The position numbers and the translations under genes are program-made. Positions 1 through 43,110 of a stretch of 43,110 nucleotides of DNA are shown piece after piece. How positions within the stretch are numbered: position 1 is the first letter of the stretch; each line of letters begins with the position of its first letter. The DNA is taken from NCBI GenBank assembly GCA_015065295.1, contig SVQN01000015.1, forward strand, positions 1-43,110, read 5' to 3'. Origin of the DNA: Oscillospiraceae bacterium (GTDB lineage: Bacteria > Bacillota > Clostridia > Oscillospirales > CAG-272). The notes beneath the pieces were generated by a model. The model was given only the letters and a program-made list of their open reading frames with translations. It ran no database searches and was not told where the DNA came from.

Positions 1-831
1 GTAGAAGTTGTTGAATACGTTGAAGAGGATCGGCATACCTTCGTCGGAATACTTGCCGTCCATGCCCCACAGCTTGGTGATCTGGTCCATGGAGGAGAAG
101 TTGAGGGATTCGAGAACCGGACCGCGACCCATAGCACCGTCACCGGAGTTAGCGATAACGATACCCTTCTTGTGGTTGGATCTCTTGTAGAGAGCTGCAC
201 CGAGAGCGATCGGAGCTGCGCCGCCTACGATTGCGTTGTTCGGGAGAATACCGAACGGGATGAAGAATGCGTGCATGGAACCGCCGAGACCCTTGTTGAA
301 GCCGGTGGTACGAGCGAAGATTTCAGCGAGAGCACCGTAGAGAAGGAAGTCCTTTGCGAGGTCCTTGATGCTGCCGGTGTTGTTGTTCTTTTCAACGACG
401 TTCAGGATGGTACCGTCAAGGAATTCCTTCATGATGTCGTATACTTCGCTGTCTTCGAGCTTGTTGATGGAGGAGAGACCCTTTGCAAGGATTTCACCGT
501 GGGAACGGTGGGAACCGAAGGTGAAGTCGTTGATGTCGAGGCAGTATGCCTGACCAACTGCGGATGCTTCCTGACCGATGGAGAGGTGAGCCGGACCGGG
601 GTTGTTGTACTTGACACCGTTGTATTCGGACTTAACCTTGATTTCGTTGAGCATCGTTTCGAATTCACGAATGGTTCTCATGTCGTGATAGATGCGCATG
701 AAGTCTTCCTTGGAGTAGAGCTTCTTTTCTTCTTCGATGGTCTTGTTGTAACGACAGAGCGGAATGCTGTCGAAATCGATATAACCGGGTTCAAAAACCT
801 TACCGGGATCGATATACTGACTCTTAGGCAT
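1..831 (-). CDS. 2-oxoacid dehydrogenase E1, alpha region (partial)
   Basis: Thiamine-diphosphate-dependent E1 of a pyruvate-, acetoin- or branched-chain-type dehydrogenase complex; it decarboxylates the 2-oxoacid and passes the acyl group to lipoyl-E2. The 277 visible residues begin MPKSQYIDPGK and include the E1-alpha signature MRTIREFETML, PGPAHLSIGQEASAVGQAY, FGSHRSHGEILAKG, GLGGSMHAFF and the ThDP/Mg motif GDGA (G230-A233). The start is an ATG preceded by AAAGGAG. The gene is cut by the left window edge, so the C-terminus is unseen. From memory, this N-terminal style is typical of E1 proteins in which alpha and beta are fused into one roughly 800-residue chain; that is inference. Last visible gene of the leftward operon, 51 nt after the SGNH gene. 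Substrate not determinable. Confidence 0.88.
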   Translation of the reverse strand, partial: MPKSQYIDPGKVFEPGYIDFDSIPLCRYNKTIEEEKKLYSKEDFMRIYHDMRTIREFETMLNEIKVKSEYNGVKYNNPGPAHLSIGQEASAVGQAYCLDINDFTFGSHRSHGEILAKGLSSINKLEDSEVYDIMKEFLDGTILNVVEKNNNTGSIKDLAKDFLLYGALAEIFARTTGFNKGLGGSMHAFFIPFGILPNNAIVGGAAPIALGAALYKRSNHKKGIVIANSGDGAMGRGPVLESLNFSSMDQITKLWGMDGKYSDEGMPILFNVFNNFY

Positions 832-882
832 GGTAATATGTCTCCTTTGTGTAGTATGTTAATTGTTTGGAAGCAAATGGAA

Positions 883-1569
883 TTACAGAATACCGGCAGC
901 CGCCGCAAGCCACTTCTCGGCGATGAACCAGTGAAGCGGTTCCGTGGGATGCACGCCGTCCCAGAGCCAGTAGGCATTGGGATCGGTGCCGCATCCGCGT
1001 TCGGTGAGCACGGGAGCCGTCTTCCGGACAAGATCCTCCAGATCGTTCTGAATCGGAACGAAAATTCCGTCAAAATCCTCGGCGATCCTGCGGATGATAT
1101 CCTGTTTTCTGCGGAATACCGGGTAAAACCGGTCGTAATACGGTTCGGGATGTCCGCAGGGTAATGTAAAAGGCTCAATCAGGATGAGTTTCAGATCTGG
1201 ATTCTGCTTGCGCGCCGATCCGAGAAGCGCACGGTACTGTTCATCGAAGGCGCGGAGATGTTCCTCCGTTCCTTCGGGATACGTTCCGTCGAACCTGCCG
1301 TTTCCGTTGATCCCGAGAAGAATGCTCAGGATGTCGGGATGTTCGGCAAGCGTGTCCGTTTCCCAGCGTGCGGCGATCCGTTCGACGGTATCGCCCGAGA
1401 CGCCGCGGTTGATGACGGTGTACTTTCCGGGATACAGATAACCGAGCTTACCGGCAATCGGATAAACATACGAATGCCCGATCTGATGATTGAGATCCCA
1501 GCGGGATTCCACGGGCTTCAGCCGGTTTCCGTCCGTGATGGAGTCGCCCTGAAACAGAATTCGGATCAT
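883..1569 (-). CDS. SGNH/GDSL-family hydrolase
   Basis: A 228-residue cytoplasmic-looking SGNH hydrolase (esterase, lipase or thioesterase superfamily); no signal peptide or membrane segment is visible. Block I is GDSITDG with the nucleophile Ser10, block II is NRGVSGDT, block III is LLGING (oxyanion Asn) and block V is DGVHPT with Asp204 and His207, so the catalytic set is complete. The length fits single-domain SGNH enzymes. It lies 20 nt after the E3 gene and 51 nt before the E1 gene on the same strand, so it is almost certainly cotranscribed with the dehydrogenase complex. Its substrate is unknown. Deacylation of a product or cofactor of the complex, or removal of an acetyl group from an imported sugar, are both only possibilities. 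Confidence 0.9.
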   Translation of the reverse strand: MIRILFQGDSITDGNRLKPVESRWDLNHQIGHSYVYPIAGKLGYLYPGKYTVINRGVSGDTVERIAARWETDTLAEHPDILSILLGINGNGRFDGTYPEGTEEHLRAFDEQYRALLGSARKQNPDLKLILIEPFTLPCGHPEPYYDRFYPVFRRKQDIIRRIAEDFDGIFVPIQNDLEDLVRKTAPVLTERGCGTDPNAYWLWDGVHPTEPLHWFIAEKWLAAAAGIL

Positions 1570-1589
1570 AATTTACCTCTTTATTGTTC

Positions 1590-2981
1590 TCAGTGAACCG
1601 TGAACATTGCTTCACGGATAACTTCGCATACGGTCGGATGCGGGAATACGATCTTCTGAACGTCTTCCACTCTCTGGCATCTTGCAACCATTGCAGCCGC
1701 GCCGTAGATGATTTCGGACGCATAGGAACCGATCATGTGTACGCCGAGGATTTCGTGATGCTGCTTGCCGTAAACGATCTTTACGAAGCCGTCGCCGCCT
1801 TCATTTTCAGCGAGGTAACGGCCGCTGTAACGGAGGCTGAGCGTGGTTTCTTCCGCATCGATGCCCGCCTTCTGAGCGGATTCGAGGGTTTCACCGACGG
1901 AAGCAACTTCCGGATTGGTATAGATAACGGACGGGATGGAACGATAGTCCACACGGTCCTTCTTGCCGAGCATATTGTTGACAGCCGCTTCGCCTTCACG
2001 GTAGCCGGTATGCGCGAGCATAACCTTTCCGTTGACGTCGCCTGCCGCCCATACGCCGGGAACGGAGGTCGCGCAGGTTTCGTCGGTGACGATCGCACCG
2101 CGGTTCATCTGAACGCCGAGTTCTTCGAGGCCGATGCCCTTGGTTCTTGCACGGCGGCCGGTGGATACGAGAACGAGGTCGCATTCAACCTTTTCGGTCT
2201 TGCCGTCCTTTTCGTATTCAACAACACCCATGGAACCGGGCTTGCCGTTGACTGCGGAAACCTTCGCGCCGAGGATGAACTTGACACCCTTCTTCGCGTA
2301 GTTCTTTTCGAGGTTGGAGGAAATTTCCTTTTCGGTGGGACCTGCGATCTTGTCGAGCATTTCGATAACGGTTACTTCGCATCCGACGGAGTTGAAGTAG
2401 GACGCCATTTCGAGACCGATAACGCCGCCGCCGATGACAACAAACTTCTTCGGCAGGGTGCGGAGATCGAGGATTTCACGGTTGGTAACAACGAAACCGG
2501 CTTCGTATGCTTCACGGAGACCCGGAATCGGAGGAACGATTGCTTCGGAACCGGTGCAGATGAGCAGCTTAGCCGCTTCGTAGGTAACACCGGCACATTC
2601 GACTGCAAAGCCGCCGGCAACCTTGCCGAGAATCTTCGCGGTACCGTTCGCAACGGTAACACCGGCACCCTTCATCTTGGCACCGACGCCGGAAACGAGG
2701 GTCTTGACAACCTTGTCCTTGCGGTCAACGACCTTTGCGTGGTCGATCTTCGCGCCTTCTACGGTTACACCGTACTTGTCGCCGTGATTTGCGTAGTCGT
2801 AAATCTTTGCGGAGTAGAGCAGGGTCTTGGTCGGAATGCAGCCTTCGTTGAGGCAGACACCGCCGAGCGCACGTTCTTCGCAGACGAGCGTCTTCAGACC
2901 GCCGTGAGCCGCGCGTTCCGCCGCATTGTAACCAGCGGGGCCGCCGCCCAGAATAATCAGATCAAACTTAGTTTCAGCCAT
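1590..2981 (-). CDS. lpdA: Dihydrolipoyl dehydrogenase (E3)
   Basis: FAD flavoprotein that reoxidises dihydrolipoyl-E2 with NAD+. At 463 residues it has the normal family length. The FAD Rossmann motif GGGPAGYNAAERAA is at 12-25, the redox-active disulfide pair is C43/C48 in GGVCLNEGCIPTK, a second dinucleotide motif VIGGGVIGLEMASYF lies mid-protein, and the dimer-interface catalytic His448-Glu453 pair is in HPTVCE near the C-terminus. Start ATG follows GGAG. It sits 15 nt downstream of the E2 gene, as expected in a 2-oxoacid dehydrogenase operon. No N-terminal lipoyl domain is fused to it, unlike some firmicute E3 proteins. Confidence 0.96.
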   Translation of the reverse strand: MAETKFDLIILGGGPAGYNAAERAAHGGLKTLVCEERALGGVCLNEGCIPTKTLLYSAKIYDYANHGDKYGVTVEGAKIDHAKVVDRKDKVVKTLVSGVGAKMKGAGVTVANGTAKILGKVAGGFAVECAGVTYEAAKLLICTGSEAIVPPIPGLREAYEAGFVVTNREILDLRTLPKKFVVIGGGVIGLEMASYFNSVGCEVTVIEMLDKIAGPTEKEISSNLEKNYAKKGVKFILGAKVSAVNGKPGSMGVVEYEKDGKTEKVECDLVLVSTGRRARTKGIGLEELGVQMNRGAIVTDETCATSVPGVWAAGDVNGKVMLAHTGYREGEAAVNNMLGKKDRVDYRSIPSVIYTNPEVASVGETLESAQKAGIDAEETTLSLRYSGRYLAENEGGDGFVKIVYGKQHHEILGVHMIGSYASEIIYGAAAMVARCQRVEDVQKIVFPHPTVCEVIREAMFTVH

Positions 2982-2996
2982 GGTTACGCTCCTGTC

Positions 2997-4310
2997 TTAC
3001 TTTGCGAGAAGAAGATCAAAGTTTTCAAGTGCGGTGCAGAGTTCCTTGAGGAACTTCGCTGCGGGTGCGCCGTCAACTGCACGGTGGTCGAAGGTGAGGG
3101 AGAGACCCATTGCCGGGTAAACCTTGCCGTCGTCCTTCAGGCGGTTGGTGGTGCAGCATACGCCGAGGATGGCGGTCTGCGGAGGATTGATAACGGGAGT
3201 GAAGCTTTCGATGCCCATGGAACCGAGGTTGGAGATGGTGAAGCTGCCGCCGGACATTTCGTCGGGAGAGAGCTTGCCTTCACGAGCCTTGCCTGCGAGA
3301 GTCTTCGCCTGAGCGGAGAGTTCTGCGAGGGTGAGGGTATCGGAACCGAAGATCACGGGAACGAGGAGGCCGCGGTCAGTGTCAACTGCCATGCCGATGT
3401 TCGCGTGCTTGTACTTGCGGAAGGTATTGTCGATGAGGTTTGCGTTGATTTCCGGATAGTTCGGGAGAACGCGTGCGGCTGCGAAGAGGATCATGTCGTT
3501 GATGGTGATCTTGGACAGACCGAGAGCTTCGCCGTTTGCCTTGAGCTTCGCGCGGTATGCAAGAAGGTTGGTCGCGTCGAAGGAAGCGTTGAGCGTGAGC
3601 TGAGCCATTTCGGAGAGGGAAGCGTGCATGGACTTTGCGATGACCTTGCGGATGTTGGACATCGGTTCGTCGGTGTATGCGCGGAAGTCGTCAGCCGGAG
3701 CAGCGGCAACGGGAGCTTCCTTAACTTCTTCAACTGCGGGAGCAGCTTCTTCAACAACTACCGGCTTGCCTGCGAGGAAGTCTTCTACGAGAGAAGTGGT
3801 CGCAACGAAGCCTGCGTCGAGAGCCTTGTTGATGTCGCGTTCGATGATTCTGCCGTGAGGGCCGGTCGGAACGACCTTGGTCATGTCAACGCCGGTCTTG
3901 AGAGCGAGGTTCTTCGCTCTGGGGGAGATGAACACTCTTGCGCCGTCTGCTTCAGAAACAGTTGCTTCTGCTTCGACAGCCTTGGTTTCAACGACTTCTT
4001 CTGCCTTTGCTTCTTCGGCAGCGGGAGCTTCTTCCTTTGCGGAACCGGGGATCAGAGCGGAGATATCTTCGCCTTCTTCACCGATGATGCAGACGGGATC
4101 GAGACAGGGAACTACGTCGCCTTCTGCTGCGAGGAGTTCAAGAATGGTACCGGAGAACTGAGAAGGTTCGTCAAAGGCACTCTTGTCGGTTTCGTAGGAG
4201 AACAGGATGTCGCCTGTTTCCACACGGTCGCCCTTTTTCTTCTGCCATGTCGTGATGATGCACGACTCAACACTTTGTCCCTGACGGGGCATTATGACGA
4301 TGTTAGCCAT
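2997..4310 (-). CDS. Dihydrolipoamide acyltransferase (E2)
   Basis: Core of the dehydrogenase complex, moving the acyl group from lipoamide to CoA. Domain order in 437 residues: one N-terminal lipoyl domain (1-80) with the lipoylated Lys43 in ETDKSAF; an Ala/Glu-rich flexible linker; a peripheral-subunit-binding domain (about 126-166, starting FISPRAKNLALKTG); a second Ala/Pro-rich linker; and the catalytic domain (about 205-437) ending with HRAVDG, which holds the catalytic His409 and Asp413. Whether it is pyruvate- or acetoin-specific (pdhC or acoC) cannot be settled from sequence. It lies 47 nt after the deoR-type gene and 15 nt before lpdA. Confidence 0.95.
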   Translation of the reverse strand: MANIVIMPRQGQSVESCIITTWQKKKGDRVETGDILFSYETDKSAFDEPSQFSGTILELLAAEGDVVPCLDPVCIIGEEGEDISALIPGSAKEEAPAAEEAKAEEVVETKAVEAEATVSEADGARVFISPRAKNLALKTGVDMTKVVPTGPHGRIIERDINKALDAGFVATTSLVEDFLAGKPVVVEEAAPAVEEVKEAPVAAAPADDFRAYTDEPMSNIRKVIAKSMHASLSEMAQLTLNASFDATNLLAYRAKLKANGEALGLSKITINDMILFAAARVLPNYPEINANLIDNTFRKYKHANIGMAVDTDRGLLVPVIFGSDTLTLAELSAQAKTLAGKAREGKLSPDEMSGGSFTISNLGSMGIESFTPVINPPQTAILGVCCTTNRLKDDGKVYPAMGLSLTFDHRAVDGAPAAKFLKELCTALENFDLLLAK

Positions 4311-4357
4311 AGTGGGTTATCGTTCCTTTCCTTTATGTAAATATGAGATTGACTTGG

Positions 4358-5140
4358 TTAATTTTCTTCCTCCACGTTGATGACGCGCACGCCGTTTTCC
4401 CGTGCAAGAGCATCCATCTCTGCGGGAAGGGCGGAACTGGTAATCAGCACGTCGATGTTTTCGAAGGTGCAGAACGTGTACGGAAGGGATTTGTCGATCT
4501 TCGACGAATCCATGAGGATAATCACCAGCCGAGCCTTTTCCACCACGATCCGCTTCAGCTCGCATTCGCTGTAGTTGCCGACGGTAAAACCGCTGCGCGC
4601 CGAAAGTCCGGACGGGGAGAGGAGGGCAATGTCAATGTTGATGTCCGACAGGAACCGCGTTGCCTGAAGACCGGTGATGGTCTGGTTGTCGCGGTCGAGA
4701 CGTCCGCCGACGACATTGACGATCGGCAGCCCGATCTTGCACAGTTCCAGAGCGGACACGGGGTCAGTGGTCGTGAAGGTAAAACGGTCGTTCGGAACGT
4801 AGGGCACGATCCGCTGGAGGGTCGAACCGGAGTCAATGAAGATCGACCGGCCGGTTTCGAGGAATTCCGCCGCACGCGCCGTGATGGAGTCCTTGGAGTG
4901 GATATTCTCCTTCATCCGCGCGGTGATCGAGTCGTCGGTCTGCGTGGTGATGAACTTCATGCTCCGTGCGCCGCCGCGTACCTTGATCGCTTCGTGTTCG
5001 CGTTCAAAGTATTCGATGTCGCGCCGGAGGGTCATGCCGGACACGTCCGGGAACATTTCCTCAAGCTCTTTCAGCGAGATGAAAGGCTTGGACAAAAGCA
5101 GGGACCGGATCTGTTCGCGTCGTTCGTTGTACAATCGCAT
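4358..5140 (-). CDS. DeoR-family transcriptional regulator
   Basis: A 260-residue DeoR/GlpR-type repressor. The N-terminal helix-turn-helix (about 5-58) reads RREQIRSLLLSKPFISLKEL followed by SGMTLRRDIEYFE, and the C-terminal effector domain has the family's DSGSTLQRIVPYVP motif, shared with sugar-phosphate-sensing DeoR proteins. The start ATG follows GAAAGGAG. It is the first gene of the leftward operon with the dehydrogenase genes, which suggests local control of the operon. The ligand is unknown; relatives bind phosphorylated sugars or polyols. A dyad in its own promoter is described separately. Confidence 0.92.
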   Translation of the reverse strand: MRLYNERREQIRSLLLSKPFISLKELEEMFPDVSGMTLRRDIEYFEREHEAIKVRGGARSMKFITTQTDDSITARMKENIHSKDSITARAAEFLETGRSIFIDSGSTLQRIVPYVPNDRFTFTTTDPVSALELCKIGLPIVNVVGGRLDRDNQTITGLQATRFLSDINIDIALLSPSGLSARSGFTVGNYSECELKRIVVEKARLVIILMDSSKIDKSLPYTFCTFENIDVLITSSALPAEMDALARENGVRVINVEEEN

Positions 5141-5209
5141 TCGCTCCTTTCACTGTGAGTTTGGAAATTAAACTTCCTTTAAGATCAGGAAATCACATGA
5201 TTATGATAT

Positions 5210-5239
5210 ATTTTAACACATTCTGTGTGAAATTGTCAA
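5210..5239 (-). promoter_or_regulatory. SigA-type promoter of the deoR-dehydrogenase operon with dyad
   Basis: Read on the minus strand: TTGACA (5239-5234), an 18-nt spacer and TAAAAT (5215-5210). The spacer contains the perfect dyad ACACA-TTC-TGTGT (5216-5228), placed where a repressor would block RNA polymerase. Assigning it to the DeoR protein is inference. Confidence 0.65.
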
Positions 5240-5355
5240 CCGTTCCGCGTGATAAAATAGGAAAACGCGGTATTGAACAAATCTTGAAGGGGGATATGCA
5301 GGTGTTTTGTTCAAAAATATGTAATAAAATGGCGGTGGTTTTTGCGGGAGGCGTA

Positions 5356-5364
5356 TGATATAAT
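5356..5364 (+). promoter_or_regulatory. Extended -10 promoter of an orphan short transcription unit
   Basis: TGA-TATAAT at 5356-5364 is an extended -10 element. No good -35 is visible. It points right, towards GGAGG (5391-5395), an ATG (5406) and a terminator ending about 5470, and not towards any annotated gene. Confidence 0.5.
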
Positions 5365-5405
5365 TGATTTGAAGAAATCTGATTTTTTATGGAGGACAAT
5401 CGGAT

Positions 5406-5492
5406 ATGAAAAACAACGGATGGGGAATAGCGAATATCCAAAATACCGGCTTCAGCAGCCGGTATTTTTTCACTTATTTTGCACGTTCCTGA
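5406..5492 (+). CDS. Possible 28-residue leader-like peptide
   Basis: A short frame beginning MKNNGWGIANIQNTGF, with GGAGG 10 nt upstream and an extended -10 promoter before that. The frame runs through the terminator hairpin (5442-5466) and ends inside the 3' end of murC on the other strand. GGAUAU (5402-5407) at the start codon can pair with AUAUCC (5434-5439), so initiation could be masked. The peptide resembles nothing I know; the unit may simply be a small RNA of about 100 nt. Low confidence as a protein. Confidence 0.2.
   Translation: MKNNGWGIANIQNTGFSSRYFFTYFARS
5442..5470 (+). terminator. Rho-independent terminator
   Basis: Perfect 10-bp stem (5442-5451 with 5457-5466), 5-nt loop, followed on the plus strand by TTTT. 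It also lies just after the murC stop and can serve murC on the minus strand, although the T-run is weaker there. Confidence 0.8.
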
Positions 5493-6904
5493 ATCATTTC
5501 CGCGACCTTAATCACATCGCCCGCACCCATGACGAGGATCATGTCCCCCTCGCCGGAGTGTCCGTCCGCGTATTCTGCCGTTTCCTCGAACGTGTGGATT
5601 ACCCGGCATTTCTTTCCCGCCGCCGCGATCTTTTCCGCGAGCATATCGGACGATACCCCGTAAATGTTCGTTTCCCGTGCCGGATAAATGTCGCACAGGA
5701 CAATCTCATCCGCACCGCAGTTCACGAACGCTTCCACGAATTCGTCGAACAGTTCCGCCGTCCGGGAGAACGTGTGCGGCTGGAAAATGAGGTTCAGCCT
5801 GCCCTGACAGATTTTCCGCGCCCCTTTCACCGATGCCGCGATTTCCGTCGGATGATGCGCGTAATCCGTGAACAGAGCAGCACCGGAAGCTGTCGTGCAT
5901 ATTTTTTCCATCCGGCGGCAGATGCCCTCGTATTTTCCAAGTCCTTCCGCTGCCTTTTCCGGCGAAATTCCGCTGACACACGCCGCCGCACACGCCGCCA
6001 GTGCATCCGCGATGAGGTGTTCGCCGGGAACGTTCAGCGTGACACGCGCGATTTTTCTGCCGTACGCCATCAGATCAAATGCCGGATAGCCGCCGCATTC
6101 GCCTTCATTTGCCGAATAAAAATCCGCATCGGGATTGTTCCGTCCGAAAGTAACGAGATGCCCCGCGTAGCCTTCCGCTGCCTTCATGCAGTTTTCATCG
6201 TTCCGGTTCACAATTGCGTACCCATTTTCACCTGTAATGGCGAGAAATTTTTTAAACGAATCAATAATTTGTTCGATGGAATGGAAATAATCGAGGTGAT
6301 CCATCTCGATATTCAGCACAATTGCGGCGGACGGATTGAAATCGAGGAAGGAATCCATGTATTCGCACGCCTCAAACGCGAAGTATTCGTGTTTTCCGAT
6401 GATATCGACGGTGCCGGATTCCTTCATGGCTGCGCCGTTGAAGACGGTCGGTTCCACACCGGCGTTCGTGAGGATGCGGGAAACCATGCCCGTGGTGGTG
6501 CTTTTTCCGTGCGTGCCGGATACGCCGATACGGTGGCGGAAGCCAGTCATAATGTAGCCGAGATAGTCGGCGCGGGAGATACGCGGGATGCCGTGTTCTC
6601 CGGCATAGACGTATTCCGGATTGGTTTCCGGCATGGCGACGGTATAAACGAGAGCGTCGCAGTCCTTCATGTGTTCGCCGTCCGCTTCATAGTAGACGGT
6701 GATGCCCATGTCCTCGAGCTTGCGGGTGACTGCGCTTTCGCTGCGGTCGTAACCGGAGACGCGGTGTCCCATCAGGTGGCTGATATGGGCAAGCGCGTTC
6801 ATGCTGACGCCGCCGATTCCCGCAAAGAAAATGTGCCGCTGTCCGGAGGATTCCAGAAGATTTTTTATGTATTCTGCGCCGAAGTGCGTGTTCGATAAAG
6901 CCAT
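5474..6904 (-). CDS. murC: UDP-N-acetylmuramate--L-alanine ligase
   Basis: Cytoplasmic Mur ligase that adds L-Ala to UDP-MurNAc, the first peptide step of peptidoglycan precursor synthesis. The 476 residues show the N-terminal UDP-binding Rossmann motif GIGGVSMNALAHI, the ATP P-loop GVSGTHGKSTTTGM, the NIEMDHLDYFHS region characteristic of MurC, and the C-terminal domain with LIFQPHTFSR. Length is normal. Start ATG follows AAAAGGATG. It stands alone on the minus strand, divergent from spoVG. This connects to diaminopimelate production by the DapF domain nearby, because the peptide stem needs meso-DAP in many Clostridia. Confidence 0.97.
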   Translation of the reverse strand: MALSNTHFGAEYIKNLLESSGQRHIFFAGIGGVSMNALAHISHLMGHRVSGYDRSESAVTRKLEDMGITVYYEADGEHMKDCDALVYTVAMPETNPEYVYAGEHGIPRISRADYLGYIMTGFRHRIGVSGTHGKSTTTGMVSRILTNAGVEPTVFNGAAMKESGTVDIIGKHEYFAFEACEYMDSFLDFNPSAAIVLNIEMDHLDYFHSIEQIIDSFKKFLAITGENGYAIVNRNDENCMKAAEGYAGHLVTFGRNNPDADFYSANEGECGGYPAFDLMAYGRKIARVTLNVPGEHLIADALAACAAACVSGISPEKAAEGLGKYEGICRRMEKICTTASGAALFTDYAHHPTEIAASVKGARKICQGRLNLIFQPHTFSRTAELFDEFVEAFVNCGADEIVLCDIYPARETNIYGVSSDMLAEKIAAAGKKCRVIHTFEETAEYADGHSGEGDMILVMGAGDVIKVAEMIQERAK

Positions 6905-6945
6905 AAGATCATCCTTTTCGGTAGAGTAGATTGGTATTCACATTT

Positions 6946-6954
6946 ATTATAACA
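6946..6954 (-). promoter_or_regulatory. Probable extended -10 promoter of murC
   Basis: On the minus strand TGT-TATAAT (TATAAT at 6951-6946) is an extended -10 element about 42 nt upstream of the murC start. The -35 region is weak. Confidence 0.5.
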
Positions 6955-7011
6955 TATTTCTTAAAAAAAGATACATTCCTTTTAAAAAATATTTATGAAA
7001 GCCTTGAATTA

Positions 7012-7040
7012 TTTTCACAATGTCCGTGTATAATTATAAT
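7012..7040 (+). promoter_or_regulatory. Probable spoVG promoter
   Basis: Two overlapping TATAAT hexamers lie at 7029-7034 and 7035-7040. The second has TTTTCA (7012-7017) at a 17-nt spacing; the first has TTGAAT (7004-7009) at 19 nt. Either would start transcription about 30 nt before the gene. Confidence 0.55.
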
Positions 7041-7074
7041 CAGCCAAGACAAAATGAAAAGGGGACACAACAGA

Positions 7075-7395
7075 ATGGTTATCACCGATATCAAAGTAAG
7101 AAAGTTATTTGAAGAAGGCCCGATGAAGGCGATCGTATCCGTCACATTTGACGATCAGCTCGCGCTCCACGACATCAAGGTCATCAGTGTCCGGGACAAA
7201 AACTTTATCGTTATGCCCAGCCGCAAGAATCCCGACGGTACCTACCGTGATATCGTTCATCCGATCAATACCGATTTCCGCGCTCATCTTGAAGAAGAAG
7301 TCCTTCGTGCATACGAAGAAGAGCTTGCCCGCGCGGCTGCCGACCGCGAAACGGCACTTCTCGAAGATTCCGAAGCGGAACCCGCGGGCGTATAA
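7075..7395 (+). CDS. spoVG: SpoVG family regulator
   Basis: A 106-residue SpoVG homologue, a small nucleic-acid-binding regulator first known from sporulation septation but present in many non-sporulating Firmicutes. It begins MVITDIKVRKLFEEGPMKAI and carries the diagnostic VRDKNFIVMPSRKNPDGTYRD and HPINTDFR segments (SpoVG core about 1-84), followed by an acidic Ala/Glu-rich tail. I chose the ATG at 7075 behind AAAAGGGG; the open frame extends upstream to 6931 but that part does not match the family. Single gene between its own promoter and terminator. Its presence does not prove that the organism sporulates. Confidence 0.95.
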   Translation: MVITDIKVRKLFEEGPMKAIVSVTFDDQLALHDIKVISVRDKNFIVMPSRKNPDGTYRDIVHPINTDFRAHLEEEVLRAYEEELARAAADRETALLEDSEAEPAGV

Positions 7396-7415
7396 CTGTG
7401 TGTATACTGGAAAAT

Positions 7416-7454
7416 ATCCCTGCCGGAAGAGCAATCTCCGCAGGGATGTTTTTT
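7416..7454 (+). terminator. Rho-independent terminator after spoVG
   Basis: Stem of 8 bp (7416-7423 with 7440-7447), extended by GGA/TCC pairs beyond a bulge, followed by G and six T residues. Confidence 0.85.
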
Positions 7455-7626
7455 GCCTGAAAAAATATGTACACGCCGTTCATACTGCGATTGCAGACCG
7501 TACATACAACAGGAACAATATTTATGAATGCGTTCGTACAAAAACAGACCGGATCGGACGCAATGTTTGTGCAGCCGGATAAAAATAATATTTTCGCGGA
7601 TTTCTCTGTATTTTCCGGAGATTCTG

Positions 7627-7652
7627 TGGTATAATTATACGCATAAATTTAT
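7627..7652 (+). promoter_or_regulatory. carB-dapF promoter with AT-rich palindrome
   Basis: An extended -10 TGG-TATAAT lies at 7627-7635, about 60 nt before the ATG; the -35 is weak. Just downstream is the palindrome ATAAATTTAT (7643-7652). Arginine repressor boxes in Firmicutes are AT-rich palindromes of similar look, but the match is too short to claim. The 170 nt before it (7455-7626) hold nothing else convincing. Confidence 0.45.
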
Positions 7653-7694
7653 AAATAACCATACACTTTGACAACCCAAAGGAGATGTGACAAT

Positions 7695-10600
7695 ATGCCA
7701 AGAGATATTACCATCCGCAAGGTACTGCTGATCGGCTCGGGACCGATCGTCATCGGGCAGGCGGCGGAGTTTGACTATGCCGGAACGCAGGCGGCAAAGG
7801 CACTGCGCGAAGAGGGAATCGAGGTCGTTCTCGTCAATTCCAACCCCGCAACGATCATGACCGACTGTGCCATGGCCGACCGTATTTATCTGGAACCGCT
7901 GACGGAAGATGTCGTCAAGCGCATCATTCTTGAAGAAAAGCCCGACAGCATTCTCGGCACTCTCGGCGGCCAGACCGGTCTCAACCTTGCCATGAAGCTC
8001 GAACACGACGGGTTCCTTGCCGCGCACGGCGTCCGTCTGCTGGGAGTTGCCGCCGATACCATCGACCGCGCCGAAGACCGTCAGCTCTTCAAGGACGCGA
8101 TGGACAAAATCGGTCAGCCGACCGTTGCGTCCGATATCACCACCACCGTGGACGGCGCGCTTGCTCTTGCGGAACGTCTCGGCTATCCGGTCATTGTCCG
8201 TCCCGCTTTCACGCTGGGCGGCACCGGCGGCGGAATTGCGAACAATCCCGATGAACTTGCCGAAATTGCAGAAACCGGGATTCAGGCATCCCCGATCAGC
8301 CAGATTCTCATCGAACGCTGCATCGCCGGATGGAAAGAAATCGAATTTGAGGTTATCCGCGACAATGCGGGGAACCACATCACCGTCTGCTCGATGGAAA
8401 ACATCGACCCCGTCGGCATCCATACCGGGGACAGCATCGTTGCCGCACCCGCCCTCACGCTGGCGATGCCCGAATATACCATGCTTGCCAATTCCGCTCT
8501 CGCCATCATCGACGAGCTGAAGATCACCGGCGGCTGCAACGTCCAGTTTGCCCTCAATCCCGACAGTTTTGAATATGCCGTCATCGAGGTCAATCCCCGT
8601 GTTTCCCGTTCCTCTGCCCTCGCATCCAAGGCGACCGGCTATCCGATTGCCAAGGTTGCCGCAAAAATCGCGGTCGGCTACAATCTCGACGAAATCGAAA
8701 ACAAAGTCACCGGTACGACCATGGCGTGCTTTGAACCCGCGATTGACTATGTGGTCGTCAAGTTCCCGCGATGGCCGTTCGACAAATTTGTTTACGCGAC
8801 CCGCCGTCTCGGCACGCAGATGAAAGCGACCGGCGAAGTCATGGCGATTGCGCCGGGCTTTGAAGCGGCGTTCATGAAGGCAGTGCGCGGGGCATCCATC
8901 GGCATGGATTCTCCCGGAAGCGCGAAGTACCGCGAAATTCCCACGGAAGACCTGCCCTCTCTCATTGCCGGTGGAACGGACGAACGGATTTTCTTCGTCT
9001 ATGAAGCGATCCGCCGCGGCAGTCTGACCATCGAAGACATTTTTACCATCACAAAAATCGACCGCTGGTTCCTCACCAAACTGAAGAAAATCGCGGATGT
9101 GGAAAATGCGCTCGAATCCGCCGGAGAAACCCTCTCCTTCGATCTGTACAAACAGGCGAAGCTCATCGGCTTCCCGGACAGCGCAGTTTCCCGCCTGACG
9201 GGGATGAAATCTCTGCCGTACGCACTTCCCGCATCGTTCCGCACGGTCGACACCTGCGCGGCGGAATTCGGTGCGGACACGCCGTATTTCTACTCCACCT
9301 ACGACGAAGACGACGAAGCCTCCGCGTTTATCTCCACGCATAAGAAAAGCCCGCTCGGCACCGTCATGGTCGTCGGCTCCGGACCGATCCGCATCGGACA
9401 GGGGATTGAATTCGACTATGCGTCCGTCCACTGCGTCTGGGCACTGAAAAAAGCCGGCTACGATGTCATCATTGTCAACAACAATCCCGAAACCGTGTCC
9501 ACCGACTTTGACACGGCAGACCGTCTTTATTTCGAACCGCTGACCCCCGAAGACGTTGCCAACATTATTAAAGCAGAAAAGCCGGTCGGCGCGGTCGTGG
9601 CATTCGGCGGACAGACCGCGATCAAGCTCACCCGCCATATCGCGGCGTGCGGCGTTCCGATCATCGGCACCTCCCCCGACATGATCGACTGCGCGGAAGA
9701 CCGCGAACGCTTTGACGAACTTCTTGAACGCTACAAAATCAAGCGTCCCGTCGGCGAAACCGTCATGACGGCGGACGAGGCTCTCGACGTTGCGGAACGG
9801 GTCGGCTATCCCGTTCTTCTGCGTCCGTCCTACGTTCTCGGCGGACAGAACATGATTATCGCCTTCACCGAAGCGGACATCCGTGAATACATGGCGATCA
9901 TCCTCGCGCAGGGCATCGAAAACCCCGTTCTCGTGGACAAGTATCTCATGGGAACCGAACTGGAAGTGGACGCGATCTGCGACGGTGACGACATTCTTAT
10001 TCCCGGGATCATGGAACACGTCGAACGTACCGGTATCCATTCCGGTGACTCCATTGCCGTTTATCCCGCGCAGAACGTGGACGACGACATGACCGACTAC
10101 ATCATCCGCCACACCAGAAATCTCGCGCTCGCGCTGGAAACGAGAGGGCTGATTAATATCCAGTACCTCATTTATAACGGGGAACTGTACGTCATCGAGG
10201 TCAACCCGCGTTCCTCCCGCACCGTTCCTTACATCAGCAAAGTGACCGGCATCCCGATGGTTGACCTTGCCACCCGCTGTATGCTCGGTGAAAAGCTCCG
10301 CGATATGGAATTCGGCACCGGATTATACCGTCCGTCGCCGTACGTTGCGGTCAAGGTTCCCGTATTCTCCTTTGAAAAGCTCAGCGGACTGGACACCGCG
10401 CTCGGTCCCGAAATGAAGTCCACCGGCGAAGTTCTCGGACTGGCCGGAACGTTCGGCGAGGCACTGTTCAAAGGCCTCCGCGCGGCAGGGTACAAGCTCC
10501 GCGAAAACGGTGGCGTATTCCTTTCCGTCCGCGATACCGACAAGGGCGAAATCGGCCCGATTGCCAAGAAATTCGCATCCCTCGGCTTCCGCATTTACGC

Positions 10601-11786
10601 GACCGAAAATACCGCGCAGGCGATCCGCCGTCACGGGGTCAAGGTGATTGCCGTTTCCCACCTCGATGAAGCCGGAACCACCCCGCGCGAGCTGATCGCC
10701 GAAGGACTGATCGACTACATTGTGTCCACCTCCGCCAAGGGACGTGACCCGCGGTACGAAAGCGTCCGTCTCCGCCGTCTTGCGGTCGAACACGCGATTC
10801 CGTGTCTGACGGCACTTGATACCGCCAATGCCGTTGCAGACAGCATCGCCACCCGCTGGAACGAACACTGCACCGAACTTGTGGACATCAACAATCTCCG
10901 CGGCGGCAAGATTTCCCTCGATTATGTGAAAATGCACACCTGCGGAAACGACTACATCTACTTCAACTGCATCGACCGGAACATCGAAAATCCGGAAGGA
11001 CTGTCCATCCGCTTTGCCGACCGTCATTACGGTATCGGCGGCGACGGTACGATCACGATTCTTCCCGCCGATACGCCCGGTATGACCGGATCGGCGGATG
11101 CGTCCATGCGGATGTTCAACCGCGACGGCAGTGAAGCGAAAATGTGCGGCAACGCCATTGGCTGTGTGGCAAAATATCTCTACGAAAACGGCATTGTACC
11201 CAAGCGTGAAATGCGGATTGACACCCTCTCCGGCACCAAGCCCGTCCGTCTCGTTACCCGGAACGGCAAAGCGATCCGTGCGAAGGTCGGCATGGGTACG
11301 CCGGACTTTTCGCCCGATGCGGTTCCGGTGAATCTCACCTCCAAAACCGGCCGGATCGTCGGCGAACGTGCGGAACTGGCGGGGGATATCTACAAAATCA
11401 CCTGTCTCAGCATGGGCAATCCGCACTGTGTCATTTTCGCGCATGAAACGGAAGAATTCGCGGCGGTTCTCGCCGATCTCGAATCCTTCGGCTACGCCAT
11501 CGAGCATGATCCGCATTTCCCGGAACGCACAAATGTCGAATTCGTTCAGGTGATCGACGATCATACCCTCATCGCGCACATCTGGGAACGCGGTTCCGGC
11601 GAAACGTACGCCTGCGGTACGGGTGCGTGCGCGGCGGCGGTTGCGGCGGTCGAAAACGGCTTCTGCAAGCCCGGCGACATTACCGTTTATCTCAAGGGCG
11701 GCAGTCTGACCATCGAATACAGCGGCGGCAATGTGGCAATGACCGGGGAAACCTGTGAAATTTACCGAGGAACTGTGGAAATATAA
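7695..11786 (+). CDS. carB-dapF: CarB-DapF fusion: carbamoyl-phosphate synthase large subunit / diaminopimelate epimerase
   Basis: A single 1363-residue frame. Residues 1 to about 1070 are a full CarB: two ATP-grasp halves starting IRKVLLIGSGPIVIGQ and VMVVGSGPIRIGQGIEFDY, and an allosteric MGS-like domain (about 935-1070, from NGGVFLSVRDTDKGEIG). It makes carbamoyl phosphate for arginine and pyrimidines with CarA, which is not in this window. After a linker of roughly 15-20 residues, residues about 1077-1363 are a full DapF, converting LL- to meso-diaminopimelate. Both catalytic cysteines are present: C1151 in MCGNAIGC and C1307 in YACGTGA. Deviations: HTCGND for the usual HGxGND, and Gly for the usual Arg in CGNxIRC. 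The ATG at 7695 follows AAAGGAG; the upstream in-frame extension is rejected. No stop codon or ribosome binding site separates the parts. Confidence 0.95.
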   Translation: MPRDITIRKVLLIGSGPIVIGQAAEFDYAGTQAAKALREEGIEVVLVNSNPATIMTDCAMADRIYLEPLTEDVVKRIILEEKPDSILGTLGGQTGLNLAMKLEHDGFLAAHGVRLLGVAADTIDRAEDRQLFKDAMDKIGQPTVASDITTTVDGALALAERLGYPVIVRPAFTLGGTGGGIANNPDELAEIAETGIQASPISQILIERCIAGWKEIEFEVIRDNAGNHITVCSMENIDPVGIHTGDSIVAAPALTLAMPEYTMLANSALAIIDELKITGGCNVQFALNPDSFEYAVIEVNPRVSRSSALASKATGYPIAKVAAKIAVGYNLDEIENKVTGTTMACFEPAIDYVVVKFPRWPFDKFVYATRRLGTQMKATGEVMAIAPGFEAAFMKAVRGASIGMDSPGSAKYREIPTEDLPSLIAGGTDERIFFVYEAIRRGSLTIEDIFTITKIDRWFLTKLKKIADVENALESAGETLSFDLYKQAKLIGFPDSAVSRLTGMKSLPYALPASFRTVDTCAAEFGADTPYFYSTYDEDDEASAFISTHKKSPLGTVMVVGSGPIRIGQGIEFDYASVHCVWALKKAGYDVIIVNNNPETVSTDFDTADRLYFEPLTPEDVANIIKAEKPVGAVVAFGGQTAIKLTRHIAACGVPIIGTSPDMIDCAEDRERFDELLERYKIKRPVGETVMTADEALDVAERVGYPVLLRPSYVLGGQNMIIAFTEADIREYMAIILAQGIENPVLVDKYLMGTELEVDAICDGDDILIPGIMEHVERTGIHSGDSIAVYPAQNVDDDMTDYIIRHTRNLALALETRGLINIQYLIYNGELYVIEVNPRSSRTVPYISKVTGIPMVDLATRCMLGEKLRDMEFGTGLYRPSPYVAVKVPVFSFEKLSGLDTALGPEMKSTGEVLGLAGTFGEALFKGLRAAGYKLRENGGVFLSVRDTDKGEIGPIAKKFASLGFRIYATENTAQAIRRHGVKVIAVSHLDEAGTTPRELIAEGLIDYIVSTSAKGRDPRYESVRLRRLAVEHAIPCLTALDTANAVADSIATRWNEHCTELVDINNLRGGKISLDYVKMHTCGNDYIYFNCIDRNIENPEGLSIRFADRHYGIGGDGTITILPADTPGMTGSADASMRMFNRDGSEAKMCGNAIGCVAKYLYENGIVPKREMRIDTLSGTKPVRLVTRNGKAIRAKVGMGTPDFSPDAVPVNLTSKTGRIVGERAELAGDIYKITCLSMGNPHCVIFAHETEEFAAVLADLESFGYAIEHDPHFPERTNVEFVQVIDDHTLIAHIWERGSGETYACGTGACAAAVAAVENGFCKPGDITVYLKGGSLTIEYSGGNVAMTGETCEIYRGTVEI

Positions 11787-11830
11787 GGGAAAATTCGTAG
11801 AAAGTGTTGTTCGTGAAATTTGAATTTTTG

Positions 11831-11859
11831 TTGACAAAAACGTAAAAATTGTTTATAAT
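11831..11859 (+). promoter_or_regulatory. Consensus SigA promoter
   Basis: TTGACA (11831-11836), a 17-nt spacer and TATAAT (11854-11859), a perfect consensus promoter about 60 nt upstream of the solute-binding protein. Confidence 0.92.
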
Positions 11860-11922
11860 AAAGATTACACGACTGCAAATTTGTCAAAAATACAACATAA
11901 TTGATTGTGAGGTCAATTCATC

Positions 11923-13410
11923 ATGAAGAAAACACTTGCGATTCTCCTGATCTTAGCCGCACTGCTTCCGGCGTTCACCGCCTGTGCGGACAAGGGCGGA
12001 GAAACCACGAACACCAATACTCCCACCGCTCAGTCGGATACGGCTTCCAATTCCGGTTCCGAAAAAGAAGAAGAAACCCGTTATACCGCCAATATTCCCG
12101 AAGGCACCGACTATCAGGGCGCATCCTTCACGGTTCTTGCATATCCGCAGGATGTCGGTATCTGGAGCGACGTTGACTGGAATGCCGAAGAAATGAACGG
12201 CGAAGCCATCAACGACGCGGTTTACACCAGAACGCTCAAGACCGAAGAAAAACTCAATGTCAATGTCAAGACAGAATTTCTTGACGGCTACGGCAACTCC
12301 ACTGCGATCCAGCAGTCCGTTACCGCGCAGGACAACGCATATCAGCTTGCTACCAACACGCTCATGTCCGTGTTTACCATGAGCCAGAGCGGTCTTCTCG
12401 CCGAACTGAACGACTATGCCGCACAGGGTACGCTCGACCTCGGCGCAGCATGGTGGGACCAGAACTGTATCAACGACCTTTCCATCGCTCACAAGAACTA
12501 TATGCTTACCGGTGACATCGGTACCATGTACAAGAAGTCCATCGGCGCGATCATGTTCAACAAGGCGATCCTCGGCGACTATCAGATCGAAGACCCGTAC
12601 GCTCTCATGGAAAGCGGCAAGTGGACGGTTGACAAGATGGTTGAAATGGGTACCAAGGTATCCGATGACCTCAACGGCGACGGCGTTATGGACACCAATG
12701 ACCGTTACGGTCTGATCTGCTTCTGCGATATGATGGGTCTTGCATTCATCGGCTGCGGCGTTGAAATGGCGGCAAAGGACGAAAACGACGTTCCTTCCGT
12801 TACTCTTTACTCCGAAAAGGCAGTTTCCGTTGTAGACAAGCTCGCTACGCTCATGTACGACGAAAATCTCAGCTGGAGCTGGTCCAAGGCCGGTCTGACC
12901 GAAGATACCGCATTCTCCATGTATCAGCAGGACCAGTCCCTGTTCTACTACGGGGAACTCCACGCTGTTGCAACCATGCGTTCCATGGACTCTCCGTTCG
13001 GCGTACTTCCCATGCCGAAGTATGACGATACTCAGGAAAACTACTACCACTGCGTAAACCCGAACGTAGCTTCCGTATACTTCATTCCGATCACCAACGT
13101 GGAATACGCAATGACCGGTCATGTGATGGACACCCTCGGTGCAGAATCCAAGAACGACCTCACGCCCGCTTATTATGACGTAACCCTGATCGGTAAGGTC
13201 AGCCGTGACGCGGAATCCGCAGCTTCTCTCGATATCATCATCGACACCATCCGTTACGACATCGGCTATCTCTCCGGCATCGGCATCAGCAATATGCTCA
13301 ACACCATGGCAAACTCCTTCAACACTGACCTCGCTTCCCAGTATCAGAAGCAGTCCAAGGTCTTCACCAAGCTCCTCGACCGTATTGTCGAAACCTTCGT
13401 TGAAGGCTGA
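11923..13410 (+). CDS. ABC-type extracellular solute-binding lipoprotein
   Basis: A 495-residue lipoprotein. Residues 1-20 form a lipoprotein signal peptide with Cys21 in FTAC as lipidation site, followed by a Thr/Ser/Asn/Glu-rich tether to about residue 45 and then a family-1-like substrate-binding fold (YQGASFTVLAYPQD onwards). An EF-hand-like loop DLNGDGVMDTND begins at Asp249, as seen in other carbohydrate-binding proteins of gut Clostridia. The ligand is probably a sugar or oligosaccharide, by family habit only. No permease or ATPase gene is adjacent, so it is an orphan. It has its own consensus promoter and ends in a terminator shared with the convergent symporter gene. Confidence 0.88.
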   Translation: MKKTLAILLILAALLPAFTACADKGGETTNTNTPTAQSDTASNSGSEKEEETRYTANIPEGTDYQGASFTVLAYPQDVGIWSDVDWNAEEMNGEAINDAVYTRTLKTEEKLNVNVKTEFLDGYGNSTAIQQSVTAQDNAYQLATNTLMSVFTMSQSGLLAELNDYAAQGTLDLGAAWWDQNCINDLSIAHKNYMLTGDIGTMYKKSIGAIMFNKAILGDYQIEDPYALMESGKWTVDKMVEMGTKVSDDLNGDGVMDTNDRYGLICFCDMMGLAFIGCGVEMAAKDENDVPSVTLYSEKAVSVVDKLATLMYDENLSWSWSKAGLTEDTAFSMYQQDQSLFYYGELHAVATMRSMDSPFGVLPMPKYDDTQENYYHCVNPNVASVYFIPITNVEYAMTGHVMDTLGAESKNDLTPAYYDVTLIGKVSRDAESAASLDIIIDTIRYDIGYLSGIGISNMLNTMANSFNTDLASQYQKQSKVFTKLLDRIVETFVEG

Positions 13411-13436
13411 GTCCAACAACAAAAAATCCCATAAGA

Positions 13437-13468
13437 AAACGGCACAGTCTCAAAAAACTGTGCCGTTT
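13437..13468. terminator. Bidirectional rho-independent terminator
   Basis: Perfect 12-bp stem (13437-13448 with 13457-13468) with an 8-nt A-rich loop, lying between the convergent solute-binding protein and symporter genes. AAA/TTT flanks allow use from both strands. Confidence 0.85.
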
Positions 13469-13482
13469 CTGTATTTGTCGGA

Positions 13483-15048
13483 TTACTTTTTCTTGACAAG
13501 TGCGTCCACTTCGTCGTAGGTATCGAGAATATCTTTCGAAGGTTCGGCCGTTGCAAGGCTGACTGCCACGATCAGGATGCAGGATACGATGAACGCGGGG
13601 AGCAGTTCATAGATCGCAAACGCGCCGCCGAGCTTGCTGATGCCGTACTTCCAGAGGAAGACCATCGCGCCGCCCGAGATCATACCGGCGAGCGCACCCT
13701 GTCTGGTCGTACGTCTCCAGAACAGCGCGAACAGCATAACCGGTCCGAACGCTGCGCCGAAGCCTGCCCACGCAAACGATACGATACGGAAAACGGAACT
13801 GTCGGGATTCCACGCGAGAACGAGGGCGATTACGGAAATTACCGCAACCGAAAGACGGGCGATCCACATCTGCTTCTTTGCGGGGATGTCTTTCCAGACA
13901 AACCGCTTGATGATGTTTTCGGAAACCGAAGAAGCCGCCGCAAGAAGCTGGGAATCGGCGGTGGACATTGTAGCCGCGAGAATACCGGCGAGGATTATAC
14001 CGGCGATGATGGCAGCAAAACTGTCGATATCGGCGATTTTATCGGACATATAAATAATGATGCGTTCCGCGTCAAAGCCTTCCGCTGCCATACCGTCCAC
14101 GATGTAGCCGTGGTTGATGGCGAAGGTCAGACCGATGTAGCCGATGAAAATGGCGATGCCCATGGAGATGAAGACCCATACGGTGGCGATCCGGCGGGAG
14201 AGCTTCAGCTTTTCGCTGTTTTCAATGGCCATGAAGCGGAGAAGAATGTGCGGCATACCGAAGTAGCCAAGCCCCCATGCCAGCGTCGAAACGATGGGCA
14301 GGAAGCCGTAGGAACCGTCCGTACCGGTCAGGCTGAAGTATTCGGAGAGGGAAGCGGAGGCGGTCAGTGCCTTGGCGTTATCCGCTACAGCCGCCATGCC
14401 GCCCGCGTTTTCGATACCGAAGCAGACGATGACGAACAGCGCGATGCTCATAACGATGGACTGGATGAAGTCCGTGGTGGAAGCTGCAAGGAAGCCGCCC
14501 GTCATGGTGTAGAACACGATAACCGCGCCGCCGACGAGCAGAGCCGTGTGATAATCAATGCCGAACAGGGAATTGAACAGCTTGCCGATAGCCGCGAATC
14601 CGGAACCGGTGTAAGGAACAAAGAAAATAATGATAACAACAGCCGCGATCAGGGTAAGGATGCCGGATTTGTCACCAAAACGGTTGGAGAAGAAGTCCGG
14701 AATGGTTGCGGAATTGTTCTTTTCGGAATAGATACGGATCCGGCGCGAAACGATCAGCCAGTTGAGGTAGGTACCGATTCCGAGACCGAGCGCGGTCCAG
14801 AACGCTTCGGCAAAGCCGGTGGTTCCGCCCGATACGCCGGTCAGAAGGGCAACGCCCGGAAGCCCCATCAGCAGCCACGAGGACATATCGGATGCCTCCG
14901 CGCTCATCGCTGTGACGAACGGGCCGAGTTTGCGTCCGCCGAGGTAGAAGTCGTCGGACGACTTGTTTGCTTTGGAACATTGCACGCCGATGTACATGAC
15001 CATAATCATGTAGCATATGATGGCGAGAACGATCATTGTGATTTTCAT
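13483..15048 (-). CDS. putP: Sodium/proline-type solute symporter (SSS family)
   Basis: An integral membrane Na+-coupled symporter of 521 residues, the usual length for PutP. Features include the N-terminal SKANKSSDDFYLGGRKLGPF, the core SAEASDMSSWLLMGLPG (the PutP-type first transmembrane region), GLGIGTYLNWLIVSRRIR, GFLAASTTDFIQ and MSTADSQLLAAASSVSENI, with about 13 hydrophobic segments. Proline is the likely substrate by similarity to PutP; other amino acids are possible. I chose the ATG at 15048, 8 nt after AGGAG; a GTG at 15057 overlaps the binding site. It is divergent from the oxidoreductase gene. Confidence 0.92.
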   Translation of the reverse strand: MKITMIVLAIICYMIMVMYIGVQCSKANKSSDDFYLGGRKLGPFVTAMSAEASDMSSWLLMGLPGVALLTGVSGGTTGFAEAFWTALGLGIGTYLNWLIVSRRIRIYSEKNNSATIPDFFSNRFGDKSGILTLIAAVVIIIFFVPYTGSGFAAIGKLFNSLFGIDYHTALLVGGAVIVFYTMTGGFLAASTTDFIQSIVMSIALFVIVCFGIENAGGMAAVADNAKALTASASLSEYFSLTGTDGSYGFLPIVSTLAWGLGYFGMPHILLRFMAIENSEKLKLSRRIATVWVFISMGIAIFIGYIGLTFAINHGYIVDGMAAEGFDAERIIIYMSDKIADIDSFAAIIAGIILAGILAATMSTADSQLLAAASSVSENIIKRFVWKDIPAKKQMWIARLSVAVISVIALVLAWNPDSSVFRIVSFAWAGFGAAFGPVMLFALFWRRTTRQGALAGMISGGAMVFLWKYGISKLGGAFAIYELLPAFIVSCILIVAVSLATAEPSKDILDTYDEVDALVKKK

Positions 15049-15085
15049 ACGGGTCACTCCTGATTATAGAAAGAATTTATAGTGA

Positions 15086-15114
15086 ATTATAGCATTTGGT
15101 GTTGGATATGTCAA
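15086..15114 (-). promoter_or_regulatory. Consensus SigA promoter of the symporter gene
   Basis: Read on the minus strand: TTGACA (15114-15109), a 17-nt spacer and TATAAT (15091-15086), about 38 nt upstream of the ATG. Confidence 0.88.
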
Positions 15115-15217
15115 GAATCTTCCGTAAAAATCCGCATAAAAATACAATATTTTGCAGAATCCGGGCGGGATTATCCGGAGGACTGCGAAAAAAGTTACAC
15201 ATTTTGACCAAACAGGA

Positions 15218-15246
15218 TTGACTTTTCCTGCGGAAACGTATAAAAT
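15218..15246 (+). promoter_or_regulatory. SigA-type promoter of the oxidoreductase gene
   Basis: TTGACT (15218-15223), a 17-nt spacer and TAAAAT (15241-15246), 45 nt upstream of the ATG and divergent from the symporter promoter. Confidence 0.7.
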
Positions 15247-15291
15247 ATAGAAAAAACACAGATGCCTTACAACGGCAGAACGGAGGCTATT

Positions 15292-16362
15292 ATGGCATAC
15301 AAACTCGGTATTATCGGCTTCGGCGGGATGGCAGGCGGCTATCATGTAGACACGGTTCTTCGTGAAGATATTCCCTTTGAACCCGTAGCGGCATACGACA
15401 TCAACCCGGATCGTCTCGCTTACGCAAAGCAGAGAGGTCTGGCGGCGTACGACAATCTCGACGATTTCTTCGCACACGAAGGCGGCTTTGACCTTGTTCT
15501 CGTCGGAACGTCCAACAACTATCACTGCGAAATGGCGTGCCGCGCTATGGAAGCGGGCTTCAACGTCATGTCCGAAAAGCCCGTCGCCATGTCCAGCGAA
15601 GAGCTTCAGAAGATGATCGACACATCCGAACGCACCGGCAAGCTGTTCACGGTTCACCAGAACCGCCGCTGGGACCGCGACTTCGTCATGATTAAGAAAG
15701 CTCTTGAAGACGGCACGATCGGCAAGCCGTATATGATCGAATCCCGCATCCAGTCCCCGAACGGCAACGGCGATATGTACAACTGGCGCGGCATGAAGGA
15801 CCACGGCGGCGGTATGCTCCTCGACTGGGGTGTTCACATGCTCGACCAGCTCTGCTGGCTCATCAAGGAACCGATCAAGACCGTATCCGCGAACGTATTC
15901 TCTCTGTGGTCGGAAGAAGTTGACGACTACTCCAAGGTTATCATCACCTTTGAAAGCGGTCTCGTCGCGCACATGGAAGTTGTGACTTACTCTCCGCTCG
16001 CACTTCCTCGCTGGATGGTTTACGGCGACCGCGGTGCCATGACCATGCAGGATATGGGCGACCCCAAGGTAAAGGTTCGCCGCATCAAGAGCGACAAGTC
16101 GGAAGTTATCGACGTTCCGGCATACATCGACCACAAGATGATTACCCGCAAGCAGACCCGCCACACCATCGAAGAATTCGAAGAGCTGGAAGCACCGGAC
16201 GTAATTCCGAACAGCGACTGGGGTTCTGTCTACAAGAACATCGCGGGCGTTCTCGACGGCAAGGAAGAACTGATCGTCAAGCCGTGCGAAGTTATGCGTA
16301 CCTTCAAGGTCATCGAAGCGGCATTCAAGTCCGCCAAGGAAGGCGTAACCGTACAGTTTTAA
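15292..16362 (+). CDS. Gfo/Idh/MocA-family oxidoreductase
   Basis: NAD(P)-dependent sugar or polyol dehydrogenase-like protein of 356 residues. The N-terminal Rossmann motif GIIGFGGMAGGYHVDT is near residue 6, the family motif MSEKPVAMSSEEL (catalytic Lys of the EKP motif) is near residue 100, and the C-terminal substrate domain contains GGGMLLDWGVHMLDQLCWL with the usual catalytic Asp/His region. Start ATG follows GGAGG by 5 nt; the frame continues upstream but without family match. The substrate is unknown. It is followed within 20 nt by the Nudix gene and then by the small membrane protein and DUF2961 genes, suggesting one transcription unit. Confidence 0.93.
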   Translation: MAYKLGIIGFGGMAGGYHVDTVLREDIPFEPVAAYDINPDRLAYAKQRGLAAYDNLDDFFAHEGGFDLVLVGTSNNYHCEMACRAMEAGFNVMSEKPVAMSSEELQKMIDTSERTGKLFTVHQNRRWDRDFVMIKKALEDGTIGKPYMIESRIQSPNGNGDMYNWRGMKDHGGGMLLDWGVHMLDQLCWLIKEPIKTVSANVFSLWSEEVDDYSKVIITFESGLVAHMEVVTYSPLALPRWMVYGDRGAMTMQDMGDPKVKVRRIKSDKSEVIDVPAYIDHKMITRKQTRHTIEEFEELEAPDVIPNSDWGSVYKNIAGVLDGKEELIVKPCEVMRTFKVIEAAFKSAKEGVTVQF

Positions 16363-16381
16363 GCGGTTCTGACAGTTGGCA

Positions 16382-16846
16382 ATGGAACGACCGATCCGCA
16401 ATTCCGCGAAAGCTCTGATTATCCGTGACGGAAAACTGGCGGCGGTAAAATTGCAGGACAGTGACGGCATCTGGTACATCCTTCCGGGCGGCGGACAGGA
16501 ATCCGAAGAACTGCTTCCGGAAGCGGTATGCAGGGAAGCGGCAGAGGAACTCGGTCTGCGCGTGGAAGCGAAGGAGCTGGCGTTCGTCATTGAAGGGCGG
16601 CACGGCGAAGCGTTCCATCGCGTTGATCTGGTGTTCCTGTGCGAATATCTCGGCGGGATTGACAATGCCGTTCTTCACGGCGACACGAATCAGATCGGGA
16701 TGGACTGGCTCGATATTGCCACGCTGAACACCGCGCCGCTGTATCCGTCGAAACTCCGCCGTCCGATCATGAATTTATATGAAGGAAAGCCGCACCGCGT
16801 CTATCTCGGCAACGAGGAGGCCGGCGATCCGGAAGTGACGGAGTGA
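16382..16846 (+). CDS. Nudix hydrolase
   Basis: A 154-residue Nudix protein that probably hydrolyses a nucleoside diphosphate linked to another moiety. The Nudix box is a perfect match from G37 to L59: Gly37, Glu43, Arg51-Glu52, Glu55-Glu56 and Gly58, which bind the catalytic metal. Later residues GMDWLDIATL fit the ADP-ribose or nucleotide-sugar type subfamilies, but the substrate cannot be assigned. The ATG at 16382 has a weak ribosome binding site, consistent with translational coupling to the oxidoreductase gene. Its TGA stop falls 15 nt before the next ATG, at the next gene's AAAGGAG. Confidence 0.92.
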   Translation: MERPIRNSAKALIIRDGKLAAVKLQDSDGIWYILPGGGQESEELLPEAVCREAAEELGLRVEAKELAFVIEGRHGEAFHRVDLVFLCEYLGGIDNAVLHGDTNQIGMDWLDIATLNTAPLYPSKLRRPIMNLYEGKPHRVYLGNEEAGDPEVTE

Positions 16847-16860
16847 AAGGAGAGACCGCC

Positions 16861-17136
16861 ATGGGAGCGTTTTTCACCATAATTTTTATGGGATTTGTCG
16901 GCACGATGATCGACCTGATATTTTTTGAAATGACGAGCGATTTCGGCATTATCATGGCGATTGCCGCGATGTGTCCGATGATCCTGAACAGAATCGGCGG
17001 GGACGATCCGGACGACGAACCTACAGGTTACGGGCAGGATGAAGAGGAAGCGGAATCAAGCGATTTATACGAAGAAGAACTGACAACGGATGATTTGCAA
17101 CAAGACGAATCGGACGACGATAACGATACAGATTAA
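16861..17136 (+). CDS. Small membrane protein with acidic tail
   Basis: A 91-residue protein of unknown function. Residues 1 to about 48 are hydrophobic and probably form two membrane segments (GAFFTIIFMGFVGTMIDLIF and FGIIMAIAAMCPMIL). The remaining 40 residues are strongly acidic (runs of Asp and Glu, ending DDDNDTD) and probably disordered in the cytoplasm. Start ATG at 16861 lies 7 nt after AAAGGAGA. No family recognised. Cotranscribed with the Nudix gene upstream and the DUF2961 gene 21 nt downstream. Confidence 0.7.
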   Translation: MGAFFTIIFMGFVGTMIDLIFFEMTSDFGIIMAIAAMCPMILNRIGGDDPDDEPTGYGQDEEEAESSDLYEEELTTDDLQQDESDDDNDTD

Positions 17137-17157
17137 ATATAAAATGGAGGAACAACA

Positions 17158-18234
17158 ATGTTCAACGGACTTTGTGCAGACCTGAACGACATTTCCAAGC
17201 TGTCGTTTGCAAAGACCCGCTCGGTATGCCCGGAAAACTTCACCGGCGAAAAAGGCAAGGCCGGCATGGCGGAAACCGGTACCGGTGCATCCTGCGCGCG
17301 TGACCTCGGCCGCGGCTGGAAGATTTCCCCCTCTGTGCCCGTTCCGGCACACACCACATTCACCCTCTGCGACATTCAGGCGGAAGGTGCGATCAAGCAT
17401 TTCTGGATCACCGGCGCGACGAACTGCTGGCGTTGGCTGATTCTCCGTATGTACTGGGATGACAGCGACATTCCGGCTGTGGAATGCCCGCTCGGCGACT
17501 TTTTCTGCACGCCGAACGCGGAAGTTTACGCCCAGATCAACTCTCTCGCGGTCTGTGTCAACCCGAAGGTCGGTCTGAACTGCTACTGGACGATGCCGTT
17601 CAAGAAGCGCGCACGCATCACGCTCGAAAACATCAACGACAGCGACGCGACGATCTACTACCAGATCGACTACATCGAAACCAAGCTGGAAGACGAAATC
17701 GCGTACTTCTGCGCCCGCTTCAACCGCGTCAATCCGCTGCCGTACAAGACGGACTACACCATCATCGACGGCATCAAGGGCAAGGGGCAGTACGTCGGTA
17801 CGCACCTGTTCTGGGGTGTAAACAACAACGGCTGGTGGGGCGAAGGTGAAATCAAGTTCTTCATGGACGGCGACACCGAATTCCCGACCATCTGCGGCAC
17901 CGGTACGGAAGACTACTTCTGCGGCGCGTACAACTTTGACGTCAACGGCAAGTACACGGAATTCTCGTCTCCGTACACCGGTCTGTCGAAGGTCATGCGC
18001 GGCAACGGTCTGTACGATGTCAGCCAGAGATTCGCTCTCTACCGCTGGCACATCACCGACCCGATCTACTTTGAAAACGACCTCCGCGTGACGATCCAGG
18101 CACTCGGCTGGCGCAAGGACGGCAAATATCTCCCGCTCCAGGACGACATTTCTTCCGTCGCCTACTGGTACCAGACCGCCCCGTTCACCGAGTTCCCGCC
18201 GCTCCCGGACAAGGATTATCTGGAAATTATTTAA
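17158..18234 (+). CDS. DUF2961 / GH172-like protein
   Basis: A 358-residue DUF2961 protein. Recognisable family features are the N-terminal SKLSFAKTRSVCPENFTGEKGK segment (binding loop shortened here to what is visible), the GAIKHFWITG and LRMYWDD strands, CPLGDFF, and GTGTEDYF with Glu251. Members of this family were shown to act on fructofuranose or arabinofuranose linkages and form GH172, where acidic residues act in catalysis and the protein forms a trimeric beta-jelly-roll. Activity here is inference. There is no signal peptide, so it would act inside the cell on imported material. Start ATG follows GGAGG. Confidence 0.88.
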   Translation: MFNGLCADLNDISKLSFAKTRSVCPENFTGEKGKAGMAETGTGASCARDLGRGWKISPSVPVPAHTTFTLCDIQAEGAIKHFWITGATNCWRWLILRMYWDDSDIPAVECPLGDFFCTPNAEVYAQINSLAVCVNPKVGLNCYWTMPFKKRARITLENINDSDATIYYQIDYIETKLEDEIAYFCARFNRVNPLPYKTDYTIIDGIKGKGQYVGTHLFWGVNNNGWWGEGEIKFFMDGDTEFPTICGTGTEDYFCGAYNFDVNGKYTEFSSPYTGLSKVMRGNGLYDVSQRFALYRWHITDPIYFENDLRVTIQALGWRKDGKYLPLQDDISSVAYWYQTAPFTEFPPLPDKDYLEII

Positions 18235-18249
18235 TTAAATAGTGTTTCT

Positions 18250-18306
18250 CGGGGAAAAACTTTTTGAAAAAAGTTTTTCCCCGAACCCCTTTTCAAAAAC
18301 TTTTAA
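18250..18306. repeat. Palindromic repeat, copy 1
   Basis: Perfect palindrome with arms CGGGGAAAAACTTTTT (18250-18265) and its complement (18268-18283), then the conserved tail AACCCCTTTTCAAAAACTTT. It lies 15 nt after a stop codon. Related copies lie at 23399-23488 and 42655-42712. It may double as a terminator. Confidence 0.85.
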
Positions 18307-18331
18307 ACTGGAAAAAAAGGAGGATTTTAGT

Positions 18332-19207
18332 GTGGCTGAGAAGTTTCTTTATGTGATGGCGGGATTTGATGCGGAGACGGAAGAACGTCTGGTGGAACTG
18401 CAGAATCTGTTGTATGAGAACGGTTTTACCGGAACGCAGACGAAGGGGATTCCGTTTCACCTGACGCTCGGCTCCATGCTTGTCGCGGACGGAAGGGAAG
18501 AGGGCTGGCTGACGGAGATCATGGAAGAAGTGGCGGAACGTTCGTTTGACTTTACCGTGACCTTCAGTCACATCGGGATTTTCTCCGGCGGGAAAGTTCT
18601 TTTTGCCGCGCCCGATCCGGTGGAGGAACTGCTTCATCTGAACAGCCGTTTTGACCATACCGATGAAAGCTGGACGCCGCACGCCACCCTGCTGATTGAC
18701 GAACCGTCCGTGATTCTCGAAGCACTCCCGCTTGTACTTGACAAATTCCGGCCGTTCACCGGACGGATTGATAAGCTGTATCTGTACGAATTTTTCCCGT
18801 CCCGGCACATTGCGACCGTCGAACTCGGTGCGGAAAAACGGAAGCTCGTTCAGAAATGGCTGGATGCCTTTGCTTCCGGCATTCCGGAGGATATGCTCCG
18901 CGACCATGTACTGAAATCCTGCAATCTCCTGTGGCACACGTTCACATGGGGTGAGGCAGACTGCCTCGAAGGAGAAGAGGCAAAACAGGCGTTCAATGCG
19001 CTCGATTATACCGAAGCAATCTGTTTCGAGAACGGCTATTCCACCTTCGATTTTCCGCGCATCGACAACGTCCGCACCGTCGGCAGAATGACCGCCGCTG
19101 ATTTGGAAAAATATTCCGACATCTACATTACCGCACCGGATTTTTCATGGACGTACGTCCATACCCACGAAGACCCGTTCTGCGGCCCGTACTTCTGTAA
19201 AAGGTGA
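18332..19207 (+). CDS. 2H phosphoesterase-like / DUF4275-like two-domain protein
   Basis: A 291-residue protein starting at GTG, 8 nt after AAAGGAGG. The N-terminal half (about 1-185) resembles the 2'-5' RNA ligase or LigT (2H phosphoesterase) fold, with paired motifs H43-L-T45 and H117-A-T119 that would form the active site. The C-terminal part (about 198-291) resembles DUF4275 as I remember it: LLWHTFTWGEADCLEGEEA and FSWTYVHTHEDPFCGPYF. The function is unknown; the first half suggests cyclic phosphodiesterase or ligase chemistry on RNA or nucleotides. The single-gene unit is bounded by palindromic repeat copy 1 and a terminator. The frame upstream of the GTG runs through the repeat and is not coding. 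Confidence 0.75.
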   Translation: MAEKFLYVMAGFDAETEERLVELQNLLYENGFTGTQTKGIPFHLTLGSMLVADGREEGWLTEIMEEVAERSFDFTVTFSHIGIFSGGKVLFAAPDPVEELLHLNSRFDHTDESWTPHATLLIDEPSVILEALPLVLDKFRPFTGRIDKLYLYEFFPSRHIATVELGAEKRKLVQKWLDAFASGIPEDMLRDHVLKSCNLLWHTFTWGEADCLEGEEAKQAFNALDYTEAICFENGYSTFDFPRIDNVRTVGRMTAADLEKYSDIYITAPDFSWTYVHTHEDPFCGPYFCKR

Positions 19208-19215
19208 TCTGTACG

Positions 19216-19251
19216 AAAGCTGTATCGTTTCCGATGCAGTTTTTTCTTTTT
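19216..19251 (+). terminator. Rho-independent terminator
   Basis: 8-bp stem (19220-19227 with 19232-19239, one G-T pair), 4-nt loop, followed by TTTTTT-C-TTTT. Confidence 0.8.
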
Positions 19252-19263
19252 GCCGGAATCCTC

Positions 19264-19297
19264 TTGACAAAATCGGTCTAATGTGTTAGACTATAAC
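19264..19297 (+). promoter_or_regulatory. BlaI-type operator within the blaI promoter
   Basis: TTGACA at 19264-19269 is followed by the perfect dyad GTCTAA-TGTG-TTAGAC (19276-19291) and TATAAC (19292-19297). The -10 is either TATAAC, at a long 22-nt spacing, or TAGACT (19287-19292) at 17 nt. The dyad covers the polymerase site, as expected for an autorepressed BlaI/MecI operator. Confidence 0.7.
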
Positions 19298-19345
19298 CAC
19301 AAGGTCGAACGTATTAAACCGAATCTGCAAAGGAGGAATTCCAAT

Positions 19346-19714
19346 ATGCCGACTCCCAAAATTTTTGAAAGCGAATATCGTTTCTGCACCATTCTGTGGG
19401 CGCACGAGCCGATTGGCAGTACCGAGCTGGTCAGACTCTGCAAAGAGCATCTCGGCTGGAGCAAATCCACCACCTACACCGTTATCAAACGTCTGTCCGA
19501 GCGCGGCGTTCTGCAATGCGAAAATGCCGTGGTCACATCGCTCGTCTCGCGGAACGACGTACAGGCGGCGGAAATCGACGAACTGGTTGAAAAAAAGTTT
19601 GAAGGTTCGCTTCCCGCATTCATCGCCGCCTTCACGAAACACAAGAAACTGACTCCCGCGGAAATTGACGAGATCCGGAAAATGATCGACAGCATCCAGA
19701 CCGAAGAACCCTGA
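19346..19714 (+). CDS. BlaI/MecI/CopY-family repressor
   Basis: A 122-residue winged-helix repressor: ESEYRFCTILWAHEPIGSTE and the recognition region GWSKSTTYTVIKRLSERGVL lie in the N-terminal domain, then a C-terminal dimerisation region with FEGSLPAFIAAF. In this family the paired membrane protease inactivates the repressor by cleavage on signal. The ATG at 19346 follows AAAGGAGG. The M56 protease gene starts 15 nt downstream, so this is a BlaI-BlaR1-like pair. No beta-lactamase or penicillin-binding protein gene lies nearby, so the regulon is unknown. Confidence 0.93.
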   Translation: MPTPKIFESEYRFCTILWAHEPIGSTELVRLCKEHLGWSKSTTYTVIKRLSERGVLQCENAVVTSLVSRNDVQAAEIDELVEKKFEGSLPAFIAAFTKHKKLTPAEIDEIRKMIDSIQTEEP

Positions 19715-19729
19715 AAGGAGAACTGACCG

Positions 19730-21553
19730 ATGGAAAAACTGTTTCTCGAACTACTCAACCGGAGCATCACCGCCGGATGGCTGATTCTCGCCGTGATTCT
19801 CATCCGTCTGCTGTTCCGCCGCGCGCCGAAATGGGTGACGGGATGCCTGTGGATTCTCGTCGCCGTCCGTCTGGTGATTCCGTTTTCCGTGGAAAGCGTG
19901 TACAGCCTGATTCCGCGTACGGAGACGGTTCCGTATGAAATTCTGTACAGCGAAACGCCTGCGGTCGACACCGGCGTGGAAGTGCTTGATATTCTTGTCA
20001 ATCATTCGCTGGAATCTTCGGTACCCAATCCGGGGGACAGTGTCAATCCGCTTCAGATTGCTGCGGCATTATCGTCGGTCGTCTGGCTTGCCGGAATGAC
20101 CGTCCTGCTCCTGTCCGCCGCTGTTTCCTACATTTTATTAAGACATAATGTCCGTACCGCTGTCCGTCTGCGGGAGAATATCAGGCAGTCCGAACATATC
20201 GCCACGCCGTTCGTTCTCGGTATGTTCCGCCCGACGGTGTACCTACCGTTTTCCGTGGAGGACGCGGATGCCGAATACATCATCGCGCACGAAAAAGCGC
20301 ATATCCGGCGGGGCGACCACCTTGTCAAGCCGCTGGCATATCTTCTGCTGTCCGTGTACTGGTTCAACCCGCTGATGTGGGCGGCGTACATTCTGCTGTG
20401 CCGCGACATCGAACTGGCGTGCGACGAACGGGTTATCCGGAACATGAGCGCGGACGACCGCAGAGCCTATTCGAGAATCCTTCTGGAATTCAGCATGAAA
20501 CAGAAACTGATTACCGCCTGTCCGGTCGCGTTCGGCGAAGTCGGCGTGAAGACGCGGGTAAAGTCGGTGCTGAATTATAAGAAACCGGCGTTATGGGGAA
20601 TTGTGCTGGCACTGGCGGCGTGCGTAGTCTGCGGCGTGTGCCTGCTGACCGATCCCAAGCCGATCGAAGGACTTCCGGCGGCGGAGGAGATTTCCGGCAT
20701 TATGATGGACTGTGTCCCGTCGAATACGGAAGTCCGCATGGAAGACTCTAAAGAAATGCTCCCGCTTCTTCTGGAAATGTTCGGCAAGGCAACAAAGACA
20801 TCCCGCAATTCCTATAACGACCACCCGTATACCGAAGATGTTGACGGCGGGACTTATCTGAAAATCACGCTGAACTACGCCGATGAAACGGTCTCGCCGT
20901 ATTCTCAGACCTACTATCTGTACACCCGCAAAGGGAAGGCATACCTCATGCGCCCGTATGACGCGGTGTATCGGTTCGACGATGAATTTTATGACGTACT
21001 GTATGACCACTATTTTGTCAGCCTGAGAGAACATACACAGGATGTGTATCTGCAATATATTCATGAAAAAATGGATATAGAAAGAGAGCTGACACAGCAG
21101 CTGGAAGTGTCTGCATCGGAAAAAGCACATCTCAAAAATCAACTGGATCAGAAGCATTCCGAACTGGTCGCAACGCGCGGGGAAGCATTGGAGTATGCCA
21201 GAGAACTGGCGGAACTCAAGGCCGCCGGAGCATCTTCCGAATACTATAATGCCATTTTTGAAGGAATCCGGGAAAGCATGGAGTACCGCGAATCCGAAAA
21301 CATGATTTTCTACACGTTCCCCGATGTTCCCGAAACGGCGTATCTGCATGTCACTCTGACCGCATCCTATGAAGACGGCACTACCTTGACGGTTCTCCGC
21401 TGCGACGGTTTCGAGAATTTTTCCGTGGAGCCAGGAAGAACATATTCCGTCACCATCGCCGAAGGGACGACTGCCATCACGATGCACATCGCCGCCGAAA
21501 GTACGGACGGTCTCTGCGAAGTCACGTTTGATCTGATGGACTGGGTAAACTGA
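19730..21553 (+). CDS. BlaR1/MecR1-like M56 membrane metallopeptidase
   Basis: A 607-residue membrane zinc protease. The N-terminal part (1 to about 300) has several membrane segments and the zinc site H187-E188-K-A-H191 followed by ELACDERVI (third ligand Glu). Another membrane segment (IVLALAACVVCGVCLL) is near residue 290. The C-terminal extracellular part is not a penicillin-binding domain: it has an acidic globular stretch, then a coiled coil (about 440-500, from YIHEKMDIERELTQQLEVSA), then a beta-rich end (YLHVTLTASYEDGTTLTVLR). The SxxK and KTG motifs of BlaR1 sensors are not seen, so the signal is probably not a beta-lactam bound covalently. Start ATG follows AAAGGAG. Confidence 0.9.
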   Translation: MEKLFLELLNRSITAGWLILAVILIRLLFRRAPKWVTGCLWILVAVRLVIPFSVESVYSLIPRTETVPYEILYSETPAVDTGVEVLDILVNHSLESSVPNPGDSVNPLQIAAALSSVVWLAGMTVLLLSAAVSYILLRHNVRTAVRLRENIRQSEHIATPFVLGMFRPTVYLPFSVEDADAEYIIAHEKAHIRRGDHLVKPLAYLLLSVYWFNPLMWAAYILLCRDIELACDERVIRNMSADDRRAYSRILLEFSMKQKLITACPVAFGEVGVKTRVKSVLNYKKPALWGIVLALAACVVCGVCLLTDPKPIEGLPAAEEISGIMMDCVPSNTEVRMEDSKEMLPLLLEMFGKATKTSRNSYNDHPYTEDVDGGTYLKITLNYADETVSPYSQTYYLYTRKGKAYLMRPYDAVYRFDDEFYDVLYDHYFVSLREHTQDVYLQYIHEKMDIERELTQQLEVSASEKAHLKNQLDQKHSELVATRGEALEYARELAELKAAGASSEYYNAIFEGIRESMEYRESENMIFYTFPDVPETAYLHVTLTASYEDGTTLTVLRCDGFENFSVEPGRTYSVTIAEGTTAITMHIAAESTDGLCEVTFDLMDWVN

Positions 21554-21568
21554 ATATGGAGTATCTCC

Positions 21569-21854
21569 GGTAGGGCGGGGGGTTACTCCCATAGGCGGGA
21601 ACTTAAGCGAAAGGGTGGACACCTCATCAGTCGCTACGCGCCAGCTTCCCCTCAAGGGGAAGCCTCGGGTGAGTGTAATTTTTACCGTCAGCCAACAAAA
21701 TTTTGCCTTATTTTGGCTTCCCCTTGAGGGGAAGCTGGCATCGAAGATGACTGATGAGGTGTTTACGAACGTTTAAGTTCCCGCTTATGGGGGTTACTCC
21801 CGCCGTGAAGAAATTCAAACCGTTCTTTCCGGCGGGAGCAAGCCCCCGCCCTAC
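21569..21854. repeat. REP-like palindromic element interrupted by a MITE
   Basis: Outer arms GTAGGGCGGGGGGTTACTCCC (21570-21590, given here as a description) and the near-complement at 21834-21854 match at all but two positions. The uninterrupted element would be a hairpin of about 75 nt with GGCGGGAG arms near its loop. It is split by the element at 21591-21788. Confidence 0.7.
21591..21788. mobile_element. 198-bp MITE-like element
   Basis: Terminal inverted repeats ATARGCGGGAACTTAARCG, followed by ACACCTCATCAGTC in both arms and by an inner pair of self-palindromic segments around CTTCCCCTCAAGGGGAAG (21640-21664 and 21715-21739). It is flanked by the direct repeat GGGGGTTACTCCC at 21578-21590 and 21789-21801, which looks like a 13-bp target duplication. 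There is no coding sequence, so any movement needs a transposase elsewhere. Sequences of this type are frequent in gut Clostridia as I recall. Confidence 0.7.
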
Positions 21855-21926
21855 GATTTGGTGGATGTTCACATATCATCCGCATAAATTTCATAAAAAT
21901 TGTTGAAGAAAAACTCCGCAATCCTC

Positions 21927-21955
21927 TTGACAAACGAACGAAAACGGTGTATAAT
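21927..21955 (+). promoter_or_regulatory. Consensus SigA promoter of the infC operon
   Basis: TTGACA (21927-21932), a 17-nt spacer and TATAAT (21950-21955). The start would be near 21962, giving a leader of about 150 nt. Confidence 0.92.
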
Positions 21956-21961
21956 ACACAA

Positions 21962-22113
21962 GAATTAAAACAAAGCAGAACATTCTCCGTTCTCACCTTA
22001 CGGCAATGAGGCACGATAGGGTTAATACCTGAAAAAGACGAAAGTCTTGTTGTGTCGCGCGGAGAATCTTCTTCGAGCGATTTTTTGTTTACAGCATTTG
22101 GAGGTGCATAACT
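21962..22113 (+). ncRNA. infC-operon leader (putative L20 leader) with attenuator
   Basis: Long structured leader. ATTCTCCG (21982-21989) can pair with CGGAGAAT (22060-22067); the latter is also part of the 5' side of a terminator hairpin (22055-22065 with 22070-22080, one mismatch) followed by TTTTTT (22081-22086). The two folds exclude each other. Inner hairpins include AAGAC-GAAA-GTCTT (22035-22048). Position and layout match the L20 autoregulatory leader of Firmicutes; assignment to that family is from memory. Confidence 0.7.
22055..22086 (+). terminator. Attenuator terminator upstream of infC
   Basis: 11-position stem with one G-A mismatch (22055-22065 with 22070-22080), 4-nt loop, six T residues. 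It competes with the antiterminator pairing in the leader. Confidence 0.7.
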
Positions 22114-22638
22114 ATTAGCGCGAAAGAACTTACCATCAACGATGACATCCGGGTAAAGGAAGTACGGATGCTTGACGAAAACAACGGTCAGCTCGGCATC
22201 ATGAATCTCAATGACGCCAAGGCTTACGCGTATGAGCGCGGGCTCGACCTCGTGCTTATCGCTCCCACCGCAGTCCCGCCGGTAGCACGCGCCATGGACT
22301 ACGGCAAGTATCGTTATGAGGCAGACAAAAAGGAAAAGGAAGCCAAGAAAAAACAGCAGGTCGTAGAAGTCAAGGAAGTTCAGCTTTCCTGCCGTATTGA
22401 CACGCACGACTTTGAAACCAAAGCCAACCGTGCGATCAAGTTCCTTCAGGACGGCAACAAGGTCAGAGTAAGCCTCCGTTTCAAGGGGCGTGAAATCGCG
22501 CACCAGGAACTCGGACGCGAAATGCTCGAGCGATTCCAGGAAGCGGTCTCCGAATTCGGAACGGTCGACAAGAAGCCCGTTCTGGACGGCAAGCAGCTTA
22601 CGATGTTCATCGCGCCGGTGAAAAACACGGCTAAGTAA
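22114..22638 (+). CDS. infC: Translation initiation factor IF-3
   Basis: Ribosome-binding factor that discriminates start codons and prevents subunit joining. The N-terminal domain begins ISAKELTINDDIRVKEVRML, the lysine-rich linker helix is RYEADKKEKEAKKKQQVVEV, and the C-terminal domain contains RIDTHDFETKANRAIKFL and RFKGREIAHQELG. I set the start at ATT (22114), 9 nt after GGAGG (22100-22104), giving 174 residues. The first in-frame ATG (22168) would delete the conserved LTINDDIR segment and has no ribosome binding site. A rare AUU start is the known self-limiting device of infC in other bacteria: IF-3 represses initiation at its own abnormal start codon. Confidence 0.93.
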   Translation: MSAKELTINDDIRVKEVRMLDENNGQLGIMNLNDAKAYAYERGLDLVLIAPTAVPPVARAMDYGKYRYEADKKEKEAKKKQQVVEVKEVQLSCRIDTHDFETKANRAIKFLQDGNKVRVSLRFKGREIAHQELGREMLERFQEAVSEFGTVDKKPVLDGKQLTMFIAPVKNTAK

Positions 22639-22721
22639 TACGCGCGGTTCTGTCCCCCGCAGATCATGGATCTGCCAAGAGAAAAATCGCCTGATTCCAC
22701 CAATTGAAAGGATATACAATC

Positions 22722-22919
22722 ATGGGAAAGATCAAGACACACAAGGCGTCTGCCAAGAGATTTGCTGTTACCGGTACCGGTAAGGTAAAGGTATTCCATT
22801 CCGACCACCGTCATAACCTCGGTCAGAAGACCCAGAAGAGAAAGAGACACCTCAGAAGTAGCCAGATCCTCAGCCCCGCTATGACGGCTAACGTCAAGAG
22901 ACTGATCGGTCAGGACTAA
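22722..22919 (+). CDS. rpmI: Ribosomal protein bL35
   Basis: A 65-residue basic large-subunit protein beginning MGKIKTHKASAKRFAVTGTG and containing HNLGQKTQKRKRHLRSS, the family hallmark. The start ATG follows GAAAGGAT; an upstream in-frame extension is not part of the family. It lies 83 nt after infC, and that gap holds a perfect hairpin GCAGATC-ATG-GATCTGC (22659-22675). It is 56 nt before rplT in the standard infC-rpmI-rplT order. Confidence 0.97.
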   Translation: MGKIKTHKASAKRFAVTGTGKVKVFHSDHRHNLGQKTQKRKRHLRSSQILSPAMTANVKRLIGQD

Positions 22920-22975
22920 GTTTCTGCGAAAACCGAAGACAAGAGATTATACGAGTCAAGAAAGGATAGATTAAA

Positions 22976-23329
22976 ATGGCAAGAATTAAGGGCGCAATGA
23001 TGACGCGCAAGAGAAGAAATAAGGTACTCAAGGCTGCCAAGGGTTACTGGGGTTCCAAGTCCAAGCACTTCAAGATGGCTAAGCAGGCCGTAATGAAGTC
23101 CGGCAACTATGCATACATCGGCCGTAAGCAGAAGAAGAGAGAATTCCGCGCTCTGTGGATCACCCGTATCTCTGCTCAGGCAAAGGTAAACGGTATGAAC
23201 TACTCCCAGCTCATGCACGGTCTCAAGGCTGCAGGCGTTGACCTCAACCGCAAGATGCTCGCTGAAATCGCAGTATCCGACAAGGAAGCATTCGCTGCTC
23301 TCGTTGAAACTGCAAAGGCAGCTCTCTAA
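22976..23329 (+). CDS. rplT: Ribosomal protein bL20
   Basis: A 117-residue large-subunit assembly protein: [26 protein letters not shown], cut here to its recognisable parts [11 protein letters not shown] and [13 protein letters not shown], then [16 protein letters not shown] and a C-terminal globular domain (about 60-117). In Firmicutes L20 binds the leader of its own operon to repress it, matching the attenuator seen upstream. The ATG follows GAAAGGATAG. The length is normal. Confidence 0.97.
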
Positions 23330-23345
23330 TTGTAATTGAACATAA

Positions 23346-23382
23346 ATAGGGTGTTGCGCCAAAGTAACACCCTATCTTTGTA
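23346..23382 (+). terminator. Terminator after rplT
   Basis: Perfect 10-bp stem (23346-23355 with 23366-23375), 10-nt loop, followed by the short CTTTGT. The T-run is poor, so read-through is possible. Confidence 0.6.
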
Positions 23383-23398
23383 GGGAAAATGGTGTTAT

Positions 23399-23488
23399 CG
23401 GGGAAAACTGGAGATTCGCACGAGTTGCAAAGCAACTCAGGCGAACTCCGAAAAAAAGTTTTCCCCGAACCCCTTTCAAAAAGCTTCC
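23399..23488. repeat. Palindromic repeat, copy 2, with nested hairpins
   Basis: Outer arms CGGGGAAAACT (23399-23409) and AGTTTTCCCCG (23457-23467). The loop is replaced by a second hairpin (23410-23419 with 23441-23449, one bulge) capped by GAGTTGC-AAA-GCAACTC (23422-23438). The tail AACCCCTTTCAAAAAGCTT follows, as in copy 1. Confidence 0.8.
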
Positions 23489-23525
23489 ATCTGAAAAGAA
23501 GAATTGAGTTTGTGTAAACATTACG

Positions 23526-24386
23526 ATGAAATTAGACGAATTTCTTTCTTATTATCATGCGGAATACATTTCCTCGCGCTCGAACGCGAAGGTGGTTGCG
23601 CTCGGCAAGCTCTCCGATAAAAAATACCGGGACAGGGAATCCGTATTTCTTGCGGACGGCGTGAAGCTCGCCGGAGAAGCGGTGAACTACGCGCATCCGG
23701 AGTACCTCATTCTTGCGGAATCCGCTCTCGATACGGCAGCCGCGCAGAAAACCGCGGAGCAGTACAAAGCCGCCGGTATTCCGATCTATGTGTTCTCCGA
23801 TCCCGCATTTGACAAAATTTCCGCCGAACAGTCCCCCGACGGCATTATCGCCGCACTTGCTTATATGACCGGGCTTCATACGTTTACGATGCGGGGCGAT
23901 ATAAGCAAATTCGACGATTGGCAGAAGGGTCGGCGTCTTCTGATGCTCGACAGCATCCGCGATCCCGGAAATCTCGGAACCATTCTCCGCTCGGCAGAAG
24001 CGATGGGAATCACCGGCGTGATCCTGTCCGGCTGTGCGGACATCTATAACCGTAAAACGATCCGTGCGGCGATGGGAACTCTGTTCCGGATGCCGCTGTT
24101 TATCGTCAATGCGGAAGACAGCATCCCGCTGATCCGGCAGATGCGGAAGTTTGAACGCCGGGTTCTTGCCGCCGCGCTCGGTGAACATACGCTGACGCTC
24201 GGCGGGTACGATGTCCGCATCGACGACTGTCCGGTGATCGGCAACGAAGGTCACGGACTTTCGCAGAACGTGATTGATGCCTGCACTGCCTGTGTCCGCA
24301 TTCCGATGGCAGGGAATACCGAGAGCCTGAACGCGGCATCGGCGGCAGTCTGCATTCTCTGGGAATCCTATCGGGTATTCTACTAA
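23526..24386 (+). CDS. TrmH/SpoU-family RNA methyltransferase
   Basis: A 286-residue SPOUT 2'-O-methyltransferase for rRNA or tRNA ribose. The N-terminal substrate-binding domain (about 1-110, with NAKVVALGKLSDKKYR) is followed by the knotted catalytic domain with motif 1 DPGNLGTILRSAEAMGI, motif 2 IGNEGHGLS and motif 3 RIPMAGNTESLNAASAAVC, which bind S-adenosylmethionine. It follows rplT as in many Firmicutes. The exact target nucleotide is unknown. First gene of the long plus-strand run; palindromic repeat copy 2 lies just upstream. Confidence 0.93.
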   Translation: MKLDEFLSYYHAEYISSRSNAKVVALGKLSDKKYRDRESVFLADGVKLAGEAVNYAHPEYLILAESALDTAAAQKTAEQYKAAGIPIYVFSDPAFDKISAEQSPDGIIAALAYMTGLHTFTMRGDISKFDDWQKGRRLLMLDSIRDPGNLGTILRSAEAMGITGVILSGCADIYNRKTIRAAMGTLFRMPLFIVNAEDSIPLIRQMRKFERRVLAAALGEHTLTLGGYDVRIDDCPVIGNEGHGLSQNVIDACTACVRIPMAGNTESLNAASAAVCILWESYRVFY

Positions 24387-24410
24387 ATTTTTGTTCGGGA
24401 GGTATTTTTC

Positions 24411-25904
24411 ATGACGGACGACACGCGGCTTCTGTATCTCTGGCTTGCGCTGACCTTCGGCCCGGCAAGCAAACTTGCGGTAAAACTGCTGGATGCGCTC
24501 GGTTCTCCCGATGCAATTTTCAGTGAAAAACTTCATGAACTCCGTCCCGGCGAAGCACTTTCCGAAAAAGAACTTGACCATGCGAAGGCACTGGTGAAAA
24601 CGCATACGTTCGCGGAAGCGGAACAGATGCTTGAACGGTGTCACGGCATGGGTATCGACATTCTCACGCCGGACTCTGCGGTATATCCGGATTCGCTCCG
24701 GTATCTTCCCGACCGTCCGCTTACGCTGTATCTGCGCGGAACGATGCCGGACTGCAATACCAATATGACCACTGCCGTGGTCGGAACCCGGAAAATGACC
24801 GAGTACGGCCGGACAATGGCGTATTCCCTCGGTGTCGGTCTGACGTACGGCGGCTCGATCGTTGTCAGCGGAATGGCACTCGGCTCGGACAGCATGGCAC
24901 TGATCGGCGCACTGGACGCCGGCGGTCAGGTGGTCGCAGTGCTCGGTTCCGGTGTGGACGTGATCTATCCCCGCGAACACCGCGATATTTACCGGAAGAT
25001 CGTCGAACGCGGCGCGGTTATTTCGGAATATCCTCCGGGAACTCCGCCCATCGGCAGTCATTTTCCGGTACGCAACCGCATCATGAGCGGCATTGCCGAC
25101 GCAACGGTTGTTGTGGAAGCCGATGCCCGGAGCGGATCGCTGATTACCGCCGCCCATGCGTTCGATCAGGGGAAGAAGGTTTTCGCAGTTCCCGGAAAGA
25201 TCGGCGACGCAGGTTCGGAGGGAACGAACAATCTTATCCGCGACGGTGCGCTTGCCGTCCTGACGGCGGAGGATATCCTTGCGGAATTTGAGTTTATCTA
25301 TCCGCATACGGTCAGCGTTCAGCGGGCACACGCGATGCTCCACGGCAAGGAAATGGACGAACTGTCCCGTACGGCGATGGCGCGAACGCGGATCAACACC
25401 CGCACGGAAACCGGCAGTCTCGGACGCGCAAATTATTACGGCAGCGGTACCTACGGCGGCCGCAGAAACGAGTATCCGGTACCGGCACCGGTGTCATCCG
25501 AACGTGTCCCCGCACCGGTTCCCCGGGAACCCGAACCGGCAGCGGAAGAACCGGCACCGAAAAAGAAACCGCGTCCGGTCAATGTAGTAAAATCATTCTT
25601 CGGACTGGAAAAAGACAAGGACGAAAGAAAAAACGATAAACAACGGGTAAATTCTGATAAAAAAATCGTTCCGGCGAAAAAAATTGAGCTGGATATGCTT
25701 GATGAAACGGAAATCAAGGTATATAATAAAATGAAACCAAGCGTTCCGACGCTTCCCGACGAGCTGGTGGACGCGGAAACCTCCGTCAGTGCCGTCATGA
25801 GCGCACTGACCATGCTCGAAATGGCCGGCGCGGTTGAGTCCGGCGGAGGCGGTTACTTTATGCGCGTACAGCCCGACGACATCATGCAGTCGGAGAACGA
25901 CTGA
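24411..25904 (+). CDS. dprA: DNA processing protein DprA
   Basis: Protein that loads RecA on incoming single-stranded DNA in natural transformation and is widespread beyond competent species. The Rossmann-like core (about 90-300) shows VVGTRKMTEYGR, SGMALGSDSMALIGALDAGG, VLGSGVDVIYPREH, EYPPGTPPIGSHFPVRNRIM and GSEGTNNLIRDGA. The C-terminal winged helix is LDETEIKVYNKM onwards. At 497 residues it is about 100 longer than usual: a Pro/Glu/Lys-rich, probably disordered segment (about 325-435) sits between the core and the winged helix. Start ATG follows GGAGG. It heads the dprA-topA-trmFO group. Confidence 0.95.
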   Translation: MTDDTRLLYLWLALTFGPASKLAVKLLDALGSPDAIFSEKLHELRPGEALSEKELDHAKALVKTHTFAEAEQMLERCHGMGIDILTPDSAVYPDSLRYLPDRPLTLYLRGTMPDCNTNMTTAVVGTRKMTEYGRTMAYSLGVGLTYGGSIVVSGMALGSDSMALIGALDAGGQVVAVLGSGVDVIYPREHRDIYRKIVERGAVISEYPPGTPPIGSHFPVRNRIMSGIADATVVVEADARSGSLITAAHAFDQGKKVFAVPGKIGDAGSEGTNNLIRDGALAVLTAEDILAEFEFIYPHTVSVQRAHAMLHGKEMDELSRTAMARTRINTRTETGSLGRANYYGSGTYGGRRNEYPVPAPVSSERVPAPVPREPEPAAEEPAPKKKPRPVNVVKSFFGLEKDKDERKNDKQRVNSDKKIVPAKKIELDMLDETEIKVYNKMKPSVPTLPDELVDAETSVSAVMSALTMLEMAGAVESGGGGYFMRVQPDDIMQSEND

Positions 25905-25924
25905 GGCAGTCGGAAAACGACTGA
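25886..25924 (+). repeat. 19-bp tandem repeat spanning the dprA stop
   Basis: GCAGTCGGAGAACGACTGA (25886-25904) is repeated at 25906-25924 with one substitution. Each copy contains CAGTCG/CGACTG arms and a TGA; the first TGA is the dprA stop codon. Confidence 0.85.
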
Positions 25925-25992
25925 AACAATCGTTCGGCGATTTGATTTCATCCACTCCCAATCTCCCATATTAACGAACGAAGGGAACAACC

Positions 25993-28275
25993 ATGGCACA
26001 TCTTCTTATTATGGAATCCCCCTCGAAGGCGAATACCGTCAAGAACTATCTCGGTTCCAATTACAAGGTAGTCGCATCCAAGGGGCACGTCCGTGACCTG
26101 CCGAAATCCACGCTCGGCGTTGACATCGAAAATAATTTTGAAGCACATTATATAAATATCCGCGGCAAGGGCGACCTCATCAAGGAACTGAAAAAAGAGG
26201 TCAAGAAGGCCGATAAGATTTATCTGGCAACGGACCCTGACCGGGAAGGCGAAGCGATCGCATGGCATCTGGCGATTTCCCTCGGAATTCCGCAGGAAAA
26301 GGCAATGCGCGTGACCTTCAATTCCGTCACCAAGTCCGTCGTCAAGGAAGCGATCAAGCATCCGCGCGCCATCGACATGGATCTCGTGAACGCGCAGGAA
26401 ACGCGCCGTATTCTTGACCGCATCATCGGCTACAAGGTCAGTCCGTTCCTCTGGAAAGCCGTCAAGAGCGGACTTTCCGCCGGACGTGTGCAGTCCGCCG
26501 TTACCAAGCTGATCGTTGACCGCGAAAACGAGATCCGTGCGTTTGTCCCGCAGGAATACTGGACGATCGGCGCGGTTCTGAACAATACCGAAGGGAAGCC
26601 CTTCGAAGTCAAGTTCTACGGCGACGCGGCAACCAGAAACAAAATCGAGCTTCCGAACGAAGAAGCGGCGATGCAGGTGGTCCGCGCGGTCGAAGGACAG
26701 AAGTTCCTCGTCGCGGACATCAAGCGCGGCAAGAGAACCAAGAATCCCGCGCCGCCGTTTATCACGTCCACGCTCCTTCAGGAAGCATCCCGCAAGCTGA
26801 ATTTCCAGTCCCAGCGCACCATGAAGGTCGCGCAGGAACTCTACGAAGGGGTCAACCTCGGCTCCGAATTCGGCGGAATGCAGGGTCTGATTACCTATAT
26901 GCGTACCGACTCTCCGCGTATTTCCGAAGAAGCACAGGCAGAAGCCAAGGCGTACATCGTCGGCAAATACGGCGAGGAATATTATCCGAAAACTCCCCGG
27001 AACTACAAATCCGGTGCAAACGCGCAGGATGCTCACGAAGCGATCCGTCCGTCCGACGCGAAGCTGGAACCTCTTGCAATCAAAAAGCTGCTGTCTCTCG
27101 ATCAGTATAAGCTCTACAAGCTGATCTGGGACCGCTTCATCGCCAGCCAGATGGAATCCGCCGAACTGGCAACGGTGCAGACCGACTTCACCTGCGCGGG
27201 TTATCTCTTCCGGGCAAGCGGCTACACCGTCAAGTTTGCCGGCTACATGGCGCTGTACGAAGAATCCACCGAAGACACCGCTCCCGCAGACGACAATATG
27301 CGGATTCCCGTGGTGGAGGAAGGCGAACTGCTCGACGCACAGTCGGTCACACCGGCACAGCATTATACCGAGCCGCCGGCACGCTATACCGAAGCGTCCC
27401 TCGTCGATTTCCTCAAGGAAAAGGGCATCGGCCGTCCGAGTACCTATACTCCGATTATCACGATCATCATTTCCAGAAACTACGTCAAGCGCGAGGGCAA
27501 ATCCTTTGTTCCGACCCCGCTCGGCGAAATCACGACCAAGCTCATGTGCGAATACTTCCCGGACATCGTGGACTATAAGTTCACCGCGTCCATGGAAGAC
27601 CGTCTCGACGACATCGAAAACGGCGAATGTGCGATGCTGACCGTCCTCAACAATTTCTACGACGGCTTCAAGGGCGAGCTGGACAAGGCACTCGAAAACA
27701 TCGGCACCAACGACATCGACCTTCCCGCCGAAGAAACCGACATCATCTGCGAACACTGCGGCAGCCGTATGATCGTCAAGAACGGACGTTACGGCAAATT
27801 TGCCGCCTGCCCGAACTATCCGACCTGCAAGAACACCAAACCCCTTGCCAAGACCGGCGACGGTCTGGTCGAAAAGGTTCCGGAAATTGCGCCGACCAAG
27901 TGCGAACTCTGCGGCGCGGATATGATCCTCCGCAACGGCCGCTACGGCAGCTTCTACGCCTGCTCCCGCTACCCGGAATGCAAGTTCACCAAGCAGAAGA
28001 CCCGTTCTCTCGGTGTCGCATGCCCTCAGTGCGGCGCGGACATCGTGACCAAATACGGCAAGAACAAGACCGTATTCTACAGCTGTTCCAAATATCCGGA
28101 ATGCACATTCTCCTCGTGGGATATGCCGACCGCCGAGAAATGCCCGACCTGCGGCGGAATGCTCTACCGCAAAAAGGGGAAGAACCAGCTCGTATGCAAA
28201 ACCGAAAACTGCGGATATAAAGTCGATATTCCGCCGGAAGAAACCGAAACGAACGACAACGATACCGAAGCATGA
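25993..28275 (+). CDS. topA: DNA topoisomerase I (type IA)
   Basis: Relaxes negative supercoils through a transient 5'-phosphotyrosine. The Toprim domain begins HLLIMESPSKANTVKNYLG with the acidic DPDREGEAIAWH; the central domains include the active-site Tyr302 in YMRTDSPRIS and the GIGRPSTYTPII motif. The C-terminus carries four zinc-binding Topo_C4 repeats (about 583-750): CEHC..CPNYPTC, CELC..CSRYPEC, CPQC..CSKYPEC and CPTC..CKTENC. The length of 760 is slightly above the common 690-700 because of the extra zinc repeats. Its TGA overlaps the trmFO ATG (ATGA), giving translational coupling. Confidence 0.97.
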   Translation: MAHLLIMESPSKANTVKNYLGSNYKVVASKGHVRDLPKSTLGVDIENNFEAHYINIRGKGDLIKELKKEVKKADKIYLATDPDREGEAIAWHLAISLGIPQEKAMRVTFNSVTKSVVKEAIKHPRAIDMDLVNAQETRRILDRIIGYKVSPFLWKAVKSGLSAGRVQSAVTKLIVDRENEIRAFVPQEYWTIGAVLNNTEGKPFEVKFYGDAATRNKIELPNEEAAMQVVRAVEGQKFLVADIKRGKRTKNPAPPFITSTLLQEASRKLNFQSQRTMKVAQELYEGVNLGSEFGGMQGLITYMRTDSPRISEEAQAEAKAYIVGKYGEEYYPKTPRNYKSGANAQDAHEAIRPSDAKLEPLAIKKLLSLDQYKLYKLIWDRFIASQMESAELATVQTDFTCAGYLFRASGYTVKFAGYMALYEESTEDTAPADDNMRIPVVEEGELLDAQSVTPAQHYTEPPARYTEASLVDFLKEKGIGRPSTYTPIITIIISRNYVKREGKSFVPTPLGEITTKLMCEYFPDIVDYKFTASMEDRLDDIENGECAMLTVLNNFYDGFKGELDKALENIGTNDIDLPAEETDIICEHCGSRMIVKNGRYGKFAACPNYPTCKNTKPLAKTGDGLVEKVPEIAPTKCELCGADMILRNGRYGSFYACSRYPECKFTKQKTRSLGVACPQCGADIVTKYGKNKTVFYSCSKYPECTFSSWDMPTAEKCPTCGGMLYRKKGKNQLVCKTENCGYKVDIPPEETETNDNDTEA

Positions 28276-29600
28276 ACAATATCAACATTTACGGCGCGGG
28301 ACTTGCGGGATGTGAAGCCGCGTGGCAGGCCGTCCGTCACGGCGCGCACGTCACCCTTTACGAAATGAAGCCGCACAAGAAGTCTCCCGCGCATCATTCC
28401 GATACGTTTGCCGAACTCGTCTGCTCGAACTCCCTCCGTTCCGCCGAAATCACCAACGGTGTCGGTCTTCTCAAGGAGGAGCTGTTCCGCATGGGTTCGA
28501 TTATCATGGAATCCGCGAGAAAAACGCAGGTTGCCGCCGGCGGTGCGCTTGCCGTGGACCGCGTCCTGTTCTCCGAATATATCACGGACAAGATCCGCTC
28601 CCATCCGGAAATCGAGATTGTCGAGCGCGAAATGACCGAAATTCCGCCGGACGAAATCACCGTTGTGGCGACCGGCCCGCTCACATCCGACGCGATGGCC
28701 GCGTATATTTCGAATCTCATCGGGGGAAACAGTCTGCATTTCTTTGATGCCGCCGCCCCCATTGTGGATGCGGAAAGCATCGACATGACCAAGGCGTTCT
28801 ACGCGACCCGCTACGACAAGGGTTCGCCGGACTACATCAACTGCCCGATGAACGAAGAGGAATACAAGGCGTTCTACAAAGCACTCATCGAAGCGAAAAC
28901 CGCCGAACTGCACGAATTTGAAAAGGGCGAAAAAATCAAGGTGTTCGAAGGCTGTATGCCCGTTGAAGTCATGGCTTCGCGCGGAGAAGATACCCTTCGC
29001 TTCGGCCCGATGAAGCCGGTCGGGATCAAAAATCCCGCAACCGGCGAGGAATATTACGCCATCGTCCAGCTCCGCCGCGAAAACGAAGAGGGAACCATGT
29101 TCAACCTCGTCGGCTTCCAGACGCACCTGACCTTCCCGGAACAGCGGCGTGTCTTCCGCATGATCCCCGGCCTTGAAAATGCGGAATTCCACCGCTACGG
29201 GGTCATGCACCGCAACACCTTCATGAATTCTCCCGAACTTCTCGAACCCGACTATTCTCTCCGCGCGAACCGGAACATCTACTTCGCCGGACAGATGACC
29301 GGGGTCGAAGGGTATATCGAATCCGCCGCATCCGGCTTTGTCGCCGGAACGAACGCCGCTGTCCGTGCAATGGGACGGGAACCGTTTATTTTCCCGGAAG
29401 AAACCATGATCGGCGCGATGGCACATTACGTTGCCCGCGGAGACAAGACCCAGTTCCAGCCGATGAACGCCAATTTCGGGATCATTCCGCCCCTTGCCCA
29501 GAAAGTCAAGGGCGGCAAGAAGTACCGCAACGAGGCCTACGCGCACCGTGCGCTCGAAAAAGCGGACGAGCTGGCGGAAATCCTCAAAGAACTTGTATAA
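28272..29600 (+). CDS. trmFO: tRNA (uracil-5-)-methyltransferase TrmFO
   Basis: Folate- and FAD-dependent enzyme that makes m5U54 in tRNA using methylenetetrahydrofolate, the Gram-positive alternative to TrmA. 442 residues. The FAD motif is YGAGLAGCEAAWQAVRHGA near the N-terminus, followed by YEMKP; the catalytic cysteines correspond to C51 in LVCSNSLR and C228 in EGCMPVEVMASRG. Downstream features are RRENEEGTMFNLVGFQTHL and FAGQMTGVEGYIESAASGF. The start overlaps the topA stop by 4 nt. The dprA-topA-trmFO order is conserved in Firmicutes. Confidence 0.97.
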   Translation: MNNINIYGAGLAGCEAAWQAVRHGAHVTLYEMKPHKKSPAHHSDTFAELVCSNSLRSAEITNGVGLLKEELFRMGSIIMESARKTQVAAGGALAVDRVLFSEYITDKIRSHPEIEIVEREMTEIPPDEITVVATGPLTSDAMAAYISNLIGGNSLHFFDAAAPIVDAESIDMTKAFYATRYDKGSPDYINCPMNEEEYKAFYKALIEAKTAELHEFEKGEKIKVFEGCMPVEVMASRGEDTLRFGPMKPVGIKNPATGEEYYAIVQLRRENEEGTMFNLVGFQTHLTFPEQRRVFRMIPGLENAEFHRYGVMHRNTFMNSPELLEPDYSLRANRNIYFAGQMTGVEGYIESAASGFVAGTNAAVRAMGREPFIFPEETMIGAMAHYVARGDKTQFQPMNANFGIIPPLAQKVKGGKKYRNEAYAHRALEKADELAEILKELV

Positions 29601-29618
29601 TTCCCATGGAGTGGAACA

Positions 29619-30623
29619 ATGGATATTATCATTGACGCAATGGGCGGGGACAACGCTCCGAAAGCGATTGTCGAAGGAGCCGTTCTCGCTTCCCAGAAAT
29701 ACAAATCCAAACTGATTCTCGTCGGCAATCAGCCGGTGATCGAAAAACACCTGCAGGAATGCGGTGCGGATACCCGCGCAATCGAGATCGTACATACCGA
29801 AGGGGTCATCACCATGGAAGACGATCCGCTGTCGGTCGTACGCGCAAAGAAAGAATCCTCCATGGGCGTAGGGCTCCGGATGCTGAAGGAAAGCGGCGAT
29901 GCGTTTGTGTCTGCCGGAAATACCGGCGCGCTTCACGCAGGCTCGTCCCTCATTATCCGCCCGATCAAGGGTGTCCATCGTTCCGGCATCGCCACCATCC
30001 TTCCGTTTGAACGCCCCGTTCTCCTGATGGACTGCGGAGCGAACGTCAATGTCACAGCGGACTATCTCGTCCAGTGGGCACTGATGGGCTCCATCTACAT
30101 GAAAAATGTACACGGTGTGGAACATCCCGAAGTCGGACTCCTCAACAACGGAACCGAAGAACACAAGGGAACGCAGATTCAGATCGACGCTTATCAGAAG
30201 CTGAAAGCGTCCGAATATATCCGGTTCGCCGGAAATATCGAGGGCAAGGAAGTCCCGACCGCACCGTGCGACGTTCTCGTTACCGACGGTTTTACCGGCA
30301 ATGTCACCCTCAAGCTCGTGGAAGGCATGGCAAAATTCCTGTTCGGTACGCTGAAAGAGATGTTCACGCAGAACATGATGACCAAGATGTCTTACCTCAT
30401 GATGAAGGATCAGCTCCGCCAGATGAAGCATCAGTTTGACGCATCCGAATACGGCGGCGCACCTCTCCTCGGACTCCAGAAGCCGGTTATCAAGGCGCAC
30501 GGCAGTTCCGATGCGAAAGCGATCTGCAACGCGGTCCGTCAGGCGGAAGCCTTCGTGAAAACCGGCGTGATCGGACAGATTGCGGACGTCATGCAGGAAA
30601 TGCAGAAACAGAAAGAAGAATAA
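29619..30623 (+). CDS. plsX: Phosphate acyltransferase PlsX
   Basis: Converts acyl-ACP to acyl-phosphate for PlsY, the first step of phospholipid synthesis in most Gram-positives; a soluble, membrane-associated protein. 334 residues, family-typical, with MDIIIDAMGGDNAPKAIVEG, SAGNTGALHAGSSLIIRPIKG, LMDCGANVNVTADYLVQWA and DGFTGNVTLKLVEGMAKF. The ATG follows GGAG after a gap of 18 nt from trmFO. The acpP gene that usually follows plsX is absent here; rnc follows directly after 9 nt. Confidence 0.97.
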   Translation: MDIIIDAMGGDNAPKAIVEGAVLASQKYKSKLILVGNQPVIEKHLQECGADTRAIEIVHTEGVITMEDDPLSVVRAKKESSMGVGLRMLKESGDAFVSAGNTGALHAGSSLIIRPIKGVHRSGIATILPFERPVLLMDCGANVNVTADYLVQWALMGSIYMKNVHGVEHPEVGLLNNGTEEHKGTQIQIDAYQKLKASEYIRFAGNIEGKEVPTAPCDVLVTDGFTGNVTLKLVEGMAKFLFGTLKEMFTQNMMTKMSYLMMKDQLRQMKHQFDASEYGGAPLLGLQKPVIKAHGSSDAKAICNAVRQAEAFVKTGVIGQIADVMQEMQKQKEE

Positions 30624-30632
30624 GGAAGATCA

Positions 30633-31364
30633 ATGAACAATCCGACAAAACTGCAGCCGCAGGCACTGGAAGGACTGGAAAAACGGATCGGGCATACCTT
30701 CAAAAACAAGGAATATGCCAAGATCGCCCTGACCCATTCGTCGTTCTCCAACGAAATGAAGGCAAAGGGGCAGAAAACTCCGTTCAACGAACGTCTCGAG
30801 TTTCTCGGGGATTCCGTCCTTTCCATTGTCGTAAGCTCGTACATTTTCGATAAATACAAAAACAAGCAGGAAGGCGACCTGACCAAAATCCGTGCCGCCG
30901 TCGTCTGCGAAAAGGCACTCGCCAAGTACGCCAACGCCATTTCTCTCGGCGATTATATGTACCTCGGTCACGGCGAGATCATGAACAACGGCCGGAAACG
31001 TCCGTCCATCATTGCCGATGCGTTTGAAGCACTTCTTGCAGCGATCTATCTCGATACCGACGAAACCTTTGACGTGGTTGAAACGTTCCTGATTCCGTTC
31101 ATTGCGGCGGAAATCGACCATATCACGGCAACCGGCGTGTTCATCGACTACAAAACCGCTCTCCAGCAGGTCGTTCAGCAGGTCAACGGGGAAATCCTCG
31201 AATATGTTTGCACCGAGGAAAGCGGCCCCGCGCACAGCCGGTATTTCAAGGTGGAAGCGCGTCTGAACAGCAACATCATCGGCCGCGGCGAAGCAAAGAC
31301 CAAGCGTGAAGCCGAGCAGCAGGCGGCTCACGAAGCCCTGATCCTGTTCGGGGAAGCAGAATAA
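30633..31364 (+). CDS. rnc: Ribonuclease III
   Basis: Double-strand RNA endonuclease for rRNA processing and decay. The 243 residues comprise the RNase III domain (about 10-160) with the signature NERLEFLGDSVL at 52-63 (catalytic acids Glu56 and Asp60) and the second acid cluster DAFEALLAAIYLD, then a C-terminal dsRNA-binding domain (about 170-240, from DYKTALQQVVQQ with KTKREAEQQAAHEAL). The start ATG follows AAGGAAG. Located just before the radical SAM and smc genes, an order known from other Clostridia. Confidence 0.97.
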   Translation: MNNPTKLQPQALEGLEKRIGHTFKNKEYAKIALTHSSFSNEMKAKGQKTPFNERLEFLGDSVLSIVVSSYIFDKYKNKQEGDLTKIRAAVVCEKALAKYANAISLGDYMYLGHGEIMNNGRKRPSIIADAFEALLAAIYLDTDETFDVVETFLIPFIAAEIDHITATGVFIDYKTALQQVVQQVNGEILEYVCTEESGPAHSRYFKVEARLNSNIIGRGEAKTKREAEQQAAHEALILFGEAE

Positions 31365-31372
31365 AATTCCCC

Positions 31373-32398
31373 ATGAAGAAATCCCATGTGAACATACCGG
31401 TGTTTATCCCGCACCTTGGATGCCCGAATCTGTGTGTTTTTTGTAATCAACGCGCCATTTCGGGCGTTTCTTCATTTTTGTATGAAACGACGGAACGGAC
31501 GATCACCGAAGCGTTATCCACCGTCCGGGAAGATACCGACTGTGAAATTGCGTTTTTCGGCGGCTCCTTCACCGGGATCGACCGCACGCTGATGACCGGT
31601 CTCCTTAATCTTGCACAGTCCTATGTGGATTCCGGCAGAGTTTCCGGCATCCGGATGTCCACACGTCCGGACTATATCAATGAAGAAATCCTCGGGATTC
31701 TGCAAGGGTACACCATATCTGCCGTGGAACTCGGTATCCAGTCTTTCTCGGATAACGTCCTGATTTCCTGCAAACGCGGGCATTCTCCCGAACGTTCCCG
31801 TCAGGCCATGGCGATGCTCCGCGAAGCGGGAATTCCCACGGTCGGTCAGATGATGATCGGACTGCCCGGTTCCGCGCCGGAGGACGAAATTGCCTGTGCG
31901 GAAGAAATCTGCCGTCTCGGTGCCGCCGGAACGCGCATTTATCCGACGATTGTTTTCCGCGATACCGAACTGCACCGGATGACGGTCTGCGGGGAATATC
32001 AGCCGCTTTCCCTTGACGAAGCGGTGGAACGCAGTGCCGCCGTTCTGGATGTGTTTATCCGGAATGAAGTTCCGTGTCTGCGGATCGGTCTGTGCGAAAG
32101 CGAAAATCTCCACTCGGAGGAATCGTATGCTGCGGGACCGAATCATCCGTCTCTCGGCGAACTGGTGTACGGTGAGGTGTATTACCGCCGTATCTGTGCC
32201 GCTCTGGATGAACATCCGCCGGTTCCGGGAAGCCGTCTGACCGTTGCGGTGCCGAAAGGGGATCTCTCGATGGCGGTCGGACAGAAACGCCGGAATAAAA
32301 TAAGAATAGAAATTAAACATCGTGTAAAATCTGTCAAATTCATTGAAAAAGACATTTTTCCGCGATATAATATAAAAATACACGAAGAACATCCATAA
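31373..32398 (+). CDS. Radical SAM protein, Elp3-like
   Basis: A 341-residue radical SAM protein. The [4Fe-4S] cluster motif is C17-x3-C21-x2-C24 in HLGCPNLCVFCNQ; further core motifs are FFGGSFTGID (SAM-binding GGS-like loop), MSTRPDYI, ELGIQSFSDNVL, and GLPGSAPEDE. The pattern resembles Elp3/HemN-type proteins, but the acetyltransferase domain of Elp3 is absent. The substrate is unknown. It lies 8 nt after rnc and 34 nt before smc; this placement recurs in Clostridia. The basic C-terminal tail (about 305-341) is not a recognised domain. Confidence 0.9.
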   Translation: MKKSHVNIPVFIPHLGCPNLCVFCNQRAISGVSSFLYETTERTITEALSTVREDTDCEIAFFGGSFTGIDRTLMTGLLNLAQSYVDSGRVSGIRMSTRPDYINEEILGILQGYTISAVELGIQSFSDNVLISCKRGHSPERSRQAMAMLREAGIPTVGQMMIGLPGSAPEDEIACAEEICRLGAAGTRIYPTIVFRDTELHRMTVCGEYQPLSLDEAVERSAAVLDVFIRNEVPCLRIGLCESENLHSEESYAAGPNHPSLGELVYGEVYYRRICAALDEHPPVPGSRLTVAVPKGDLSMAVGQKRRNKIRIEIKHRVKSVKFIEKDIFPRYNIKIHEEHP

Positions 32399-32432
32399 GC
32401 ATCCAACAGAAATCCGAAGGGGAGGGAACCTT

Positions 32433-35400
32433 TTGTATCTGAAATCACTGGAACTGCATGGCTTCAAATCGTTTCCCGACCGTACGGTTTTGAAATTCGG
32501 CAGCGGTGCGACGGTCATCGTCGGGCCCAACGGCAGCGGCAAGTCCAATATCACGGACGCCATGCGCTGGGTTCTCGGCGAACTGTCCACGAAAAACATC
32601 CGCGGCAGCAAAATGGAAGACGTTATTTTTGCAGGCGCGGATGCCAAAAAGCCGATGAGTTTTGCGGAGGTGTCCGTCACGTTCGATGACAGTGCCGAAC
32701 CGCATATCCTCGCCGCCGGGTACGATGAAGTGACCGTCACCCGCCGGTATTACCGGAGCGGCGACAGCGAATATTTCATCAACCGGAAGAAAGTCCGTCT
32801 GCGCGATATCTACGAACTGTTCATGAACACCGGGATCGGCAGAGAGGGCTATTCCATCGTCGGGCAGGGAAAGATCGCCGAAATCCTCTCCAAAAAGAGT
32901 GAGGACCGGCGCGGTGTCTTTGAAGAAAGTGCGGGGATTTCGAAATACCGTTACCGGAAAACGGAATCCGCGAAAAAGCTTGAAGAAACCGAAGCCAACA
33001 TGGAGCGCGTGGAGGACATCGAAAACGAGCTTGCGAAACGCCTCGGGCCTCTTGAAAAGGATGCCGCACGCGCGAAACAGTACCTCGAACTGTACGGCGA
33101 AAAGAAAAATGTGGATATCGCGCTCTGGCTGTACGATTCCGGAAAGCTGAAAGCCGCCCTTGAAAAAGCGGAAAACGATACCCGATTGTCCGCTCATGAG
33201 CTGGAAATGGCGGAAGATTCCGTAAAAACCACGTCCGCGAACATGGAACGTCTGTATGAGGAGTCCCACGGCAACCGGGAAGCGGCACAGAAAAACCGCG
33301 AGGACATCGCCGCCGTCACCCGTCAGATGACCGATCTTCGGACGGAAATTCTGGTTCTCGCCAAGGAAACCGAGCACGCGGAAGCAAAAATCACCGCCGA
33401 ACGTGCCCTGACGGAGGCTTCCGGACAGAATCTCCGCAAAGAAAACGAACGTCTGGAAACGGTACAGACCAAACTCCGTACCATCAACGAAGCCTTCCGG
33501 CAGACATCGGCGGACTACGATACCCTGACAGCGAAGATCGCCCTTCTCGGAGATGCTGTCACCGCCGATACGGATGAACTGGAAGACCTGCTTGTCCGTC
33601 AGAAAGCCGGAGAATCGGCACTGACCGACCTGCGGGTTCGCCTGAACGTACAGGAAAACAACATTGCCGGTCAGAAAAAACGGACGGAAGCTGTCGCAGC
33701 GGAAATCCAAACCTATCAGAAGGAACTTACGTCCCTCGACCGGACAGCGTCGGCTGCTGAACGCCAGATGGCGGAATACCGCCGGATGACGGACGAAATT
33801 GATGCCGAAATTGCCGGCTATACGGCAGAGACGGAGGAACTTCAGCGGAAATCCCAGGAAATCGTTCGTCTTGCCGGACAGAAACAGGCAGTCCTCGATT
33901 CTCTCGAGAGCCGGGTCACGGCACTGGAGCGTATGCGCGACCACTTTGACGGATATAATAACAGCATCCGCCACGTCATGAACGAAGCGCGTGCCGGACG
34001 TCTGCCGGGAATCCGTGGGCCGGTTTCCTACCTGATCCGCGTGGAACCGGGCGTTACCGTTGCCATTGAAACGGCACTCGGTCTGGCACTTCAGAACATT
34101 GTCACCGACGATGAGGACGCGGCAAAGCGTTCCATCGAATCGCTCAAGCGGAACAATGCCGGACGCGCGACGTTCTATCCGCTGACGACCATCCGCGCAC
34201 AGCAGCGCAGCCGGGATTACGACGGTGTGGACCGCGCGGTCGGATTTGTCGGCTGGGCGGATGAGCTGGTTTCCTGCGACGAGGAATACCGGAACGTTGT
34301 CCGCTCCCTGCTTGCCCGTACCGCCGTGTTCGATACCCTCGACCACGCGAGTGACGCGGCACGTCGTACCGGCTGGAAAATCCGTGCCGTAACCTTGGAC
34401 GGACAGCAGATCAATTCCGGCGGCTCCTTCACCGGTGGTCAGACCAAGCGGGACAGCGGGATGCTCTCGCGTGCGTCCCAGATCGAAACACTGACCGCCG
34501 AACGAACCGCCGCTGCCGCCGAACTGCGGACGATCCGCGCGGAAATGAAAGCGGCCGCCGAAAAAATCGCCGTACAGGAAGCCAAAAATGCCGAACTTCT
34601 CGACCGGCGGAAGCTGATCGGATCCCTGATCGGTGCCGAACAGAGCAGCTACAGCGAAACCGACGGCCGGCGCAGTACCATCCGTGCGTTGATCGAAAGT
34701 CTGAAGCGCGACGGTGCGGCACTGGCGGAAAGCAGTGAGCACAGCGCGGAAGACCTCCGGAAAATCCGGGAAGAAATCGCATCCACATCCGCGTCCGTGG
34801 CAAATATCCGCGAAAAACGGGATGTACTTGCCGCCCAGCGCGGGGAAAGCGAATTGCAGATCGCCGAACTGACCGAACAGGCCAACGGCTACCGCATCCG
34901 TCTTGCGGAATTGTCCCGCGACAGGGAAGCCGCTGACGTGCAGAACCGCGATGCCGAAGAACGGGTGACTGCCTTGACGATGGAACGCGACGCACACCTT
35001 GCCGCCATCCGGACTCTGGAACAGCAGATCGACTCGTTCGGCGCGCAGACCGCCGAGAAACAGCAGATTCTGGAAGGATACAGCCGCCGGATCGCCGAAC
35101 TTACGGAACAGCGGACCCGACTGGAGTCCAGCGGAGACGCTCTGGAACTGCAGCTGACCGCTCTGCGGCAGAAGGAAAAAGAGCAGAGTGCGAAGAAAGA
35201 CCTGACTTTCCTCGCGCATTCGAAAAACGAAACCCGCCTCGCCTCCCTCAAAGCGGATTCAGACAAGCTGACCGACCGCCTGTGGGATGACTACGAAATG
35301 ACTTATGCCGCCGCGCGCCGGTATGCGGACGAAAACCGGATTCCGACCGTGGAAGACGGCAACCGGACAGCGTATCTGTCCATGCAGAACGATCTGCGTG

Positions 35401-36041
35401 CGAAAATCAAGTCGCTCGGACACGTCAACGTCGATGCCGTGGAGGAATACCGCGAGGTTAAGCACCGGTACGACCACATCAAACGCCAGCTCGACGACCT
35501 CCGCGCCGCCAGAAAGGATTTACTGGAGATTCTGGACGGCATCGAAAAGGATATGCGCCGCATTTTCCTCGAGGCTTTCGATAAGATCAACGGCTATTTC
35601 GGCGAAACCTTCCGCGAATTGTTCGGCGGCGGCCATGCCGAAGTGCGGCTGACCGATCCGGAAGATGTCCTGAACTGCGGCATTGACATCAACGCCGCGC
35701 CGCCCGGAAAAACCATCAAAAACATGAACCTTCTGTCCGGCGGCGAACAGGCCTTCATCGCCATCGCGCTGATGTTTGCCCTGATCCGCGTCAATCCTCT
35801 GCCGTTCTGCATTTTTGACGAAATCGAAGCCGCACTCGACGAGGTGAATGTCACCCGCGTCGGACGGTACATAACCAAAATGTCGAAGTCCATGCAGATC
35901 ATCATGATTTCGCACCGCCGCGGAACGATGGACATTGCCGACTCCCTCTACGGCGTTACCATGCAGCAGAGCGGAGTGTCGAAGGTGTTCACACTGGACG
36001 TCGGCGGAGTGGACGATCCTTCCGCATTTACCGCAAACTGA
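32433..36041 (+). CDS. smc: Chromosome segregation protein SMC
   Basis: ATPase of the Smc-ScpAB condensin. 1202 residues: the N-terminal head with Walker A GPNGSGKS at 31-38; a coiled-coil arm (about 165-510); the hinge (about 520-665, with GIRGPVSYLIRVEPGVTVAI and INSGGSFTGGQ); the returning coil (about 670-1030); and the C-terminal head with signature LLSGGEQAF near 1100 and Walker B FCIFDEIEAALDE. The frame starts at TTG (32433), 7 nt after GGAGG; no ATG is available nearby that would keep the conserved YLKSLELHGFKSF start. Followed 24 nt later by ftsY, a common pairing. Confidence 0.97.
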   Translation: MYLKSLELHGFKSFPDRTVLKFGSGATVIVGPNGSGKSNITDAMRWVLGELSTKNIRGSKMEDVIFAGADAKKPMSFAEVSVTFDDSAEPHILAAGYDEVTVTRRYYRSGDSEYFINRKKVRLRDIYELFMNTGIGREGYSIVGQGKIAEILSKKSEDRRGVFEESAGISKYRYRKTESAKKLEETEANMERVEDIENELAKRLGPLEKDAARAKQYLELYGEKKNVDIALWLYDSGKLKAALEKAENDTRLSAHELEMAEDSVKTTSANMERLYEESHGNREAAQKNREDIAAVTRQMTDLRTEILVLAKETEHAEAKITAERALTEASGQNLRKENERLETVQTKLRTINEAFRQTSADYDTLTAKIALLGDAVTADTDELEDLLVRQKAGESALTDLRVRLNVQENNIAGQKKRTEAVAAEIQTYQKELTSLDRTASAAERQMAEYRRMTDEIDAEIAGYTAETEELQRKSQEIVRLAGQKQAVLDSLESRVTALERMRDHFDGYNNSIRHVMNEARAGRLPGIRGPVSYLIRVEPGVTVAIETALGLALQNIVTDDEDAAKRSIESLKRNNAGRATFYPLTTIRAQQRSRDYDGVDRAVGFVGWADELVSCDEEYRNVVRSLLARTAVFDTLDHASDAARRTGWKIRAVTLDGQQINSGGSFTGGQTKRDSGMLSRASQIETLTAERTAAAAELRTIRAEMKAAAEKIAVQEAKNAELLDRRKLIGSLIGAEQSSYSETDGRRSTIRALIESLKRDGAALAESSEHSAEDLRKIREEIASTSASVANIREKRDVLAAQRGESELQIAELTEQANGYRIRLAELSRDREAADVQNRDAEERVTALTMERDAHLAAIRTLEQQIDSFGAQTAEKQQILEGYSRRIAELTEQRTRLESSGDALELQLTALRQKEKEQSAKKDLTFLAHSKNETRLASLKADSDKLTDRLWDDYEMTYAAARRYADENRIPTVEDGNRTAYLSMQNDLRAKIKSLGHVNVDAVEEYREVKHRYDHIKRQLDDLRAARKDLLEILDGIEKDMRRIFLEAFDKINGYFGETFRELFGGGHAEVRLTDPEDVLNCGIDINAAPPGKTIKNMNLLSGGEQAFIAIALMFALIRVNPLPFCIFDEIEAALDEVNVTRVGRYITKMSKSMQIIMISHRRGTMDIADSLYGVTMQQSGVSKVFTLDVGGVDDPSAFTAN

Positions 36042-36065
36042 AAATTCAATCATTGGAGATAAATT

Positions 36066-37019
36066 ATGGGATTTTTTGATAAATTAAAGCAGGGTCTTGC
36101 AAAGACCAAAAATGCCGTTTTCGGACAGATCAACGAAGTGGTCAAGAATTTCCGCAAAGTGGATGAAGAATTCCTCGAAGAGCTCGAAGAAATCATGATC
36201 TGCGCGGACATGGGCGCGTCCACTACCGAGAAGATTCTCGATGAACTGCGCGACCGCATCAAGACCGACAACATCAAGAATGCGGAAGATGTCAAGGATG
36301 TCCTTGGTGAAATTCTCCGCGCACAGGTCGGTGAAGGCGAACCACTGAATCTCGAAACCTCTCCGGCGGTCATTCTCGTGATCGGCGTCAACGGCGTCGG
36401 CAAGACTACATCCATCGGCAAGATTGCGAACAATCTCCGCAAGGAAGGCAAAAAGGTTATCGTTGCCGCAGCGGATACCTTCCGTGCCGCAGCGATCGAA
36501 CAGCTTGCGATCTGGTGTGACCGTGCCGGTGTGGAACTCGTCCGTCAGAACGAAGGCTCCGATCCCGCATCCGTTGTGTATGACGCGATTGCCGCCGCCA
36601 ACAAGCGGAAAGCGGATGTTCTCATCATTGACACCGCCGGACGGCTCCACAACAAGAGCAACCTCATGGACGAGCTGGCGAAGATCAACCGTATCATCTC
36701 CCGCGAACTGCCGAACGCATCCCGCGAAACCCTTCTCGTACTCGATGCGACGACCGGTCAGAATGCCGTCATGCAGGCAAAGAAGTTCCGCGAAACCGCA
36801 GAGATCACCGGTCTGATCCTGACCAAGCTCGACGGTACCGCAAAGGGCGGCGCGATCTTCTCCATCAAGGACGAGATCAACATCCCCGTCAAGTACATCG
36901 GCGTGGGCGAACACATCGACGATATGCAGCCGTTTGACGCAAAGATGTTCATCGACGCGCTCATGAAGGAAGAAGAAAAGAAGGAATCCGCCGAAGAAAA
37001 CGGAGAAGACGAAGAATGA
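36066..37019 (+). CDS. ftsY: Signal recognition particle receptor FtsY
   Basis: SRP receptor GTPase that docks ribosome-nascent-chain complexes to the Sec translocon at the membrane. 317 residues, so only a short N-terminal extension precedes the N domain, unlike the long acidic A domain of E. coli FtsY. The G domain shows G1 GVNGVGKT (107-114), AADTFRAAAIEQL, DTAGRLHNK, TKLDGTAKGG and GVGEHIDDMQPF. The acidic tail ends EENGEDEE. The ATG follows GGAG. Its stop overlaps the next gene's ATG (ATGA). Confidence 0.97.
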   Translation: MGFFDKLKQGLAKTKNAVFGQINEVVKNFRKVDEEFLEELEEIMICADMGASTTEKILDELRDRIKTDNIKNAEDVKDVLGEILRAQVGEGEPLNLETSPAVILVIGVNGVGKTTSIGKIANNLRKEGKKVIVAAADTFRAAAIEQLAIWCDRAGVELVRQNEGSDPASVVYDAIAAANKRKADVLIIDTAGRLHNKSNLMDELAKINRIISRELPNASRETLLVLDATTGQNAVMQAKKFRETAEITGLILTKLDGTAKGGAIFSIKDEINIPVKYIGVGEHIDDMQPFDAKMFIDALMKEEEKKESAEENGEDEE

Positions 37020-37693
37020 CGAACATTGTTTTGGCTTCCAATAATAAAAAGAAGATCGCCGAACTCCAGACCCTTCTGGGGGCGGTTTCGGATGGTCTTG
37101 TGAATGTGCAGTCCCTGCGCGACATCGGCTTCACGGACGATATTGTTGAGGACGGCACCACGTTTGAAGAAAACTCCCTCATCAAAGCGGATACTCCCGC
37201 CAGACTCGGTCACATCGGCATCGCGGACGACTCCGGACTTGCCGTGGATTATCTGAACGGCGCACCCGGCATTTATTCCGCGCGCTATTCCGGCGAAGGC
37301 GCGACCGACGAATCCAACCGCGCGAAGCTGCTCCGTGACCTTGACGGCATCCCGGCAGAACAGCGTACCGCGCACTTTGTCTGCACCGCCGCTCTTGTTC
37401 TTCCGGAAAACAGCGGATTCACGATTCCCGAAGAATGGCGGATTTCTGCCGGACTGTCCGCAAAATCCGGCATTCCGCAGGAACGCGCGATGGTCGTGCG
37501 CGGCGAATGTCCCGGACGAATCCTCACCGAAGAACACGGCGAGGGCGGATTCGGCTACGACAGCCTGTTCTATTACGAAGACTATCATCAGACCTTTGCC
37601 GAAATTTCCGGCGAGGACAAGAATAAAGTATCCCACCGCGGCAACGCCATGCGGGAATTCACCCGCCGTCTCGCCGTGATTTTCGGGGAATAA
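37016..37693 (+). CDS. rdgB: Non-canonical purine NTP pyrophosphatase (RdgB/HAM1 family)
   Basis: Hydrolyses dITP, XTP and ITP to monophosphates to clean the nucleotide pool. Motifs: SNNKKKIAELQTLL (phosphate-binding SNxxK), EDGTTFEENSLIKA, ADDSGLAVDYLNGAPGIYSA and GGFGYDSLF, then SHRGNAMREF. At 225 residues it is about 20-25 longer than typical, owing to an inserted segment near residues 125-160 (around NSGFTIPEEWRISAGL). Translationally coupled to ftsY by a 4-nt overlap. Confidence 0.94.
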   Translation: MTNIVLASNNKKKIAELQTLLGAVSDGLVNVQSLRDIGFTDDIVEDGTTFEENSLIKADTPARLGHIGIADDSGLAVDYLNGAPGIYSARYSGEGATDESNRAKLLRDLDGIPAEQRTAHFVCTAALVLPENSGFTIPEEWRISAGLSAKSGIPQERAMVVRGECPGRILTEEHGEGGFGYDSLFYYEDYHQTFAEISGEDKNKVSHRGNAMREFTRRLAVIFGE

Positions 37694-37707
37694 CGGAGGA
37701 CATTATC

Positions 37708-38007
37708 ATGTTAAACAGCAAGCAGAGAGCCGCGCTCAAGTCCATTGCATCCCAGACGGACGCCATTTTCCAGATCGGCAAGGGCGGCGTCGGGGAAGCA
37801 ATGACCAAGTCCATCAGCGACGCACTGGAAGCGCGCGAACTCATCAAGATCAGCGTTCTTGAAAATTCTGCGGAAACCGCGCGTGACGCGGCGGAAGCCC
37901 TCGCGGAAGCGACCGGTTCCGAAGTCGTCGCCGTGATCGGCCGGAAGATCATCCTGTACAAGATCTCCTCCAAGCCCGAAAACCGCAAAATTTCCGCGAC
38001 GCTCTGA
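37708..38007 (+). CDS. yhbY: YhbY-family CRM-domain RNA-binding protein
   Basis: A 99-residue CRM-domain protein associated with large ribosomal subunit assembly. It begins MLNSKQRAALKSIASQTDAI and has the conserved GKGGVGEAMTKSISDALEAR loop and VVAVIGRKIILYK strand. The ATG follows GGAGGAC. In B. subtilis the homologue also precedes nadD, which is 9 nt away here. The C-terminal Lys/Arg-rich residues fit RNA binding. Confidence 0.94.
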   Translation: MLNSKQRAALKSIASQTDAIFQIGKGGVGEAMTKSISDALEARELIKISVLENSAETARDAAEALAEATGSEVVAVIGRKIILYKISSKPENRKISATL

Positions 38008-38016
38008 GAAAAATCT

Positions 38017-38646
38017 ATGGAAACCCGTCGTAAAATCAGAACCGGTCTGTTCGGCGGCACGTTCGCCCCGCCGCATTTCGGTCACGTCCACGCAGTCGAG
38101 ACGATCCTGCGCCATGCGGAACTGGACGAAATCCTCGTCATGCCGACCGCTGTTCCGCCGCATAAAGCGAAGGCAAAGGGCGACACGCCCGAACTCCGTC
38201 TGGAAATGTGCCGAGCGGCATTCGGCGGACTGGAGCGTGTCTCCGTTTCGGATTTTGAAATCCGGAAAGGCGGTGTGAGCTACACGGTTCAGACACTCGA
38301 ACATTTTGCCGAAACCGAACCGGAACGCGAAATTTACCTCATCTGCGGAACGGATATGTTTCTCACGCTCGACAAATGGTTCCGCGCGGAGGACATTTTC
38401 CGTCTGGCGAACATTCTGTGCATCCCGCGCGACAATACCGATCTCGGCATTTTAGAAGAAAAACGCGCGTTCTACCGGGAAGCCTATCATGCACGGGCGG
38501 ATATCCTGACCGCCGAACCGGTGGATATGTCCTCCACGGAAGTCCGCCGCCGGATCGAAAACGGGGAAGATCTCGCAGGGGTTCTTCCGCCGTCCGTGAT
38601 TGAGATCATTCAAAGGGAAAAACTTTATGATGCAGAAAACACTTGA
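38017..38646 (+). CDS. nadD: Nicotinate-nucleotide adenylyltransferase
   Basis: Adenylates nicotinate mononucleotide in NAD synthesis. The 209 residues show the nucleotidyltransferase start GLFGGTFAPPHFGHVHA (HxGH motif), VMPTAVPPHKAKA, LICGTDMFLTLDKWF, and the final SSTEVRRRIENGEDLAGVLP with the ISSTxxR motif represented as MSSTEVRRR. Length is typical. The yqeK gene starts within the last 20 nt of nadD, in another frame. Confidence 0.96.
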   Translation: METRRKIRTGLFGGTFAPPHFGHVHAVETILRHAELDEILVMPTAVPPHKAKAKGDTPELRLEMCRAAFGGLERVSVSDFEIRKGGVSYTVQTLEHFAETEPEREIYLICGTDMFLTLDKWFRAEDIFRLANILCIPRDNTDLGILEEKRAFYREAYHARADILTAEPVDMSSTEVRRRIENGEDLAGVLPPSVIEIIQREKLYDAENT

Positions 38647-39298
38647 ACAACATCCGTACCGTCCCACGGAGGACAATGTCTGTGCGCTCGCCGAAGCCGT
38701 GAAGCCCTATCTGACCGACAAGCGGTACGCACATACTGCGGCCGTTGCGGAGGAAGCGGCGCGTCTCGGGGAGATTTTCGGTTTTTCCGAAGACGATATC
38801 CGCCGTCTGCGTGTGTCCGCGCTCCTGCACGACATCACGAAACTGGCGGATTCCAAAAAACAGTTGCAATATTGTGAAGAATTTGGTATAATATTAGAAC
38901 CGGAAAAGAACGTATCGTCCAGTATTCTGCACGGAATCACCGGAGCTGCTCTTGCGGCGCGGGATTTCGCGGCGTATACCGATGCCGACATCCTTTCCGG
39001 CGTTCGCTGGCATACGACCGGACGGCACGGCATGACCGTTTTTGAAGCCATTATTTATCTTGCCGACTACATCGAACCGACCCGGAAATTTGACGACTGC
39101 AAGGCGGTACGGCAGTATTTCTATGACCGCATCGGCGGCTGTACGGACGAGGAAGATCGTCTGGAGGTTCTGCGGGACACCATGATCTATTCCTTCGACC
39201 GGACCATCGAAAATCTGCTGGAAGACCGGCACATCATTGACAGCGATACGATCTGTGCCCGCAACTATTTCATTGCGCTCAGATCGGACAGCGAATAA
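38627..39298 (+). CDS. yqeK: HD-domain hydrolase YqeK (symmetrical Ap4A hydrolase)
   Basis: HD-domain protein; YqeK members hydrolyse diadenosine tetraphosphate to ADP. Metal ligands fit H36 in RYAHTAAV, the H68-D69 pair in LLHDITK, and downstream HGITGAALAA, WHTTGRHGM and YLADYIEPTRKFDD. 223 residues from the ATG at 38627, 9 nt after AAAGGG; a second ATG follows directly at 38630. It overlaps nadD by 20 nt. Usually rsfS follows; here two genes intervene. Confidence 0.93.
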   Translation: MMQKTLEQHPYRPTEDNVCALAEAVKPYLTDKRYAHTAAVAEEAARLGEIFGFSEDDIRRLRVSALLHDITKLADSKKQLQYCEEFGIILEPEKNVSSSILHGITGAALAARDFAAYTDADILSGVRWHTTGRHGMTVFEAIIYLADYIEPTRKFDDCKAVRQYFYDRIGGCTDEEDRLEVLRDTMIYSFDRTIENLLEDRHIIDSDTICARNYFIALRSDSE

Positions 39299-39328
39299 CA
39301 CGGAAAAACAGGGAAAGGAAACGATTCA

Positions 39329-40729
39329 TTGCGTATGATGCAGAACAATCCCAATCAGGAACCCAACGAAACCAATGAAGATATTTCGCTGTATTATCCC
39401 GACGGCGATGCGGAACACATCGCAAGGGATGACCACGACGAAGCGTTTCTGAACGAAACGATCCGAAAAAAGAAGAAAATCCGGCGTCGGAACGGCCGCC
39501 TGAAACGATCACAGATTCTCATGATCGCGGCAATTTTTGTGATTTACGCACTCGTTCTCGTCGTTGCGGCATGGATGATTTTCTACAAACCCGCAACGCC
39601 GCCGGTGGAAGAAATGCCGTTTGATACCACGCCGATGACTCCGGTGACATCGCCGGAAAACGTCCCCGTGTCCAGCGACCCGAACAATCCGCCGCTGACG
39701 GGCAATACCGACCCGGAAACGCCGACGACCGAGACACCCCCGGTCGAGCAGCCGGAGGAACAGAAACCGGCGGAAAAATACGTCATCAAGGACGGCGTAT
39801 ACAACATCCTCGTGGTCGGTCATGACGACGCGGCACTCCTCGCGGACGTGACGATGATCGTCAATATCAACACCACGGAAAACACCATCACGGTCATGCA
39901 GATTCCGCGCGACACGTTTACTTCTCTCAATGTACTGACGAACAAGGTCAATGCGGCATTCAACACGTTCTATAACAACAATTATGCAGGTTCCTACGAC
40001 AAAACGCTTCCCTATGCGATGGAAGAACTCGAAAAAATGTACGAAAAGAGCCTGTGCATCAACATTCATCATACAGCCGTTCTCAGTCTCGCGGGATTCC
40101 GCAGCATTGTCAACATCATGGGCGGTGTCGGTGTGTATGTTCCGGAAGGTATGTATTACGAAGACCCGGAACAGGATCTGTATATCAATATTCCGGCCGG
40201 TTATCAGTGGCTCAACGGCGCGCAGGCGGAAGGATTCATCCGTTTCCGTTCCGGCTATTCGCAGGGGGACCTTGGTCGTGTAAGCGCACAGAAGATTTTC
40301 CTGACCGCGCTGTTCGATCAGGCGAAAAACACTATTAAATCCGCGAATGTTTCGGTTCTCACGGAGATTGCGACCAATATTTCCAAATATCTCACGACCA
40401 ATCTTTCCGTTTCCGACCTGATGTTCTACGCGAAAGCGTTCCTGAACATTGATATGAACAATATCCAGATGCTGACCATCCCCGGCAATATGGTCGGCGG
40501 AAACTATTATATCATCAACCGTGCCGGGGCACTGAAGGCGATCAACGATCACTTCAATATTTACGAAAACGAAATCACCAACTCGATCTTTGACCGCAAC
40601 GGCATTTTCAATCTTCCCAGTGACCCGTGGATCAACGATTATTACTGGGACGGTTCCGCGAACTTCTACGATGCCACGGTCTATCACGGGGATTCCATCA
40701 GCGACGAAATCTATATTCCGCGATATTGA
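39329..40729 (+). CDS. LytR-CpsA-Psr (LCP) family protein
   Basis: Membrane-anchored enzyme family that transfers undecaprenyl-linked glycopolymers such as teichoic acids to peptidoglycan. Layout: cytoplasmic N-terminus (about 1-62, ending with a basic KKKKIRRRNGRLKR patch), one membrane helix (about 63-86), a Pro/Thr/Glu-rich extracellular linker (about 88-148), and the LCP domain (about 153-400: YNILVVGHDD, LADVTMIVNI, MQIPRDTF, NKVNAAFN, RFRSGYSQGDLGRVSAQK). The likely start is TTG at 39329, 9 nt after AAAGGA; ATG codons at 39335 and 39338 are alternatives with poor spacing. Inserted between yqeK and rsfS. Confidence 0.92.
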   Translation: MRMMQNNPNQEPNETNEDISLYYPDGDAEHIARDDHDEAFLNETIRKKKKIRRRNGRLKRSQILMIAAIFVIYALVLVVAAWMIFYKPATPPVEEMPFDTTPMTPVTSPENVPVSSDPNNPPLTGNTDPETPTTETPPVEQPEEQKPAEKYVIKDGVYNILVVGHDDAALLADVTMIVNINTTENTITVMQIPRDTFTSLNVLTNKVNAAFNTFYNNNYAGSYDKTLPYAMEELEKMYEKSLCINIHHTAVLSLAGFRSIVNIMGGVGVYVPEGMYYEDPEQDLYINIPAGYQWLNGAQAEGFIRFRSGYSQGDLGRVSAQKIFLTALFDQAKNTIKSANVSVLTEIATNISKYLTTNLSVSDLMFYAKAFLNIDMNNIQMLTIPGNMVGGNYYIINRAGALKAINDHFNIYENEITNSIFDRNGIFNLPSDPWINDYYWDGSANFYDATVYHGDSISDEIYIPRY

Positions 40730-40753
40730 CGAAATCTTTATGAGGTGACGATC

Positions 40754-42199
40754 ATGAAAACGAACGGACTTCTTGTCAACATTGACATCAACTCGGTCAC
40801 GACTCCGTTCCTCAACAGAGTGACGGAAAACGGACGTGTTCCCGCAGTTTCCGAACTTTATCCGTTTGTCGATATCTACCGCGATACCGACGTGACGGAC
40901 ATTGCCGTCTGCACTTTCTGTCAGTATTCTGCGACCCCGTCGAAGGTGTTCACGGATGCCGTATTCAAGCGGTATCAGACCGTGGAAAACGGTGTGAACG
41001 TCGATTATACCGACCGCTACGCCGGACTGGTTCATCTGTACGAACACGGCATCGATCCGCATAAGGTGTGGTTTGACCGGTGCCGGGAGATCGGGCTGCG
41101 TTCATGGATTTCCATCCGCATGAACGACTGCCACGAACCGGAAGCGGATGCATCGTTCCTCCGCAGCGAATTCTTCTACGAAGCGCGCGAAAAGGGATGG
41201 ACGATCGGTTCCGATTACGGTTATTACCGCTGGTGCTTCAACTACGCCGTTCCGGAAGTCCGCGAAAAAATGCTCGCCTACATTGACGAACAGCTCCGGA
41301 TGTATGAACCGGATGGTCTGGAGCTCGACTTCATGCGCGAACCGTACTGCTTCAATTACAAGGACGGAAACGACCACGCCGCCATCATGAACGGATTCCT
41401 GCGCGAAGTGAAAGCACTCGTCATGGCCGCCGAAGAACGCCGCGGCGTGAAGATTCCGATTCTCATCCGGGTTCCGCGCGATCCCGAAACCGCCCTTGAC
41501 TACGGGTTTGATCCCGCAGCATGGGAAAGGGAAGGTCTGTGCGACATTCTGAACCCGACGCCCCGCTGGGAGACCTGCGACAGCGATATTCCGGTTGCCC
41601 GCTGGAAGGAGCTTCTCCCGAAAACGGAAATTTACGCCGGAATCGAGATTCTCGTGGGCAGCGCGTGCGGCCGGAATCACGCCGAAGCCTCCATGACGCG
41701 CGGATATTCCAACCTCTACCTCAGCGAAGGTGCGGACAAAATCTATCTTTACAACTATTACGTCAATCCCTATGAACCGAATGCCATGATGCAGGAGGTA
41801 CACCGTACCTGCGGCACATTGGCGCACACAGCAGACGCTCCCTGCCGGACGGTCGTGACCTATCAGGATATCACAATTAATCCCGCGCATTCGTATCGTC
41901 CGCTGCCGATGACGGTGAAAGCCGGAGAAACGGCGGAACTGGCCATCGGAACGGGGAAGATTCCGGGAGAGGCATCGCTCATCCTCGGGTACAAAGGGGA
42001 TGCACCGTCGGTTATCATCAATGGAAAACCGGCAGATGCGGGAACGGAATACCTTGACGACCCGTATTATAAAGCAGGGGACTGCGCGTTTGTTTCCTGC
42101 ACATTCCCGGCGGGTGGGATTACCCGTCACCACATAGCGATCACCGCGCCGACCGGCAGCGATACGACCGTTGTCTACGCGGAAATCCGTTTCCACTGA
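40754..42199 (+). CDS. Putative TIM-barrel glycoside-hydrolase-like protein
   Basis: A 481-residue protein I cannot place in a named family. Its middle looks like a TIM-barrel glycosidase of the hypothetical GHL or family-10-like type: LRSWISIRMNDCHEPEADA, EVREKMLAYIDEQLRMYEPD, then DGLELDFMREPYC with Glu190 and Asp192 as candidate catalytic residues, and SEGADKIYLYNYYVNPYEPN. The last 110 residues (from about 375) look like a beta-sandwich, with repeated Gly/Ala strands. There is no signal peptide, so it would act in the cytoplasm. Start ATG at 40754 lies 8 nt after GAGG. Inserted between the LCP and rsfS genes. Confidence 0.65.
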   Translation: MKTNGLLVNIDINSVTTPFLNRVTENGRVPAVSELYPFVDIYRDTDVTDIAVCTFCQYSATPSKVFTDAVFKRYQTVENGVNVDYTDRYAGLVHLYEHGIDPHKVWFDRCREIGLRSWISIRMNDCHEPEADASFLRSEFFYEAREKGWTIGSDYGYYRWCFNYAVPEVREKMLAYIDEQLRMYEPDGLELDFMREPYCFNYKDGNDHAAIMNGFLREVKALVMAAEERRGVKIPILIRVPRDPETALDYGFDPAAWEREGLCDILNPTPRWETCDSDIPVARWKELLPKTEIYAGIEILVGSACGRNHAEASMTRGYSNLYLSEGADKIYLYNYYVNPYEPNAMMQEVHRTCGTLAHTADAPCRTVVTYQDITINPAHSYRPLPMTVKAGETAELAIGTGKIPGEASLILGYKGDAPSVIINGKPADAGTEYLDDPYYKAGDCAFVSCTFPAGGITRHHIAITAPTGSDTTVVYAEIRFH

Positions 42200-42223
42200 A
42201 AATCTATTGATCGGAGAAACCTT

Positions 42224-42640
42224 ATGGACACTGAAAGAACCTTACTCCCCATCGAAGAAGGACTGACCAGAGAAGCCCTTGACAATCCGGAAACCCTTGC
42301 GAAATTCATCGTATCGGTGCTCGACTCCAAGAAGGCGCGCGACATCAAGCTGCTCCACGTTGAAAAGCAGACCATCATCGCGGACTACTTCGTCATCTGC
42401 ACCGGTACTTCCCGCACGCAGATCCGTTCTCTCGCGGACGAAATCGAGTTCAAGCTCGAACCCTACGGCGTGGAAGCGATCCACACGGAAGGCGCGGACA
42501 CCGGCGTCTGGGTTCTGCAGGACTTCGGCACGGTTATCGTCCACCTCTTCAACCGCGAATCCCGCGACTTCTACAAGCTCGACAAGCTCTATCAGGACAC
42601 CACCGAGCACGACATTTCCGAACTGATTACGGAAGACTAA
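42224..42640 (+). CDS. rsfS: Ribosomal silencing factor RsfS
   Basis: Binds uL14 and blocks subunit joining under nutrient limitation. The 138 residues include LAKFIVSVLDSKKARDIKLL, the conserved DYFVICTGTSRTQIRSLAD segment, and GVWVLQDFGTVIVHLFNRESRDFYKLDKLY (spread over residues 90-120). It carries a 20-residue N-terminal extension (MDTERTLLPIEEG) beyond the usual start. The ATG follows CGGAG. Last gene of the 19-kb run and separated from its usual partner yqeK by two genes. Confidence 0.95.
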   Translation: MDTERTLLPIEEGLTREALDNPETLAKFIVSVLDSKKARDIKLLHVEKQTIIADYFVICTGTSRTQIRSLADEIEFKLEPYGVEAIHTEGADTGVWVLQDFGTVIVHLFNRESRDFYKLDKLYQDTTEHDISELITED

Positions 42641-42654
42641 TGAATATTTTTCTC

Positions 42655-42712
42655 GGGGAAACCCTTTTTGCAAAAAGGGTTTCCCCAAACCCCATCCCAA
42701 AAAACTTCAACC
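42655..42712. repeat. Palindromic repeat, copy 3
   Basis: Perfect 32-nt palindrome, arms GGGGAAACCCTTTTTG (42655-42670) and complement (42671-42686), then the tail AAACCCCATCCCAAAAAACT. It lies 15 nt after the rsfS stop. Relative to copy 1, substitutions occur in pairs that keep the stem intact. Confidence 0.85.
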
Positions 42713-42767
42713 TATTATAGTGACCAAGAAAGTGCAGATTTTTCGATGAAAATCCCTTCAAATCCTC

Positions 42768-42796
42768 TTGACGGATGTGGGAGTGTGTGGTATAAT
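42768..42796 (+). promoter_or_regulatory. SigA promoter of the T-box leader
   Basis: TTGACG (42768-42773), a 17-nt spacer and TATAAT (42791-42796). Confidence 0.88.
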
Positions 42797-42802
42797 AACC
42801 AC

Positions 42803-43073
42803 ATCCGAAATATTATAAATGCGATGATGGGGAGAAACGGACGGAAATCCGTGCAGAGAGCTGTCGGTCGGTGCAAGACAGCCGGAGGAATGTTTGATAC
42901 TCACCCCGAAGCAGCCGTTTGAACGTACGGGTGACCGTGCCAGTAGATGCGGACGGAACCCTCCGTTACAGGGGCAGGGCATCATGTGTGTCCGGGAGAG
43001 GGTAGTTTCTACCGAAAAAGAGTGGTAACACGAGGTTTTTCGCCGCGTCTCTTTGCAGAGATGGGCGTTTTTT
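42803..43073 (+). ncRNA. T-box riboswitch, probably leucine-specific
   Basis: Leader of about 270 nt. Stem I contains the AGAGAGC and GGTCGGTGCAA conserved elements near 42855-42885 and a specifier region GATACTCACCCC (near 42896-42907), where the specifier codon aligns as CUC (Leu). The T-box AGTGGTAACACGA is at 43021-43033; its UGGU bulge would pair with the 3' end ACCA, matching the A discriminator of tRNA-Leu. A terminator follows. A leucyl-tRNA synthetase or leucine gene is expected just beyond the window, which ends in AAGGA. The specifier alignment was done by eye. Confidence 0.85.
43041..43073 (+). terminator. T-box terminator
   Basis: Stem CGCC/GGGCG pairs (43041-43044 with 43064-43067) and TCTCT/AGAGA (43048-43052 with 43057-43061), followed by TTTTTT. 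It competes with the antiterminator that contains the T-box sequence. Confidence 0.8.
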
Positions 43074-43110
43074 GTTTCTACCCTCCGAAATCTTATAATT
43101 ATTACAAGGA

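Follow-up and report, generated by a model that had tools for sequence, protein, structure and literature searches.

The window, that is, the whole stretch of 43,110 nucleotides that was analysed, carries one open frame in which a complete carB runs into a complete dapF. The features of the locus are as follows.

5474..6904, minus strand: murC, divergent neighbour (context)
7075..7395, plus strand: spoVG, upstream neighbour of the fusion in the window's genus (context)
7680..7684, plus strand: AGGAG, Shine–Dalgarno-like, 10 bases from the carB::dapF ATG
7695..11786, plus strand: carB::dapF fusion gene, 1363 amino acids plus stop (ATG at 7695, stop at 11784–11786, one open frame)
7695..10898, plus strand: CarB part, residues 1–1068 (two preATP-grasp/ATP-grasp halves, oligomerisation domain and MGS allosteric domain)
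10554..10811, plus strand: MGS-like allosteric domain of CarB, residues 954–1039
10899..10910, plus strand: junction, residues 1069–1072, placed by alignment
10911..11783, plus strand: DapF part, residues 1073–1363
11145..11147, plus strand: C1151, first catalytic Cys (Cys75 in the numbering of PMC12039745, C73 of E. coli DapF)
11160..11162, plus strand: G1156, where stand-alone DapFs have Arg
11613..11615, plus strand: C1307, second catalytic Cys

The 1363-residue product matches the NCBIfam profiles of both families above their cut-offs: PRK05294 over residues 1–1054 (1430 bits against 599) and TIGR01369 (1391 bits against 1027) for CarB, and TIGR00652 over residues 1076–1361 (243 bits against 114.65) for DapF. 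This bears out the preliminary description, which had reported a full CarB and a full DapF in one frame, the latter with both catalytic cysteines (C1151 and C1307). No riboswitch or attenuator was found before carB::dapF at the Rfam gathering threshold; the sole match in the window is a distant T-box at 42815.

The two parts and their junction

Residues 1–1048 of the fusion align with residues 1–1051 of E. coli CarB. The 15 positions from both ATP-grasp halves that we take to be catalytic (E. coli numbering) are identical in the window protein and, bar one X, conserved in 100 of 100 fused proteins. Lys993 of E. coli CarB, presumably a UMP-site position in the MGS domain, is His in the window protein and is kept as Lys in 83 of the 100. 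Since the UMP site, on these assumed positions, is retained in most fused proteins, the old allosteric input would not generally have been replaced; a switch from UMP control to DAP control is unsupported as a general rule, some lineages and the window being different. Judged by its profiles and catalytic residues, the CarB part qualifies as a CarB, the large subunit of CPSase. It shares its full-length alignment and catalytic positions with E. coli CarB (PDB entries 1BXR and 1JDB; TIGR01369, PRK05294), but differs in the DapF domain of ∼290 residues that follows the MGS domain and, in the window's genus, in a carA that is not adjacent to the fusion.

The DapF part likewise matches DapF (TIGR00652; PDB entries 2OTN and 9MRO) over its full length, with both cysteines and all of the DAP ligands. 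The latter are N1142, N1242, N1280, E1298, R1299 and T1309, corresponding to Asn66, Asn164, Asn197, Glu215, Arg216 and Thr226 in PMC12039745 (transferred through 9mro, whose numbering fits that paper). Unlike the known structures, it is the C-terminal domain of a CarB and has G1156 in place of the conserved Arg of CGNxxRC. Arg stands here in 106 of 116 fused and in all 35 stand-alone rows; Gly occurs in six of the 116, five of them among the ten rows of the window's genus. Of the DapF residues first described as unusual, the Gly for Arg is therefore real and rare, whereas the HTCGND context is less so (T1082 in 11 and C1083 in 80 of the 116 fused rows). Since both cysteines are kept, the DapF domain of the window may still be an enzyme.

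In the unfused row L136, CarB ends with ...LVDINTL and DapF starts with MVLNFTKM. Alignment with this row leaves a true linker of only four residues (1069–1072), the natural ends nearly abutting, in agreement with the short linker noted at first. The reported absence of an internal ribosome-binding site also held: none is seen by eye at the junction, while unfused L136 has AAGGAGG 5′ of its dapF ATG. Of 100 different fused proteins, all of them selected as long frames with CarB and DapF so that truncated fusions fall outside the sample, 98 have the same length from D1042 to K1079. As 56% of all 48-residue windows of the fusion protein are equally constant, CarB itself hardly varying in length, we give this constancy little weight and reject the idea of a special linker.

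Distribution and origin of the fusion

The carB::dapF fusion occurs in many gut and anaerobic Bacillota. Whole-genome searches of order, class and phylum samples, all counts being lower bounds, found it in at least 83 of 197 sampled genomes of the window's order (at least 20 families), in at least 31 genomes outside the order and at least three inside it among 291 of the class, and in at least six of 199 of the phylum sample. Other orders and classes have it as well, two single-contig genomes (G414 and G683) among them, and it is present in records of Neglectibacter timonensis and Intestinimonas butyriciproducens. The expected recurrence in related taxa is thus found, with the same frame in 100 different proteins. 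No paper describing a CarB::DapF fusion was met in titles and abstract openings, in a search made mostly without subscription journals and preprints.

The fused rows of the trees were likewise selected as long frames, a choice that leaves no place for truncated fusions. Among the 128 rows of the CarB tree the fused/unfused label changes twice. A more careful tree of 38 rows (26 of the 100 fused and 12 of the 28 unfused) places the 26 fused rows in one clade (support 96/96), except that unfused L033 falls inside it, with the separate-gene row L136 as its sister (100/100). By these trees the fused CarBs are one clade with one later loss. The DapF tree, whose backbone is weak, shows four changes of label and places the fused rows L050/L054 and L160/L199 with stand-alone DapFs, which leaves some room for domain exchange or additional fusions besides a single origin. 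A single early fusion with a near-fixed junction is the history that the trees support best. The dN/dS of the DapF part is 0.01–0.16, Cys-less pairs included (12 of 16 pairs estimable; rough values, as several pairs have dS > 1). The frame is a true fusion, as first claimed, and it is conserved and under purifying selection.

Gene neighbourhood

Among fused loci with sufficient flanking sequence, carA is the gene immediately upstream in 63 of 69, and pyrG or dapL lies downstream in 34 of 63. An example operon in relatives is glnA–ANTAR–carA–carB::dapF–pyrG–dapL; a second CarB paralogue is also found beside a separate dapF–dapL (L028–L030, L036 and L038). The window's genus has carB::dapF apart from carA, whereas elsewhere the fusion usually follows carA, often near glnA, ANTAR, pyrG or dapL. 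The window's genome has two carA genes, C47:8295 (beside an unfused CarB) and C67:42386, neither of which adjoins the fusion. The initial statement that the two pathways have no established link goes too far, since relatives have carB and dapF as neighbours in operons of glutamine/glutamate-using enzymes.

These neighbours favour a plain bifunctional enzyme, in which fusion would give 1:1 dosage and co-translation to two products of one nitrogen-controlled operon; ANTAR regulators do control nitrogen genes, according to PMC3369931. The epimerase site would then have decayed by drift where Ddh or a second DapF is present, the domain staying because its removal would damage CarB. We consider this explanation possible, if rather doubtful, in view of the residues retained in relatives.

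Loss of the catalytic cysteines in relatives

Of the 83 fused DapF domains of the order, 64 lack a catalytic Cys, compared with none of 45 stand-alone DapFs. Counted by rows, the first catalytic Cys is present in 81 of 116 fused sequences and in all 35 stand-alone ones; named loci were drawn with peptide patterns of the window, one of them containing C1151, and Cys-less proteins are under-represented there (52 of 57 named rows intact). The full-length tree, with 100 fused proteins of which 25 are Cys-less, needs 11 changes of state, at least nine forced by supported branches, with several different letters replacing the lost Cys. The DapF-only tree gives seven changes, only one of them forced; since such trees have weak backbones, our count rests on the full-length tree.

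Conservation of the six DAP-ligand columns is 98–100% in the 64 Cys-less rows, where 31 of the 57 other invariant columns reach 97% (p = 0.034, uncorrected for kinship). S1301 is kept in only 16% of these rows and N1085 is Asp in 14 of the 64. Repeated loss of Cys, with the fold and the DAP residues kept, suggests that the domain is able to act as a sensor or scaffold instead of an enzyme. If drift were at work, the six ligand positions should not all have been spared when other invariant positions changed, and the low dN/dS of the DapF part even without Cys also tells against the bifunctional enzyme. The window protein does not combine Cys loss with kept ligand residues as these relatives do; since it keeps its catalytic Cys, the argument from dead domains is not directly applicable to it.

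Other routes to meso-DAP

Another DapF or a meso-DAP dehydrogenase (Ddh) is present in 60 of the 64 Cys-less fused genomes of the order. Cys is missing in 60 of 73 genomes with another meso-DAP route compared with four of ten without (copy numbers, completeness and Ddh presence being hand-copied from the searches), a link that reaches p = 0.008–0.016 as plain counts (Fisher) but is not significant when kinship is respected (independent-pairs test, too few pairs). At ≥95% completeness, one of the four Cys-less genomes without another route remains (G062). The Ddh search passed over 46 order genomes with an extra DapF and included the window's genome. Outside the order, three of ten Cys-less genomes showed no second DapF (DapF count only, Ddh excluded). 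Consistent with a bifunctional enzyme, both Cys are kept in 13 of the 36 genomes that have no DapF besides the fused copy, and in five of six such genomes at ≥95% completeness that also lack Ddh above the cut-off. The window's genome has a second, stand-alone dapF on C74 as well as Ddh, which weakens the functional claim originally made for its fused DapF.

Proposed role

Most fused proteins of the order have lost a catalytic Cys, so the fusion cannot in general have been kept for epimerase activity. The suggestion that tethering places wall-precursor synthesis on CarB is therefore weakened as a general explanation; in the window species, where the Cys are kept, tethering or dosage coupling is possible. 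Our proposal is that the DapF domain works mainly for CarB, to which it would be a DAP sensor or scaffold, and that some lineages also use it as the cell's epimerase. The fused gene would have arisen once, deep in Bacillota, when carB and the dapF next downstream in a glutamine-use operon became one frame, the near-fixed junction being kept since. The lasting job of the DapF domain would be to serve CarB: most likely it binds LL- or meso-DAP and signals this to the MGS allosteric domain next to it, by which carbamoyl-phosphate synthesis, for pyrimidines and arginine, would be matched to wall-precursor supply. Epimerase activity would be the older function, retained chiefly in genomes with no other meso-DAP route, though also in some that have one. 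The window species may use the protein for both jobs, although other routes exist there, and one of the two carA products would act in trans. This history of one ancient fusion, followed by service as a DAP-sensing aid to CarB, strikes us as plausible though tentative. That a large branch of Bacillota regulates CPSase by DAP through a domesticated DapF domain, catalysis being given up repeatedly, is a more speculative proposition.

Human CPS1 has a glutaminase-like domain that lacks its catalytic Cys, and so resembles the fusion as a CPSase keeping a dead enzyme domain alongside allosteric control; the domain, the protein end and the ligand are all different. The DAP-sensing role proposed for the fused domain has a precedent in E. 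coli DapF and RppH. According to PMC4227774, DapF C73A/C217A has no epimerase activity and still binds and stimulates RppH, so that DapF acts on a partner enzyme independently of epimerase activity; there the two are separate proteins, whereas here the domain is covalently joined to a CPSase that it would regulate. DapF as a partner of RppH in a non-catalytic role would also suit a scaffold, a domain that gives CarAB structure or helps it to oligomerise, or onto which another protein docks, and that senses no DAP. The near-fixed junction (98 of 100) fits such a module, but the selective retention of the DAP pocket does not, and we think it unlikely. Still less probable is that the Cys-less domains bind or act on another amino acid, as a new substrate or by one-base chemistry: DapF relatives with other substrates exist, the O-ureido-serine racemase 7vdy is among the PDB matches, and S1301 and N1085 vary as described, but the contacts to the distal amino-acid group of DAP are conserved. 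An assembly or annotation artefact, conceivable for a draft genome of 135 contigs and 71% completeness, is refuted by the 100 different proteins in the same frame, by the single-contig genomes and by the records of the two named species.

For annotation, a CarB of ∼1350 amino acids can hide a genome's only DapF, as in the five genomes at ≥95% completeness with no second DapF, no Ddh above the cut-off and both cysteines in the fused copy; in other genomes the fused DapF should not count as an epimerase. The nine or more changes on supported branches are natural replicates of catalytic-residue loss with the ligand pocket kept, which makes the evolution of a sensor from an enzyme directly testable. 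Allostery of CPSase by UMP, IMP and ornithine is a textbook case, to which a recurrent, covalently attached DAP-binding domain would, if the DAP-sensing role is correct, add an input from wall precursors. The supply of cell-wall precursors would then act allosterically, and directly, on the making of pyrimidines and arginine, which could account for the way these anaerobes keep nucleotides, arginine and peptidoglycan in balance as they grow.

The fused protein and its genome

The preliminary description of a CarB joined in one frame to a complete DapF is borne out.

7695–11786: carB::dapF, a single frame of 1363 residues, full CarB followed by full DapF

Residues 1–1054 match PRK05294 (CarB) and residues 1076–1361 match TIGR00652 (DapF), both profiles over their full length. 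The ATG is preceded by a good ribosome-binding site, and none is seen in the window sequence at the CarB/DapF junction, as previously described. Both catalytic cysteines reported in the DapF part (C1151 and C1307) are present, as are all of the diaminopimelate (DAP)-contacting residues, which are defined on the enzyme of PMC12039745 and were transferred through 9mro, the numbering of which agrees with that paper. The chief departure is G1156, where 35 of 35 stand-alone DapFs have Arg; the Gly-for-Arg substitution is thus as unusual as was first thought. Further along the window, a 495-residue frame (11923–13410) starts like a secreted protein, is overlapped by an opposite-strand frame and has no Pfam or NCBIfam match; a T-box leader (RF00230, 96 bits; 42815–43055) lies close to the window end.

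The genome (G000) is a draft of 2.9 Mb in 135 contigs and is 71% complete. A stand-alone second dapF, which the preliminary description held would weaken a functional role for the fusion, is present on contig C74, and meso-DAP dehydrogenase (Ddh) is also encoded. An unfused second CarB (50% identical) adjoins a carA on contig C47; the fusion stands apart from both carA genes (C47:8295, beside the unfused CarB, and C67:42386). The closest records are the MAGs holding L070 (water buffalo cecum) and L071 (goat cecum), with ∼91% identity across the whole protein. In the window genus spoVG is upstream in nine of ten different fused loci, with murC also in view in seven of those nine; L072 has neither beside the fused gene. 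Within the flanking stretches examined, carA adjoins the fusion in none of the ten loci. All ten fused rows of the genus keep both cysteines. Among its 11 fused-bearing genomes (71–92% complete), Ddh is found in ten and no second DapF in five.

Distribution and origin

The fusion recurs in related taxa, as the preliminary description proposed to check. Using the DapF part as the query and counting matches with an open frame of >600 residues, at least 83 of 197 genomes in the order sample, from at least 20 families, have it in one frame with CarB. The class sample (291 genomes) adds at least 31 fused genomes outside the order, besides G000, G053 and G084, and the phylum sample (199 genomes) at least five outside the class, besides G000. 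Bearers include Neglectibacter timonensis, Intestinimonas butyriciproducens and Candidatus Avimonas, and two single-contig genomes (G414 and G683). Seven genomes (G080, G113, G139, G167, G060, G083 and G221) have fused open frames of 1487–1547 residues, possibly with an N-terminal extension; in L081 and L132 the frame is interrupted inside CarB, either by sequencing error or as a pseudogene.

When the fused state is mapped on a tree of 128 CarB rows, it takes two changes. A careful tree was built from 38 of them; here all 26 fused rows fall into a single clade (96/96), which also contains one unfused row.

4515–7739 of L033 (genome G054): CarB without a DapF domain, within the fused clade

The preferred interpretation of L033 is loss of the DapF domain, because a topology grouping all fused rows against it is rejected (p = 2 × 10^-5). 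Sister to the fused clade (100/100) is L136, where an operon of the same type contains carB and dapF as two genes, with 47 bases from stop to ATG and AAGGAGG 5' of dapF. The DapF tree, the backbone of which is weak, takes four changes; fused L050/L054 and L160/L199 fall among stand-alone copies, and domain exchange or further fusion may lie behind this placement. In L106 (2724–6852) dapF directly follows carA with no carB and its DapF groups among the fused ones, which suggests that carB was lost from a former fusion.

Gene neighbourhood

We compared 100 different fused genes, 69 of which have at least 1.5 kb of upstream sequence. In 63 of the 69 the gene immediately before the fusion is carA; the six exceptions are the window, L070, L071, L072, L192 and L202. 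An ANTAR gene is upstream in 25 of 62 loci and purF in five of 62, and pyrG or dapL is downstream in 34 of the 63 with enough flank. L098 and L100 show the fuller order glnA, ANTAR, carA, carB::dapF, pyrG, dapL; L103, L120 and L125 have glnA-ANTAR-dapF-pyrG-dapL, with carAB absent at that locus. DapF and DapL therefore travel with enzymes that spend glutamine or glutamate nitrogen; ANTAR proteins have been tied to nitrogen genes (PMC3369931). The carB-dapF neighbourhood also recurs without fusion: in L028, L029, L030, L036 and L038 a second CarB paralogue (∼50% identical) lies in carA-carB-dapF-dapL clusters with a separate dapF and with asnB or purF upstream. In L082 (1642–6834), L085 (243–6852) and L196 a second stand-alone dapF follows the fused gene within ∼0.2–2 kb.

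Loss of the catalytic cysteines

The first catalytic cysteine is kept in 81 of 116 fused DapF domains compared with 35 of 35 stand-alone ones; both are kept in 11 of 11 further stand-alone DapFs and in 45 of 45 stand-alone rows after removal of duplicates. A catalytic cysteine is missing from 64 of the 83 fused domains sampled in the order: the first is replaced by Ala (39), Gly (12), Phe (five) or Ser (four), the second by Ser (three), and in one both are changed. Mapped on a tree built from 100 full-length fused proteins (25 Cys-less), the cysteine state takes 11 changes, at least nine of them on supported branches. Epimerization alone cannot explain retention of the fusion, because in most copies sampled from the order one of the two cysteines that the known reaction uses is missing.

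In the 36 genomes of the order that gave a single DapF hit, PF01678 matches nothing but the fused protein; Ddh is present in 19 of the 23 that lack a cysteine and in seven of the 13 that have both. If either Ddh or a second DapF is taken as an alternative route to meso-DAP, order genomes with such a route comprise 13 intact and 60 lost, and those without comprise six intact and four lost (Fisher p = 0.008, kinship ignored); at ≥95% completeness the counts are 10/26 and 5/1 (p = 0.016, kinship ignored). In a kinship-aware test, which had few independent pairs, the association is not significant. Among 19 chosen genomes outside the order, where a second DapF was the only route counted, one is present in seven of ten Cys-less and three of nine intact cases.

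The strongest rival to the regulatory role proposed below would be drift in an epimerase that has become redundant but is attached to an essential enzyme. In the 64 Cys-less rows all six DAP-ligand columns are 98–100% kept, whereas of 57 other columns without variation among stand-alone DapFs only 31 are kept at 97% or more (p = 0.034, not corrected for kinship), and N1085 (the Asn13 equivalent, on the catalytic side) is Asp in 14 of the 64. For the DapF part dN/dS is 0.01–0.16 in the 12 of 16 pairs that could be estimated, Cys-less pairs among them; the other four are saturated and several others have dS > 1. The fusion is retained whole, under purifying selection and with the DAP pocket spared.

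Possible role of the DapF part

There is precedent for a DapF that regulates without catalysis: in Escherichia coli the protein can bind and activate RppH even when it has neither cysteine (PMC4227774). For the window's own copy, which keeps the catalytic pair, a regulatory role is putative. For the family, we favour a reading of these sequences in which the DapF part would be a putative DAP-binding regulatory domain beside CarB's own allosteric domain.
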